Assembly: GCF_002080435.1 (NCBI RefSeq)
Contig: NZ_CP020538.1
Coordinates: 930,001 to 994,000, forward strand
From: Sphingobium herbicidovorans
GTDB lineage: Bacteria > Pseudomonadota > Alphaproteobacteria > Sphingomonadales > Sphingomonadaceae
Direction of reading: 5' to 3'
Length of the DNA: 64,000 bases
The notes beneath the pieces are model-generated. The model worked only from the letters and a program-made list of their open reading frames with translations. It was not told the origin of the DNA and searched no databases. The position numbers and the translations under genes are program-made. Shown in pieces: positions 1-64,000 of the stretch. Positions within the stretch are counted from its first letter, which is position 1; each line of letters starts with the position of its first letter.

Positions 1-89
1 GCTGCCGGGCCGCTGACGACCAATAGCGGTCGCTGAGTGTGGCAAAGGTCGCCCCGTTGCGGTATTACTCAGATCAGTGCCACATCGCA

Positions 90-560
90 TCATTTGAGGC
101 GAGGGAACTTCAGAAATGGGCTCACTCGCTGCATAGTAGCGTCTGCCTCAAGCGTCGTACAAAGTTCCCGTCTCTCGGCCAGACAGTTTTCGGGGGCAGC
201 AGGATCGTTAACCGCTATGATCTGCAGTTCTGCGTCTCCGCCAGCGCTATGTTTGGAAGACGCTCCGCCAAGGCTTACATATGATTGCTTACCTTTTTGA
301 TTAATGATCTGGAAATACTTGAACCCTGCTACCTTACTGAGTTCTGCTGCCCGATAGAGTGCAATATTAAAAGCGCTGCCTTCCGGAGCCCTTCCATTGA
401 CACCAGCTATTACTTTCCATGAATTTTGACCTATAGATTTATCTTTATACCCACCGAACATACCCCATCTTTGATATTTCACTTGGCGCACCTCTTGGGC
501 TGACAAGGTGGACGGAACAGTAATTAGAACCATCACTGCAGCCGTTATCAAATATCGCAT
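90..560 (-). CDS. Small secreted protein of unknown function
   Basis: A 156-residue protein with a clear N-terminal signal peptide; the hydrophobic stretch at residues 4-19 ends in SAQ, a signal peptidase I-like site. The mature part contains ALYRAAELSKVAGFKYFQI. The order 'alanine-rich YRAAEL helix followed by G-[FY]-x-[WY]-F' resembles small alphaproteobacterial envelope proteins of the CC0125/CC1285 type, but there is no lipobox cysteine. Base composition is visibly lower in GC than in neighbouring genes. It stands alone, about 135 bp from ada, which lies on the same strand. The family link is weak and the function unknown. Confidence 0.7.
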   Translation of the reverse strand: MRYLITAAVMVLITVPSTLSAQEVRQVKYQRWGMFGGYKDKSIGQNSWKVIAGVNGRAPEGSAFNIALYRAAELSKVAGFKYFQIINQKGKQSYVSLGGASSKHSAGGDAELQIIAVNDPAAPENCLAERRELCTTLEADATMQRVSPFLKFPRLK

Positions 561-695
561 GATATCCCCAATTTTTCAGTCATTTGGCCGTCTCGATTGG
601 CCAACCCCTATCGTCAAATATCATCGGTAATTCTGGATTGCGACCCTTATCCAGTGACCCTAAGCGAACGGTCCGCTCTCCACCCAAAACAGCCC

Positions 696-1760
696 CTACC
701 GCCCACCACCTTCTCGCTCCAGCAACGTCTTCTTCCGCTCAATCCCATAGGCATAGCCGCCCAACCCGCCGTCGCTCCGCAGCGCCCGGTGGCAGGGGAT
801 CAGCACAGCCAGCCCATTGTCGCCACAAGCCGTCCCAGCCGCCCGCACCGCCCTCGGCCGCCCAATCGACGTCGCGATCTCGGCATAGCTACGCGTCTCG
901 CCCGGCGGGATCGCGCGCAGGGCGGCCCACACCGCCTGCTGGAAAGCCGTCCCGCAAATATCGACCGGCAGGTCGAGCGGCCGCGTCGGCTCCTCGATCA
1001 ACCGCACCACCTGCGCCGCCAGCGCCTCCAACGCCGCGTCACCCGGCAATATCTCCGCCTTGGGAAAGCGCCGCCGCAACTCCGCCTCGCCCTCATCAAA
1101 GCTGATCCGGCACAACCCCTTCGCCGTGGCCGCGACCAGCACGGGACCGAGGCTCGACACCACCACCACATGGCGGATCGTGACGCCCCGCCCGCCATCT
1201 TTCCACGCGCTCGGCGTCATGCCCAAATGCCGCTTCGCATCCGCATAGGCGCGGCTCGGCGCATTATAACCCGCCTCATAGATCGCATCGGTGACGCTCT
1301 CGCCCTCCGCCAACGCCGCCTTCAGCCGCTCGGCGCGCAACGACCGCGCATAGGCGGCGGGGGTCAGCCCCGTCTCGCGCTTGAACAGGCGGTGGAAATG
1401 ATGCGGCGCATAGCCCGCATGGGCGGCGATCTCCTCCAGCGAAGGGAGCGTTTCAGCCGCGCCGATAAAGGCTTGCGCCGCCTCCACCGCCACGCGATCG
1501 CGCCCCACCTCGTCGGGCCGGCAGCGCAGGCAGGCGCGAAACCCCGCTGCCCGAGCCGCCGCCGGATCGGGCAGGAAGATCATATTTTCCCGCCGTGGAT
1601 GCCGCGCCGCGCAGCTTGGCTTGCAATAGATGCCGGTGGTCAGCACAGCGCCGACAAACCGCCCGTCCAGGCTGCGATCGCGGCGCATAAAGGCGTCCCA
1701 GCAAGCCTGGGCGTCCAAAGGTTGCTGCATCGAGGGGGCAATATCGCTCATCTGGTTCAT
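696..1760 (-). CDS. ada: Ada: bifunctional transcriptional activator / O6-methylguanine-DNA methyltransferase
   Basis: Ada repairs O6-alkylguanine and methylphosphotriesters by transferring the alkyl group to its own cysteines, then activates the adaptive response. From the ATG at 1760 the protein is 354 residues, the length of E. coli Ada. Visible in order: a metal-binding AdaA domain with Cys46, Cys50, Cys77 and Cys80 (CKPSC, CLRC); an AraC-type helix-turn-helix at about 100-185; and a C-terminal methyltransferase domain with the active-site motif IPCHR (Cys323). An in-frame start at 1826 would add 22 unconserved residues; the ATG at 1751 is also possible. It is divergent from the protease gene, with about 90 bp between them. 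Confidence 0.95.
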   Translation of the reverse strand: MNQMSDIAPSMQQPLDAQACWDAFMRRDRSLDGRFVGAVLTTGIYCKPSCAARHPRRENMIFLPDPAAARAAGFRACLRCRPDEVGRDRVAVEAAQAFIGAAETLPSLEEIAAHAGYAPHHFHRLFKRETGLTPAAYARSLRAERLKAALAEGESVTDAIYEAGYNAPSRAYADAKRHLGMTPSAWKDGGRGVTIRHVVVVSSLGPVLVAATAKGLCRISFDEGEAELRRRFPKAEILPGDAALEALAAQVVRLIEEPTRPLDLPVDICGTAFQQAVWAALRAIPPGETRSYAEIATSIGRPRAVRAAGTACGDNGLAVLIPCHRALRSDGGLGGYAYGIERKKTLLEREGGGR

Positions 1761-1852
1761 GCTTATGGAATAGCAGGGCTGCGGTGGCCAGCCTTCCCGC
1801 CACTTGCGCTCAAAGCAATTCCCCATTGCCTAAGTCCGGGCTTCGCATATGA

Positions 1853-3412
1853 ATGCGCCGGATCATGGTCGCCACGCTCCGCCGCCTCTGCCTTCTGCTT
1901 GCGCTCGCGCTGCCAACTGCGGCTTCTGCGGAACAGCAGGATATCGCCGCCGCCGCCCGTGGCGTGGTGCGCATCGCCATCGTCGCCACCGATGGCGCGG
2001 AGGCCTATTTTGTCGGCCACGGCAGCGGCTTTGCCGTCGCACCTGACAAGGTCATCACCAACGCCCATGTCGTCGAATTGACGCGCGAGGAAAAGAATCT
2101 GGTCATCGGCGTCATCCCGTCCGAAGGCCGCAAAAGCTATGGCGGCAGGGTGATCGCCTATTCGCCGGGCAACGATCTGGCGCTGATTCAACTGGAGGAA
2201 GGCAGCCTCCCCGTCAGCACATTCTATGCCGGGGCGCTCAGCGATGGGCAGCATGTAACGGCCATCGGCTATCCCGGCTCGGTAGATCGGGCGCAGGGCC
2301 TTGGCCTCAAGCAGATGGTCGAACCGCTCAGCACCGTGAAGACGAGCGGCAACATCTCGTCGGGACGCTCCAGCCAGAGCTTCGACACGATTCTCCATAC
2401 CGCGCCGCTTGCCGCCGGGAACAGCGGCGGTCCCCTGGTCGATGACTGTGGCCGGGTGCTGGGCGTCAACAGTTTCGGTTCGGTGTCGGACGGCAATGAC
2501 GCAGAGTTCGGATTCGCGGTGTCCTGGCGGGAAGTGGCCTCATTTCTCCGCCAGGCGGGCGTTTCCACCCTCCGCACGGTCGTTCCGTGCCGATCCATGG
2601 CCGACGCGATCGCCGCAGAAGCCGCGCTGACCCAGCGAGAGACGCAGCAGATCGAGCAGTCGGAACGCGCCCGGACCGACGCACGCGAAGCGGCGCTTCA
2701 AAAAGCCCGTGACAGCGCGGAGCAGGATGTCATCTCCAGCCGCGAAAATGCGATGGCGGGTGCGGCTGTCCTGCTTGCAATCGCGGTTCTGGGCCTGGGC
2801 GCTGGCGGGCTTTCCTACAGCCAGGGCCGGGAACGCCGCGCGACATGGCTGCTGGCGGGCGGCGGCGTTCTGCTGCTTGGCGCTTTCGCGCTGTTCTTCC
2901 TCAAGCCCAGCTTTTCCAGCATTGATGAACGCGTAAAACTGCCAGAGGACAACCGGGTCGCGGGCAACAGCGCCTATGCGTGGGAAGGCGACAATGTCTG
3001 CACCGTCGATCTCAACCGCAGCCGCCTGACAATTTCGGAAGCGAACGACATTCCCTTTAACTGGACCGCCACGGGATGCGTCAATGGCAACCGCCAATAT
3101 GTCAGTTCAGGCAATGACTGGGAACGCGCCACGGTCCCCGAATCCGGCAATTTCATCACGGTAAGCCGCTTCGATCCCGCAAGAGGCATGCTCCGCGTAG
3201 AACGCTGGCTCCCCGATAGCGACACGATGGATAAAGCGCGCGCCCTGCTCAACGACGGTCCGACCAAGGCATGCGGAACCGATTCCGACCTTTTGGCCCA
3301 GATCGCCGCGCTGCGCTCCAATCTCGCCGCCCTGCTGCCCGCGCAGCCCAATGAGCGATTGGTCTATCGCTGTCGCAAGGGCCGCCTTGCTCCGCCCGAT
3401 CCGTCCAACTGA
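1853..3412 (+). CDS. Secreted, membrane-anchored trypsin-like serine protease
   Basis: A 519-residue protein with a signal peptide (hydrophobic 11-24, ASA cleavage site). A chymotrypsin/HtrA-fold protease domain covers roughly 30-240, with His72 in TNAHVV, Asp108 in GNDLAL and Ser191 in GNSGGPL. No PDZ domain follows, unlike DegP/DegS. Instead there is a Glu/Arg/Gln-rich, probably coiled-coil stretch (about 255-300), two hydrophobic segments (about 302-322 and 331-350) and a 165-residue C-terminal domain that I do not recognise. The protease domain is predicted to be periplasmic; the location of the tail depends on how the two hydrophobic segments insert. ATG 1865 is an alternative start. The substrate is unknown. 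Confidence 0.85.
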   Translation: MRRIMVATLRRLCLLLALALPTAASAEQQDIAAAARGVVRIAIVATDGAEAYFVGHGSGFAVAPDKVITNAHVVELTREEKNLVIGVIPSEGRKSYGGRVIAYSPGNDLALIQLEEGSLPVSTFYAGALSDGQHVTAIGYPGSVDRAQGLGLKQMVEPLSTVKTSGNISSGRSSQSFDTILHTAPLAAGNSGGPLVDDCGRVLGVNSFGSVSDGNDAEFGFAVSWREVASFLRQAGVSTLRTVVPCRSMADAIAAEAALTQRETQQIEQSERARTDAREAALQKARDSAEQDVISSRENAMAGAAVLLAIAVLGLGAGGLSYSQGRERRATWLLAGGGVLLLGAFALFFLKPSFSSIDERVKLPEDNRVAGNSAYAWEGDNVCTVDLNRSRLTISEANDIPFNWTATGCVNGNRQYVSSGNDWERATVPESGNFITVSRFDPARGMLRVERWLPDSDTMDKARALLNDGPTKACGTDSDLLAQIAALRSNLAALLPAQPNERLVYRCRKGRLAPPDPSN

Positions 3413-3611
3413 CCGGATTCTCGCGGCGAAATGATCCGGCGAACGGCCTTGATTCCATCCTTGTGACGGAATCGTGTTCCATGGCTTGCATAGTCATAAT
3501 CCCGCTGCTAACCGGCCCGGCAACAGGGGAACGGGACGGATAAGACCGCGCCCCTCTTTTGCATGACCGGCAAATCAAGTGCCAGTGAACTCAATGGAGG
3601 ACGGTAAACGC
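3413..3611 (+). promoter_or_regulatory. Upstream region of the atp operon
   Basis: About 200 bp between the protease gene and atpH. It holds an inverted repeat GATTCC/GGAATC (3451-3456 and 3468-3473), which could be the end of the protease transcript or a regulator site. A GGAGG Shine-Dalgarno at 3596-3600 precedes the atpH GTG at 3612. The atp promoter should lie here, but I cannot assign -35/-10 boxes with confidence. Confidence 0.4.
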
Positions 3612-5698
<2,087 letters not shown>

Positions 5699-5703
5699 TA
5701 TGA

Positions 5704-5791
5704 AAGCCGTCACCCCAGCGTAAAGCTGGGGTCTCAGGCCGGATAGGTCCGACCTGACGGCTTGAGATGCCAGCCTTTGCTGGCATGACGG
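5704..5791. repeat. REP-like composite palindrome between atpA and atpG
   Basis: Two short hairpins lie in the 116-bp gap: ACCCCAGC/GCTGGGGT (5712-5719 and 5725-5732) and ATGCCAGC/GCTGGCAT (5767-5774 and 5779-5786). Around the first are outer inverted arms AGCCGTCA/TGACGGCT. The arrangement matches the dispersed extragenic palindromes common in sphingomonads and other Proteobacteria. In the mRNA it could stabilise or attenuate between cistrons. Confidence 0.75.
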
Positions 5792-5814
5792 AACAGGATT
5801 GAACGAGACGTCAG

Positions 5815-8170
<2,356 letters not shown>

Positions 8171-8178
8171 GCTACCTT

Positions 8179-8252
8179 GTTCTCCCCCCGCGCATGCGGG
8201 AGGGGAGAACAGAGGCACGTGACTGCGATCAACCCTCCCTTGAAAGGGAGGG
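8179..8252. repeat. Two intercistronic hairpins between atpD and atpC
   Basis: Hairpin one has arms GTTCTCCCC (8179-8187) and GGGGAGAAC (8202-8210), with further CCGC/GCGG pairing inside. Hairpin two has arms CCCTCCCTT (8233-8241) and AAGGGAGGG (8244-8252) with a 2-base loop. Together they fill most of the 97-bp gap. They resemble G/C-rich dispersed palindromes rather than terminators, since no T-run follows. Confidence 0.7.
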
Positions 8253-8267
8253 GCTAAGGAACCGAAG

Positions 8268-8522
8268 ATGGCACTGCATTTCGAACTCGTGACCCCCGAA
8301 AAGCTCGTCCGCTCGGAAGAGGTCTATCAGGTCGTCGTTCCCGGCGCCGATGGCGACTTCGGCGTGCTGGAAGGCCACGCCCCCTTCATGTCGACCGCCC
8401 GCGACGGCGCGATCCAGATTTTCGCCAGCGCCGGTTCGGCGCCCGAAGTCATCCCGGTCCAGGGCGGCTTTGCGGAGGTGAACGAAAAGGGCCTGACCGT
8501 CCTTGCGGAGCATGCGGGCTAA
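8268..8522 (+). CDS. atpC: F1F0 ATP synthase subunit epsilon, short form
   Basis: An 84-residue protein covering only the N-terminal beta-sandwich ([20 protein letters not shown], then [14 protein letters not shown]). The C-terminal two-helix domain of about 50 residues, which inhibits ATP hydrolysis in enterobacteria, is absent, and the frame ends cleanly in TAA. Short epsilon subunits are known in alphaproteobacteria, so this is probably native. It is the last gene of the operon. Confidence 0.95.
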
Positions 8523-8551
8523 GCCAACCCACTTCTCCTGATCCGTTCGCC

Positions 8552-8587
8552 AAGAAGGCCGCTTCCGCCAGGGAACGCGGCCTTCTT
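8552..8587 (+). terminator. Terminator-like hairpin after atpC
   Basis: AAGAAGGCCGC (8552-8562) pairs with GCGGCCTTCTT (8577-8587), an 11-bp perfect stem with a 14-base loop, 30 bp after the atpC stop. There is no long T-run downstream. Confidence 0.75.
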
Positions 8588-8723
8588 GCATTGCAACTAT
8601 CGGCGCGACCGCCCCCGCCATTAGCCATTTGTCAAAGTTTCCGCCCTATTCACCATTTCCAGCCATATTTGATCGGTCTCTTTGTGATTGGCTGGACCGA
8701 TTGGACCATAGCGGCGGAGAATT

Positions 8724-10250
8724 ATGAGCGCGTTTGGACGGAAAAATGGACCTGCCGGTATCAAGCCGGGATTCGGCGTGGCCAGGCCGATGCAGGGCGG
8801 AGCGCCTCGCGAGGAAGTCCGGGGTGGGGAACAGTTTCCTCCGCTCGACATGGCGCCCCTGCCCGCGGAAGCGCCGATCGATCCGCTTTCCGCTCCCACC
8901 AGCCAGATGCAGCGCAACGCCGACGCATTGCAGCGCCTGTCCGACCGCGCCAACGCCGAACATGTGCCCGACGCGGGGCCCCAAGGCTTTGAAGCGTCGG
9001 TCCACAAGATCAAGGAACAGGTTCTCCCCCGGCTCCTGGAACGCGTCGATCCGGAAGCTGCCGCGACGCTCAGCAAGGATGAGCTGGCCGAGGAATTCCG
9101 CCCGATCATCATGGAGGTGCTGGCGGAGCTCAAGCTTACCCTGAACCGGCGTGAACAGTTCGCGCTGGAAAAGGTGCTGGTCGATGAACTGCTCGGCCTC
9201 GGTCCGCTCGAGGAATTGCTGGCCGATCCGGACGTCAGCGACATCATGGTCAACGGGCCGGAGCAGACCTATATCGAAAAGAAGGGCAAGCTCCAGATCG
9301 CGCCCATCAAGTTCCGCGACGAAGAGCATCTGTTCCAGATCGCGCAGCGCATCGTGAACAAGGTCGGCCGCCGCGTCGATCAGACCACGCCGCTGGCCGA
9401 CGCCCGCCTGCCCGACGGCAGCCGCGTCAACGTGATCGTGCCGCCGCTGTCGTTGCGCGGCACCGCCATCTCGATCCGTAAATTCTCCGCCAAGCCGATC
9501 ACGCTGGACATGCTCGCCCAATGGGGTGCGATGAGTCCAAAGATGTGCACCGCGCTGAAGATCGCGGGCGCCTGCCGGATGAACATCGTCATTTCGGGCG
9601 GCACCGGCTCGGGCAAGACGACCATGCTCAACGCCCTGTCGAAAATGATTGATCCGGGCGAGCGCGTGCTGACCATCGAGGACGCGGCCGAACTGCGCCT
9701 GCAACAACCGCACTGGCTGCCGCTCGAAACGCGTCCCCCGAACCTGGAGGGCCAAGGCGCGATCACCATCGGCGATCTCGTCAAGAACGCCCTGCGTATG
9801 CGCCCCGACCGCATCATCCTGGGCGAAATTCGCGGCGCGGAGTGTTTCGACCTGCTCGCCGCGATGAACACAGGCCATGACGGCTCAATGTGCACGCTCC
9901 ACAGCAATAGCCCGCGCGAATGCCTTGGCCGTATGGAAAACATGATCCTGATGGGCGACATCAAGATCCCGAAGGAAGCCATCTCCAAGCAGATCGCCGA
10001 CTCGGTGGACCTCATCGTCCAGGTAAAGCGTCTGCGCGACGGTTCCCGCCGCGTCACCAACGTCACCGAGGTAATCGGGATGGAGGGCGATGTCATCGTC
10101 ACGCAGGAACTGTTCAAGTTCGAATATCATGACGAGGACGACAGCGGGAAGATTGTCGGCGAATATCGCTCCATGGGCCTGCGTCCCTATACGCTGGACA
10201 AGGCGCGGCAGTTCGGTTTCGACCAGCCGTTCCTGGAGGCTTGCCTTTGA
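8724..10250 (+). CDS. cpaF: CpaF-family secretion ATPase (Flp/Tad type)
   Basis: A 508-residue hexameric ATPase of the type that powers Flp pilus assembly. After a Pro-rich N-terminal 60 residues come the CpaF all-alpha region, the N-terminal domain (LADPDVSDIMVNGPEQTYIE), Walker A GGTGSGKTTM, Walker B region RPDRIILGEIRG and a His box (GHDGSMCTLHSNSP). The Shine-Dalgarno CGGAG lies a few bases before the ATG. No tadB, tadC or other cpa gene is adjacent: the neighbours are the atp operon and a permease, so the gene is separated from a Tad cluster or serves one elsewhere. Confidence 0.93.
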   Translation: MSAFGRKNGPAGIKPGFGVARPMQGGAPREEVRGGEQFPPLDMAPLPAEAPIDPLSAPTSQMQRNADALQRLSDRANAEHVPDAGPQGFEASVHKIKEQVLPRLLERVDPEAAATLSKDELAEEFRPIIMEVLAELKLTLNRREQFALEKVLVDELLGLGPLEELLADPDVSDIMVNGPEQTYIEKKGKLQIAPIKFRDEEHLFQIAQRIVNKVGRRVDQTTPLADARLPDGSRVNVIVPPLSLRGTAISIRKFSAKPITLDMLAQWGAMSPKMCTALKIAGACRMNIVISGGTGSGKTTMLNALSKMIDPGERVLTIEDAAELRLQQPHWLPLETRPPNLEGQGAITIGDLVKNALRMRPDRIILGEIRGAECFDLLAAMNTGHDGSMCTLHSNSPRECLGRMENMILMGDIKIPKEAISKQIADSVDLIVQVKRLRDGSRRVTNVTEVIGMEGDVIVTQELFKFEYHDEDDSGKIVGEYRSMGLRPYTLDKARQFGFDQPFLEACL

Positions 10251-10358
10251 CGTGACCGGCCTGGCTGCGGGGTGATCGCCCCGTTCCGCCAGCCCGGGAA
10301 ATCCCTCTTTCTACGCTAAGCGGTTGCGCCATCTTTTCAGCCAACTAAAGCGAACGCC

Positions 10359-11297
10359 GTGCAACCGCCCGCCCCTGCAAGCCCCCCGGAGGAAATGCCG
10401 CCTCCGCCGCTGACGCGTGACGAACGCCCGCTGTCGGGGATTGGCCTGCGCGTTGTGGCGATGATCTTCCTGGCGGCGATGTTCGCATTGGGCAAAGTGA
10501 TCAGTGCGCGCGGAGTCGCCCTGGGCGAACTGCTCTTCTACCGTCAGGCACTTGCGCTACCGCTGATACTTGCCTGGGTCGCGATGACCGACGGCTTGGC
10601 CTCCGTGCGCACCAACAGGCTGGGTGCGCATGTCAGCCGGACCGCGCTGGGCCTCACCGGCATGGCCCTCAATTTCGGCTCCTACCTGCTTTTGCCGCTG
10701 ACGGAAGCCACTGCGATCGGCTTCACCATGCCGATCTTCGCCACGCTGCTGTCGGTGCTCATCCTGCGGGAAAGCACAGGCCCCCACCGCTGGGCCGCCA
10801 TTCTGCTGGGCTTTGCCGGCATCATCGTCATGATCCGCCCCGACAGCGCACATTTCCCGCCACTCGGGCTTGCCGTCGCCATCACCGCGGCGGTCCTGAC
10901 CGCGTGCATCAGCCTGGTCCTGCGTGACCTTGGCCGGACCGAAAAGCCCGGCGTCATCGTCTTCTGGTTCACCATCCTTTCACTGCCGCCGCTCGGCCTG
11001 GTGATGCTGTTCGTCGGCACGGCGCATGATCCGCTCACCTGGGCGCTGCTCGCCGCGCTCGGGCTGACGGGCGGGATCGGCCAGCTTTGCATGACCGGCG
11101 CGTTGACCCGCGCGCCGGTATCGGTGGTGCTGCCCATGGACTACAGCATGATCATCTGGTCCACCCTGCTCGGCGTGCTGATCTGGGGCGAATGGCCGAT
11201 GCCGACGACCTGGATCGGCGCCATGCTCATCATCTTGAGCGGCCTCTACATCGCTTGGCGGGAGCATGTCCGCACCCGCCGCGCCGCATTGGCCTGA
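10359..11297 (+). CDS. EamA-family (DMT superfamily) membrane permease
   Basis: About 312 residues with roughly ten hydrophobic segments arranged as two EamA repeats (about 30-155 and 165-300). The substrate is not predictable; relatives export amino acids, nucleotides or other metabolites. The start is uncertain. GTG 10359 gives the full frame; ATG 10395 has GGAGG only 2 bases upstream, which is too close. It lies 108 bp after cpaF and ends 5 bp before the convergent osmC-like gene. Confidence 0.88.
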   Translation: MQPPAPASPPEEMPPPPLTRDERPLSGIGLRVVAMIFLAAMFALGKVISARGVALGELLFYRQALALPLILAWVAMTDGLASVRTNRLGAHVSRTALGLTGMALNFGSYLLLPLTEATAIGFTMPIFATLLSVLILRESTGPHRWAAILLGFAGIIVMIRPDSAHFPPLGLAVAITAAVLTACISLVLRDLGRTEKPGVIVFWFTILSLPPLGLVMLFVGTAHDPLTWALLAALGLTGGIGQLCMTGALTRAPVSVVLPMDYSMIIWSTLLGVLIWGEWPMPTTWIGAMLIILSGLYIAWREHVRTRRAALA

Positions 11298-11302
11298 TCC
11301 GC

Positions 11303-11734
11303 TCAGCCCAGCAGTTCGGCATCCAGACTGATCTGGGCGTTCAGCAGCTTCGACACGGGGCAGTTCGCCTTGGCCTTTTCCGCCAATTCCTGAAACTGCG
11401 CGTCGTCGGCGCCGGGGATACGAGCCTTCAGAGTCAATTTGCTTGCCGTGATGACAAAACCGCCCTCCTGCTGTTCCAGCGTGACGACGGCGTTGGTCTC
11501 CATCTTTTCGGCGGTCAGCCCGGCTTCGCCCAATATCAGGGAAAGCGCCATGGTGAAGCAGGATGCGTGGGCCGCCGCGATCAATTCTTCAGGGTTAGTC
11601 CCCGGTACGCCCTCAAACCGCATGGCAAAGCCATAGGGATGCGCGTCCAGCGCCCCGCTCTGCGTGGAAATCGCGCCCTTCCCATCCTTCAGGCCGCCGC
11701 TCCACACCGCTGATCCGCTACGATTGATCTTCAT
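11303..11734 (-). CDS. OsmC/Ohr-family peroxiredoxin
   Basis: A 143-residue thiol-dependent hydroperoxide reductase. The start at 11734 has a strong AGGAGG Shine-Dalgarno 6 bases upstream; longer in-frame starts lack this. The two redox cysteines are visible in AAHASCFTMALS and ANCPVSKLL. It is closer to OsmC (osmotically inducible; N-terminus INRSGSAVWSG) than to Ohr. It is divergent from the PRC-barrel gene, with an 85-bp shared promoter region. Confidence 0.92.
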   Translation of the reverse strand: MKINRSGSAVWSGGLKDGKGAISTQSGALDAHPYGFAMRFEGVPGTNPEELIAAAHASCFTMALSLILGEAGLTAEKMETNAVVTLEQQEGGFVITASKLTLKARIPGADDAQFQELAEKAKANCPVSKLLNAQISLDAELLG

Positions 11735-11819
11735 GCTGATCCTCCTGCCAAATAGGGTGGAACCCCGCCGATCCTGCCCGGTTTCATTCTTATATCCGAT
11801 TCCCTGCAGGAGCGTGACC

Positions 11820-12185
11820 ATGACCAACCCGGCTACAGAACAACCCAGCGATCTCATCGCTTCGGACAAGGTCGAAGGCACGGTCGTCTATAACCGCGCC
11901 GGCGACAGGCTCGGCCACATTTCCAACCTCATGGTGGACAAGCGCAGCGGTCAGGTGCGCTATGCCGTCCTGTCCTTCGGCGGCTTCCTGGGCCTGGGCA
12001 ACGATCATTATCCGCTGCCATGGTCGATGCTGGAATATGACACGGGAAAAGGGGGATATCTCGTCGATCTCAGCAAGGATCAGCTCAACGACGCCCCGCG
12101 GCATATGCCCGGCATGCAGCCCGACTATGACGAAACCTATGGCCGCACCGTATTTTCATATTACGGGCTGATCTATCCTTGGTAA
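11820..12185 (+). CDS. PRC-barrel domain protein
   Basis: A 121-residue soluble protein with one PRC-barrel fold at about 10-90 (GTVVYNRAGDRLGHISNLMV, then VRYAVLSFGGFLGLG). This domain is known from photosynthetic reaction-centre H subunits, RimM and stress-related proteins. The start is fixed by AGGAG 7 bases before the ATG. Frequent partners of such proteins in sphingomonads are stress genes, which fits the divergent osmC neighbour. The exact role is unknown. Confidence 0.88.
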   Translation: MTNPATEQPSDLIASDKVEGTVVYNRAGDRLGHISNLMVDKRSGQVRYAVLSFGGFLGLGNDHYPLPWSMLEYDTGKGGYLVDLSKDQLNDAPRHMPGMQPDYDETYGRTVFSYYGLIYPW

Positions 12186-12335
12186 GCCGTCGGTAACACC
12201 ATCGATAGAGCTGAATGAAAAGCTGAACCGCCGATGAATCCGGCTGCCTAAATCCGGACACAATTGATCGCTTCGATATTGTCTACTTAAAGAATAGAAT
12301 TATCGTCTCTTCAGGCAACTGGAGAGGATCACGCC

Positions 12336-13004
12336 ATGGAGCGATTCGGACATCTGGGTGACGCACGCAACCCGGTCGTGCTGACCATACCGGGCCTCAA
12401 CAATAGCGGGCCGGACCATTGGCAGAGCCTTTGGGAAAGCAGACGCGGCGATTGCCAGCGGGTCGATCTGGGCAGTTGGGCCAGCCCTGGCCGTAACGCC
12501 TGGGTCACGCGGCTTGACGCCGCAATTCGGGAAGCGGACGGGCCGATCATCCTGGCGGCACACAGCCTCGGCTGCCTCGCCGTGGCCTGGTGGGGCGCGT
12601 TGCAAAGTCAGGCTTATGGCTGGCCGGTGACCGGGGCCTTGCTGGTCGCTCCGCCCGATTGCGACAGGATGGAAACGCCTGAAACGATCGGCGGGTTCGG
12701 CCCCACGCCGCGTGCGCAACTACCCTTCCCATCCTTTGTCGTGGCCAGCCGCAACGACCCCTATATCTTCTTCGAACGCGCACACAGTATCGCGAAAAAT
12801 TGGGGCAGCACCTTCGTCGATGCGGGTCATTGCGGCCATATCAACGCCGATTCCGGTCTTGGACAGTGGGACTTCGGTCAAATGCTGCTCGACCGGCTGG
12901 TAGACGATGCGCATGAACAGGCCGCTGTGATACGGCAAATGCGGCCAGCCACAACCCTTCCCCATCATGAAAGACGAATGAGCGCGTTGCGGATGATCAA
13001 CTGA
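12336..13004 (+). CDS. RBBP9/YdeN-like alpha/beta hydrolase
   Basis: A 222-residue serine hydrolase. It has the N-terminal strand and oxyanion region (VVLTIPGLNNSGPDHWQS), the nucleophile elbow AHSLGC, the acid in SRNDPY and the catalytic His in GHCGHINADSG, all in RBBP9-family order. No signal peptide. The preceding 150 bp is AT-rich in its last 60 bases and probably holds the promoter. It ends 94 bp before the YezD-like gene, on the same strand. The substrate is unknown. Confidence 0.9.
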   Translation: MERFGHLGDARNPVVLTIPGLNNSGPDHWQSLWESRRGDCQRVDLGSWASPGRNAWVTRLDAAIREADGPIILAAHSLGCLAVAWWGALQSQAYGWPVTGALLVAPPDCDRMETPETIGGFGPTPRAQLPFPSFVVASRNDPYIFFERAHSIAKNWGSTFVDAGHCGHINADSGLGQWDFGQMLLDRLVDDAHEQAAVIRQMRPATTLPHHERRMSALRMIN

Positions 13005-13098
13005 CATGACGGGCGCCACAAGGCTGGCTTGGGTGTCCGATATATTTGCTTTTTTGTCTATTAAATCAGTTGAGATAAAGGTCGGGTCAGAGGTGCTT

Positions 13099-13290
13099 GT
13101 GAGTGACAATCCGACAATCCCATTCGCCAGCAACGGCGGCGTGCAAGGCCAGCGGCACGACATCGCCGTCAGCGTGGAAAAGGTTCGTGGCGTGCTTGAA
13201 GCACTGCGTTTCGGGTCGATCACCTTGACCGTGCACGACGCGCGCGTCGTCCAGATCGACGTGACGGAAAAGACTCGGCTCACCGCCTGA
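13099..13290 (+). CDS. YezD-like small protein (DUF2292)
   Basis: A 63-residue protein whose core, from VEKVRGVLEALRFGSITL through VVQIDVTEKTRL, matches the YezD/DUF2292 pattern (short helix, FGSI-x-[IL]TVHD, VVQI-x3-EK-x-RL). I prefer the GTG at 13099, preceded by AGAGG. The upstream in-frame ATG at 13006 would translate a markedly AT-rich stretch (13040-13080) that looks like promoter DNA. YezD-type proteins are often encoded near sulfur-acquisition genes, suggesting a sulfur-limitation context with the receptor downstream. The function is unproven. Confidence 0.72.
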   Translation: MSDNPTIPFASNGGVQGQRHDIAVSVEKVRGVLEALRFGSITLTVHDARVVQIDVTEKTRLTA

Positions 13291-13421
13291 CACCAGGCCA
13301 GCCTTCAGTAACCGGCGGCCGGAATGGGCCGCTGACTATCCATATCCATCCAAGACATCGGTTTTGACCGGACCACCGGAAATGCCGCGATCAACATTCA
13401 CCGAAATAAGGGGAATTTTTC

Positions 13422-15886
13422 ATGATTGCGCGTTCCTTGCTGCTCGCCACCACGGCGAGCGCATCCTTCATTGCGTCCGGCGTCCATGCGGCGGACAGCG
13501 TTCCAGCCGCCGCCGCTGCTGACGCCGCCGCAGAGCAAAGCAGCCCGCGTGGCGAGGTAATCATCGTCACCGCCCGCCGCCGCGCGGAAACCGCGCAGCA
13601 AGTGCCGCTGGCCATCTCGGTGATCCGTGGCGACAGCATCGAAGCGACCGGCAACTTCAACGTGGTGAAGCTCCAGCAGCTTGCGCCGACGCTTCAGGTC
13701 TATACCACCAATCCGCGCAACACCTCGGTCAACATCCGTGGGCTGGGCGTGCCGTTCGGCCTTACCAGCGACGGATTTGAACAGGGCGTCGGCATCTATG
13801 TCGATGACGTCTATAATTCGCGCGTCGCCGCCGCGACCTTCGACTTCCTTGACGTCAACCAGGTTGAGGTGCTGCGCGGCCCGCAAGGCTCGCTCTACGG
13901 CAAGAACACAACGGCGGGCGCGATCAATATCACGACCAACCAGCCGACCTTCGATTTCGAAGGCCGCGCCGAACTGTCCATCGGGAACCTCAACTACCGG
14001 CAAGCAAAGGCTGCTATATCCGGCCCCTTGTCTGAAACGGTCGCTGCCCGCCTCGCCGTCGCCGCGACCAGCCGCCGGGGACCATCTACAACGTCACGTC
14101 GCAACGCTGGATCAACGAACAGGACAATCTGGGCATTCGTGGCCAGCTGCTGTTCCGGCCCAATGACGATCTCAGCGTCACGCTGTCGGGCGACTATAGC
14201 AGGCAGGATCCCGAATGCTGTGGCACCACCTTCGTCCGCGTCGGCCGCACGCAGCGCCCGCTCAACCGCCAATATGACGCGCTTGCCGCGGCGCAGGGCT
14301 ATGTCGCGCCCAGCCGCAATCCTTATGATCGCTTGACCGATCTCGACAGCAATCTGAACGCGGGCAACAAGATCGGCGGCGTGTCGGCGCGCATCAAGTG
14401 GGACATCGGCCCCGGCACGCTCACCTCCGTCACTGCCTGGCGCTTCTGGGACTGGAAGCCGGAAAATGACCGCGATTTCACCGGCCTGTCGATCGTCTCC
14501 CGCTCGCAAAACCCTTCGCAACAGGACCAGTATAGCCAGGAATTTCGCTATAATTACGAAAGCCAGAAGATCGACTTCGTGGTCGGCCTATTCGGCTTCA
14601 AGCAGCGGATCGACACGCAGGGCACCGAACAGCAGGGCGTCAACGCTGCCCAGTGGAGCCTTGCGCCCTCGTCCGATCCGTTGAACCCGGCCAACAATCC
14701 TGCGACGCTCGCGGGCCTGACCGCCAGCAATACGCAGTATCTGAAGGCGGACAGCGCCGCCCTGTTCGGTCAGCTCAGCTGGAAAGTCACCGACGCACTG
14801 ACGCTTCAGCCCGGCCTTCGCCTCAACTACGACAAGAAGTCCGGCTTCTATCAGCGTGTCGTCACAAACGCGCAGGGCCAGGCCATCAGCTGCACGCCCA
14901 CGCCAGCGCCGGGCACCATCGCGGGCACGTCGCAGCAGTGCGGCGTCTACCAGCCGCAGGTCAGCGCCCCGTCCGACAGCGCGTGGAACTTCACCTATGA
15001 CTTCAACGTCAACTACAAGGTCGCCCGCGACGTTCTGGCCTATGCGACCTACGCCAAGAGCTTCAAGACGCTCGGCATCAACCAGAACGGCTTGCCGCTC
15101 AACATCGACAATACAGTCAACTACGACGCCGCGACGGTGAAGCCGGAATCGGTGCAACATTTCGAAGTGGGCCTCAAGACCCAGCTGTGGGATCGCCGCG
15201 CGACCTTCAACGTCTCCGCCTTCCGCACCACGATCAAGGACTTCCAGGCGACGGTGAATGGCGGCCAGTTCGGCACCGTGCGCGGCTACCTCGCCAACGC
15301 GGAAAAGGTCCGGTCGCAGGGCATTGAAGCGGACTTCAAGGTGGTCGCAAGCGACCGCTTCACCGCTTACGCGAACGCGGCTTACACCGACGCGAAATAC
15401 AAGAAGTCCACCAACGCGCCTTGCCCGCCCGAACTGTCGGGCGGACCGTCGCAGCCCGCTGGCGTCCCGGCCGACTATTCCCAGCCAGGCGTACCGGGGG
15501 CACCCAGCCCTCGCCAGTGCGACATTTCCGGTCAGGACCTGCCCGGCGTGTCCAAATGGGCTTTCTCCTACGGCGCGGAATATAACATCCCGGTGACGCT
15601 GCTGGCGAAGGAAGGCCAGGTCTATCTGGGCATCGACGGCAACTACCGCTCACGCTGGAACTCCAACGCCTCGCCCTCGCGCTACACCGAAGTAAAGGGC
15701 TATGCCCTGACCAACTTCCGCGCCGGTTTCCGTGGCGAAGGCTTCGATGTGTTCGGCTGGGTCCGCAACGCCTTCTACGTCAACTATATCGAAAATCTCC
15801 AGGTTGCGCCGGGCAACACCGGCCTGATCGCCGGCCAGCCCGGCGACCTGCGGACATGGGGCGGAACGCTCAAATTCTCGTTCTGA
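13422..15886 (+). pseudogene. TonB-dependent outer-membrane receptor, frameshifted
   Basis: A signal peptide (residues 1-24), TonB-box/plug region (QVPLAISVIRGDSIEATGNF, VNIRGLGVPFG, VEVLRGPQGSLYGKNTTAGA) and C-terminal beta-barrel ending in the aromatic signature TLKFSF are all present, but in two frames. Reading frame is lost after ARLAVAATSRRG at about 14077-14080. Adding one G to the GGGG run restores TIYNVTSQRW and the whole barrel, giving about 821 residues. Both halves are otherwise intact, so this is either a sequencing error or a very recent mutation. An AAGGGG Shine-Dalgarno precedes the ATG. The neighbouring YezD-like gene suggests an organosulfur ligand, but this is inference. Confidence 0.88.
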
Positions 15887-15910
15887 TACCGTAACGATAT
15901 TCACCCCTGC

Positions 15911-15945
15911 GGGAGCGGCACAGGCCCGCCGCTCCCGTTCTTTTT
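15911..15945 (+). terminator. Rho-independent terminator after the TonB receptor
   Basis: GGGAGCGGC (15911-15919) pairs with GCCGCTCCC (15928-15936), an 8-base loop, then GTTCTTTTTC. It lies 25 bp downstream of the receptor stop. Confidence 0.88.
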
Positions 15946-16036
15946 CAATTCGCCATTTCCTTCATTAAATCCGCTTCGCCCAAACTGGCCCTGCACCCGA
16001 TTTGCGCCATTACCGCCGCTGCTGTAAAGCGCAGCC

Positions 16037-16909
16037 ATGTCCACCACCTTCACGCTCGACACATCCACCAGCCGCGCCAATCCTACCCCCGCGCCGATGA
16101 AGCGGCTGACCGTCCCCGCCATCCAGCGCCGCAAGGCGGAGGGCAAAACGGACGAACCGCTGGTGATGCTGACCGCCTATACCGCCCGGCAGGCGCAGCT
16201 TCTCGATCCCCATTGCGACATGCTGCTGGTCGGCGACTCGCTCGGTCAGGTGATCTACGGCCTGCCTTCGACCCTTGCCGTCACGCTCGACATGATGATT
16301 GCCCATGGCGCAGCCGTGGTCCGCGGCAGCTATCACAGCCTCGTTTTGGTCGACATGCCCTTCGGCAGCTACGAAGCATCCCCCGCCCATGCCTTCGCCA
16401 GCGCCAGCCGCGTCATGGCCGAAACCGGTTGCGCCGCCGTCAAGCTGGAGGGCGGGCAGGCCATGGCCGAAACCATCGCCTTCCTTTCCCAGCGCGGCAT
16501 CCCGGTCATGGCCCATGTCGGCCTCACGCCGCAGGCGGTAAACGCGCTCGGCGGCTACGGCGCGCGTGGCAAGAGCCAGGAAGAACATGCCAAGATCATG
16601 GACGACGCCCGCGCCGTGGCCAAGGCGGGCGCGTTCGCCGTGGTCCTTGAAGGCGTAATGGAAGACCTCGCCGTCGCCATCACCGACAGCCTCGACATCC
16701 CCGTCATCGGTATCGGCGCTTCCGCGCATTGCGATGGCCAGGTGCTGGTTGCAGAGGACATGCTCGGCATGTTCGAACGCACGGCCCGCTTCGTCAAACG
16801 GTACGAAAATCTGGCCGACACCATCAGCGGCGCGGCCGAACGCTACGCCGCCGAAGTGCGCAACCGCAGCTTTCCAACCGCAGATCAGGTCTATCGGCCT
16901 AAAAAGTGA
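16037..16909 (+). CDS. panB: 3-methyl-2-oxobutanoate hydroxymethyltransferase
   Basis: PanB makes ketopantoate from alpha-ketoisovalerate and methylene-tetrahydrofolate, the first committed step of pantothenate synthesis. At 290 residues it is the usual length plus a 20-residue N-terminal extension. Signature segments are present: [60 protein letters not shown] and [15 protein letters not shown]. panC is not adjacent. The gene is monocistronic between two hairpins. Confidence 0.97.
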
Positions 16910-16938
16910 TTTGCGCTAAGCGCCGCCGCCGCTATTGA

Positions 16939-16960
16939 TCGCGCCTTCCGCGAGCTTTTT
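16939..16960 (+). terminator. Short terminator-like hairpin after panB
   Basis: TCGCG (16939-16943) and CGCGA (16949-16953) with a 5-base loop, followed by GC and five T residues. The stem is short, so confidence is moderate. Confidence 0.5.
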
Positions 16961-16983
16961 CTGACGCCTATCTGGAGACCCAA

Positions 16984-17682
16984 GTGGCCCTGACGCCGCA
17001 AAACAGCGAAGCCTTCATGCGTGAGGTGAATGACGCCGTCCGCCAGGACCAGCTGCTGACCTTCTGGCAGCGCTTTGGTCGCTGGATCGTCGCGCTCGTC
17101 ATCATTGGCCTCGCTGCCTTCGCCGGCTGGCTCTATTGGCAGCATCACAGCACCACCCAGTCCCAGGCCGTTTCGGAAGAAATGGACAAGGTGATCGCGA
17201 CGGCCGAGGGCGGGGGTTCGCCGGACGCCAAGCAGCTCGACACCCTCGTTAACGCCCGCCAGCCCGGCTTCCGCGCCTCGGCTCTGCTCGTCAAGGCAGG
17301 GACGGCCGCCCGCAAAGGCGATAACAAAGCCGCGATAGCCGCTTACAAGGCGATGGCGGCCGACAGCTCGCTCGATCAGCCCTATCGGGACCTCGCCCTC
17401 ATCCGCCAGACGACATTGGAGTTTGAGGCGCTGAAACCCCAGCAGGTCGTCGATCGGCTCAAGCCGCTTGCCGTTGAAGGCGCGCCGTGGTTCGGCAGCG
17501 CGGGCGAGCTGGTGGCCATCGCCTATATGAAGATGCGCAAACCCGATCTCGCCGGGCCGCTGTTCGCCGCGATGGCGAAGGATGCAAGCGTGCCCCAGTC
17601 GATCCGTTCACGCGCAAGACAGATGGCGGGACTATTGGGAATAGACGCGGTCGAAACGCCGGCCGAGCCTGGACAGGAATGA
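16984..17682 (+). CDS. YfgM-like TPR membrane protein
   Basis: A 232-residue protein with a short cytoplasmic N-terminus, one transmembrane helix (about 39-58, IVALVIIGLAAFAGWLYW) and a periplasmic tetratricopeptide domain. This is the architecture of YfgM, which works with SecYEG/PpiD on exported proteins. The start is GTG, with GGAGA about 8 bases upstream. The gene order yfgM-bamB-der is the same as in E. coli, which supports the call. bamB starts 10 bp after its stop. Confidence 0.87.
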   Translation: MALTPQNSEAFMREVNDAVRQDQLLTFWQRFGRWIVALVIIGLAAFAGWLYWQHHSTTQSQAVSEEMDKVIATAEGGGSPDAKQLDTLVNARQPGFRASALLVKAGTAARKGDNKAAIAAYKAMAADSSLDQPYRDLALIRQTTLEFEALKPQQVVDRLKPLAVEGAPWFGSAGELVAIAYMKMRKPDLAGPLFAAMAKDASVPQSIRSRARQMAGLLGIDAVETPAEPGQE

Positions 17683-17692
17683 AGATAAGCGC

Positions 17693-19042
17693 ATGGGGAT
17701 GGACAGCATGACGAAATTCGCGGGCGCGCGCCGCGCCCTGACCGTGGCTGCGATGGTCGCGCTGCTGGCGGGCTGCGGCATCATTGGCGGCAAGAAGGGC
17801 GGACCCAAGACGCCGGTAGTCGGTAATCGCGTGTCGATCCTGACCAACGAGCAGGGCGTGGAGGTTGATCCGACCCTGGCCGATGTGCCCGTGTCGTTGC
17901 CGGAACCCTATGTGAATAACCAATGGGAGCAGCCGGGCGGTTCCCCGTCGAAGGCCATGGGCCACCTCGCGCTGAGCACGTCGCCCGCAACCAGCTGGAC
18001 CGCCTCGATCCAGGGCAGCACGCCCAGGGCGCGACTTGCGTCCGCCCCGGTCATCGCCAATGGCAAGCTCTATGTCATCGATGCCGACGCCCGCGTCATC
18101 GCGTTCGATGCCAACAGCGGCGCGAAACTGTGGCAAACCGCCCTCCCCTCCAAGGGCAGCGGCCCTTCCTTGTTCGGCGGCGGCGTCAGCATCGTCGATG
18201 ACAAGGTTTATGCCAGCACCGGCGTTGGCGACGTGGCTGCGCTGAATGCAGCGGACGGCTCCATCCTTTGGAAAAAGCGCCCTGGCGGTCCGCTGCGCGG
18301 CGCGCCCACGCTCGCCAACGGCCATGTCTATGTGATGAGCCAGGACAACCAGATCTTCGCCCTGAACCAGAGCGATGGCGAAGTGCAGTGGACCGACAGC
18401 GGCACGCTGCAGGTAACCGGCGTGTTCGGCGTGGCTGCTCCCGCTGCCGCTCAGGGGACCGTGATCGCTGGCTACAGCTCGGGTGAAATCACCGCCTACC
18501 GTTACGAAAATGGCCGTACGCTGTGGGGCGACGCGCTTTCCCGCACCAGCATCTCGACGGCGGTCGCTTCGCTGACCGACATCGATGCCAATCCGGTTGT
18601 CGATCGCGGGCGCGTTTTCGCTATCGGTCAGGGTGGCCGCATGGCTTCCTATGAACTGGTGAGCGGCCAGCGCCTGTGGGAACTCAATGTTGCGGGCATT
18701 TCAACGCCCTGGGTCGCTGGTGAATGGGTGTTCATCGTGACCAGCGACGCCAAGCTGCTGTGCGTCGCCCGCGCCACCGGCAGGATTCGCTGGATCAGCC
18801 AATTGCGGCGCTGGGAAAAGGAAAAGAAAAAGGCTAATGCGATCCGCTGGACCGGCCCTGTGCTGGCGGGTGGTCACCTGGTGCTGGTATCGACGCATGG
18901 CGACCTGAATTATGTCGACCCGGCAACAGGCTCTGTCCAGAAGTCGGTCGATATGGATCGTTCGATGTCGCTGCCGCCGGTCGTCGCCAACAACATACTC
19001 TATATCCTGGCCGATGACGGCCGCCTCACGGCGCTGCGCTAG
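17693..19042 (+). CDS. bamB: Outer-membrane assembly lipoprotein BamB
   Basis: A beta-propeller lipoprotein of the BAM complex that inserts outer-membrane beta-barrels. A lipobox LLAGC follows the signal peptide, and the mature part carries repeated PQQ-type blades (KLYVIDADARVIAFDANSG, KVYASTGVGDVAALNAADGS, LWELNVAG). The start is either ATG 17693 or ATG 17708; both precede the same signal peptide. It sits between the YfgM-like gene and der, the classical order. Confidence 0.95.
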   Translation: MGMDSMTKFAGARRALTVAAMVALLAGCGIIGGKKGGPKTPVVGNRVSILTNEQGVEVDPTLADVPVSLPEPYVNNQWEQPGGSPSKAMGHLALSTSPATSWTASIQGSTPRARLASAPVIANGKLYVIDADARVIAFDANSGAKLWQTALPSKGSGPSLFGGGVSIVDDKVYASTGVGDVAALNAADGSILWKKRPGGPLRGAPTLANGHVYVMSQDNQIFALNQSDGEVQWTDSGTLQVTGVFGVAAPAAAQGTVIAGYSSGEITAYRYENGRTLWGDALSRTSISTAVASLTDIDANPVVDRGRVFAIGQGGRMASYELVSGQRLWELNVAGISTPWVAGEWVFIVTSDAKLLCVARATGRIRWISQLRRWEKEKKKANAIRWTGPVLAGGHLVLVSTHGDLNYVDPATGSVQKSVDMDRSMSLPPVVANNILYILADDGRLTALR

Positions 19043-19074
19043 GATAGCCGCTAAGGAAGGAACGGGCCCTCATC

Positions 19075-20448
19075 ATGCTGCCCACAGTTGCTATTGTAGG
19101 GCGGCCCAATGTGGGCAAGTCCACCCTGTTCAACCGGCTTGTCGGCAAGAAGCTGGCGCTGGTCGATGACCAGCCCGGCGTCACGCGCGACCGGCGTGAG
19201 GGGCAGGCGAACCTGCTGGGCGTCGATTTCACCGTCATCGACACCGCGGGCTATGAGGATGAAGATCCCCAGACCCTGCCCGGCCGCATGCGCATGCAGA
19301 CGCAGGCAGCGGTCGAAAGCGCCGACGTCGCCCTGTTCCTGATGGATGCGCGCGCGGGCGTCACCCCGCTCGATGAAGAAATCGCCCGCTGGCTACGCGA
19401 AGGCGATCTCCCGGTTGTGCTGGTCGCCAACAAGGCGGAAGGACGGCAGGGCGGCGATGGCGTAATGGAGGCGTTCAGCCTGGGCCTTGGCGAACCCGTC
19501 CCCCTTTCGGCCGAACATGGGCAGGGCATGGCCGATCTGTTCCAGGCGCTCCTTCCCCATATCGACCGCGAGGAAGAGGAAGAGGCGGAGGAGGTCGAGC
19601 CCAGCGAGGCCGATCTGGAGGCCGCCCCGCTGAAGCTCGCGATCGTGGGACGCCCGAACGCGGGAAAATCGACCCTCATCAATCGACTGCTCGGCGAAAA
19701 TCGCCTGCTCACCGGCCCCGAAGCAGGCATCACCCGCGACAGCATCGCGGTAGATTGGAAATGGACGAGCCCGGACGGCGAAGAACGCCCCGTCCGCCTG
19801 ATCGACACAGCGGGCATGCGCAAACGCGCCAAGGTGCAGGACAAGCTGGAAAAGCTCGCCGTTTCCGATGGCTTGAACGCTGTGAACTTCGCCGAAGTGG
19901 TCGTCCTCCTGCTCGATTCCACCCGTGGCCTGGAGGCGCAGGACCTGCGCATCGCCGACAAGGTGCTGGAGGAAGGGCGCGCACTGGTCGTGGCGCTCAA
20001 CAAATGGGATACGGTAGAGCATGGCTCGGCCCTCTATCAGGGCATCAAGCAGGCGCTTTCCGATGGCTTGGCCCAGATACGCGGCGTTCCGATCATGACC
20101 GTATCGGGCGCGACCGGCAAAGGCCTGGACGACCTTATCCGTGTTGCGTTCGAAACCCGAACCGCCTGGTCGCAGCGCGTTTCCACCGGCATCCTCAATC
20201 GCTGGTTCGAACGCGCGCTGGAAGCCAATCCACCGCCCGCTCCCGGCGGCAAGCGGATCAAGCTGCGCTACATCACGCAGAACAAGACCCGACCGCCTAC
20301 CTTCGTGCTGTTCGGCACCCGGCTGGACGAGTTACCCGAAAGCTATCGTCGTTACCTCGTCAACGGCATCCGCAAGGAACTGGGTTTCGGGGCGGTGCCC
20401 GTGCGACTGACCCTGCGCAGCGCCAAAAATCCCTATGCCACCAAATGA
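19075..20448 (+). CDS. der: Ribosome biogenesis GTPase Der (EngA)
   Basis: A 457-residue protein with two tandem GTPase domains: first G1 GRPNVGKS, G3 DTAG, G4 NKAE; second G1 GRPNAGKS, G3 DTAG, G4 NKWD. A C-terminal KH-like domain follows (KLRYITQNKTRPPTFVLF). An acidic linker (EEEEEAEEVEPSEADLE) joins the two G domains. Required for 50S assembly. GGAAGG precedes the ATG. Its 3' end overlaps the TusA-like gene by 14 bp. Confidence 0.98.
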   Translation: MLPTVAIVGRPNVGKSTLFNRLVGKKLALVDDQPGVTRDRREGQANLLGVDFTVIDTAGYEDEDPQTLPGRMRMQTQAAVESADVALFLMDARAGVTPLDEEIARWLREGDLPVVLVANKAEGRQGGDGVMEAFSLGLGEPVPLSAEHGQGMADLFQALLPHIDREEEEEAEEVEPSEADLEAAPLKLAIVGRPNAGKSTLINRLLGENRLLTGPEAGITRDSIAVDWKWTSPDGEERPVRLIDTAGMRKRAKVQDKLEKLAVSDGLNAVNFAEVVVLLLDSTRGLEAQDLRIADKVLEEGRALVVALNKWDTVEHGSALYQGIKQALSDGLAQIRGVPIMTVSGATGKGLDDLIRVAFETRTAWSQRVSTGILNRWFERALEANPPPAPGGKRIKLRYITQNKTRPPTFVLFGTRLDELPESYRRYLVNGIRKELGFGAVPVRLTLRSAKNPYATK

Positions 20449-20680
20449 TCCCGTCCATGTCGATGCCAGGGGTATGAAATGCCCCTGGCCCGCCTTGCGC
20501 GCCGCGCGCGCGATGCGGGCTGCCCACGCGGTGACAGTCGAAACCGACGACCCCAATGCCGCACGTGAGCTTGAGGCGCTGACCCGGCAGCATGGCTGGC
20601 AATTCATCGCGACCACGACACATCGCTTTGAACTGATGCGCAGTTGCCAAGGTCAGCCTGCCCCAGACCCGGCGGCTTAA
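20435..20680 (+). CDS. TusA/SirA-family sulfurtransferase
   Basis: An 81-residue protein with the family core DARGMKCPWPALRAARAM; the Cys in the CPxP-type motif (CPWP) carries the persulfide in TusA. It overlaps der by 14 bp and is therefore probably translationally coupled. Unlike E. coli TusA, the partner genes tusBCD/E are not nearby. It could deliver sulfur to tRNA thiolation or another acceptor. Confidence 0.87.
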   Translation: MPPNDPVHVDARGMKCPWPALRAARAMRAAHAVTVETDDPNAARELEALTRQHGWQFIATTTHRFELMRSCQGQPAPDPAA

Positions 20681-20734
20681 CCTGCTGTTTACGCTCCGCT
20701 TCTATTGTGAAGCCGAAACAAGGAGTGTCGCAGG

Positions 20735-21172
20735 GTGTCATATCAAGAGGCAGAACTGGTCAACCAGGCCGATCTAGCCAAATCCAGATCGGAACTCGGC
20801 AGCGCGTTTCTAAGGATTCTTGGCTATTTCCGCGAGGATGGCGACAAGGCTATCGGTGCGATCGAGCAGGCGATGCGCGAACGCAGCGCGGTGGCGCTCG
20901 TGACCCCGGCTCACACTCTGAAGGGCGAATCGGCGCAATTCGGCGCGCATCGCCTCAGCAGCATGGCCGAACGGATCGAAATGGTGGCCCGGCGCTGCGT
21001 GGAAACACGCGAAGGCCCGGACGAACTGATCGAGGTGGTCGTCGGCCTGCGTCCCTGCTTTACCGAGACGATGTCCCTGCTCGACCGCGATTCCAATCCG
21101 CTGGTCGCGCGGCGCCCGGCTACGTTCGGCCGTCGCAGCGATGCGCCTCAGGGCTTCGGCCGGGCAATCTGA
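20735..21172 (+). CDS. Histidine phosphotransfer (Hpt) domain protein
   Basis: A 145-residue, mostly helical protein with the Hpt phosphorylation motif AHTLKGESAQFGAHRLS (phospho-accepting His in AHTLKG). It starts at GTG 20735, preceded by AAGGAG. The last 30 residues are basic and variable. No histidine kinase or response regulator is adjacent, so its relay partners lie elsewhere; sphingomonad Hpt proteins can work in stress or cell-cycle phosphorelays. A strong terminator follows. Confidence 0.88.
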   Translation: MSYQEAELVNQADLAKSRSELGSAFLRILGYFREDGDKAIGAIEQAMRERSAVALVTPAHTLKGESAQFGAHRLSSMAERIEMVARRCVETREGPDELIEVVVGLRPCFTETMSLLDRDSNPLVARRPATFGRRSDAPQGFGRAI

Positions 21173-21198
21173 TCAACAGCCAGATCAAGTATTGAAAT

Positions 21199-21240
21199 AA
21201 AACGGATCATCCCCCCATATGCGGCGGATGATCCGTTTTT
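21199..21240 (+). terminator. Strong terminator overlapping the next gene's start
   Basis: A perfect 14-bp stem, AAAACGGATCATCC (21199-21212) with GGATGATCCGTTTT (21226-21239), has a 13-base loop and ends in TTTTT. It lies 27 bp after the Hpt stop. The right arm encodes the first residues of the luciferase-like gene, including its likely ATG at 21228. Confidence 0.9.
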
Positions 21241-22219
21241 CCGTTCTGGACCTTGTCCCCGTTGTTGAGGGAAAAAGCGTCCGCGAAGCGCTGGCCAATG
21301 CGGCCGTTTTTGCCGCCCATGCCGAACAGCTCGGCTTTCACCGCTATTGGGTGGCGGAGCATCATGGAATGCCCGGCATCGCATCGGCCGCGACTTCCGT
21401 AGTGTTGGCGCATGTCGGTCACGCGACATCGACCATCCGTATCGGAGCCGGGGGATCATGCTGCCCAATCACGCGCCGCTGCTGATCGCTGAGCAGTTCG
21501 GAACGCTGGCCGCCCTGTTTCCCGGCAGAGTGGATCTGGGGCTGGGCCGGGCGCCGGGATCCGATCAACGCGTCGCTCAGGCGATGCGGCGGACGCTGGC
21601 GGGCGGGCCTGATGAGTTTCCCCGCGATGTCATGGAACTTCAGGCCTATTTCGCCGGCGATTCGCGGCTCGGATTCCAGGCGACGCCGGGGGCTGGCGAA
21701 ACAGTGCCCCTATGGATCCTGGGGTCCAGCCTCTATGGCGCGCAACTCGCTGCGGCATTGGGCCTGCCCTATGCCTTCGCATCGCATTTCGCGCCGGGCG
21801 CTCTGGAGGACGCCATTGCCATCTATCGCCGCGATTTCCGTCCATCGGCTCAACTTGATCGTCCCTATGTGATGGCTGGATATAATGTGTTCGCTGCAGA
21901 CACAGCCGACGAAGCGCGCCTGCTCGCCACTTCCATGCAACAGGCGTTTGTTCGCCTGCGGACAGGACAACCGGGCAAGCTGCAACCGCCTGTTCCGGGC
22001 TATTTTGAGAGCCTGCCCCCCGGCGCGCAGGCAATGCTGTCCGATGTGCTGAGCGCCACCAGCATCGGCAGCCAGGCGGAAGTGGAACGTGACATGGCAG
22101 CCTTCATCGATCGAACCGGTGTCGATGAACTGATCATCGGCGGGCAGGTTTACGATTTCGACGCCCGCAAGCGCAGTATGGAGATCGCCATGGCCGCTGC
22201 CAAAGCCGTCGCCGGATAG
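21219..22219 (+). pseudogene. Luciferase-like (LLM) flavin monooxygenase, frameshifted
   Basis: A TIM-barrel flavin-dependent oxidoreductase of the MsnO8-like group: [33 protein letters not shown], then [20 protein letters not shown] and [12 protein letters not shown]. The frame breaks after IRIGAGG at the GGGGG run 21450-21454; one more G restores IMLPNHAPL and a 333-residue protein. The start is ATG 21219 or 21228. The rest is intact, so this is either a sequencing error or a young lesion. The substrate is unknown. Confidence 0.87.
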
Positions 22220-22223
22220 ACGG

Positions 22224-23291
22224 TCAGCCCTCTATCAAGCGCCCCCCACTCAACACCTTCGCCATGGACGGCCAGGCCCGGCTGAGCATAGATCCCAGTA
22301 TCAGCACCGCGACCAGCACGAGCAGTGGCTGGATCAACAGATAGGCGGGATAAAGGGGCGATCCGAGCTTGCCGAACAGCGCGCCCAACACCGGGCCGCC
22401 AAGCCAGATCAGGATGAGGTGGGAGCAGAACAGGAAAAAGGCGTAAGGCTCGATCCGCAGCAGCACCGCGCGCACCGGACTGCCCGCCAGCGCCCATGAC
22501 AAGCGCCAGAAACACAGGGCGGCGGCGACGCGTACAGCAAGGTCCAGCAGGCCGATTTCGATCGGCACCCCCGCCGTCGCCTTCAGGGCAAAATGCAGCT
22601 GTACGCTCATGAGCAGCAGGAATGGCAGGACCGCCGCCATCCAGCCAAGGCTTGCCGCCCGTTCAGCCAACCCCGTCCGCCGCGCCATCATGCCGATCAC
22701 GAAGAAGAACAGGATCGCAGGCCGCATCAACACAGGCGCGCCCCACCCCATCAGTTGCGACAGGGCCGCAGCGCCAGCAACAGCCCAAAGCATCGACGCT
22801 GGCAGGCGGACGAGCAGCGGCGCTGCGACCATGCACAGGAACAGGTCGCGAAGGAACGGCATCTGCACGTTGATGTCGGGATTGCGGCTGACGATGAACA
22901 ATTCCTGGAACAGCCAGTCGGCCGAAACCGGCACGGGCGCCGACAGGCCAAGCCACCACGCTGCGCCAGAGACCAGCAGGATGCCCAGACCGTTCCACAG
23001 CACCATCGGCAACAGGATCGTCCGCGCCTTGCGCAGCACATGGCTGAACCAGTTGTGCGTCCGCAACGACCCGCCCACCAGCCAGCCCGATATAACGCCC
23101 AGCAGAGGCACCGCACTGCGGCCGAAAATTTCCATCAACAACCAGCGCAGATTTTCCTGCGGCGTGCCACGGACGATTTCCAGATCATGGCCGTTCAGGC
23201 CGGTCCAGGCATGGACGTAAACGACGCCCAATATGCAGATAACGCGCGCTATGGCGATCGCGTCGGATCGCCGCGTTGCGTCGGCCGTCAT
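22224..23291 (-). CDS. Acyltransferase-3 family integral membrane protein
   Basis: About 355 residues with some ten transmembrane helices. The N-terminal segment (AIAIARVICILGVVYVHAW) has the family pattern in which an early His (VYVHAW) is catalytic. Such proteins O-acylate surface polysaccharides or lipids (OafA/OpgC-like). Starts are ambiguous: ATG 23291, used here, or TTG 23324. Neither has a strong Shine-Dalgarno. It is convergent with the LLM gene (4 bp apart) and divergent from the HerA-like gene. Confidence 0.88.
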   Translation of the reverse strand: MTADATRRSDAIAIARVICILGVVYVHAWTGLNGHDLEIVRGTPQENLRWLLMEIFGRSAVPLLGVISGWLVGGSLRTHNWFSHVLRKARTILLPMVLWNGLGILLVSGAAWWLGLSAPVPVSADWLFQELFIVSRNPDINVQMPFLRDLFLCMVAAPLLVRLPASMLWAVAGAAALSQLMGWGAPVLMRPAILFFFVIGMMARRTGLAERAASLGWMAAVLPFLLLMSVQLHFALKATAGVPIEIGLLDLAVRVAAALCFWRLSWALAGSPVRAVLLRIEPYAFFLFCSHLILIWLGGPVLGALFGKLGSPLYPAYLLIQPLLVLVAVLILGSMLSRAWPSMAKVLSGGRLIEG

Positions 23292-23539
23292 TGTCTGTGG
23301 CAAGCGAACATCCTGATCATCCAACCAGCCGTCGCCGATACGGATGGCAAACGATTCCCGCCAGAGCAGGCGTCATTTCCAGCGGCGGGAGGTGGCGATG
23401 ATGAGGCAGGACGGATATTCAGGGCAAGAACGCCCTGTTGTCGCGGCACGATCGGGGCTTGATAGCCAATTCTTTACCTCTCCGCAGTTAAACCAGTGGG
23501 AAGTCCGGCAGTGCGCCGACTATGGATCGAGAGGGGCGT

Positions 23540-25198
23540 ATGAGCCACATGCCGGGAGTTGCCGAATTTACTCATGCCCCTGCCTATGCGCAGCCGAATT
23601 CGGCGGCGGCTATAGGCGACGTGTTCCAGATAGCCGGTTCCAGTTCCAAAGTGCTGATCGACGCTGCCTGCATCGCCGCACTGGCGCATGATGCCGATCC
23701 CTGCATCGCCATGGCAGGACAGGTTGGCAGCCAGGTGAAGATGCGCGTCGGCAACAGCTGGCTGATCGCCAGCGTGCGCTCGCTGGCGCTGGACCGCCAG
23801 GAAAAGGGCGTAATTATCGCGGACATCGATTTCCTGGGTGAGGGCGACGAGGAAAAACTTACCGGCCGCATCTACCGCTTCCGCCGCGGCGTGACGCGCT
23901 ATCCAGCGCCCGGCACCGAAATCTTTCCGGTCTCAAGCACCGACATGCAGCAGATCTATGCGGCGGATGACAGGCCCCATGTGCAGATCGGCACGGTCTA
24001 CCCCACTGCTGACACCCGCGCCGCTCTCTATGTCGATTCCATGCTGGGCAAGCATTTCGCGCTGCTGGGTTCGACCGGCACCGGCAAATCGACAAGCGCA
24101 GCGCTCATTCTCCACCGCATCTGCGATCTGTCGCCCGAAGGCCATATCGTGATGATCGATCCCCATGGCGAATATGGGGCCGCGTTCACGCAAAATGGCG
24201 CGGTGTTCGACGTGGGCAATCTCGCCCTTCCCTATTGGTTGATGAACTTTGAGGAACATTGCGAGGTGTTCGTCACCTCCCAGGGTTCCGATCGCACAGT
24301 AGATTGTGACATCCTGGCCAAGTGCCTGCTCGCCGCTCGCCAAAAGAACCGGCTGGCAGAGAGCATTGGCCGGCTGACAGTCGATTCGCCGATCCCCTAT
24401 CTGCTGTCCGACCTCACCAACATCCTGCAGAATGAAATGGGGAAGCTCGACAAGGGGACCGGCGCCCTTCCCTATATGCGGCTCAAGACCAAGATCGACG
24501 AGATCAAGGCCGATCCGCGCTACAGCTTCATGTTTTCCGGCATGCTTGTCGCCGACACGATGCAGGAATTTCTGGCGAAGATTTTCCGCCTGCCTTCTGG
24601 CGGGAAGCCGATCTCCATCATCGACGTGTCAGCCATGCCATCGGATATTACGTCCGTAGTCGTGTCGGTGCTGTCGCGACTGGTGTTCGACTATGCTATC
24701 TGGGCGCGCGACGAGCAGCAGAGGCCAATCCTCCTGGTTTGCGAGGAGGCCCATCGATACATCCCTAGCACGACATCCGGCTCAGGTCAGGCCGTGCGCC
24801 GCATTCTGGAGCGGATTGCAAAGGAAGGCCGCAAATACGGCGTATCGCTGGGCCTCATAACCCAGCGCCCGTCCGACCTGGCCGAAGGCGTGCTGTCGCA
24901 ATGCGGCACCATCATTTCCATGCGCCTCAACAACGATCGCGACCAGGCATTTGTGAAGGCCGCAATGCCCGAAGGCGCGCGCGGCTTCCTGGATTCCATT
25001 CCGGCGCTGCGCAATCGCGAGGCTATAATCTGCGGTGAAGGCGTCGCCGTGCCGATCCGCGTGGCGCTGGACAATCTTGAGGAAGAACGCCGCCCTGCTT
25101 CGGGCGACCCCAGCTTCACCGAACTCTGGCGCCAATCAGGCGGCGAAGCCGACATTCTCGACCGCACCATCACCCGCTGGCGCAGCCAAGGACGCTGA
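23540..25198 (+). CDS. HerA-type hexameric ATPase/helicase
   Basis: A 552-residue FtsK/HerA-superfamily ATPase. An N-terminal HAS-barrel-like domain (about 20-165) is followed by a RecA-fold ATPase with Walker A GSTGTGKST, Walker B LLVCEEAH and a conserved tail (RRILERIAKEGRKYGVSLGL, then QRPSDLAEGVLSQC). The start at 23540 has GAGAGGGG just upstream; ATG 23522 is longer by six residues. No NurA nuclease, Sir2, DUF4297 or other defence partner is adjacent. Housekeeping DNA processing is the default reading. Confidence 0.88.
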   Translation: MSHMPGVAEFTHAPAYAQPNSAAAIGDVFQIAGSSSKVLIDAACIAALAHDADPCIAMAGQVGSQVKMRVGNSWLIASVRSLALDRQEKGVIIADIDFLGEGDEEKLTGRIYRFRRGVTRYPAPGTEIFPVSSTDMQQIYAADDRPHVQIGTVYPTADTRAALYVDSMLGKHFALLGSTGTGKSTSAALILHRICDLSPEGHIVMIDPHGEYGAAFTQNGAVFDVGNLALPYWLMNFEEHCEVFVTSQGSDRTVDCDILAKCLLAARQKNRLAESIGRLTVDSPIPYLLSDLTNILQNEMGKLDKGTGALPYMRLKTKIDEIKADPRYSFMFSGMLVADTMQEFLAKIFRLPSGGKPISIIDVSAMPSDITSVVVSVLSRLVFDYAIWARDEQQRPILLVCEEAHRYIPSTTSGSGQAVRRILERIAKEGRKYGVSLGLITQRPSDLAEGVLSQCGTIISMRLNNDRDQAFVKAAMPEGARGFLDSIPALRNREAIICGEGVAVPIRVALDNLEEERRPASGDPSFTELWRQSGGEADILDRTITRWRSQGR

Positions 25199-25203
25199 AC
25201 CCG

Positions 25204-26655
25204 TCAGCCCGCAGGCGCCAGCCGCCCTGCGGGCTCGCTTTCCGCACTGATGGTCTCGCGGCACTCTTCCTCATGAACGGGGGTGAGCAGCTTCGCCTTG
25301 CGCCAACCGCCATGCAGATAGACGAGGCCAGCGAGCAGCAATGATGACCCGGAACTCACGGGGAAGCTCAACCATAGCGCATCGGAACCCAGATAAGGGT
25401 AGCCGAAATGATAGAAGGCCAGCCGCACGCCAAGCAAAGTGAAGATCAGGATGAGCAGCGGCTTCACCACGACGCCGTTGGCGCGCATCGCCCCGAACAG
25501 GATCATGGTGAAGCCAAAGAGCATGAAGCTCCAGCTCGCCAGCAATTGCATGTGCCAGGCAGCGTCGATCGCGGGCTGGTTGCTGCCGAGAAAGAGCGAC
25601 AGCAGCGGAGCATGAAACAACAGGATCACGCCGATCATCGCGCCGGTAACCAGCAGCAAATAGCCCAGGCCATAGCCGGTGATCCGGCTGATCCTGTCCC
25701 ACCGGCCTGCGCCGATATTCTGCGCCGCCATGGCGCTGACCGCTGCACCCATGGACATGGCCGGCATCTGCAAATAGGTCCAGATCTGCTGCGCAGCGCC
25801 ATAGGCGGCCGTGACGAGAAAACCTTCCCGATTGACGAGGCCGATCATCACCAAACCCGTGGCCGACATCACGATCATCTGCAGGCCCATCGGCAGACCC
25901 TTGCCAAACAAGACGCGCAACTGGTGGCGGGCCGGGCGGAGATAGCGCAACTCGCGCCCGCGCAGCCGCAGCGGCAGATCCTTGACATGGATGTAGATGA
26001 TCAGGCCGATCAAACTGACAACGCCTGCCGCCGCCGTAGCCGCCGCAGATCCGCCAATGCCCATCGCCGGTATGGGTCCCAATCCCAAAATCAGAACCGG
26101 ATTGAGCACCAGATCGACGCCCACGCTAACGAGCATGAAGATCAACGGCGTCCGCGCATCACCGGTCCCGCGCAGGCCCATCATCATCGTGACACTAACC
26201 AGCGTGGCCGGCATGGCGATGAAGATGACGCGCAAATAGGTGAGCGCCAGATCATAGGCTTCGGCCGGGGTCGCAAGCAGGCGCAGCATGGCCGGAGCGC
26301 CAAACCATCCGGCAGTCGCAACGACTACGCCCAATAGCGCGCAGAACCCTATGGCGCTGCCGAATGCCTGGCGGGCGGCGTCCATGACGCCCCGACCCGC
26401 CGCTTGCGCGATCATCACGGTCGACGCCATGCCAAAACCAAAGACGATGGAGAACATCAGGAACATCGTGATGTTCGCGTTCGCGGTGGCGGCCAGCGCC
26501 TGCGGACCCAGGAAGCGGCCGACCCAAATGGCGTTGATCGACCCGTTCAGCGACTGAAGCACGTTGGACGCCAGCGTGGGGATGGCGAACAGCAGCAAAG
26601 TCGATGCAATAGGTCCTTGGGTCAGGTCTTTCGCACCGCGCTTTTCAACCGCCAT
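25204..26655 (-). CDS. MATE-family multidrug/Na+ antiporter
   Basis: About 483 residues with twelve hydrophobic segments in two similar halves (LTQGPIASTLLLFAIPTLAS at the N-terminus). Its relatives are NorM/DinF-like exporters that use Na+ or H+ gradients to expel cationic drugs. ATG 26655 is preferred over 26682. It lies 36 bp downstream of valS on the same strand and is convergent with the HerA gene. Confidence 0.92.
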   Translation of the reverse strand: MAVEKRGAKDLTQGPIASTLLLFAIPTLASNVLQSLNGSINAIWVGRFLGPQALAATANANITMFLMFSIVFGFGMASTVMIAQAAGRGVMDAARQAFGSAIGFCALLGVVVATAGWFGAPAMLRLLATPAEAYDLALTYLRVIFIAMPATLVSVTMMMGLRGTGDARTPLIFMLVSVGVDLVLNPVLILGLGPIPAMGIGGSAAATAAAGVVSLIGLIIYIHVKDLPLRLRGRELRYLRPARHQLRVLFGKGLPMGLQMIVMSATGLVMIGLVNREGFLVTAAYGAAQQIWTYLQMPAMSMGAAVSAMAAQNIGAGRWDRISRITGYGLGYLLLVTGAMIGVILLFHAPLLSLFLGSNQPAIDAAWHMQLLASWSFMLFGFTMILFGAMRANGVVVKPLLILIFTLLGVRLAFYHFGYPYLGSDALWLSFPVSSGSSLLLAGLVYLHGGWRKAKLLTPVHEEECRETISAESEPAGRLAPAG

Positions 26656-26691
26656 TCTTTTGCCACTCCCGTTTCGGCGCACAGTAGCCGA

Positions 26692-29481
26692 TCAGGCGAG
26701 CCGATCCAGCGCAGCCTTCAGCCTTTCCGCCTCTGCGGCTTTTTCAGCATGGTCGTCGCGCGCCTTGGCGACCGCTTCGGGCTTCGCCTTTTCCACGAAA
26801 CTGGCATTGGACAGGCGACCGGACAGGGAGTCGCGCTCCTTCTCCGCGCTGGCGAGCGCCTTGGCGAGCCGCGCCTTCTCCGCGGCAATATCGATAACGC
26901 CTTCCAGCGGCAGGATGAATGTCGCTTCATCGACAACCACCTGCGCCGCTCCCCCTTCGACCGCATCGCCGAAGGAAAGGCTTTCAACCCGTCCGATGCG
27001 TGCGAGCGCCCCGCCCTGGCGATCTATCCGGCGGCGCGTCTCTTCTGACGCGTCGTGCACCACCACGGCGAGCTTGGCGCCCGGCGGCACGTTAAGTTCG
27101 GTGCGCGCCGTCCGCATCGCGCTGATCAACCGGATCAACCAGTCGATCTCGGCCTGCGCCTCGCTATCCACCGCGTAAAGCGCCTGCGGCCAGCGGGCTA
27201 CGATCAGCTCGTTTTTGCGCGTGCCGGTCAGGTTCCATAACTCTTCGGTAATGAACGGCATGAAGGGATGCAGCATCACCAGGATCTGGTCGAATGCCCA
27301 GCCCGCGACGGCCCGGGTTTCCTCATCCATCGAACCCTTCGTCAGTTCGATATACCAGTCGCAAAACTGGTCCCAGACGAAGTGATAGATGGCATTGGCC
27401 GCCGCGTCGAAACGCAGTTCGGCCATGGCGGTGTCGATCGCCTGCACGGTCGCGACCGTTTCGGCAATGATCCAGCGGTTTGCCGGAGCTTCGGCATGGG
27501 GCGCTTCATGGGCGGTTGAGGCGGTAACGCCGTTCGACTGTAAAAAGCGCGCCGCGTTCCACAGCTTGGTCGCGAAGTTGCGATATCCCTCGACGCGCTT
27601 CTCATCCATCTTCACATCGCGGCCCTGGCTTTCCATGGCAGACATGAAGAAGCGCAGCGCATCCGCGCCGAACTTGTCGATCAGACCGAGCGGATCGACG
27701 ACATTGCCCTTGGACTTGGACATTTTCTGCCCGTCCGCCGCGCGCACCAGCCCGTGCAGGTAGAGCTTGCGCCAGGGCACATCGCCCATGAACTCCATCC
27801 CCTGCATCGCCATGCGCGCATCCCAGAAGAACAGGATGTCGAACCCGGAAATCAGCAGGTCGTTGGGATAATGACGCTGTAATAAACTGCGACCCGTTTG
27901 GGTTGAGCTTGTCGAAGCCCCGTCCCTACCGTTCAAAGAGGCGTGCTGCCCTTCGACAAGCCCAGGGCCAACGGCGGCTTCTTCTTCCGGCCAGCCCAGC
28001 GTGCCGAAGGGCCAAAGCGCGGAGGAGAACCAGGTGTCGAGTACGTCGGAATCGCGGGTGAGCTTCCTGTTACCGGCGAGCGCCTGCGCTTCCTGTTCGC
28101 TTTCCGCGACATAGGGATTGCCATCCTCGTCATACCACGCCGGTATTTGATGCCCCCACCACAGCTGCCGCGACACGCACCAGGGCTGGATATTCTCCAT
28201 CCAGTTGAAGAATGTCTTTTCCCAGGTCTTGGGAACAATCTCGATCCGCCCGTCACGCACCGCCTGCATGGGCGCGACGGCCAGCTTTTCCGCATCGACA
28301 TACCATTGGTCGGTCAGCCAGGGTTCGATGACCACGCCCGAACGGTCGCCAAAGGGCGTCTGGATGGTGCGCGGCTCGGCATCGGCCTCGACTTCCTCGC
28401 CATCCTTCGTCTTGCTGACATGCGGCACCAGCATGCCCAGCGTCTTCATCTCGGCCACCACCAGCTCACGCGCGCCATCGACGCCGTCACGCTTGAACCG
28501 ATGCAGGCCCAGGAAGCGCTCGGGGATCAGCCCGTCGGCGGTCTGGATGACATTGGCGTCGGCGTCGAACATGTTGAGCATGTCGGCGGCCTTGAACCCC
28601 GCGCGCTTGCCCACCTCGAAATCGTTGAAGTCATGCCCCGGCGTAATCTTGACCGCGCCCGAACCCAGTTCCGGGTCGGCATATTCATCGGCGACGACCT
28701 TGAACCGGCGGCCCGTAATCGGCTGGAGGATGTCCTTGCCGATGACGTCCTTGTAGCGCGGGTCTTCGGGATGAACGGCAACAGCCATATCCGCCAGCAT
28801 CGTCTCGGGCCGCGTGGTCGCGACGACAATATGGTCCGCGCCGCTCGCCAGCTTCACGCCATCGGCCAGAGGGTAGCGGAAATGCCAGAAGCCTCCCTTC
28901 ACTTCCTTCGTCTCGACCTCAAGGTCCGAGATGGCCGAGCGGAAATGCGGGTCCCAATTCACCAGCCGCTTGTCGCGGTACAGCAGGCCGCGTTTGTGCA
29001 ACTCGACAAAGACCTTCAGGACGGCCTTTGAAAAGCCTTCGTCCATCGTAAAGCGCTCATTGGCCCAGTCCATCGAGCAGCCCAGACGACGCAGCTGGCG
29101 CGTGATCGCGCCGCCGCTTTCCGCCTTCCATTCCCACACCTTCGCGACGAAATCATCGCGCGTGAAATCGGTGCGCTTCTGCCCGGCTGCGTTGAGTTGC
29201 CGTTCGACGACCATTTGCGTCGCGATCCCGGCATGGTCGGTGCCCACGACCCACAATGCGTCCTTGCCGCGCAGGCGCTCATAGCGGATCACTATGTCCT
29301 GCAGCGTATTGTCGAGCGCATGGCCGATATGCAGGCTGCCCGTCACATTTGGCGGCGGGTTGACAATGGTGAACGGCTCGGCCTCAGGACGCTCGGGCCG
29401 GAACAGGCCCTTGCTTTCCCAATGGGCGTACCAGCGGGATTCGATTTCGGCGGGGTCAAATGTTTTGGGCAGTTCGGTCAT
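26692..29481 (-). CDS. valS: Valyl-tRNA synthetase with an in-frame repeat insertion
   Basis: A class I aminoacyl-tRNA synthetase of 929 residues from ATG 29481. HIGH motif ([14 protein letters not shown]), CP1 editing domain, KMSKS loop ([14 protein letters not shown]), anticodon-binding region and C-terminal coiled coil ([19 protein letters not shown]) are all present. At about residues 503-534, between [10 protein letters not shown] and [20 protein letters not shown], about 30 extra residues are encoded by a dispersed palindrome. The frame is preserved, so the enzyme should be functional. Downstream of the PopZ-like gene is the usual alphaproteobacterial neighbourhood. Confidence 0.97.
27899..27968. 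repeat. Dispersed palindrome inserted in the valS coding sequence
   Basis: Inverted arms GCTTGTCGAAG (27907-27917) and CTTCGACAAGC (27951-27961) are separated by 33 bases. The sequence is of the 'CTTCGACAAGC' type widely dispersed in sphingomonad genomes. Here it is read through in frame, encoding [20 protein letters not shown] and the following STQTG. The encoded peptide is Ser/Gly/Thr-rich, as expected for a solvent-exposed loop. Confidence 0.8.
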
Positions 29482-29589
29482 GGGAAGGCGCCTTAATGCC
29501 CCTTCCCCGACCATTCCAGCGCTTTTACCGCTTGGGCTGGCGGACGGCCCAATCCCGCATCAAAGCGCAGGCCGCTCGTTTAAGACGGT

Positions 29590-30075
29590 TTAGCGGCTGG
29601 TGATCCGCGCGATCTCCCTCGCCACCATGTCCTCGACCAGCGCCGGCAGACGAGCATCCAGCCATTCCTTGAGCATTGGCTTCAGCATCGAGCGGACCAG
29701 GCCATCCAGCGTGTTGTCCTCTCCATCCTTGGGCGTCACCAGCATGGAGGACAGGGCCGACAGGGAATGACGCGCGGCGACTTCGCTTTCGACGGACAGG
29801 ATCGATGCGTCCTCCGCCACCGCTTCGGACAGCGGCGCGCGGGATGTCTTATGGGCAGGCATCACTTCCTCCGCTCCAACCTCGTCGGTCAGTTCCAACA
29901 CTTCATCGATAACAGGATCGGCAGGATCGGCGGATTTTGAGCCCTGTTTGGACGCAGCATCGGACTTGCCGCGACGCGACACAGACTGCGCAGCCTCCTC
30001 GCCTTCCTCCGCAATAATGCGTTTGATGGACGAGAGGATGTCCTCCATCGAGGGTTCCTTGCTCATGTCGCCCAT
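29590..30075 (-). CDS. PopZ-like polar organizing protein (DUF2497)
   Basis: A 161-residue protein with the two conserved PopZ regions: the N-terminal helix EPSMEDILSSIKRIIAEE and the C-terminal oligomerisation region LDGLVRSMLKPMLKEWLDAR to VEDMVAREI. Between them is an acidic, Pro-poor linker of about 90 residues. In Caulobacter PopZ forms polar condensates that anchor the centromere. AGGGG precedes the ATG at 30075; ATG 30066 is an alternative. It is next to valS, as in many alphaproteobacteria. Confidence 0.88.
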   Translation of the reverse strand: MGDMSKEPSMEDILSSIKRIIAEEGEEAAQSVSRRGKSDAASKQGSKSADPADPVIDEVLELTDEVGAEEVMPAHKTSRAPLSEAVAEDASILSVESEVAARHSLSALSSMLVTPKDGEDNTLDGLVRSMLKPMLKEWLDARLPALVEDMVAREIARITSR

Positions 30076-30093
30076 GAATTGCCCCTGTTAACC

Positions 30094-31560
30094 TTAAGGT
30101 TGTTGAGCCAACCCAGCAGGCACATTGGCATTTTGTGCAGGCGTGTCAACGGTTCGCGTCGCCTGAGGTCCAGGTGCGGGGTCGAAATCCCAATCGAACC
30201 ACTTGCCCTTGACCCGCTCATAATTAACCATGGGGTTATAGAGGGCGCCCGTTTCCAGGCTAAGATCGTCCGCCTCGGCATGACCCATTGCCGCTAACAG
30301 GCTGAATCCCGCCACATAGGCATTGCGCCGCGCGGAAACCAACTGGACCTTGGCGTTGAGCGCTTCCTGCTCCGCATTCAATATGTCCAGAATCGTCCGG
30401 CTGCCCACCGAATTTTCCGCACGCACCCCTTCCAGCGAAAGGTTGGCCGCCTCCACCGCTTTCTGGTTCGACTCGATGCTTTGCAAGGATGCCTGCCAGC
30501 TTGCGTATGCAGACCGCGTCTGGGAGATGACCCCGCGCTCCACTTCGATTTCCTGCTCGATCGCCTGGGATTCAAGCGCCTGATTCTGCCGCACCTGCGC
30601 GGCCGGGCGTCCGCCCTGATAAAGCGGAAGGCGTAAAGTCGCGCCTGCAACGACCTGTTTGTTGGTCTGCGACGGGTCGGAGTTGCCGGGCTCGTTCAGT
30701 GAACCCAGAAAATGGGTATAGCTGCCCTGGGCGAAACCGGACAATGTGGGCAACACGCCTGCCTTCGCCACCTTCACATCATGACGCGCCGCTTCGCGCA
30801 GCTTGCGGGCGGAAATAATGTCAGGATTGTCGGCCAGCGCGACCTGTACCGCCGTTTCCGGCGTGGCGGGAAGGCCCGGCAGCGGCGGCGGCGGCTCCAG
30901 ATCATCCGGGGCGCTGCCCACCAGCGCGATGTAATTTTCGCGGCTCGCGATCAGGTTGGCCTGCGCCGTCTGCAAATCCGACCGCGCAAGCGCCAGGCGC
31001 GATTCGGACTGGGCCACGTCGGTCCGGGTGAGATCACCGACCTCGAAACGGTCGTTGGTCGCCTGAAGATTGACGCCGAGCGCGCTGACATTCGCCTGAT
31101 TGAGCGACACCACCGCGCTGTCACGGATCACATCCATATAGGCGGCGACGACCTGAGAAAAAATCGATGCTTCCGTGCCGCGGAGATTGGCCTGACCGGC
31201 TTCCACCCGGACCTTGGCCGCCTTTACGCCGTTACGAACGGCGCCGCCCTGATATATGGGCACGTTGACGCTGGCAGTGCCGGTGAGCGACCGGCTGGGC
31301 GCCAGGAAAGCGCGCGCTGGCTTTACCAGCAGTTCCTGGAACTCGGCGGTGGTGGAAATGTCGGGACGCCCGTCCGCCTTGCGGATCGGCACATTTTCAT
31401 CGGTCGCCCGCTGCTGCGCGCGCGTGCCCGTCAGCGTGGGATTGGACAGATAGGCTCTGGCCAGCGCGCCCTGGAGCGTTTCGGCGCGCACGGTCCCAGC
31501 GTTGAGCAACAGCAAAACCGTGGCGGCGGAGTGCCGAAAGAACACCTGCTTTGCTGTCAT
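30094..31560 (-). CDS. tolC: TolC-family outer-membrane channel
   Basis: A 488-residue protein with a signal peptide (hydrophobic 11-25, RAE) and two OEP repeats characteristic of trimeric TolC channels (ETLQGALARAYLSNPTLTGT; YQGGAVRNGVKAAKVRVEAG; YQGGRPAAQVRQNQALESQA). Partner of ABC, RND or MFS pumps encoded elsewhere. It lies 15 bp downstream of the methyltransferase-like gene and 18 bp upstream of the PopZ-like gene, so these are probably co-transcribed. It differs strongly from the second TolC-family gene at 32652. Confidence 0.93.
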   Translation of the reverse strand: MTAKQVFFRHSAATVLLLLNAGTVRAETLQGALARAYLSNPTLTGTRAQQRATDENVPIRKADGRPDISTTAEFQELLVKPARAFLAPSRSLTGTASVNVPIYQGGAVRNGVKAAKVRVEAGQANLRGTEASIFSQVVAAYMDVIRDSAVVSLNQANVSALGVNLQATNDRFEVGDLTRTDVAQSESRLALARSDLQTAQANLIASRENYIALVGSAPDDLEPPPPLPGLPATPETAVQVALADNPDIISARKLREAARHDVKVAKAGVLPTLSGFAQGSYTHFLGSLNEPGNSDPSQTNKQVVAGATLRLPLYQGGRPAAQVRQNQALESQAIEQEIEVERGVISQTRSAYASWQASLQSIESNQKAVEAANLSLEGVRAENSVGSRTILDILNAEQEALNAKVQLVSARRNAYVAGFSLLAAMGHAEADDLSLETGALYNPMVNYERVKGKWFDWDFDPAPGPQATRTVDTPAQNANVPAGLAQQP

Positions 31561-31575
31561 GACTCCCCCGGCCTG

Positions 31576-32208
31576 TTAAAAAACGAAACGCTCCGGCGCA
31601 GAAAAACCGGGCAGAACAACCATCTCCAAATCCGCCAGACTGGCAAGGCCAAGCACGCCCGACACCACCCGCCCGCTGCACAGCCGCGTGACGCCGCGCT
31701 CAACAATACCCGTTACGACGCGCGCGCCATCGACAAGTTGCTGAACGAGTGCGGCGGGCACTTCCTCCACGGCTCCATCAATGAACAGCAAATCGTAGGG
31801 CGCATTATCAGCAGCGCCCTTGGCGAGCGGGCCGCGCACAACGGTAACGCCAGCGCCCAGCACCTGCGGCCCATCGCCAACCTCAACGGCGGTGACCTTC
31901 GCGCCCAGTTCCGCCAGAAGAGCGGCGCTGTAGCCGGTCGCCGCGCCGATCAGCAGGACCCGATCGCCTTCTTCAACCTGTGCTTCTTTCAGCAGGCGCC
32001 CGGTCACCAGCGGCGGATTGAGCGCACGCCCGTTTTCCAGCGGGATCGGGCGATCGACATAGGCCATCGCCCGGCGCGCGACCGGCACGAAATCCTCGCG
32101 CGGCACGTGCGCCATTGCGGCGATCACGCGCTGGTCATCGACATCGCTGGTACGAAGCTGGCTTTCGACCATTGCGGTCCGCATCGATGAAAAATTCTGA
32201 TCGGTCAC
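31576..32208 (-). CDS. Protein-L-isoaspartate O-methyltransferase-like protein
   Basis: A 210-residue SAM-dependent methyltransferase of the PCMT family. It has MRTAMVESQLRTSDVDD at the N-terminus, the motif I region VLLIGAATGYSAALLAEL and motif II DLLFIDGAVEEVP. The usual PCMT motif I is G-x-G-[ST]-GY; here it is GAATGY, a slightly shortened-type variant seen in this sphingomonad group, so true isoaspartate repair activity is not certain. Start GTG 32208, preceded by GAGGAA; longer starts lack this. Confidence 0.85.
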   Translation of the reverse strand: MTDQNFSSMRTAMVESQLRTSDVDDQRVIAAMAHVPREDFVPVARRAMAYVDRPIPLENGRALNPPLVTGRLLKEAQVEEGDRVLLIGAATGYSAALLAELGAKVTAVEVGDGPQVLGAGVTVVRGPLAKGAADNAPYDLLFIDGAVEEVPAALVQQLVDGARVVTGIVERGVTRLCSGRVVSGVLGLASLADLEMVVLPGFSAPERFVF

Positions 32209-32399
32209 GACACTTCCTCGATTGGCACAACTGTATTGGGAAGACAATACAGCGCTAACGATACCGGACCTCTAGATCACGCGACCAGCAACGCCAAGCG
32301 GCTTTCCTTACCGATGAACGAGAATCTTGAAGCGATGCGCCATGGTCGCGCTTGACTTTGGAACAAAAGCCTCACATTTGCGGCGTCCCACATGCGCAT

Positions 32400-32473
32400 G
32401 GCCCGATGGCGGAGTGGTTACGCAGAGGACTGCAAATCCTTGCACGCCGGTTCGATTCCGGCTCGGGCCTCCA
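32400..32473 (+). tRNA. tRNA-Cys (anticodon GCA)
   Basis: Folds as a 74-nt cloverleaf. The acceptor stem GGCCCGA pairs with TCGGGCC (32463-32469), the anticodon loop CTGCAAA holds GCA, and the T-arm GCCGGTTCGATTCCGGC is standard. The discriminator base is U, as required by cysteinyl-tRNA synthetase, and CCA is encoded at 32471-32473. Confidence 0.97.
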
Positions 32474-32488
32474 TTTCTGCTTCCAGAG

Positions 32489-32504
32489 ACGTCCAAGAAC
32501 GTCC
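32489..32504. repeat. Short direct repeat next to tRNA-Cys
   Basis: ACGTCC occurs at 32489-32494 and again at 32499-32504, 15 bp beyond the tRNA 3' end. Closely spaced short direct repeats of this type sit beside tRNA genes used by tyrosine integrases as arm-type sites. No integrase or second tRNA end was found, so this is only suggestive. Confidence 0.25.
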
Positions 32505-32651
32505 GCACGCATTGCTGCTGGTTCTGAAAAGGTCGGGGCATCTACCGGAACCGACCAACTCATGCCGTACAGCCCCAGGCGCGTGGACGTCTGCGAGCGG
32601 CAAAAGCTGCCGATCGGAACGCCCCACCGCAGCCTACTGCGACATGGGCGA

Positions 32652-34109
32652 TCACTCCGATTCCGCAACTTGGGTCAGGCCAAGCGCATCCTCATCGGCT
32701 GTCGCAGCGGCTAATTCAGCTTTCGCTGCGGCGATACGGGCCTGCGCTTCTATCAGCTTTACCTCGGCATTGGTCGCGCTTTCCTCGCGCTGGTTGACCA
32801 GGAAGAAGTCGCTTGATCCAAGTTCGAAACGACGCCGTTCGGCTACGGCCAGACGCTGCGCCAGCACACGTTCCCTTTCTGTCGTTGCGACCAGCTGGCC
32901 CGCGGTTTCGACCTCCAGGCCGATCGCAGCGACTTCGGCCCGGATCTTTTCGGCCAGAAACTGCTGCTTTACCGTCAGTTCGTCGATCTTCGCCTGCGTT
33001 TCGGCCAGCTTGCCTTTGGCTTTGCGGTTCTGGAGCGGGATCTTGAAGGTGACGCCGACGATCATCTCGAGAGGCGTCCGGCTTCGCCCACCGATACCCG
33101 TCGGCCCGATGTCCTTGGCTACCTCTCCTCCGAAGTCGATTCGGGGCAACAGGTCGTTGCGGGCAAGGGCCAGCTTGACAGTCGCCTTGTCGATTTCCTC
33201 AAGCATGATCGCGAAATCGGGGCGGCCTTCCAGATTGAAAGCAGGGTCCGTCCTGATCCCGTCCAGTGCCGTAGCATCGGTGGGCAGTCGCGCTTCGTCG
33301 ACGATGATTGGCGTGCCATCGGCACCGCGATAATAAAGGGACAGCTTGACGGCTGCGGCCCGAAAATCCTGCCGCGCCTCTACGACGAACGCCTGCCGCC
33401 TTACGAGGTTCGCTTCGTTCTCGGTCAGGAGGATATCGGGTTTGGCGCCAAGCTGCACCTGACGCTCGATGCCGTTGGTACGCCCCCTGGCCAGCCCCAG
33501 CAGCGCCTCATACGCCTTGAGTTTCAGTCCGGCAGCGACCCATTTCTGATACGCATCCACCGCGCGCGCCTGAACCCCTATGCTCGTGGCTTTGGTTTCG
33601 AACCGGGCGATGTCGATGTCGTTGGCGGCCAGCCGGAACTCCGAACGCCGCGCATCGATCAACCGGTCGCGCATCAGCGAATAGAGCGCGCCGACCTTCA
33701 ACTCACCCAGGCGGTTCGTATAGGACTTGTCCTCATAGACCGGGAAATCGCCGCGCGATGCCCGGTATTGCCCATAAAGATAGCCGCCATTGCCGCTGAG
33801 CGGCTGCTCGGCCTTGCCCGCGATTTCCGAGCCGTCGTAATAGCCCAGCACGCGGCTGCGGCCCTCTACGGCAAACACGGTGTCGAACGCACCCTGCGCC
33901 GTCAGCGCGCGCGCCTCGGCCTGCCGGTTGCGCGCCAGCGCCGCGATGATGTCAGGCGCGGACCGGGCCGACGATTGCAGCACCTCCTGCAGCGTCAGCG
34001 GAGCGGCGCTCGCGTTCGCCGATGGTGCGCGCATATCCTGCGCCTGTGCCGCCGGGAACAGGTCAGCAGCCAGCAGCCAGGTCAGGCCGATCACGATCCG
34101 CATCTTCAC
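32652..34109 (-). CDS. TolC-family outer-membrane protein of an ABC/HlyD export module
   Basis: A 485-residue protein with a signal peptide (AQAQD) and TolC-like alpha-helical hairpin regions (LTLQEVLQSSARSAPDIIAA; RLAVAERRRFELGSSDFFLV). It is the third gene of a coupled set: the GTG start at 34109 overlaps the HlyD stop by 4 bases (GTGA). It differs from the other TolC gene in having a long insert before the first barrel strand. Likely forms the outer-membrane exit duct for this module. Confidence 0.87.
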   Translation of the reverse strand: MKMRIVIGLTWLLAADLFPAAQAQDMRAPSANASAAPLTLQEVLQSSARSAPDIIAALARNRQAEARALTAQGAFDTVFAVEGRSRVLGYYDGSEIAGKAEQPLSGNGGYLYGQYRASRGDFPVYEDKSYTNRLGELKVGALYSLMRDRLIDARRSEFRLAANDIDIARFETKATSIGVQARAVDAYQKWVAAGLKLKAYEALLGLARGRTNGIERQVQLGAKPDILLTENEANLVRRQAFVVEARQDFRAAAVKLSLYYRGADGTPIIVDEARLPTDATALDGIRTDPAFNLEGRPDFAIMLEEIDKATVKLALARNDLLPRIDFGGEVAKDIGPTGIGGRSRTPLEMIVGVTFKIPLQNRKAKGKLAETQAKIDELTVKQQFLAEKIRAEVAAIGLEVETAGQLVATTERERVLAQRLAVAERRRFELGSSDFFLVNQREESATNAEVKLIEAQARIAAAKAELAAATADEDALGLTQVAESE

Positions 34110-35170
34110 TTTTTCTTCTTTTCGATCGAGCTTTTGTCGGCTTTGTCCTCCGTTTTCTGCGCGACCTGATCCTGCCCGAAGTTCAATGGGAAATCATTGA
34201 GTTGCCGCCACAGTTCGTAGCCGACCGTGACGTTGTCGCCCTGGATCCAACCCAGCGCCTTGCCGCCCTGACGCACGAAGCGGCGCTCGGGCCAGGCCGG
34301 CTTTCCGGGCATTGGCTCCACCAGTACGCGGAACAGTCCGTCGGCGCGCGGCGTCGGATCGACAGAGCGAACCTGGCCGTCGTAAATACCGACAGCAAAG
34401 GCGGGCCATCCACTGAACTGAAACGCGGGGAAGCCCTCGAACTCCAAGCGCACCGGGCGTCCCCGGTCGACAAGCGGAATGTCACGTCCGTCAACGAACA
34501 ATTCCACCGCGCGTTCGATCTGTTCGGGCGCGATGGTCGCAAGCATCGTGCCTGCGGAAATCAGGGCGCCACCAGCCGCTGCGTTGAGGTTCTGTATACG
34601 CCCGTCACGCGGCGCGGTGACGACCTGCGCCGATTGCCGCTTCTGTCGCACCTCGATCTGCTGGAGCTTGGCCCGCGCTTCGGCGAGCTTGGCGTTGGCG
34701 TCGGCGACCTTGATCTGAGTCTGCTCGTAATCGCGCCGAGCGGCCAGGCCCTCGGCGAAAAGCTGGGAGGTGCGCCCGACATCGATTGACGCGACTGCGC
34801 GGGCTTGCTCGATTGCGGCGATCTGCGCTTGCACTTCTGCCTTTTCGGCAGCGAGCCGCTCAAGAAAGTTGGGGTCCACATCGACCACTTTCACGATCGG
34901 ATCGCCCGCTTTCACTAGTTGGCCGTCCTGAACGAAGAATCGCTCCACCCGACCGTCCACGAATGACGACACCTGCTGCGGCCGGTCGTCTGGATCGAGA
35001 GAAATCACTTGGCCGCCACCCTGCGCGGTCTGCCGCCAGGGTACGAAGAGGATCGCGACGGCAAGACACAGCCCCACCACGATCAGCCAAGCCACCACTA
35101 TAACGACGCGTGGCGGGTTGAGCCCGGTAAGGGAACGGAAATGCGCCAGTTGGGTCGCGTTGATCGTCAC
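34106..35170 (-). CDS. HlyD-family periplasmic adaptor
   Basis: A 354-residue membrane-fusion protein. One transmembrane helix at about 21-44 (VVIVVAWLIVVGLCLAVAIL), a lipoyl/biotinyl half-motif (VDGRVERFFVQDGQLVKAGDPI), an alpha-helical hairpin (85-185, EAEVQAQ/Ala-Lys-rich), the second lipoyl half (QVVTAPRDGRIQNLNAAAG) and a beta-barrel follow. The start is GTG and overlaps the ABC gene's stop by 4 bases. It bridges the inner-membrane ABC protein and the TolC-type duct. Confidence 0.9.
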   Translation of the reverse strand: MTINATQLAHFRSLTGLNPPRVVIVVAWLIVVGLCLAVAILFVPWRQTAQGGGQVISLDPDDRPQQVSSFVDGRVERFFVQDGQLVKAGDPIVKVVDVDPNFLERLAAEKAEVQAQIAAIEQARAVASIDVGRTSQLFAEGLAARRDYEQTQIKVADANAKLAEARAKLQQIEVRQKRQSAQVVTAPRDGRIQNLNAAAGGALISAGTMLATIAPEQIERAVELFVDGRDIPLVDRGRPVRLEFEGFPAFQFSGWPAFAVGIYDGQVRSVDPTPRADGLFRVLVEPMPGKPAWPERRFVRQGGKALGWIQGDNVTVGYELWRQLNDFPLNFGQDQVAQKTEDKADKSSIEKKKK

Positions 35171-36849
35171 GACTGAGCCTCCCTCGCAGCAAGGACCTGC
35201 GACAGCGCCGCTTCATCCGCAAAGCGATGCTGTTCCCGCGCGCCAAGCCAAAAACAGCAGTCCAGATTCAGCGCTTCGGGCCGTGCGGTGAACAGCAGAA
35301 CGGTCGTGCCCTGTTCACGAAGCATATTGAGCGTCGCTTGGAGAGGCGCGGCGGGCATCATGTCGTAGAGCTGGGACAGGAACAGCACCTTTGGGCGGCC
35401 TATCAGCGCGGATGCGACTTTGAGCTGCATGACCTCGACAATGGAAAGCGGCGATCCCGAACTTGCAAGCTGCGTATCAAGGCCTTTCGGCAGGCTCGCA
35501 ATGCGCGTCGCAAGGCCGACAATGTCCAGCACCTTCATGGTGATGGCGCTGTCCGCATTACCTCCAGCCGCCATGTTCAGATATTCGCGGATGGTGACGT
35601 CAACAATGGTGGGCCGGTTGAGCACAACCACTGCGGATCGCAGCAGGTACATGTCGAAGCTGCCAAGGTCGCTGCCGCCGATCGTCAGCAGCCCTCTATC
35701 GGGATTTACGTGGCGCTTGAGCAGCAGCGCGATCTGGTTCTCGACGCCTGGTCCGGCCAAAATAACGGCTTGCTCTCCGCTGTCGATCGCGAAGTCGAAG
35801 CGCGAGCCGGCGAGTTCCACGTTGCGGAATCGGACCGAGCCGTCAGGGGGCGCCTGACCGTTCAGATCCACCGGCTCCTGCGGGATCGCGAAAACCTGCG
35901 ACAGCTCTTCTGAACTGGCGACGAGATCATAGAATGTGTCGAGATACCAGCCCAGCTGGGCAATGCCGTAGAACACGCCCGACAATATGAGTTCGGCGGC
36001 GACGAGTTGCCCGATCGACAGCTCTCCTGCCAGAATGAGGTGCCCGCCAAGCGCCAGCAAGGCCGCTGCGGCGAACGCATAGACCAGGAAATAGGCAAGC
36101 GCCTGTGCGAAACTGTATCGAAAATAGCGACGGTGCGCCCGGATGTAGTTCGCCGTCACTTCCTCCGAGCGGTCCATGGCGAAGTTCAAATGACGTGCCG
36201 ATTTGTAGAAACCGTTGGAAGCGCCGACGCTCTCCAGCCAATGCGCGGCCTCATGCTTGGCATGTGATACGCCGACCGCACCGGTGATCGCGCCATGACG
36301 CCACAGCATCCAGATCAGAAGGCATGTGACCACGAGAACGATGTTGAACGCGAGAAAGAAGGGGTGGTAAAAACTTGTGACCACCAATCCCACCGCGGCC
36401 TGAAGAATGATGGTGAATGCGCCGATGACCAGGCTAGGCACTGATTTCTGGACGACGACCATGTCGAAATAGCGGTTGAACAGACTGCCCCGGCTCTCAT
36501 CCGCGAAAAACGGGTTCTGCGCGTGAACTGCCCTTACCGTGACTTCGGCCACCACCCGCGCGAACAGACGACGCTCGAACATGGTCATCAGGTAGAGGCG
36601 CAAAGCGCTCAGGCACGCTACGAGAAGCAGCAGCACCAGCAACACGCCCGACAATATCCAAAGCGGGGCGACAAGTGCCGTCCGAGCTACCGAATTAATG
36701 AGCAGCTGGACGGAGATCGGCGTCGCCAGCGAAAGGAGCGTAATGGCCAGCGTGTACACGATGCCGACATGGACGTAGCCCTTGTCAGGGCCAACTATCT
36801 CGCCGACCCAGGCGGCAGCATGCCGCAGACCGAACTGCTCTTCAGCCAA
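35167..36849 (-). CDS. ABC exporter-like membrane protein with degenerate ATPase domain
   Basis: 560 residues: an ABC type-1 transmembrane domain (about 25-310, six helices) fused to a C-terminal region in the position of the nucleotide-binding domain. That region keeps the domain's general pattern (RGLLTIGGSDLGSFDMYLLR, IASLPKGLDTQL) but has lost the motifs. Walker A reads GPGVENQI (365-373), the signature is PLSIVEV (468-474) instead of LSGGQ, Walker B is VLFLSQ (488-493) without Asp/Glu, and the H-loop His is Ala (TARPE, 521-525). The TTG start has GAGG 7 bases upstream; no ATG or GTG is available before the in-frame stop. Probably not an ATPase; it may scaffold or use a partner's ATPase. 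Confidence 0.85.
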   Translation of the reverse strand: MAEEQFGLRHAAAWVGEIVGPDKGYVHVGIVYTLAITLLSLATPISVQLLINSVARTALVAPLWILSGVLLVLLLLVACLSALRLYLMTMFERRLFARVVAEVTVRAVHAQNPFFADESRGSLFNRYFDMVVVQKSVPSLVIGAFTIILQAAVGLVVTSFYHPFFLAFNIVLVVTCLLIWMLWRHGAITGAVGVSHAKHEAAHWLESVGASNGFYKSARHLNFAMDRSEEVTANYIRAHRRYFRYSFAQALAYFLVYAFAAAALLALGGHLILAGELSIGQLVAAELILSGVFYGIAQLGWYLDTFYDLVASSEELSQVFAIPQEPVDLNGQAPPDGSVRFRNVELAGSRFDFAIDSGEQAVILAGPGVENQIALLLKRHVNPDRGLLTIGGSDLGSFDMYLLRSAVVVLNRPTIVDVTIREYLNMAAGGNADSAITMKVLDIVGLATRIASLPKGLDTQLASSGSPLSIVEVMQLKVASALIGRPKVLFLSQLYDMMPAAPLQATLNMLREQGTTVLLFTARPEALNLDCCFWLGAREQHRFADEAALSQVLAAREAQS

Positions 36850-37221
36850 TTTCCGACCTCGATATTCGTTGCGAGCCGCGTTTACGAAAAGGGCCTTGCC
36901 ATCGACAAGGCGTCAATGCTGCTTTGCAGCATTTATTTACATGTGGGTAATGAATTATGCCATCGACGGCTATCAAATGATGATTGGAGCGCTGACCTTG
37001 CGGTCGCACACGCTTCGCCTGATCGCGCAGCAGAACAAGGCCATTAACGCTACCGCTCGGAATGGCGAATGTTCCACGATCCGGCGTTCGCTTCCGGCAG
37101 CCACTCCCGGTCGGATCTCTTGCGCCGAAGCGAGCGATGCCCGAGCGTGCCGGCCAGTCGGCGCTCATTTCGCAGCGGGCTCTACTTGTCGCGGGTGAGC
37201 AGCTTGAGGCGCCGCCCGACG
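36850..37221. promoter_or_regulatory. Intergenic region upstream of the ABC/HlyD/TolC module
   Basis: 372 bp without a convincing gene. It contains a perfect inverted repeat AATGCTGC/GCAGCATT (36915-36922 and 36926-36933, 3-base loop) beside an AT-rich stretch (36931-36962), 66-84 bp before the ABC start. These are candidates for the module's promoter and operator or 5' leader. Short open frames here have neither good ribosome sites nor recognisable products. The right end receives the GH2 gene's 3' end. Confidence 0.5.
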
Positions 37222-39801
37222 TCAGCCTCGCGTCTTCCGCTGTCCGACCGCGCCAACCATCAGCGCCGCCTGCCCCTTCGTCAGGCCCTCTCCTTCGATG
37301 CTGATCGTGACAACGCCTGTCTCACCCGTTGGTCGGAGCACCGCCAATGCGCAACCATGCCAGGTTTTCGCGACAGGCTGGCGAAAACTCGCCACCCCCC
37401 GCGGATTGGCATTGCCGAAAGCCACCAGCTCGGCCGGGCCGGATATGCTGGCCCGAATGACATGGACAGCATCGGGCGCCAGCCTTCCGGCCTTGTCCAG
37501 AATCTCGATCGTCACATAGGCCAACTCGTTCCGGTCGGCGGTGATCCGCTTGCGATCGGCCTTCAGGCGAAGCGCGACCGGTTGGCTGACCGTCTCCAAC
37601 TTGCGGCGGCCAATCTGCCTGCCAGCTGCATAAGCAGTGACCTGCAGCGTTCCTGGTTCATAGGGCACATCCACCCGCGTAATCGCGCCCTTGTTCGCCT
37701 CGACGAGCTGATCGGCTACAGTGCGACCATTCAGTTCGATTGTGAACCTTTCGGCACGAGAGAAAACCGCGACCGAAAGGGTCTTGCCTTCGGCGCCGGG
37801 CCAGGTCCAACTTTGCAGTTCATCGCGCCATCCCCAAAGGAACGGCGCTTCCTTCTTGCCTTCGGGAAGGGGCCGCTGGACCGCAATCTCCAACGGGCTG
37901 AGGCCCCAGACGACATCGCGCGCCAGCGACTGCGGCCGTTGCTGGCCAATCAGGTCGATGTCGCCGCAACCCGCGCCGAACCAGGGATATTCCGCTTCGC
38001 CCAGCCTGTCGCCGGTCAGTCCCGTACGCCCGATGCCTGCCTCGCCCAGATAATCCATCGCCGTCCAGACGAAGTCGCCGATCAGGTAAGGCGATTTCTC
38101 GGTCAGCCGCCAGACCTTGTCGACGTCTTGGGGAAAGCTTTCCGTACCAACCATCACCCTGTCCGGAAATTTGGCATGGTCGCGCTCATAGGATGAGAAT
38201 TTGTAATTATAGCCCGCCACGTCGAGATATTGAAACGCCGCCTGATCCGGCCTGCCGTCGGGGCCGGTGACCTCTGGCCCCGCGCTTCCGGGGACAGCCT
38301 GTGTCACGGGTCGGGTCGGATCGAGGCGACGGGTTTCTTCGGCCAGTATCTTGGCTGTGCTCACGCCGTCCGGGTCGCCCCGCTCCGGGATTTCGTTGCC
38401 GATGCTCCACATGAATATACTGGGATGGTTGGCGCTGCTCCGCACCATGGCGGTCAGGTCCTGCCTCCACCAGCCGTCGAAATAGAGGCTGTAATCATCC
38501 GGGTTTTTGGCAACCCGCCACATATCGAAGGCTTCCTCCATCACGAGCATTCCGAGCCTGTCACAGGCGGCGAGGAAAGCGGGAGAAGACGGATTGTGCG
38601 ATGATCGCACCGCATTGAACCCTCTTGCCTTCAGAAGTTCGACCTTGCGCTCTTCGGCGCGGTCTATGGCGACCGCACCAAGCAGGCCGTTATCATGGTG
38701 GACGCACCCTCCGCGCAGCTTGTGGGGCTTGCCGTTGATCCGCAGTCCCTTGACGGCGTCGATCTCGATCGTTCGGATGCCCAGTGGAGCGGTCATCCGA
38801 TCGACAGTCCTGCCTCCCACGATCAGCAGGCATTCGACTTCGTACAAGGCTGGGCTCTCGGGCGACCAGAGGTGGGGTCGGTCAACCCGAAGCTGGGCAG
38901 GAGCATCAACCGGACCACTGCCTTCCGCAACGACCTTGCCAGCCGCGTCGCGGATACGGGTTGTCATCGTGCTCTGCGGCGTGGCATTGGCGGTGCGCGC
39001 GACGACTTGGACGGTCGCGGCATCCGCCGTGATCACCGGCGTCGTGACGGTCAAACCCCATTGTTCGAAGCGGACCGCGCGCAGGATGTTCAACCGGACA
39101 TGTCGGTAGATGCCGGAACCCGAATACCAACGGCTGTTGCGGCCGATATTCGCCACCCGCACTGCAAGCACATTCTGCCCGGACGGATCAAGATGCGGCG
39201 TGAGATCGACGACGAAGGCGGAGTAGCCATGGGGATGCTCAGCCACGAGCTTGCCATTCAGCCAGACCTGCGCGTTCATGTAGACGCCATCGAATTCAAG
39301 CTCGACATGCGCATCGGGCGCGAGCGGGGGCAGATTGAAATGCTTGCGATACCAGCCAATGCCTCCGACAGTGAAGGCGGTCGGAGCGCCGCTGGCGCTA
39401 TGCGCATAGGCCTGGTTGTCGTTCAGTCGTGCGTCGAACGGTCCGATCAGGCGCGGCGACCTTGCAGGCTTTTGCCAGAAGGGCGCTGTATCGGCGTCTC
39501 GGATGACGCCGTTCAGCGCTGGATCGCTGCCCGGCAAATCCTCGATACTCCAGTCGTGTGGCAGATCGAGGATACGCCAGCCGGCATCGTCGAACGATCG
39601 GGCGGCCAGCCCCCTGCCATTGCCTTTGAAAAAGCGCCAGCCGGCGTCAAATGCCTGACCGCGGAGATCAGCCTGCAACCTTTCGGGCCGGGACAGCACA
39701 GGCGCGGCGATGGAGGGGAAGGCCGTGCCCATTGCACCTGCTGCGGCGGAAACCCGCAACAGGGTGCGGCGTGAGAAAAGCAGGTCTGCGCTCGCGGTCA
39801 T
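37222..39801 (-). CDS. Tat-exported glycoside hydrolase family 2 (beta-galactosidase-like)
   Basis: About 859 residues. The twin-arginine signal SRRTLLRVSAAAGAMG predicts export of the folded protein to the periplasm. GH2 domains follow: sugar-binding jelly roll (about 60-230), immunoglobulin-like domain, TIM barrel with the acid/base Glu in WSIGNEIPER and the likely nucleophile Glu in VMVGTESFPQD, then C-terminal beta domains. GGCVHHDNGLLGA and SSHNPSSPAFL are family signatures. ATG 39801 is preferred, with AGGA upstream; 39816 is an alternative. It is the last gene of the left catabolic arm and probably releases the sugar that the arm then oxidises. Beta-galactosidase versus glucuronidase is not settled. 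Confidence 0.88.
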   Translation of the reverse strand: MTASADLLFSRRTLLRVSAAAGAMGTAFPSIAAPVLSRPERLQADLRGQAFDAGWRFFKGNGRGLAARSFDDAGWRILDLPHDWSIEDLPGSDPALNGVIRDADTAPFWQKPARSPRLIGPFDARLNDNQAYAHSASGAPTAFTVGGIGWYRKHFNLPPLAPDAHVELEFDGVYMNAQVWLNGKLVAEHPHGYSAFVVDLTPHLDPSGQNVLAVRVANIGRNSRWYSGSGIYRHVRLNILRAVRFEQWGLTVTTPVITADAATVQVVARTANATPQSTMTTRIRDAAGKVVAEGSGPVDAPAQLRVDRPHLWSPESPALYEVECLLIVGGRTVDRMTAPLGIRTIEIDAVKGLRINGKPHKLRGGCVHHDNGLLGAVAIDRAEERKVELLKARGFNAVRSSHNPSSPAFLAACDRLGMLVMEEAFDMWRVAKNPDDYSLYFDGWWRQDLTAMVRSSANHPSIFMWSIGNEIPERGDPDGVSTAKILAEETRRLDPTRPVTQAVPGSAGPEVTGPDGRPDQAAFQYLDVAGYNYKFSSYERDHAKFPDRVMVGTESFPQDVDKVWRLTEKSPYLIGDFVWTAMDYLGEAGIGRTGLTGDRLGEAEYPWFGAGCGDIDLIGQQRPQSLARDVVWGLSPLEIAVQRPLPEGKKEAPFLWGWRDELQSWTWPGAEGKTLSVAVFSRAERFTIELNGRTVADQLVEANKGAITRVDVPYEPGTLQVTAYAAGRQIGRRKLETVSQPVALRLKADRKRITADRNELAYVTIEILDKAGRLAPDAVHVIRASISGPAELVAFGNANPRGVASFRQPVAKTWHGCALAVLRPTGETGVVTISIEGEGLTKGQAALMVGAVGQRKTRG

Positions 39802-39862
39802 TCCTCTTCCTTTCATTGCGTGCGAAAACGCAAGCGATCGCCCGGTTTATTAGAACGAAGCC

Positions 39863-39878
39863 GTCTGATTTACCAGAC
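39863..39878. promoter_or_regulatory. Candidate operator/promoter element upstream of GH2
   Basis: A 16-bp inverted repeat GTCTG-ATTTAC-CAGAC lies in the 94-bp gap between the MFS and GH2 genes. The gap is longer than any other in this arm, so GH2 may also have its own promoter. There is no T-run, so it does not look like a terminator. Confidence 0.35.
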
Positions 39879-39895
39879 TTTCGCAATCGTCTTTT

Positions 39896-41140
39896 TCAAG
39901 CGACCTTCTTGATCGGCGCAATCGCCAGAGCGCCAACGAGTGCAAATACCGATGCGGCAATGAAAACCGCTGGATAATTGCCGCCCTGTACCGCGCCGAT
40001 CGCCAGAAAGGCAGGCGCAATGACCGGAGCCAACGACTGCGGCAAAGTATTGGCGATCTGGAAGATGCCCATGTCCTTTGCGCCGTTTTCGGGATCGGGC
40101 AGCACGGCCGCGACCAGCGCGAGATCGACCGCGTAATAAACGCTCATGCCGACGCCCGCGATAGCCGATCCGATCAGGAAGTGGGTGAAGGTCTGCGCCA
40201 GACCGATCAGCACAAGGCCGATGGCGCTGATGATCGCGGCGACGAAAACGAAGGGCTTGCGGCGCTGCATCCGGTCCGAAAGCCATCCGGCGATCGGTGA
40301 CACCACGATGATGATCGCCGCACCGATGCTGCCATTGAGGAACATCAGGCGGGGAACCTCCGACATCGGCTCCTTCAGCCGGTCGGACAGAAAATAGACG
40401 GCGTAGACCTGAAGATAGGCCATGCCCATGATGACGAGGAACCGGCTGACCCATGCCCAGTAAAAATCGGGATGTTGGCGCGGGCTGACGCTGAAAGAGA
40501 CGAGAAACGCCCCAAGCCCGCCAGGCGCACTGGGCGTGTCGGGCGCGCGATCGTCCCTGAACATCGGTAGGAGTATCGCCAGGCTGAGGACCGTGCCCAA
40601 CCATGGCGCCATGAACAGGAGGTAGGGATTGCCCGCTGTGAACTGGGTGACAAATGTGCCCGCCACGACGCCGACGACGCCGGTGAGACCCAGCAGGCCA
40701 GCCACGCGGCCCTGCTGCGCTTCGGGGACATGATCGGGCAGCAGAGCGTTAAGGGCCGCCTGGTTTGCGTTGAAACCGATCTGCGCGATCACCCATCCGA
40801 CGCCGAACAGGGCGATGTCGCGCGTGGCGCTCATCAGCAGCAGACCCGCGCCGCCGCCTGCGACGCCCACGATCATCCACAGCTTGCGCCGACCGATGCG
40901 GGATTGCGTGCGATCGGAGATATGGCCCCAGATTGGCGTGGCGATGATCGACGCGAGCGCACCGATGCCAAGCACCAGACCAAGCTGGTTCATCTTGCGG
41001 GCAGGGTCCGCGATCTCCGCCACCCGCATAGCAATGGTCAGCGTGACGGGGGTGATAAGCCCCAGCCAGTTGCCGCATTGGGCGATCCAATAGGCCGCAA
41101 TGAAGGCGCCGCTCGCGCGCGCCGCCGCCCCGCTCGCCAT
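39896..41140 (-). CDS. MFS sugar transporter
   Basis: 414 residues, about twelve transmembrane helices. The loop between helices 2 and 3 has the family motif GHISDRTQSRIGRRKLW (D-R-T-x-S-R-x-GRR-x-W), close to GPH/melibiose-type and related sugar transporters. The ATG directly follows the stop of the upstream gene (TGAATG), so translation is coupled. Its place in the cluster suggests uptake of a sugar or glycoside. Confidence 0.9.
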   Translation of the reverse strand: MASGAAARASGAFIAAYWIAQCGNWLGLITPVTLTIAMRVAEIADPARKMNQLGLVLGIGALASIIATPIWGHISDRTQSRIGRRKLWMIVGVAGGGAGLLLMSATRDIALFGVGWVIAQIGFNANQAALNALLPDHVPEAQQGRVAGLLGLTGVVGVVAGTFVTQFTAGNPYLLFMAPWLGTVLSLAILLPMFRDDRAPDTPSAPGGLGAFLVSFSVSPRQHPDFYWAWVSRFLVIMGMAYLQVYAVYFLSDRLKEPMSEVPRLMFLNGSIGAAIIIVVSPIAGWLSDRMQRRKPFVFVAAIISAIGLVLIGLAQTFTHFLIGSAIAGVGMSVYYAVDLALVAAVLPDPENGAKDMGIFQIANTLPQSLAPVIAPAFLAIGAVQGGNYPAVFIAASVFALVGALAIAPIKKVA

Positions 41141-41935
41141 TCAGAGCGCTTCGATCATCAGGAGGTCATCTGCAAACTCCCGCAACGCACTGCCGTCTGC
41201 CCGGCCGCTTCGGATCGCCGTCAGCACGCGCTGCCAGGCGGCGCGATCCACGCTTTCGAACACTTGCGCCAGCTTTCTTTCGCCCTTGGCGTTAGCGAGG
41301 CGCAAGTCCGACGGAACCGCCGATCCGTCGCCCCTGAGCGCCAGACGCAGCGTGCGGCCGAAGCCAAGCGCATCGATCCGCTGGCCGGTGCCCGCGCTCC
41401 CAGCCGTGGCGATGCCTTCGAACAGCTTCTCACGCGCCCTGCCGCGCACCATGACGGCATGGGGGGTCCGCCAGAGATGGGTGAGGATGAGCGGCTGGCC
41501 CAGCGCGCGCAGCGTGCGCACCATCTCCAGCGCAGCGTGCGCGGGCGTGGCGAAGTCGCTTATCTGGCTGATCAGGATTGTCGAGGTCGCCGCCAGGTGC
41601 TCGATCAGATCGGCACGGTGGCGCAGCAGCGACGGATCGCCAGCATAGCGCTCCGCCAATTCGACGACCGCTCCTGCCTGTTCCGCGCGGTCGGCAAGCG
41701 CCAGAACAGCGTTCGCATCGGTCATGCCCGGGTCGGCGATTATGACGGCGCGGGCCCCCGCATCGATCGCCGCCACCCCACGTGTCGGCCAGTCCCCTTC
41801 CCCGGCGATCAGCATCGCCGTGGGGGAAGCCTCCTCCGTTTGCATGCGGAAGGAGACCGGCAAAGTGGCAAGCGTTTTGCTCAGCCGTTGCTGCAGACCA
41901 GGCGCTTCGGCGGCGATCGTCAATGGCACGGTCAT
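41141..41935 (-). CDS. Gfo/Idh-like protein lacking a nucleotide-binding motif
   Basis: 264 residues with no standard annotation. Its middle, AAIDAGARAVIIADPGMTDA through ALADRAEQAGAVVELAERYA, aligns by eye with the Gfo/Idh segment 'AL-x-AG-x-x-V-x-x-EKP' and the following helix (compare ALEAGIAVMSDKPATATLQE in the gene at 45403). The Lys of the EKP motif, important for catalysis, is replaced (ADP), and there is no GxGxxG Rossmann motif at the N-terminus. It is coupled by ATGA to the upstream true oxidoreductase. It could be a non-catalytic partner subunit; this is inference. Confidence 0.6.
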   Translation of the reverse strand: MTVPLTIAAEAPGLQQRLSKTLATLPVSFRMQTEEASPTAMLIAGEGDWPTRGVAAIDAGARAVIIADPGMTDANAVLALADRAEQAGAVVELAERYAGDPSLLRHRADLIEHLAATSTILISQISDFATPAHAALEMVRTLRALGQPLILTHLWRTPHAVMVRGRAREKLFEGIATAGSAGTGQRIDALGFGRTLRLALRGDGSAVPSDLRLANAKGERKLAQVFESVDRAAWQRVLTAIRSGRADGSALREFADDLLMIEAL

Positions 41936-42990
41936 GACAGCTCTCCGATAGCGGTTGCGCTTGCCTTGTTGGCGACGTCGATCGCGAAGTCGAAATCCTC
42001 AGCGACCGTGTCGAGCGTTGGCGCCGCACGCCTGTCTCCATGGGCGGCGGCGTGAAGCGCGCGCCATTCATCAACATAGCCGTTGCGATCAAATGGGCCG
42101 ATCTGCCGGATCGCGCCGGATGCATCGGTGATCGTCGCCACCGCGGACCCGCCATGCACATAGGACGGCGTGAACCGAATGCGCAGCACCTGCGCATCGG
42201 TCACCGCCTCCAGGTCCCAATAGGCTTCGCCATGGAGGTGCATCGTTCCTGCGAGCTGCACCGCGCGGCCGCCTGCCTGGCCAGCGATCAGATAGCCAAA
42301 CGGCGCAAGTTGACGTGCCGACCATATCTCCAGATCGCGCCAGTCCGGCAGAAGGCCGCGGACGAGCGGGAGGTCATGGACCGCCAGCCCCAGGATAAGG
42401 CTGTGGAACATCTGGCGGATCACCTCCGGCGTCATCTCGCCGGGCATGGAGAAGGCCATCTCGGGACGGCCGGTGACTTCAGTCGCCCAGTTCTCGAACC
42501 GGTCGTTGAGCGGCAGCACGATGCTGGACCGGATGCTGCGTACCCGCGCAGGGAAATCGCCAAGCGTCTCCTGCACCGCCCTCCATGCCGGGTCGAACAC
42601 ATGCATCGCGCCAACGATCACGGGGATACCCGTCTCCGCTGAAACATCCGCAATCGCCCGCGCTTCCTCCGCGCTGTTGGCTAGCGGCTTTTCGCACAGC
42701 ACGGCCTTTTTACCCGCGCGCATCGCGGCGATCGCCTGCGCGGCATGGAACTGCTGAGGGCTGCATATGGCGACGACATCGACCGCCGGATCGGCAAGCA
42801 TCGTTTCCAGCGAGCCGGTATGGCGCGCACTGGCGCCGGCCGCCACCGATGCCGCCAGATCGACATTCACATCCATCACGCAGGCTGGCGTGAAGAGATC
42901 CGGAAGATGAGCGAGCGTCGGCAGGTGAATGGCCTGCGTCACTGGTCCGGCCCCTGCGAAGCCGACGCCGAGGGCTTTGGTCGCGCTCAT
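41932..42990 (-). CDS. Gfo/Idh/MocA-family oxidoreductase (left arm)
   Basis: A 352-residue NAD(P)-dependent sugar dehydrogenase-type enzyme. The N-terminal Rossmann motif is GFAGAGPVTQAIHLPTL, and the catalytic EKP motif is intact in VLCEKPLANS. The ATG overlaps the upstream stop by 4 bases (ATGA), as does the next gene. In sugar-cleavage clusters such enzymes oxidise the C3 hydroxyl of a glycoside or free sugar. The substrate cannot be read from sequence. Confidence 0.9.
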   Translation of the reverse strand: MSATKALGVGFAGAGPVTQAIHLPTLAHLPDLFTPACVMDVNVDLAASVAAGASARHTGSLETMLADPAVDVVAICSPQQFHAAQAIAAMRAGKKAVLCEKPLANSAEEARAIADVSAETGIPVIVGAMHVFDPAWRAVQETLGDFPARVRSIRSSIVLPLNDRFENWATEVTGRPEMAFSMPGEMTPEVIRQMFHSLILGLAVHDLPLVRGLLPDWRDLEIWSARQLAPFGYLIAGQAGGRAVQLAGTMHLHGEAYWDLEAVTDAQVLRIRFTPSYVHGGSAVATITDASGAIRQIGPFDRNGYVDEWRALHAAAHGDRRAAPTLDTVAEDFDFAIDVANKASATAIGELS

Positions 42991-43871
42991 GCCGTGGCTC
43001 CGGTGAAATAGGGATGAGAGGCGAGGAAGTCGTAGGAGGACTGGCTGCTTTCCAATGGCGACGGCAGGTGCGGCACATCGACCTCGACGACGAACCAGCC
43101 ATCAAAACCGGCGGGCAGCGCGTCGAACACGGCGTCGAAATTAACGATGCCCCGGCCCGGCTCGGTCCAGATATGGCGGGTGCCAGTCGCCGTTACATAA
43201 TCATCTTCATAACGCATCACCTGACGGAACCCGGCGGGATCGACATCTTTCAGGTGCAGCCCCACCATTCGGTCAGCATAATCGGCGATGATCTGTTCGG
43301 GCGCCATCCCGGCCCAGAGCAGATGACCGGTGTCAGGTCCAAAGCCCAGGCTGGACCCGGCCGTCATATCGAGCACAGCGCGGGTTTCCTCTTCGGTCTC
43401 GACGATCATGGCGACATGCGGATGAAGGGCGAAGCGCACGCCCTCCGCAAAGCCCGCATCCGCAAGGAGGCCGAGTGTTTCGGCCATCCGCTTCGTCCGT
43501 TCCGCCGACGCATTTTCGCCCACGGCGGGGTTGGCGAAGCGCGCCATGTCGATGTTGCCCGCGACGAAGGTGCTATCGACGCCGAGCGCCGCCAGCGTTC
43601 CCGCATGCGCCTTGGCCTGTTCGATGATTGCGCTCTGCTTCTCTGGGCGATGGAAATCGCCCGCGAAGTAGCCGGGCGCCGGAGCAAAGCCGAACTCGTC
43701 CAGTATCGCCTTGTACTGCGGAACCGCCATGCCCGCGGGCACATCGGTATGAAGGGCGCGAAATCCTGTTTGCGCAAGATCCGCCAGAGCTTCGCGCAGA
43801 TTCTGTTCGGTGACGCAGGGCCCCATGGGGCCGAACACCCAGGGTAGCGGATTGATCGCAAGGCGCTTCAA
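42987..43871 (-). CDS. Sugar phosphate isomerase/epimerase family TIM-barrel protein (left arm)
   Basis: A 294-residue xylose isomerase-like/AP-endonuclease-2 fold protein. Likely metal ligands are in FALHPHVAM, GPDTGHLLWAG, GLHLKDVDP and VVEVDVP, and the segment HIWTEPGRGIVNFDAVFDAL is IolE/IolI-like. It is the first gene of the left arm; its start faces TetR across the palindromic operator. Related proteins isomerise or dehydrate keto-sugars formed by the Gfo/Idh partner. Confidence 0.88.
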   Translation of the reverse strand: MKRLAINPLPWVFGPMGPCVTEQNLREALADLAQTGFRALHTDVPAGMAVPQYKAILDEFGFAPAPGYFAGDFHRPEKQSAIIEQAKAHAGTLAALGVDSTFVAGNIDMARFANPAVGENASAERTKRMAETLGLLADAGFAEGVRFALHPHVAMIVETEEETRAVLDMTAGSSLGFGPDTGHLLWAGMAPEQIIADYADRMVGLHLKDVDPAGFRQVMRYEDDYVTATGTRHIWTEPGRGIVNFDAVFDALPAGFDGWFVVEVDVPHLPSPLESSQSSYDFLASHPYFTGATA

Positions 43872-43913
43872 CGAATATCCTCCCGCAGACGTACTCTGCT
43901 GCTTCCCTCCAAC

Positions 43914-43947
43914 TTATAGTGATGCTAAAGATTTAGGAAAGCTATAA
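43914..43947. promoter_or_regulatory. 34-bp nested palindrome: probable TetR operator
   Basis: Outer arms TTATAG (43914-43919) and CTATAA (43942-43947) enclose, with 5-base spacers on both sides, an inner palindrome CTAAA-GA-TTTAG (43925-43936). The arrangement is symmetric about one centre in the 106-bp divergent gap between TetR and the left-arm TIM-barrel gene. Such a site would suit two TetR dimers and lets one regulator control both arms. Confidence 0.75.
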
Positions 43948-43977
43948 ATTCGATGGCGGAAACGGTAGTGAGACGGA

Positions 43978-44565
43978 ATGAGCAAGCGCGGACCCTATGC
44001 GAAAGGACAGGAAAAGCGGGATGAAATCCTGCGCGCCGCGGTCGAGATTATCAGCCGCGACGGCTATCGCGGCGCCTCGCTCAGCCAGATCGGGCGGAGC
44101 ATCGGCATCGATAGCGCACACATCATCTACTATTTCTCATCGCGTGAAGTGCTGCTGCAGGAAGTGCTGCGCATCTGGGACGAAGGCAATGCCGCCCACA
44201 CCGCAGCAGACGCGGATATCTTTGCATGGATGGTGGAAGCGGCCCGGCGCAACACGAACACGCCGGGCCTGGTCCAGCTTTATACCGCCTTCGCAGCCGA
44301 AGCCGCCGATCCAGCGCATCCGGCGCATGATTTCTTTCGCGCGCGTTTCACTGCGCTGCAGGGGTACATCGCAGACGCAATCCGCAAGCGGCAGGTCGCA
44401 GGCAACGTCGCGCCGGCACTCGATGCCGATCATGCCGCGATGATGCTGATCGCGCAGGCCGACGGCCTTCAGGTGCGCTGGCTGGTCGATAGGTCGATCG
44501 ATATGGCGGCTGCCCTCGCAACCGAGATCGATCTCCTCCTTGGGAACGGGGGCGGACGAAAATGA
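43978..44565 (+). CDS. TetR-family transcriptional regulator
   Basis: A 195-residue repressor. The N-terminal helix-turn-helix (EKRDEILRAAVEIISRDGYR, IGRSIGIDSAHIIYYFSSRE) is typical; the C-terminal ligand-binding part is helical and uncharacterised. It is divergent from the left arm and its 3' end overlaps the DUF1080 gene by ATGA, so it probably autoregulates and controls both arms through the nested palindrome. Confidence 0.93.
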   Translation: MSKRGPYAKGQEKRDEILRAAVEIISRDGYRGASLSQIGRSIGIDSAHIIYYFSSREVLLQEVLRIWDEGNAAHTAADADIFAWMVEAARRNTNTPGLVQLYTAFAAEAADPAHPAHDFFRARFTALQGYIADAIRKRQVAGNVAPALDADHAAMMLIAQADGLQVRWLVDRSIDMAAALATEIDLLLGNGGGRK

Positions 44566-45398
44566 GCGACCCATATCGTGCCTTGTTCGATGGCAGCACG
44601 CTCGCCGGATGGCGAGCCATTCCTCGCGTCTACGGCGACTGGAAGCCCGGCGGCCCGGCGGTAGCCGACCTGATGAAGCAATATGGGATGGAGACGCCGC
44701 CCCATCCGGAGGCGCATCCGGCGGTCTGGCAGGTCGAGGACGGCGCGATCGTGGGCCGGCAGGCGAAACTCGGCTATGGCGGCTATCTCCTGTCCGAAGA
44801 AACGTTCGGCGATTTCGAACTGCTGCTGGAAATGCGGCCTGATTGGCCCGCCGATACCGGCGTGATGGTCCGGCGCCAGCGCGAGACCTGGGCAGGCTTC
44901 CAGATCCTGGTCGATCACCGGCCTTCGGGCAGCATTGGGGGTTTCTACGGCAACGGCCTCGCGGGCTTTTCCGCCGTGCCATTCGCCGTGGATGCGGTGC
45001 TGAACCCGGACGGTAGAGCGGCCGGCCTCAGGCCCGACGATCCGGCCACCAGCGTGGAACCGATGACGCCGGACAAGATCGCTCGCCTTTCCCATGCCGC
45101 GACTGTGGACGATTTCCTTGCCGTCTGGCGTTGGGGGGATTGGAACGAGCTGCGCGTCCGCTGCGTCGGCGGCGCGCTGCCGGTGATCACCACCTGGGTG
45201 AACGGCCTTCGCATCGCGCAGGTCGATGCCGGGGCGGTGCAATCGCCTGGCTACGATCCCGTCGCTGTCGCCGCTCTGTTGGGCGAGCGCGGCCACATCG
45301 CCTTTGAAGTGCATGATCATGACTCGCATTTTGGCGAGGCGCGCTGGGGACGCAATGCCGCCTGCCGCTGGCGGAACATCAGGATCAGGGAGCTCTAG
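44562..45398 (+). CDS. DUF1080 protein, 3-keto-disaccharide hydrolase family
   Basis: 278 residues with a LamG/concanavalin-like beta-sandwich: YRALFDGSTLAGWRAIPR, WQVEDGAIVGRQ, ADTGVMVRRQRETWAGFQI, HIAFEVHDHDSHFGEARW and the closing WRNIRIREL. This family includes enzymes that cleave 3-keto-glycosides by elimination. No signal peptide, so it should act in the cytoplasm, while many relatives are secreted. Coupled to TetR by ATGA. Confidence 0.85.
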   Translation: MSDPYRALFDGSTLAGWRAIPRVYGDWKPGGPAVADLMKQYGMETPPHPEAHPAVWQVEDGAIVGRQAKLGYGGYLLSEETFGDFELLLEMRPDWPADTGVMVRRQRETWAGFQILVDHRPSGSIGGFYGNGLAGFSAVPFAVDAVLNPDGRAAGLRPDDPATSVEPMTPDKIARLSHAATVDDFLAVWRWGDWNELRVRCVGGALPVITTWVNGLRIAQVDAGAVQSPGYDPVAVAALLGERGHIAFEVHDHDSHFGEARWGRNAACRWRNIRIREL

Positions 45399-45402
45399 AT
45401 CA

Positions 45403-46536
45403 GTGACGAACGACAGAAATGAACGGCGCCTGCGCTTCGCTCTGATCGGTGGAGGCCCCGGCTCCTTCATTGGCGGCGTACACCGTATCGCCGCCGAACT
45501 GGACCGCGAGATCGAACTGGTCGCGGGTGCCTTCAGCAGCGATGCCGATCGCTCGGCGCAAGCGGGCGCGGCGTACCGGATCGATCCGGCGCGCGCCTAT
45601 CCGGACTTGGCCACCATGCTTGCGGCGGAAGCCGCGCGGCCCGACGGCATAGATTTCGTGACAATCGCCACCCCCAATCACCATCACCTGCCCGCTGCAC
45701 GCGCCGCGCTGGAGGCGGGGATCGCGGTGATGAGCGACAAGCCGGCTACCGCCACGCTGCAAGAAGCGCGCGACTTGGCGGATATCGTCGCCGGCGCTGC
45801 CGTGCCCTATGCGCTGACATACACGTATTCCGGCTATCCGCTGGTGCGCGAGGCACGAGCCCGAATCGCGGCGGGTGAGATCGGGCAGGTGGTCAAGGTG
45901 ATCGTCGAATATTCGCAGGGCTGGCTCGCCGGCGCGGTCGACAGCAAGCAGGCGGCGTGGCGGCTCGATCCCGGCCGCGCGGGGGCCGGCGGATGCATCG
46001 CCGATATCGGCGTCCACGCCTTTCATCTGGCGGAGTTCGTCACCGGGCTTCACGTGACGCAACTGCTCGCCGATCTGGGATCGGTCGTGCCCGGCCGCAC
46101 GCTGGACGACGACGCCCAGTTGTTGCTTCGTTTCGATAACGGCGCGCGCGGCGCGCTCCTGGCCTCGCAGGTCATGATCGGCGAGCGTAATGGCCTGCGG
46201 CTGCGCATCCACGGCACGCGCGGAGGGATGGACTGGCGACAGGAAACGCCCAACAGGCTGGTCATCCACCATGGCGATGGCCGGACCGAGATCGTGCAAG
46301 CGGGCGACGCGTCGCTGGGTTCGGACGCGATGGCAGGCCTGCGCACGCCAGGGGGACATCCGGAAGGCTATCTTGAGGCCTTCGCCAACCTCTATCGGGA
46401 TTTCGCCACGCTGCTGCGCGGCGGCGCGGCCCCGCTGCTGCCGGGCATCAGCGATGGCCTGCGCGGTATGGCGCTGATCGAAACCGCCGTTCACGCCAGC
46501 CGCGAGGATAGCGGCTGGGTGCATCTCATCGTCTGA
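45403..46536 (+). CDS. Gfo/Idh/MocA-family oxidoreductase (right arm)
   Basis: 377 residues from GTG 45403. The Rossmann motif is ALIGGGPGSFIGGVHR, a recognised subgroup pattern; the catalytic motif is SDKPATA (DKP instead of EKP); HHH in PNHHHLPAA follows. Longer in-frame extensions would overlap DUF1080 by more than 170 bases and are rejected. Ends 11 bp before the second TIM-barrel gene. Together with that gene it mirrors the pair in the left arm. Confidence 0.9.
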   Translation: MTNDRNERRLRFALIGGGPGSFIGGVHRIAAELDREIELVAGAFSSDADRSAQAGAAYRIDPARAYPDLATMLAAEAARPDGIDFVTIATPNHHHLPAARAALEAGIAVMSDKPATATLQEARDLADIVAGAAVPYALTYTYSGYPLVREARARIAAGEIGQVVKVIVEYSQGWLAGAVDSKQAAWRLDPGRAGAGGCIADIGVHAFHLAEFVTGLHVTQLLADLGSVVPGRTLDDDAQLLLRFDNGARGALLASQVMIGERNGLRLRIHGTRGGMDWRQETPNRLVIHHGDGRTEIVQAGDASLGSDAMAGLRTPGGHPEGYLEAFANLYRDFATLLRGGAAPLLPGISDGLRGMALIETAVHASREDSGWVHLIV

Positions 46537-46547
46537 AGGAACACTCT

Positions 46548-47564
46548 ATGCGCACGATCAAGGGACCGGGCATTTTCCTGGCGCAGTTCATCGGGAATGA
46601 CGCGCCGTTCAACTCGCTGGACGCCATTGCGGATTGGGCGGCAGGCCTGGGCTACAAGGGGCTGCAGATTCCCTCCAACGATCCGCGCTTCCTGGATCTT
46701 GCGAAGGCTGCGGACAGCCAGGACTATTGCGACGAGATTGCGGGCAAGCTCGCGGACAAGGGCCTGTCCATCACCGAATTGTCGACGCACCTGCAGGGCC
46801 AGCTGGTCGCGGTGCACCCCGCTTATGACACGCTGTTCGACGGGTTCGCCGCGCCGGAGGTGAGGGGGCGGCCCGATGCGCGCCAACAATGGGCCGTGGC
46901 GCAGTTGAAGCTCGCCGCACGGGCCAGCCGCCGGCTCGGCCTCGCGGCCCACGCCACATTTTCAGGGGCGTTGGCATGGCCCTATTTCTACCCTTGGCCG
47001 CAACGGCCGGCAGGCATGATAGAAGAGGCCTTTGATGAACTGGCACGCCGCTGGCGGCCGATCCTTGACGCGTTCGATGAAAATGGGGTGGACTTGTCAT
47101 TCGAGATCCATCCCGGCGAGGATCTTCACGACGGCGCGACGTTCGAGATGTTCCTTGATCGCGTCGATCACCATCCGCGCGCGAACATCCTCTACGACCC
47201 CAGCCATTTCGTGCTGCAGCAGCTCGATTACCTCGCCTTCCTCGACATCTATCATGCGCGGGTAAAGAGCTTCCACGTCAAGGATGCCGAGTTCCGCCCT
47301 TCCGGGCGCGTAGGCGTCTATGGGGGCTATCAATCATGGGTGGACCGACCCGGTCGCTTTCGCTCGCTCGGTGATGGTCAGGTGGATTTCAAACAGATAT
47401 TTTCCAAGATGGCCCAATATGACTATCCGGGCTGGGCGGTTCTTGAATGGGAGTGCGCGCTGAAACACCCACAGGAAGGCGCTGCCGAAGGTGCGCCCTT
47501 CATCGCAAGTCACATCATCCCGGTCACCGACCGAGCGTTCGACGATTTCGCCAAAGGCGGTTAA
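46548..47564 (+). CDS. Sugar phosphate isomerase/epimerase family TIM-barrel protein (right arm)
   Basis: 338 residues, longer than the left-arm homologue. Metal-ligand regions: LSFEIHPGEDLHDG, ILYDPSHFVLQQ, SFHVKDAEF and AVLEWECA. The N-terminal strand starts at IFLAQFIGNDAPFNSLDAIA. The size and motifs are those of the AP-endonuclease-2 group that partners Gfo/Idh enzymes, which includes C-glycoside-deglycosylating enzymes, but no small DUF6379 partner is present. Last gene of the right arm. Confidence 0.88.
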   Translation: MRTIKGPGIFLAQFIGNDAPFNSLDAIADWAAGLGYKGLQIPSNDPRFLDLAKAADSQDYCDEIAGKLADKGLSITELSTHLQGQLVAVHPAYDTLFDGFAAPEVRGRPDARQQWAVAQLKLAARASRRLGLAAHATFSGALAWPYFYPWPQRPAGMIEEAFDELARRWRPILDAFDENGVDLSFEIHPGEDLHDGATFEMFLDRVDHHPRANILYDPSHFVLQQLDYLAFLDIYHARVKSFHVKDAEFRPSGRVGVYGGYQSWVDRPGRFRSLGDGQVDFKQIFSKMAQYDYPGWAVLEWECALKHPQEGAAEGAPFIASHIIPVTDRAFDDFAKGG

Positions 47565-47669
47565 GAATTGCGCTGTGCGCCCTCTACAGCGAGGGTGAGA
47601 CCGGAACCGCGTGCATAAGTTATCATGGGTTCATTCAGCGCGGAGGATCGCGCGCAAACAATGGCCGGT

Positions 47670-48461
47670 TCAGGCGATGAGGCGCCAACCTATCACCGCC
47701 AGTATCACGGCCAGCAAAGGTTGAAGGACGCGATCGGAAGCTCGGGTCGCCAGCAGCGAACCGATGATTATCCCCGGGATAGATCCGATCAGCAGGTTGA
47801 GCAGCAGCCAGCTATTCACATTGCCGATCCACAAATGGCCCAGGCCCGCGACCAGCGTGAGCGGCACGGCATGGACGATGTCCGTCGCCACCAGCCGCTG
47901 CAGACGCATGCGGATGGGATAGAGCGCCAGCAACAGCGTAGCCCCGATCGCTCCCGCCCCGACGGAGGTCAGCGTTACCATCGCCCCCAGCAACGCGCCG
48001 GCCGCCACCGTCATTGCGGGCTGGATCCGTGTGAAGCGGTCGGCCGTGCTGACGCGGCGGGCAAGCGCCCATCGGTGAAAACGACCCCGCAACAAGGTCG
48101 CGATCGCCGTTGCGATCAACACCGCGCCCAGCGCCGTGGTCACGATGCCGCTCTTGATCTGTTCGACATGCGCCTGTGACAGGATCAGCAACGTGATGAG
48201 CGCGGCGGGCAGACTGCCCATGCACAGCCGCTTGACGACCTCATAATCGGGTCCGCCGTCCGGGCCGCCATGGCGATGGTGGATCGCGCCACCCACCGAT
48301 TTCGTGATGGCGGCGAACCACAGATCGGTGCCGACCGCTGTTGCGGGCGCGACGCCGAACAGCAGAATGAGTATGGGCGCCATCAATGATCCGCCGCCAA
48401 CGCCCGTCAGCCCGACCATCAATCCGACGAACAGGCCTGCTACCCCGTGCAGCCAATCCAT
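47670..48461 (-). CDS. TauE/SafE-family sulfite/anion exporter
   Basis: 263 residues with about eight transmembrane segments and the two TauE repeats (LFVGLMVGLTGVGGGSLMAP; GALLGAMVTLTSVGAGAIGA). Transports sulfite, sulfoacetate or other organosulfur anions in relatives. Convergent with the right arm of the sugar cluster and divergent from the GST gene, so it belongs to neither. Confidence 0.9.
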   Translation of the reverse strand: MDWLHGVAGLFVGLMVGLTGVGGGSLMAPILILLFGVAPATAVGTDLWFAAITKSVGGAIHHRHGGPDGGPDYEVVKRLCMGSLPAALITLLILSQAHVEQIKSGIVTTALGAVLIATAIATLLRGRFHRWALARRVSTADRFTRIQPAMTVAAGALLGAMVTLTSVGAGAIGATLLLALYPIRMRLQRLVATDIVHAVPLTLVAGLGHLWIGNVNSWLLLNLLIGSIPGIIIGSLLATRASDRVLQPLLAVILAVIGWRLIA

Positions 48462-48625
48462 ATCGTGCCCCCGTTCGCCCTATTGCAGGCGACGGCTTAC
48501 GACCCCGCAGGCGGCGCATCCAGCCCCATGGCCGAGAAAATTTTCTCCTGCCGCGGGCGCCTGTCACATGGCCGCAAGGCCCGCCGCTCTCGACTTCCCT
48601 TCCCCGCCCCGTCTAAAGAAGGTGA

Positions 48626-49300
48626 ATGATGAAGTTGTTCATAGGCAATAAGGCTTATTCGAGCTGGTCGCTGCGCGGCTGGCTCGCCTGCAAGCTGAGC
48701 GGTCTGCCGTTCGAGGAGGTCGTGGTCCCACTCTATGACGAGGCGTGGGAAAAGCGGCGGGAGGGCGACGAATTCGCACCGTCCTCGGGCAAGGTGCCTA
48801 TACTGTGGGACGGCGACGACACGGTGGTCTGGGACAGCCTGGCGATCATCGAATATCTGAACGAAAAAACCGGCGGCGAGAAATTCTGGCCTACGGACGC
48901 GGCTGCCCGGGCGATGGCCCGTTCGATGGCGGCGGAAATGCATTCGAGCTTTGCCGCGCTACGCCGCGAGCACAGCATGAACATCCGCCAGATCTACCCG
49001 GCCGTACCGCCGTCCGAAGCCGTGGCCCACGACATTGCCCGGATCATGCAGCTTTGGGCCCAGGCGCGCGCGCGCCATGGCGGCACCGGCGATTTCCTGT
49101 TCGGTGAGTTCGCCGCTGCGGACGTCATGTTCGCGCCTGTCGTGACGCGCTTCATAACCTATCAGCTACCCGTCGCCCGCTTCGCCGAAGCCTATATGCA
49201 GGCGGTCATCGCTCATCCATGGATGCAGGAATGGATTGGCGGCGCGCAGGCGGAGGAATGGGTGATCGACCGGTTCGAGGCTCCCGCGCAACCGGGCTGA
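48626..49300 (+). CDS. Glutathione S-transferase family protein
   Basis: A 224-residue protein: N-terminal thioredoxin-like domain (KLFIGNKAYSSWSLRGWLAC, GKVPILWDGDDTVVWDSLAI) with Ser residues at the catalytic position, then an all-helical C-terminal domain. Most like the zeta/unclassified proteobacterial GSTs. The Shine-Dalgarno AAGG fits ATG 48629 better than 48626. The substrate is unknown. Confidence 0.92.
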   Translation: MMKLFIGNKAYSSWSLRGWLACKLSGLPFEEVVVPLYDEAWEKRREGDEFAPSSGKVPILWDGDDTVVWDSLAIIEYLNEKTGGEKFWPTDAAARAMARSMAAEMHSSFAALRREHSMNIRQIYPAVPPSEAVAHDIARIMQLWAQARARHGGTGDFLFGEFAAADVMFAPVVTRFITYQLPVARFAEAYMQAVIAHPWMQEWIGGAQAEEWVIDRFEAPAQPG

Positions 49301-49315
49301 ACCCCGAAAGAAAAC

Positions 49316-49363
49316 GAAAGAAAAAGGGCCTGAAAGCGGTTCGCCTTCGGCCCCTTGTTCTTT
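49316..49363. terminator. Bidirectional terminator between GST and ndk
   Basis: A-rich AAAGGGCC and the opposing GGCCCCTT...TTCTTT form an extended hairpin with poly-A on the left and poly-T on the right. It is placed between the converging GST (+) and ndk (-) genes, where it can serve both. Confidence 0.8.
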
Positions 49364-49381
49364 AATGCGACCGGCTAAAAA

Positions 49382-49804
49382 TCAGCCGACGATTTCTTCC
49401 GGCTTGAAGAAATAGGCGATTTCGATCGCGGCATTTTCTTCGCTATCCGAACCATGGACCGAATTGGCTTCGATCGATTCGGCATATTCCTTGCGGATGG
49501 TGCCTTCGTCCGCATTGGCGGGGTTGGTGGCGCCCATGATGTCGCGATTGCGCTTCACGGCGTCTTCGCCTTCCAGAACCTGGACGACGACCGGGCCGGA
49601 AATCATGAAGGCAACCAGATCAGCAAAGAAAGGGCGTTCCTTGTGAACGGCATAGAAGCCTTCGGCCTGTTCGCGGCTCATGCGGATGCGCTTGGATGCG
49701 ACGACGCGCAGGCCCGCTTCTTCCAGCTTCTTGGTCACGGCGCCGGTCAGGTTGCGGCGCGTGGCATCGGGCTTGATAATCGAAAAAGTGCGGGTCACGG
49801 CCAT
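49382..49804 (-). CDS. ndk: Nucleoside diphosphate kinase
   Basis: A 140-residue enzyme that equilibrates NTP and NDP pools. [20 protein letters not shown] at the N-terminus and the active-site segment [20 protein letters not shown] (catalytic His in VHGSDS) are complete. ATG 49804 gives the standard length; a start at 49885 would add 27 unrelated residues. It lies 90 bp downstream of holC on the same strand. Confidence 0.98.
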
Positions 49805-49894
49805 GAGGCTCAAAAGCTCCGGGTTGTTGGAATTGGCGCGCCCTTTAGACCGCGCCGCCCCACACCGCAAGGGGGCGTCGATCACCCGTGCGGG

Positions 49895-50332
49895 TCACGG
49901 CCCCTGTACCCATTTGCCTTGCTCCTGCCGCCAAAAGCGCGGAGTGACGCCATCCCGCCGGGATAACGCCCGCCAGCTTTCGCGCGCCGCATCGATGGAA
50001 ACGGCGTCAAAGAAATAAAAGGCGCGTTCAAAATCCAGCGCCTCGTCGCGCCAATGACCGTCGGCAAGCGCAATATGACGCGCACCGTTGGCCGCGACGC
50101 AATCCTGCGCAAGCAGCACGGGCTGCACCGAATCCTGCCCCTGCCCCACGCGGCCATGGGCCAGGTAGCTTTCCGGCGGCCCCGCCCACAGGCCGGCGGA
50201 AATGCGGTCAAGCTGCGCCTCGTCCTGCGCCACCACCAGCAGTCGTTCGCCCAGACCGAGCACGCGCGCGGCGATGGCGGGCAGCACCCGATCGACGGGG
50301 TCTCGACTGAGCTGGTAGAAATCGACCTGCAT
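49895..50332 (-). CDS. holC: DNA polymerase III chi subunit
   Basis: 145 residues matching HolC: QVDFYQLSRDPVDRVLPAIA at the N-terminus and SWRALSRRDGVTPRFWRQEQ near the C-terminus. Chi links the clamp loader to single-stranded DNA-binding protein. Its ATG overlaps the pepA stop (TGATG), so it is translationally coupled. pepA-holC is the same gene pair as in E. coli. Confidence 0.93.
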   Translation of the reverse strand: MQVDFYQLSRDPVDRVLPAIAARVLGLGERLLVVAQDEAQLDRISAGLWAGPPESYLAHGRVGQGQDSVQPVLLAQDCVAANGARHIALADGHWRDEALDFERAFYFFDAVSIDAARESWRALSRRDGVTPRFWRQEQGKWVQGP

Positions 50333-51777
50333 CAGCGCTCAAACTTGTCCGCCACCAGCCGATCGATCAGGCGGACGCCATAACCGGTCGCGCCCTTGTC
50401 CCAGGTCGCGCCGGGCTTGTCCGCCCAAACCATGCCCGCAATGTCGAGATGCGCCCATTTGACGCCGTCATCGACGAAGCGCTTTATGAACTGCGCTGCG
50501 GTGATGGACCCGGCATAGCGCGCGCCCATATTCTTCATGTCGGCGATGGGGCTATCGATCAGCTTGTTATAGGCGTCGGACAGCGGGAAGCGCCAAAGCT
50601 GGTCGCCGCTCGCCTTGCCGGCTGCGATCAAATCCTCGGCCAACCCTTCGTCATTGGCGAAAATGCCCGCATATTGGTCGCCCAGCGCCACGATCATCGC
50701 GCCGGTCAGGGTGGCGAGATCAACGATAACCTCCGGCGCATAGGTCTTCTGCGCCCAGGTGATGACATCGCATAGCACCAGCCGTCCTTCGGCGTCGGTG
50801 TTGATCACCTCGATCGTCTGGCCCGACATGGACGTGACGATGTCGCCCGGCCGCTGGGCGTTGCCGTCAGGCATGTTCTCGACCAGGCCGCAGATGCCCA
50901 CGACATGCGCTTTCGCCTTGCGCCCGGCAAGCGCCTTCATCACGCCTGCAACCGCGCCTGCGCCGCCCATGTCCCACTTCATGTCCTCCATGCCCGCGCC
51001 GGGCTTCAGGGAAATGCCGCCAGTGTCGAAGGTCACCCCTTTGCCGACGAACACGACCGGCTTGTCCGCGCTACCCCCGGCGCCGTCCCATTCCATCGCC
51101 AGCACGCGCGGCTCGCGCCTTGATCCTTGCGCGACGCCCAGCAGCGCGCCCATGCCAAGCTCCGCCATCGCCGCCTGGTCGAGGACGGTCAGCTTCACGC
51201 CCAACTGTTCCAGATGGCGGCAGCGCTCGACGAAACTTTCAGGATAAAGAATGTTGGCAGGCTCCGACACAAGCTCGCGGGTAAATGCGACGCCCTCGGC
51301 AACGGCGGCCAACCGCTGCCATTGCGCCTCGGCGCCATTGGCGACCAGGCTGATCTTCGTCAGCGTCGGCTTGGCCTTTTCCGGCTGCCGGGTGCGGTAG
51401 GTGTCGATCCGCCAGCCACGCATCAGAGCGCCGAACGCGAAATGCGCGGCCTTCTCGCCGCTCGTTCCGCCGAAAAATTCGATTGCGGCATGGCTTGCCC
51501 CGCTCGTCAGCAGCCGAGCGACAAGAGCCGCGCCCGCGCGTTCAAGGTCGGCCTCGGCGCCAGCGCCAGTGCCGATGAGCACGATGCGCATCACCTTGCC
51601 GCCCTCCTCCACGAAGCTTTCAAAGCTCGCGCCCGCTTCACCGGTAAACCGGGCAGCCGTCGCGCCTGCCGCCAAAGTCGCCGCCGCCGCAACGGGCAAG
51701 GCATCGAAGCCGCCCTTGGGAATGGCAAAGACCAGGGTGTCGGCGTCGGGACGCACCGGGCTGAACGCGATTTCCAT
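50332..51777 (-). CDS. pepA: Leucyl aminopeptidase (M17)
   Basis: A 481-residue cytosolic dinuclear-metal aminopeptidase. Family signatures are present: VGKGVTFDTGGISLKPG, GGAGAVAGVMKALAG and NTDAEGRLVLCD (metal and active-site residues). I set the start at 51777; the open frame continues upstream antisense to lptD, which is a shadow. Divergent from lptD, with about 190 bp between. Confidence 0.97.
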   Translation of the reverse strand: MEIAFSPVRPDADTLVFAIPKGGFDALPVAAAATLAAGATAARFTGEAGASFESFVEEGGKVMRIVLIGTGAGAEADLERAGAALVARLLTSGASHAAIEFFGGTSGEKAAHFAFGALMRGWRIDTYRTRQPEKAKPTLTKISLVANGAEAQWQRLAAVAEGVAFTRELVSEPANILYPESFVERCRHLEQLGVKLTVLDQAAMAELGMGALLGVAQGSRREPRVLAMEWDGAGGSADKPVVFVGKGVTFDTGGISLKPGAGMEDMKWDMGGAGAVAGVMKALAGRKAKAHVVGICGLVENMPDGNAQRPGDIVTSMSGQTIEVINTDAEGRLVLCDVITWAQKTYAPEVIVDLATLTGAMIVALGDQYAGIFANDEGLAEDLIAAGKASGDQLWRFPLSDAYNKLIDSPIADMKNMGARYAGSITAAQFIKRFVDDGVKWAHLDIAGMVWADKPGATWDKGATGYGVRLIDRLVADKFER

Positions 51778-51963
51778 CAAGGGTCCTTCTTCTTTTCTGA
51801 TCGTTGAGCGCTGGGAACGCGCCATGTCAGATAATGTCGCTTGTCCCATCTGGCAAAGCCGTTCGACCGATTTCCCGCAAAAGAAGCGTGACGAAAGATT
51901 GCGGCGCGGGCAAAGCAATGCGATAGGCGGGCAATCAAGCGCCCCCGAAGAGGCACGATCCCC

Positions 51964-54234
51964 TTGCAGATTTATCCCCGTTCCTTGCGTGTGAAACATA
52001 TGCTGGCCGCTGGCGCTGCGCTCGTTTGCATGGGCGCGGTCCCCTATGCGTCCGCGCAGGATTTGCAGACGCCGCAACCCCCGGCCGGCGCGCAGGATGC
52101 CCCCGCTCCCGCAAGCGACGAACAAATCGGCTTTGCCGCCGACAGCCTTGAATATGACAGCAATTCGGAAGTCGTCACAGCCAGCGGCAATGTCCAGCTG
52201 CTGCGGCAAGGCAACCGCCTGCGCGCTGACGAGGTGGTGTGGAACCGCACCACCGGCCAGGTCGAAGCGCGCGGCAATGTCTCGGCCACCGATACCGAAG
52301 GCAATATCGCCTATGGCGACCGGTTCCAGGTCACCGATACGCTGAAAGACGGCACCATCGAAAACATGCTGCTGGTGCTGCAATCGGGCGGCAGGCTGGC
52401 TGCGGCGCAGGCCGTGCGCACGAACGGCGTCTATACACTGCGCAAGGCCGCCTACACCGGCTGCGCGGTGGAAGACAGCGAAGGTTGCCCCAAGGAACCC
52501 ACCTGGCAGATCAAGGCCGTCAAGGTCGTCTACGATCCGGTCGCCGCGCGCGTCAGATATCGCAATGCGAATATCGAACTGTTCGGCCTGCCGCTGATCC
52601 CGCTGCCGGGCTTTTCCCATCCGGTCGGCGATACAGGCGGCAGCGGGCTGCTGGTGCCCAACATTCGCTACGACCGCACCAACGGCGTTGAAGTCGCGCT
52701 GCCCTATTATATCAAGCTCGCTCCCAATCGCGACCTGACGATCACGCCGCATATCTATTCCGACACGCTGCCGATGCTGGAGGCGAATTTCCGCCATCGC
52801 TGGGATCGCGGCGCTTACCAGATCACCGGCTATGCCACGCATGCCACACGCGCCCCCGCCAGCAGCACCCTGCCCGGATCGACCACGCCCGCCGACACGG
52901 AAAAGGACTTTCGCGGCTATCTCGACGCCAGCGGCGGCATGCAGCTATCGCCGGAATGGAGCATCAACGGATCGATCCGTGTCGCCAGCGACCGCACCTT
53001 CCTGCGCCGCTACGACATCAGCCGCGACGACCGTCTGCGCTCAACCCTCGGCGCGCAGCGCATTGGGGAAAACAGCTATTTCTCCATCGCCGGCTGGGCG
53101 GTGCAGACATTGCGGAGCGGCGACCCGCAAGGCCAGACGCCGATCGCCCTGCCGGTCATCGACTATCGCCTGCGCCTTCTCGACCCGCTGCTGGGTGGGC
53201 GCATCCAGTTGCAGGCCAACGCGCTGGCCATCACCCGCACCGATGGACAGGATACGCAGCGCGCCTTTGCCGCGTTCGAATGGAACCTGCGCAAGCTGAC
53301 AGGCATGGGGCAGGAGGTGAATTTCACCACTTATCTGCGGGGCGACGTCTATCATAGCAGCGACAATCTGCTGAACAATATCCCCCGCTATGCCGGCGAT
53401 CCGGGCTGGAAGGCGCGGGGCATCGCGGCGGCGGCGATCGATGTCCGCTGGCCCTTCATCGGCAAAGCATTCGGCGGCGTTCAGCGTATTGCTCCGCGCG
53501 TGCAGATCGTCGCCGCGCCGCGGATCGCCAACCTCTCCGTCCCCAATGAGGACGCCCGCGCGATCGATCTTGAAGACAGCAATCTCTTCGCGCTCAACCG
53601 TTTCGCGGGCTATGACCGGTTCGAGGATTCAAGCCGCATCACCTACGGCCTGGAATACAGCCTCTCCGTGCCCGACCTCTCGCTCGAGGCCGTGATCGGC
53701 CAAAGCTATCGCCTCGACAATCGCGAAAGCATTCTTCCCGATGGCACCGGCCTGTCCGACCGCATGTCGGACATCGTTGGCCGCACGACCGTCCGGTACA
53801 AGGATTTCATCAGCCTGATCCACCGCTTCCGTCTGGACAAGGACGGGCTGTCAGCGCGCCGCAATGAGATCGACGCCACCGTCGGCACGCGCAAGACCTA
53901 TGCGATGGTCGGCTATCTGCGACTCAACCGCAATGCCGCAATAGGACTTGAAGATTTGCGGGACCGCGAGGAGCTGCGCCTGGGCGGCCGTGTCCAGTTC
54001 GCGCGCTTCTGGTCGGTCTTTGGATCGACCGTCATCGACCTGACCGACCAGAAGGAAGATCCGCTAAGCGCAGCCGACGGCTATGAGCCCGTCCGTCACC
54101 GGCTCGGCGTCGCCTATGAGGATGACTGCCTGACGCTGGGATTGACCTGGCGGCGTGACTATGTGGCGGCCGGCGACGCGCGAAAGGGCAACAGCTTCCA
54201 ACTACGGCTGGCTTTTCGGAATATCGGCATATAA
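51964..54234 (+). CDS. lptD: LPS-assembly protein LptD
   Basis: A 756-residue outer-membrane protein that inserts lipopolysaccharide together with LptE. Signal peptide (LAAGAALVCMGAVPYASAQ), then the periplasmic OstA/jellyroll domain (IGFAADSLEYDSNSEVVTAS), then a large beta-barrel with the LptD signature (SGLLVPNIRYDRTNGVEVAL, LAPNRDLTITPHIYSD). The C-terminus is a beta-strand ending in aliphatic residues. The start may be TTG 51964, GTG 51991 or ATG 52000. First gene of lptD-surA-pdxA-rsmA. Confidence 0.96.
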   Translation: MQIYPRSLRVKHMLAAGAALVCMGAVPYASAQDLQTPQPPAGAQDAPAPASDEQIGFAADSLEYDSNSEVVTASGNVQLLRQGNRLRADEVVWNRTTGQVEARGNVSATDTEGNIAYGDRFQVTDTLKDGTIENMLLVLQSGGRLAAAQAVRTNGVYTLRKAAYTGCAVEDSEGCPKEPTWQIKAVKVVYDPVAARVRYRNANIELFGLPLIPLPGFSHPVGDTGGSGLLVPNIRYDRTNGVEVALPYYIKLAPNRDLTITPHIYSDTLPMLEANFRHRWDRGAYQITGYATHATRAPASSTLPGSTTPADTEKDFRGYLDASGGMQLSPEWSINGSIRVASDRTFLRRYDISRDDRLRSTLGAQRIGENSYFSIAGWAVQTLRSGDPQGQTPIALPVIDYRLRLLDPLLGGRIQLQANALAITRTDGQDTQRAFAAFEWNLRKLTGMGQEVNFTTYLRGDVYHSSDNLLNNIPRYAGDPGWKARGIAAAAIDVRWPFIGKAFGGVQRIAPRVQIVAAPRIANLSVPNEDARAIDLEDSNLFALNRFAGYDRFEDSSRITYGLEYSLSVPDLSLEAVIGQSYRLDNRESILPDGTGLSDRMSDIVGRTTVRYKDFISLIHRFRLDKDGLSARRNEIDATVGTRKTYAMVGYLRLNRNAAIGLEDLRDREELRLGGRVQFARFWSVFGSTVIDLTDQKEDPLSAADGYEPVRHRLGVAYEDDCLTLGLTWRRDYVAAGDARKGNSFQLRLAFRNIGI

Positions 54235-54322
54235 GGATCAGCCTTCCCGCCATTCCGCTCAGGACCGGTTAAGGCGGACCGGCGCATCAGGCGCCGGACC
54301 GTATTGGAGAGTTTTGCCGACG

Positions 54323-55708
54323 ATGCAGCCTGTCGTTTCCCCGTCTTCCCGCCTTGGCCAGTCCTTCCGGACCAGCGTGCGCGCCCTGCTTCTGTCCTCG
54401 ATCCTGCTGGGGTCGAGCTTCAGCCATGTCACCGCGCAGACCGTCGGTGACGATGACAATGTCGCGACGCAGCAGCTGAACCTGCCCAAGGACGTGACCG
54501 TATTCGGCAAAGCCGATCCCAACGTCCGCAGGGCGACCGCAATCGTCAATGGCCGCATCATCACGGGCACTGACGTCGATCAGCGCCTGGCGCTGATCAT
54601 CACGGCCAATGGCGGCAAGGTGGCGGCAGAGGAGAAGGAACGGCTGCGCGTCCAGGTGCTGCGCAACCTGATCGACGAAGCGCTCCAGATTCAGGAGGCG
54701 GCCGCCAACGACATCAAGATCGACAAGGCGGAAATCGACCAGAGCTATCAACGGGTTGCGGCGAATTTCCGCCAGTCGCCCGCCCAGTTCGACCAATATC
54801 TTCGCGCGCAGGGCAGCGCGCCTGCCAGCATCCGGCGTCAGATCGAGGGCGAACTGGCCTGGAGCCGCCTGCTTCGCCGCAATATTCAGCCCTTCGTTAA
54901 CGTATCCGCCGACGAGGTGAAGTCGGTGGTCGACCGCATGAACGCGGCCAAGGGCAGCGACGAATACCGCATCGGTGAGATCTACCTGTCGGCGACCCCC
55001 GAAAATCAGGCGCAGATCGCCACGAACGCGCGCAACATCATCGAACAGATCAAACAGGGCGGCAGCTTCGCCGCCTATGCACGGCAATTTTCGGAAGCCT
55101 CGACCGCCGCAGTCGGCGGTGATCTGGGCTGGGTTCGCCCTGCCCAATTGCCGGACGAACTCGCGCAGGCCGCAAACGAAATGCAGGTTGGGCAGCTCGC
55201 AGGCCCCATCCCCGTTCCGGGCGGCATGTCGGTCATCTACGTCATGGACAAGCGCAAGGTGCTGACCGCCGATCCGCGCGACGCGCTGCTCAGCCTCAAA
55301 CAGCTGTCGGTCAGCTTCCCGGCCGGCACGACCAAGGATCAGGCCAGCGCCAAGGCGGCGGCTTTCGCCGCGCAGACCAAATCGATCAAGGGCTGCGGCC
55401 AGGCCAATGAACTGGGCGGCAAGATCGGCGCAGACGTCGTGGATAACGATAATGTGAAGGTTCGCGACCTGCCGCCGCAGTTGCAGGACATCCTGCTTGG
55501 GCTGCAAGTTGGTGAAGCCACGCCGCCCTTCGGATCGATCAATGATGGCGTGCGCGTTCTGGTCGTCTGCGGCCGTGACGAAGCCGGGGGGGCTGCGGCT
55601 CCCAATCCTGACCAGATCATGGCTCAATTGGAAGAAGAACGGGTCAACAAGCGCGCTCGCATCTATTTGCGTGATCTTCGCCGCGATGCCGTCATCGACT
55701 ATAACTGA
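54323..55708 (+). CDS. surA: Periplasmic chaperone/peptidyl-prolyl isomerase SurA
   Basis: A 461-residue exported chaperone for outer-membrane proteins. Signal peptide (residues about 15-39), SurA N-terminal domain (ATAIVNGRIITGTDVDQRLA), parvulin PPIase region (RIGEIYLSATPENQAQIATN, GGDLGWVRPAQLPDEL) and a C-terminal helix. ATG 54323 is chosen. A second parvulin domain is weak or degenerate. The 3' end overlaps pdxA by 23 bp. Confidence 0.93.
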   Translation: MQPVVSPSSRLGQSFRTSVRALLLSSILLGSSFSHVTAQTVGDDDNVATQQLNLPKDVTVFGKADPNVRRATAIVNGRIITGTDVDQRLALIITANGGKVAAEEKERLRVQVLRNLIDEALQIQEAAANDIKIDKAEIDQSYQRVAANFRQSPAQFDQYLRAQGSAPASIRRQIEGELAWSRLLRRNIQPFVNVSADEVKSVVDRMNAAKGSDEYRIGEIYLSATPENQAQIATNARNIIEQIKQGGSFAAYARQFSEASTAAVGGDLGWVRPAQLPDELAQAANEMQVGQLAGPIPVPGGMSVIYVMDKRKVLTADPRDALLSLKQLSVSFPAGTTKDQASAKAAAFAAQTKSIKGCGQANELGGKIGADVVDNDNVKVRDLPPQLQDILLGLQVGEATPPFGSINDGVRVLVVCGRDEAGGAAAPNPDQIMAQLEEERVNKRARIYLRDLRRDAVIDYN

Positions 55709-56723
55709 TCCCGGCTCGGCTCGCACGGAGCTGCCGCCCTTCGCGGTTTCGCTCGGCGATCCGGCGGGGATAGGCCCGGAAATCGTCGCGAAGAGCTGGG
55801 CGATGCGAGAGGCGCGCGGCCTGCCCGCCTTCTTCGCGGTCGGAGACGCGGCTTCGCTGCGTCGCGTCTGGCAAGGCCCGGTCACGCTCATCACGACGCC
55901 CGAGGAAGCAGGGGCGGTGTTCGATAGCGCCCTCCCCTGCCTGCAGGTTGCCGAGGCCGGAGAAATCATTCCGGGCACCCCCAGCCTCGATGGCGCGCGC
56001 ACCGCATTTCAGGCGCTGGAAGCGGCTGTCGGCGTCGCCCGAACCGGATCGGCGGCGGGGATCGTGACGGCCCCGGTCGGCAAGGAACAGCTTTACGGCG
56101 TCGGCTTCACCCATCCCGGTCAAACGGAATTTGTGGCGGAGCGATGCGGGGTAGCGGCGCACAATGCCGTGATGATGCTCGCTGGCCCTTCGCTCAAGGT
56201 CGTGCCGGTCACCATCCATATTCCGCTTGCGGATGTATCCGCGGCTCTGACGATCGACCTCATCCGGGCGCGGGCGATCACCACGGTCAAGGGGCTGCAA
56301 CGCAATTTCGGTGTCGCCAGGCCGCGCATCGTCGTCGCCGGACTTAACCCGCACGCCGGCGAAGGCGGGGCGCTGGGCCGTGAGGAAATCGACATCATCG
56401 GGCCCGCGATCAGGTCGTTGCGCGAAGATGGCATGGACATTGTCGGCCCGCTGTCCGCTGATGGCCTGTTTCATGCGCGCGCCCGTGAAACCTATGATGC
56501 GGTCCTGTGCATGTATCATGATCAGGCGCTCATCCCGCTAAAGACGCTGCATTTCGACGAAGGGGTGAATATCACGCTAGGCCTGCCGATTGTCCGCACC
56601 TCACCCGACCATGGCACCGCCTTCGGGATAGCAGGCACCGACAGCGCCAATCCCGGCGCGATGATGGCCGCGCTCAAAATGGCTGCCGAAGCCGCCCGGT
56701 CACGGATGGCGCATGGCGCCTGA
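55686..56723 (+). CDS. pdxA: 4-hydroxythreonine-4-phosphate dehydrogenase
   Basis: A 345-residue enzyme of pyridoxal phosphate synthesis. Signatures: [41 protein letters not shown]-type segment ([14 protein letters not shown]), [15 protein letters not shown] and [14 protein letters not shown] (His/Asp metal ligands). The start overlaps surA by 23 bp and its end overlaps rsmA by 11 bp. Confidence 0.97.
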
Positions 56724-57555
56724 GGCACAGCCAGTGCTACCACCGCTGCGGGACGTCATTGCGGCACACGGCTTGCAGGCGAGCAAAGCGTTGGGGCAGA
56801 ATTTCCTGCTGGACGAGCAATTGCTCGACCGTATCGCTGCGATTCCCGGCCCCCTAAAGGACCAGCCCGCTTTTGAGGTCGGCCCCGGCCCCGGAGGCCT
56901 CACCCGCGCGATCCTGCGGGCGGGTGCGCGGCTTGTCGCGGTAGAGCGGGATCATCGCTGCCTTCCTGCTCTGGCAGAATTGTCGGAAGCATTCCCGCAG
57001 CAACTCCGCGTCATTTCCGGCGACGCGATGCAGATCGACGCGCGGGCGGAGGCTGGCGATAACGCCCACATTATCGCCAACCTGCCCTATAATGTCGGCA
57101 CCGCCCTGCTGGTTGGCTGGCTTTCGACAGAGTGGAATCCGCTGCCCTGGTGGTCCTCGCTCACCCTCATGTTCCAGATGGAAGTGGCCGAACGCATTGT
57201 CGCAAAGCCCGGCGGCGACCATTATGGCCGCCTCGCCATCCTGTCCCAATGGCGCAGCGACGCGCGTATTGCGATGAAGGTCCACCGCAGCGCCTTTACG
57301 CCGCCGCCCAAGGTGATGTCCGCCGTGGTCCACATCACGCCCAAACCCGCCCCGGCAGACGTGCAGCTAAAACTGCTTGAACGGTTGACGGCTGCCGCCT
57401 TCGGTCAACGCCGCAAGATGTTGCGCCAAAGCCTGAAGGGGCTTCCCGGCGCACTGGATGCCTTGCACATTGTCGGCATCGATCCTCAACGACGCGCGGA
57501 AACCGTCAGCGTCGAAGAATTTGTGGAAGTGGCGCGAGTGCTGGGGCGCTCTTGA
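56713..57555 (+). CDS. rsmA: 16S rRNA (A1518/A1519) dimethyltransferase
   Basis: A 280-residue KsgA-type dimethyltransferase for the two adjacent adenines in the 16S 3' hairpin. Motif [21 protein letters not shown], NxPY-type catalytic motif ([15 protein letters not shown]), C-terminal region [15 protein letters not shown]. Overlaps pdxA by 11 bp. Last gene of the operon. Confidence 0.97.
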
Positions 57556-57772
57556 TCGGGCAGGCTAGCAGGCGCGCACGGCGGCTTGCTAACCGCCAGA
57601 GCAAAAGACGCAGAAAGCCAGGCAAAAGCTGAAATTCAACCGTCAAACTGCCTGACGGCTCAGCGATAATGGCCCGATGCCATCTCCGCGGCTCCGCGTG
57701 AAAAAATCCGCTGCCATGAGATACAGGCGGCCGACCTAAACGACCCCGTCCCCCGAATCGTAAAATCCAGCC

Positions 57773-58291
57773 TCAGGGCGTTTCGGTTACCGGAGCCTTC
57801 GGCGCCGCCACGCCGTCCTTGGCGCTCAGCACCGTCGCGGGTGGCCCCTTCTCGATCGCCGCCGCCAGCTTGCCGACAGCCGCACAATCGGACTTACAGG
57901 CGTTGCGGGCCTGAACAAGATTTTCCTTGGCCTTGGCGACGGCGCCCTTTTCGACCATCGCTTCGCCCTGACCGACCAGTGCATTCACGTCAGATGGGTC
58001 GAGCAGCAGCGCCTCGCGATAAAAGCGGATCGCCTTGCCCTGAAGCCCCTGCGCGCGCGCCACCTCTGCCAGCTCAATATAGGCCGAGCGATTGCGAGGA
58101 TCGATTACCAGCGCCGTTTCCAGTGCGTCGTTGGCCGCGCTCAAATTGCCCGCCTTGCGCGCAACCGCCCCGGCCTGCTGCCATTCAACCGACAGCGGCG
58201 AAATCTGCGTGTCCGGTCGCTGGGTCATGCCCACGCTTGACACGGTGGTCAGCACGGCGGCCAGGGCGATCGAAGCGGGGGTAAAACGCAT
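57773..58291 (-). CDS. TPR-repeat protein, exported
   Basis: About 172 residues from ATG 58291 (Shine-Dalgarno GGAG): a signal-like N-terminus (RFTPASIALAAVLTTVSSVG) and three tetratricopeptide repeats (from WQQAGAVARKAGNLSAANDA). A longer form starts at ATG 58372, overlapping the RsmB gene's stop (ATGA), and would have a cytoplasmic tail before the hydrophobic segment. Sphingomonads commonly carry such proteins near guaB. The role is unknown. Confidence 0.82.
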   Translation of the reverse strand: MRFTPASIALAAVLTTVSSVGMTQRPDTQISPLSVEWQQAGAVARKAGNLSAANDALETALVIDPRNRSAYIELAEVARAQGLQGKAIRFYREALLLDPSDVNALVGQGEAMVEKGAVAKAKENLVQARNACKSDCAAVGKLAAAIEKGPPATVLSAKDGVAAPKAPVTETP

Positions 58292-58368
58292 GCACAACTC
58301 CAGCCATGTTTCAGGCGTTGATTCTTTCCAACTGTCGTCATTTTGGCGGGGCTTGTCCATCGCCTCTT

Positions 58369-59544
58369 TCATGCCGTGCGCGCAAGCCTGGCGAAATAGA
58401 AACCGTCCGTCGCATCATGGCCGGGTGTCAGCAGTAGGCCATCGCCATGGTCGCGACCTTGCCCAATGCCCAGCGGCTCTGCCGTCCATCCGTCATGACG
58501 TTTCAGGAACCCCCGCACCTGCCCTGCCCCCTCCCGGTCCGTCAGCGCGCAGGTAGCGTAAACCAGCGCGCCGCCCGGCGCCAGCAGGGGCGCGGCGAAA
58601 TCCAATATGCGCGCCTGTTCCTGCACCAGCCGATCGAGCCGGGCGGGCGTCATGCGCCAGCGTGCCTCCGGGTTGCGCCGCCAGGTGCCGGTGCCTGAAC
58701 AGGGCGCATCGACCAGCACCACATCCGCTCGGCCTTTCAGACCATCCAGCGCGCGCGCCTCATGCCCCTGGTCCAGCAACAGCGTCTCGATAAAGGTCGC
58801 CCCCGCCCGCTCGGCGCGCGGCGCGAGGCGAGAAAGCCGGGACCGGATCGTATCGGCCGCGATCAGCCGACCCCTGCCCGCCATCGCCGCGGCGAGCGCC
58901 AGCGTCTTGCCCCCCGCCCCGGCGCACAGGTCGATCACGGTCATGCCCGCCTCAGCCCCGCAGGCCGCCGAGATCAGCTGACTCCCGGCATCCTGCACCT
59001 CGACCAGCCCCTGCTTCCACGCATCGCTCTGCTCGACCGGCCAGCCTTCCGGCAAGCGTAGAGCATCCGGCAAACCGTCGATCGCAACCGCCTCAGGGAA
59101 AAATGTCGAGACCTGATCCGGCGTCGCCTTCAACCGGTTCACGCGCAAATCGACCGGCGCCCTGCCCAACAGTCCATCCTGCTCGACCGGCTCCGCCAGC
59201 AGCGGCGTCAGCCAACCCGGCACGGCGCCTGAAACGGCCCCCGGTTCATCGGGCGCAATTGGCGCAGGCGCATGAGGCGACCCGTCGAACAGCGCGGCGA
59301 TCTCCGCCCGTTCACGCGCGAGGCCCACCATCGCCGCGCGACCGCTTTCCGGTCGATCCGCCGCCCGGCGCACAGCGTCATAGACATGATCGCGCACAGC
59401 CCGCCGATCGCGCGATCCGGCGTAGCGCCGTTCCTTGAAATAGCGGGCGATCAGCGTGTCTGCGGCGGGACCGCCATCACGCGCCGAAGCGATGATGGCG
59501 TCGAGCAATTCTATCGCGGCCTGCACCCGCGCCGCAGGCGTCAT
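58369..59544 (-). CDS. RsmB/NOP-family rRNA cytosine-C5 methyltransferase
   Basis: 391 residues. An N-terminal NusB-like helical domain, then a Rossmann methyltransferase: motif I VIDLCAGAGGKTLALAAAM, catalytic Cys pair in VDAPCSGTG (motif IV) and YATCALT (motif VI), as in RsmB. Probably modifies 16S C967 or a similar site. Lies 12 bp downstream of guaB on the same strand. Confidence 0.93.
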   Translation of the reverse strand: MTPAARVQAAIELLDAIIASARDGGPAADTLIARYFKERRYAGSRDRRAVRDHVYDAVRRAADRPESGRAAMVGLARERAEIAALFDGSPHAPAPIAPDEPGAVSGAVPGWLTPLLAEPVEQDGLLGRAPVDLRVNRLKATPDQVSTFFPEAVAIDGLPDALRLPEGWPVEQSDAWKQGLVEVQDAGSQLISAACGAEAGMTVIDLCAGAGGKTLALAAAMAGRGRLIAADTIRSRLSRLAPRAERAGATFIETLLLDQGHEARALDGLKGRADVVLVDAPCSGTGTWRRNPEARWRMTPARLDRLVQEQARILDFAAPLLAPGGALVYATCALTDREGAGQVRGFLKRHDGWTAEPLGIGQGRDHGDGLLLTPGHDATDGFYFARLARTA

Positions 59545-59556
59545 CCGACCAGGCTC

Positions 59557-61318
<1,762 letters not shown>

Positions 61319-63274
61319 TTACGCCCCGGCAGGCGTCGGGTCTCCGAACGGCCCCTTGCGCTTGCGCGTCTTGGGGATCGAAGAACCCGCCGTCGGGATC
61401 GCCGAAGGCTTGATCGTCGTGCCATCCTCGCGCGTGATCTCGCCCTTGTCGAGCAGCGTCTTGATCTCCTCGCCGCTCAGCGTTTCATATTCCAGCATCG
61501 CGTTGGCGAGCAGATGCAGCTGGTCCTCATGACCCTTCAGGATATCCTGCGCCCGAGCATAGCCCTGCTCCACCAGCCCGCGAATTTCCTTGTCGATCAG
61601 CTTCGCCGTCTCGTCCGACATATGGACGCGCTGGCTCTGCGAATAACCGAGGAAGGTTTCGCCCTGCTGTTCTTCATATTGCAGCGGACCCAGCTTGTCC
61701 GACATGCCCCATTGCGTGACCATGTCACGGGCCAGCTTGGTGGCGTACTGGATGTCGCCCGACGCGCCCGATGACACCTTGTCATAGCCAAAGACAATCT
61801 CCTCGGCCACGCGTCCGCCCATGGCGACGGCCATGTTCGCGTGCATCTTGTCGCGGTGATAGCTGTAGCTGTCCCGCTCCGGCAGGCGCATGACCATGCC
61901 CAGCGCACGACCGCGGGGAATGATCGTCGCCTTGTGGATCGGGTCGGACGCCGGTTCATGAACAGCGACGATGGCATGGCCCGCCTCATGATAGGCAGTC
62001 ATCTTCTTCTCATCGTCGGTCATGACCATCGAGCGGCGCTCGCTGCCCATCATGACCTTGTCCTTGGCCGCTTCAAACTCGTCCATGGCGACCAGGCGCT
62101 TGCCACGCCGCGCCGCCATCAGCGCCGCTTCGTTGACCAGGTTGGCGAGGTCAGCGCCCGAGAAGCCCGGCGTACCGCGCGCGATGGTGCGCGGGTTGAC
62201 GTCCGGCGCCAGCGGCACCTTCTTCATATGGACGGCCAGGATTTTCTCGCGGCCCTCGATGTCGGGGCGGGGCACCACGACCTGACGGTCGAAGCGGCCC
62301 GGACGCAGCAGCGCGGGGTCAAGCACGTCAGGGCGGTTGGTCGCCGCGACGATGATGATGCCCTCATTCGCCTCGAAACCGTCCATCTCGACCAGCAGCT
62401 GATTCAGCGTCTGCTCGCGCTCGTCATTGCCATTGCCCAGGCCCGCGCCACGATGGCGGCCGACAGCGTCGATTTCGTCGATGAAGACGATGCAGGGTGC
62501 GTTCTTCTTGGCCTGCTCGAACATGTCGCGCACGCGGCTCGCGCCCACGCCCACGAACATTTCAACGAAGTCCGAACCCGAAATGGTGAAGAAAGGCACG
62601 CCCGCTTCACCCGCAATCGCACGAGCCAGCAACGTCTTGCCGGTGCCGGGCGAGCCGACCAGCAGCGCGCCTTTGGGAATCTTGCCGCCGAGACGCGCGA
62701 ACTTGGTTGGGTCTTTCAGGAACTCGACGATTTCCTGCAATTCCTCGCGCGCTTCGTCGATGCCGGCGACGTCATCGAATGTCACCTTGCCATGCTTTTC
62801 GGTCAGCAGCTTGGCCTTGGACTTGCCAAAGCCCATCGCGCCGCCCGCGCCGCCGCCCTTCTGCATCTGACGCAGCACGAAGAAAGCGATGCCCAGAATC
62901 AGCAGGAACGGCAGCGACTGGTAGATCAGGATCATCCAGAAGCTGGGCTGTTCCTCGGTCTGGCCGGAATATTTGACGTTAAAATCGTCCAGCAGCCCGG
63001 TCAGGCCCGGATCATTGACGGGCACGGTGTTGAACCGCTGCCCGCTCGATAGCGTGCCGGTGATCTTGTCAGGAGCGATGGCGACGTCCTTGACCTGCCC
63101 TTCCTGCACCTTGGACCGGAATTCGGAATAGGCGATGCCGCTGCCCGCCTGCGAAGCGGTGCGGCTGTCGAACATGGAGACGAAGAGAAGCAGCGCGACA
63201 ATCACGCCCGCCCAAATCATCGCACTCTTGATCCAGGGGTTACCCTGCGGGTCCTTCTCGTCGTTCATCATCAC
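61319..63274 (-). CDS. ftsH: ATP-dependent zinc metalloprotease FtsH
   Basis: A 651-residue membrane-bound AAA+ protease. Two transmembrane helices (about 18-37 and 115-134) flank a periplasmic domain. Walker A GSPGTGKT, Walker [12 protein letters not shown], second region of homology ([20 protein letters not shown]) and zinc site HEAGH are complete. The C-terminal tail is basic. The first codons are ATGATGATG with GAGAG upstream. It follows tilS with a small gene between. Confidence 0.99.
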
Positions 63275-63342
63275 TCTCTTTCACCTGGCAAGATAGGATG
63301 CTCCGGCGAAATCGCAAGCTGGGCGATCAAACCCCAGGGGGA

Positions 63343-63534
63343 TCATCCGCCGACGAATTGCGACAGGGCGATATAGGCCAGGATCACCGCGACACCCGCC
63401 GACACACCACACAGCAGATAACCGGCGGAAAGCAGCATCGGCGGATGCGGCTGGGCCAATTTGCGGTTACGTTGCGCTGCCGAAAGGATCACGCTGGTCA
63501 GCACGCCATAGGTCAGCGCCGCAAATTCGAACAT
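63343..63534 (-). CDS. Small membrane protein of unknown function
   Basis: 63 residues with two hydrophobic segments (about 3-19 and 34-57) joined by a basic Gln/Arg/Asn-rich loop. It lies between ftsH and tilS on the same strand, starting at ATG 63534 with GGAAAGTGAG before it. No known domain; its size and location suggest an FtsH-neighbour accessory protein or simply an orphan membrane peptide. Confidence 0.65.
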   Translation of the reverse strand: MFEFAALTYGVLTSVILSAAQRNRKLAQPHPPMLLSAGYLLCGVSAGVAVILAYIALSQFVGG

Positions 63535-63700
63535 AACTCACTTTCCATGCTTGGAGGGCAGGCTCAATAAGCATGCACGCTATTAAGGAAAGGTCATTGC
63601 GCTGCAACATTTCGACGGAGCGAGGCTATCGCGCGTCAGCCCGTGGAACCTTTCCGTAACGACCTTCCAGAGCGGCCGCGGCAGTCAGCGATGGCCGTCC

Positions 63701-64000
63701 TCAGCGCCGAGCGGGAGCGAGACTCACCACCCATTCTTCGCCGCCCTCCAGCAGCGCGGACCCGATGCTGGCCTTTCTGCCCTGCGCCGCCAAACCAATT
63801 GCGCGATCCAGCGTGTCGCCGCGCGGCGAAGCACCCGGGTCGAATTTGGCAAGCATCCGCAACAGCAGCCGCCGCAACAGTTCGCGCGGAAAATCGGTGC
63901 GGTCCAGCAACCAAACGGCGCCTCTCGCGCGGACATGCCGGGCTTCCAGCCCATCCACAATCCAGTTCATCGCCTCCTCGCACTCGGCCAGCGCGGCTGC
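63701..64000 (-). CDS. tilS: tRNA(Ile)-lysidine synthase, 3' end
   Basis: The last 99 residues of a protein continuing beyond the window. The segment FPRELLRRLLLRMLAKFDPG, then RGDTLDRAIGLA and LLEGGEEWVVSLAPARR, fits the C-terminal substrate-binding region of sphingomonad TilS. The catalytic PP-loop domain is outside the window. Position just upstream of ftsH is the conserved order. Confidence 0.78.
   Translation of the reverse strand, partial: AAALAECEEAMNWIVDGLEARHVRARGAVWLLDRTDFPRELLRRLLLRMLAKFDPGASPRGDTLDRAIGLAAQGRKASIGSALLEGGEEWVVSLAPARR

Follow-up and report, generated by a model that had tools for sequence, protein, structure and literature searches.

A conserved family of tripartite exporters with an ABC subunit of degenerate ATPase motifs

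Results

Within the window analyzed here, a 64,000-nucleotide stretch of the Sphingobium herbicidovorans genome, lies a trio of genes for a tripartite exporter whose ABC protein is devoid of ATPase motifs. Motif loss is a conserved and selected property of a family that carries the same trio in several bacterial groups, and the transmembrane domain (TMD) is the more constrained half of the protein, with the family-specific invariant polar residues Glu286, Lys198, and Gln249. ABC transporters are usually defined by their use of ATP. The best reading of these data is a separate family of accessory tripartite exporters in which the ATPase is dead, and the combination of a motor disabled family-wide with a charged membrane residue suggests a pump that may run on another energy source.

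The gene for the pseudo-ABC subunit (35167..36849, minus strand) starts with TTG and encodes 560 residues, with the TMD at about residues 1–330 and a degenerate nucleotide-binding domain (NBD) at about residues 331–560. It shares a GTGA overlap with the gene for a periplasmic adaptor of the HlyD/RND-MFP type (34106..35170, minus strand), which overlaps in the same way with the gene for a TolC-type outer-membrane channel (PF02321; 32652..34109, minus strand), as the preliminary description had it. An ABC gene is thus accompanied by HlyD adaptor and TolC channel genes, the operon arrangement of a type I secretion system (T1SS)-like trio, and the adaptor reached 86.1 bits with the NCBIfam profile for RND-type adaptors versus 79 bits with that for HlyD, both below the cut-off. 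The exporter adjoins the 3′ end of a core tRNA-Cys(GCA) gene (32400..32473, plus strand) and is missing beside tRNA-Cys in 3/3 non-carriers of the same genus. A tRNA-linked integrative element was considered and rejected; the tRNA-Cys 3′ end has no repeat anywhere in the window, and our claim is therefore limited to a set of accessory genes adjoining a core tRNA gene. The three proteins gave no PADLOC match to a defense system, and a check for phage origin with PHROGs returned one match for the ABC protein (general ABC) and two for HlyD (families of unknown function).

The ABC protein has the ABC exporter fold, consisting of a type IV TMD and a RecA-like NBD. Its best fold neighbors in the PDB are PCAT1 and HlyB, and TM287/288, TmrAB, BmrCD, and MsRv1273c/72c are also among the matches. 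As AlphaFold modeled the TMD with low confidence only (block means of 35–66), helix geometry rests on sequence alignment. The best NCBIfam profiles were HlyB (98.7 bits, cut-off 725.55) and LssB (96.1 bits, cut-off 693.1), and no SbmA/BacA model was matched when the protein was scanned against Pfam and NCBIfam.

The preliminary description had reported the loss of every ATPase motif, and alignment bore this out for Walker A, the Q-loop, LSGGQ, Walker B with its catalytic Glu, and the H-loop. On the minus strand, the Walker A position (35719..35763) reads ILAGPGVENQIALLL at residues 363–377, the Q-loop position (35590..35631) reads VVVLNRPTIVDVTI at residues 407–420, and the signature position (35413..35466) reads ASSGSPLSIVEVMQLKVA at residues 462–479, without LSGGQ. 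The Walker B/D-loop position (35356..35397) reads RPKVLFLSQLYDMM at residues 485–498 and has no aligned Asp-Glu, and the H-loop position (35275..35307) reads TTVLLFTARPE at residues 515–525. The residues aligned with the Q-loop Gln and the H-loop His are N and A, respectively.

The same state is found in close homologues, which likewise lack GxGKS/T and Asp-Glu, so that the idea of a single mutated copy, named beforehand as a possible refutation, failed. The strict Walker A pattern, GxxGxGK[ST], occurs in 0/60 relatives from named genomes, 0/26 genomes of the order (own included), and 0/4 members from a second family of the phylum (f195), and LSGGQ is absent from all 110 sequences. Members from a third family (f240) have the strict pattern in 18/20 cases and GK[S/T] in 20/20 of those read; they retain the Walker B Asp and lack the catalytic Glu, Q-loop, LSGGQ, and H-loop, implying that ATP binding mattered at least there. 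None of the alignment rows listed has an aligned Walker B DE, the sole regular-expression match (L059) falling where the NBD begins and not within the Walker B site. Nor does any of these rows have an aligned Q-loop Gln or H-loop His; L081 and L082 carry a His two residues beyond the aligned H-loop position. A common three-residue D-loop deletion suggested by one alignment disappeared on realignment.

The exporter is accessory, being present in 28/196 genomes of the order (own included), and the family also occurs in f195 and f240 and in plasmid records from Bacteroidota. Of the 15 plasmid copies, 5 are labeled "ABC transporter ATP-binding protein," and one copy of the family lies on pNL2 of Novosphingobium aromaticivorans DSM 12444. 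Relatives at 35–90% identity share the trio. HlyD adjoins the ABC gene in 60/60 named loci and TolC in 59/60, the contig of the remaining locus stopping inside HlyD. The trio is complete in 20/20 genomes of the order with long flanks, in 4/4 f195 genomes, and, as judged with profiles, in the two Bacteroidota records read; in f240, HlyD adjoins in 21/21 loci (one genome counted twice), and TolC is present in the sole locus that could be checked. The genome search thus found the degenerate motifs conserved together with their HlyD and TolC neighbors, the pattern anticipated for a distinct family. Among 398 genomes of the phylum, with the three best candidates per genome scored, no intermediate between the family and canonical exporters was found: members, some of which are rows of the profile itself, scored at least 627 bits, and the next best protein scored 192.5 bits. 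A tree built on TMD columns recovered the family as a clade (100/100) and f240 as a clade (97/99), and since canonical branches were long and long-branch joins were warned of, we rely on these two clades only. Our literature search, which largely excluded subscription journals and preprints, found no paper on this family.

Across 78 pairs, median dN/dS was 0.041 for the TMD, 0.130 for the NBD, 0.066 for HlyD, and 0.118 for TolC, in agreement with the earlier view that the ABC gene is not decayed. Decay in a lineage with no further use for the exporter would account for the lost NBD motifs and the accessory distribution. However, the frames are open, dN/dS is well below 1 in all parts, and relatives at a wide range of identity share the trio; contradicted by both selection and phyletic spread, decay is scarcely tenable. 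The TMD was conserved above the NBD in 8/8 comparisons of the window protein with relatives chosen from the 35 in alignment A1, whereas two canonical half-exporters from the seven partner-test genomes showed the reverse in 11/12 comparisons. Glu286 in TM6 (codon 35992..35994, minus strand), Lys198 (codon 36256..36258, minus strand), and Gln249 are invariant in 65/65 family rows (60 loci without doubles) and 5/5 plasmid copies and occur in 0/9 canonical exporters. In the profile alignment, Glu286 corresponds to the first Phe of VFFSV in TM6 of P-glycoprotein, which we take to be human F335 and a cavity position.

These residues bear on the possibility that the pseudo-ABC protein is no transporter at all and serves as a sensor or assembly factor for an adaptor–channel pair that works with another inner-membrane pump. 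Conservation of HlyD and TolC alongside it would fit such a role, as would an adaptor scoring nearer to the RND type. However, constraint within the trio is strongest on the TMD and not on the NBD, and the position aligned with the presumed P-glycoprotein cavity is invariant, which makes this role improbable.

A divergent LysR gene was found at 23/58 named loci and 6/26 loci of the order with at least 1 kb upstream, and is missing from the window and from most loci. The sphingomonad LysR profile detected a divergent LysR in 0/4 f195 and 0/20 f240 loci; as it missed NhaR-like LysR genes beside 3/4 f195 loci, its silence in f240 carries little weight. Besides HlyD, TolC, and LysR, no functional neighbor recurs across lineages. 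No protein substrate gene was recognized among the annotated neighbor clusters, although substrates can be encoded elsewhere, and no maturation gene beside the trio recurs across lineages. The divergent LysR at many loci suggests that the pump is inducible and handles small molecules and, together with the lack of a recurrent protein substrate or maturation gene, makes a small molecule the probable substrate. Some neighbors are local: genes for a Met-zincin peptidase, an amidase, and an EamA transporter lie beside the trio in four loci of one genus, and a second outer-membrane efflux gene (cluster c14) in five loci. A chemotaxis receptor, a GGDEF-EAL protein, a hybrid histidine kinase, an acyl-CoA dehydrogenase, an enoyl-CoA hydratase, an aminotransferase, and a glycosyltransferase are each encoded at a few related loci, and clusters c3, c5, c6, and c7 are antisense frames by position.

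The pseudo-ABC protein might also heterodimerize with a competent half-exporter or recruit a free ATPase encoded elsewhere, so that a single active NBD drives transport. Heterodimeric exporters in which one site is degenerate are common (PMC12038006), TmrAB being an example; moreover, other half-exporters occur in every genome examined (26/26), those of the window genome being an MsbA_rel-type protein, a second, unassigned protein shared with other carriers, an LssB-type protein, and a PrtD-like protein, and the f240 branch still has GK[S/T] and the Walker B Asp. However, having lost all motifs, the sphingomonad NBD presumably could not complete a composite site. No competent half adjoins the window trio, as had been noted at the outset, and no dedicated partner encoded elsewhere emerged when five carriers were compared with two non-carriers: the only half-exporters common to all five carriers, the MsbA_rel-type protein and the second one (best NCBIfam profile MsbA, 392 of 602 bits), are also in 2/2 non-carriers. 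The annotated neighbor clusters of family loci also contain no ABC ATPase. We consider a live partner, which might be a housekeeping half or a free NBD, rather unlikely.

Discussion

Among the options raised in the preliminary description, namely an ATPase acting in trans, another energy source, and a gating role, another energy source fits best. The explanation of the whole that we tentatively prefer is an accessory tripartite exporter in which the dead NBD is a scaffold and the TMDs are proton-driven via Glu286. The inner-membrane subunit, with its ABC-exporter fold, would presumably form a homodimer and work with the HlyD-type adaptor and the TolC-type channel. The NBD would be retained as a scaffold, structural or allosteric, that supports the TMD dimer and perhaps the adaptor as well. 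Alternating access of the TMDs would move the substrate, with protonation of Glu286 coupling this movement to the proton-motive force, and the adaptor and channel would then lead the substrate out of the cell. Proton coupling would probably resemble that of SbmA or of NBD-less LmrA and MsbA. On the other hand, Glu286 may instead bind a substrate that is cationic, or form a pair with some residue such as Lys198, and selection on the NBD speaks against pure proton drive, as such a pump would not need this domain and SbmA lost its own. The GK[S/T] and Walker B Asp of f240, the dependence of ion currents in full-length LmrA on ATP binding, and the lack of LysR in the window and at most loci weigh on the same side.

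Gating would explain the same NBD differently: a dead ABC dimer would form, together with the adaptor and the channel, an unpowered conduit through which a metabolite leaves downhill, and the NBD would act as its sensor or gate. An NBD fold kept under selection without catalytic residues fits a ligand-sensing scaffold, and the ATP-binding remnant of f240 would suit a gate. However, passive release does not need an invariant TM6 carboxylate, Lys, and Gln, and CFTR, the only gated channel of this fold known to us, still binds ATP. We regard a conduit as rather unlikely.

A conserved, selected exporter family without ATPase motifs offers a natural test of whether the proton-motive force can drive the TMD of an ABC exporter; the evidence on this point so far comes from truncated LmrA and MsbA and from SbmA. 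If the proton-driven reading is true, TolC-linked pumps have a new type of engine, and records labeled as ATP-binding proteins, such as the plasmid copies above, are misdescribed. A broader and more hesitant proposal is that a natural ABC exporter family was converted to a secondary proton-driven transporter with the dead NBD kept, an independent SbmA-like change at graded stages that would add a third proton-driven TolC engine beside RND and MFS pumps. The graded stages would be represented by GK[S/T] and the Walker B Asp in one family and by the loss of all motifs in sphingomonads.

The trio resembles HlyB–HlyD–TolC and LssB-type T1SS in combining an ABC half-exporter with HlyD and TolC. However, the window protein falls far below the HlyB and LssB cut-offs, has no ATPase motif, is too short at 560 residues for an N-terminal C39-like domain, and has no recognized protein substrate gene near its trio. 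According to PMC13316013, SbmA is driven by protons and descends from an ABC exporter, and the SLiPT group (SbmA/BacA), thought to have turned the ABC-exporter TMD fold to proton drive, has conserved TM glutamates, a glutamate ladder, a TM0 domain, and no NBD. SbmA, an importer, lost both its NBD and its coupling helices, whereas the window protein keeps its NBD, which places it outside SLiPT, and sits in an export trio. In the LmrA reports (PMC2704374, PMC6155054), NBD-less LmrA carries out proton-coupled transport that requires Glu314 in TM6, and the ion currents of full-length LmrA required ATP binding at the NBDs; NBD-less MsbA likewise moves substrate on a pH gradient (PMC4979069). These proteins show that ABC exporter TMDs can run proton-coupled without an NBD, and LmrA Glu314 is likewise in TM6, a likeness at the level of the helix, but they are laboratory truncations of live ATPases, whereas here the ATPase has been disabled by nature. 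TM287/288, TmrAB, BmrCD, and MsRv1273c/72c, heterodimers with one degenerate site, similarly have a degenerate NBD of normal fold; however, a competent partner is present in them, as described for TmrAB, and no dedicated one was found for the window family. Finally, RND and MFS tripartite pumps such as EmrAB–TolC share with the trio an adaptor, a TolC channel, and an inner-membrane pump, and would share proton coupling as well if the best reading holds, whereas the inner-membrane subunit encoded in the window has the ABC-exporter fold.

The ABC subunit of the exporter trio lacks the ATPase motifs

The three genes lie on the minus strand and encode an ABC exporter-like protein of 560 aa (35167–36849; Pfam ABC_membrane, 33.2 bits), a HlyD-type adaptor (34106–35170; HlyD_3, 55.6 bits), and a TolC-type channel (32652–34109; OEP, 97 bits). 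The preliminary description had them joined by GTGA overlaps, which we found at both junctions, and had the nucleotide-binding domain (NBD) of the ABC protein devoid of ATPase motifs. The latter is borne out by the aligned positions, which lack Walker A, the Q-loop Gln, LSGGQ, the Walker B Asp, the catalytic Glu, and the H-loop His, and by the Pfam scan, in which the ABC protein, HlyD, and TolC gave no ABC_tran match; the domain is not one of the 39 ABC_tran matches found in its own genome.

Relatives of this pseudo-ABC protein were sought in 84,980 species genomes, with identity measured over the best segment, and 60 loci held one at 60–90% identity, 59 of them labelled as sphingomonads or kin and one as Xanthomonas. 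HlyD adjoins the ABC gene in all 60 and TolC in 59, the sole locus without TolC (L031) being a 3.2-kb contig that stops within HlyD. Within the window's order, 28 of 196 genomes (its own included) score at least 247 bits, against 86 bits for the best match below them; 26 of the 28 were examined (G002 and G093 were left out), and some may overlap in species with the named loci. Close homologues keeping GxGKS/T or Asp-Glu were looked for, and strict Walker A and LSGGQ were absent from the 60 named loci and the 26 order genomes (0/60 and 0/26). The one Asp-Glu regex match (L059) lies at the NBD start, away from Walker B, and two loci (L081 and L082) have a His two residues past the H-loop position. 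The expected joint retention of degenerate motifs and HlyD and TolC neighbours is seen in the named loci. The copy on the contig labelled Xanthomonas maliensis (L025) is of sphingomonad type and falls within the Sphingomonas part of the tree; its flanks gave no blastn match to the other 59 loci, and it represents either a mis-binned contig or a transfer.

Distribution and evolution of the family

A profile search of the class found 3 of 385 genomes passing E ≤ 1e-60, all in the window's own bacterial family (own included), whereas at 1e-50 across the phylum 11 of 398 passed, adding two further bacterial families, f195 and f240. The f195 members (4/197 genomes of its order) have a fully degenerate NBD. 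Relatives occur in 36 of 150 f240 genomes, and in the 20 carriers used for motif counts strict Walker A is present in 18 and GK[S/T] in all 20. The f240 NBD (L116 and others) keeps the Walker B Asp and lacks the catalytic Glu, Q-loop, LSGGQ, and H-loop at the aligned positions; it is possible that these copies bind ATP without hydrolysis. When a broader profile was scored on the same 398 genomes (best three candidates per genome; some members are profile rows), the 11 members reached at least 627 bits and the next best 192.5, and because of this gap no intermediate between the family and other exporters was seen.

Plasmid records held 15 Sphingomonadales copies, three on plasmids predicted to be conjugative; five carry the label "ABC transporter ATP-binding protein" and three "ABC transporter transmembrane domain-containing protein," and three of the 15 were examined in sequence. 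An f240 query retrieved seven records from Bacteroidota (four Riemerella, two Persicobacter, and one Aureibacter). The two examined (L156 and L157) have HlyD and TolC neighbours by profile, with GYSNSGKN and GDTASGKS at Walker A and LLLNDN and LILLKEP in the Walker B region. In one of these, a Riemerella plasmid record (L157, 1–13518), the trio sits among murB, rplU, rsmI, and fabG, and the record reads as more chromosome-like than plasmid-like. The Bacteroidota NBDs are broken in further ways, unlike those of sphingomonads, f195, and f240, and show that the motif losses differ by lineage.

In a tree of transmembrane domain (TMD) columns, with Bacteroidota rows left out and canonical branches long, the family forms one clade (100/100), as does f240 (97/99), which stands beside the sphingomonads plus f195 (86/81). 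The simplest reading of these sequences is an early loss of catalysis, ahead of the family's spread, followed by loss of the ATP-binding residues in the branch that unites sphingomonads and f195. We found no description of the family in the open literature; among keyword-matched passages, those of a large review of tripartite pumps speak of degenerate NBDs solely in connection with heterodimers, TmrAB for example (PMC8277102), and those of a second review do not mention them (PMC10094684).

Genomic setting

The trio is the neighbour of a core tRNA-Cys (32400–32473), on its 3′ side. Three of three same-genus non-carriers keep the tolC-PIMT-tRNA-Cys block and lack the trio in the 8.8, 8.6, and 3.8 kb beyond the tRNA; similarity stops at the tRNA 3′ end in two and 31 bases further in the third. 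No repeat of the tRNA-Cys end was found within the window. Counting only loci that extend 1 kb or more upstream, a divergent LysR gene precedes the trio in 23 of the 58 named loci and in 6 of the 26 from order genomes, though not in the window. Three of four f195 loci (L112, L113, and L115) have one that is NhaR-like (176.5–197.3 bits against an NhaR cut-off of 219). NhaR responds to sodium, and such a regulator would be of interest if the pump were ion-coupled.

The annotated neighbour clusters contained neither an ABC ATPase nor a substrate gene. In one genus, four loci (L085–L088) carry a Met-zincin peptidase gene downstream of the trio, and five loci (L024, L034, L041, L042, and L057) have a second outer-membrane efflux (OEP) gene upstream of it. 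On plasmid pHAL16 of Sphingobium sp. KCTC 72723 (L159, 1–5664), a DUF2309 gene, which we take to be DabA-like, stops 43 bases before the pseudo-ABC gene and is preceded by a long open frame from the record start; it had no relative in 110 other loci (~25 with only some 1.5 kb of flank).

The degenerate NBD is under selection

Across the 78 pairs formed by the window and 12 near relatives, median dN/dS was lowest in the TMD (0.041), followed by HlyD (0.066), TolC (0.118), and the NBD (0.130); the TMD and NBD values uphold the view that this is not a decayed gene. TMD identity with the window exceeded NBD identity in 8/8 comparisons, chosen from 35 aligned relatives; for two canonical half-exporters in the seven partner-test genomes, NBD identity was the higher in 11/12, the exception being a close pair (89% versus 84%). 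Given both measures, the dead NBD is constrained, yet less so than the TMD.

A dedicated competent partner is unlikely

A competent half encoded elsewhere as obligate partner had been raised as an alternative, and other half-exporters (ABC_membrane matches) are present in all 26 genomes. We compared every such match in five carriers (G000, the window's own, G005, G155, G133, and G143) and two non-carriers (G044 and G188). The window genome has four others: MsbA_rel-type (just below the model cut-off), unassigned, LssB-type, and PrtD-like. Only the MsbA_rel-type and unassigned halves have close relatives (59–67%) in the other four carriers, and since both also occur in the two non-carriers (62–88%), a dedicated partner is unlikely. 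The pseudo-ABC protein may still pair with a housekeeping half-exporter or a free NBD. Separately, a PrtD-type T1SS ABC gene of the window genome (G000:C2:253537–254963; L092 3456–5093) looks split, its NBD running on in a second frame; ABC_tran pieces fall in two frames, 560 and 162 aa long, and a HlyD-type gene adjoins, with frameshift or assembly error possible.

Invariant TMD residues and comparison with NBD-independent transporters

Glu286, Lys198, and Gln249 are present in 65/65 family rows (60 loci, since five genomes, four from f195 and one from f240, were entered twice) and at the same sites in 0/9 aligned canonical exporters. All three also occur in 5/5 plasmid copies, both Bacteroidota ones included; Gln281 occurs in 4/5. 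Glu286 lies in the TM6 stretch LSIGQLVAAELILSGVFYG, and in a profile alignment with P-glycoprotein it falls on the leading Phe of the TM6 segment VFFSV, presumably human F335, which lines the drug cavity.

The trio fits an exporter whose TMD works independently of ATP hydrolysis by its own NBD. LmrA without its NBD carries out proton-coupled transport, with TM6 Glu314 required for the pH-driven part (PMC2704374, PMC6155054), MsbA without its NBD is likewise driven by a pH gradient (PMC4979069), and proton-driven SbmA is thought to derive from an ABC exporter after NBD loss (PMC13316013). By analogy with these three systems, we infer that pseudo-ABC transport could be proton-coupled through Glu286. 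However, the pseudo-ABC NBD is still under selection and f240 retains part of the ATP-binding site, both of which argue against this, as does the report that ion currents of full-length LmrA required ATP binding; all three would suit an NBD with an allosteric or gating role.
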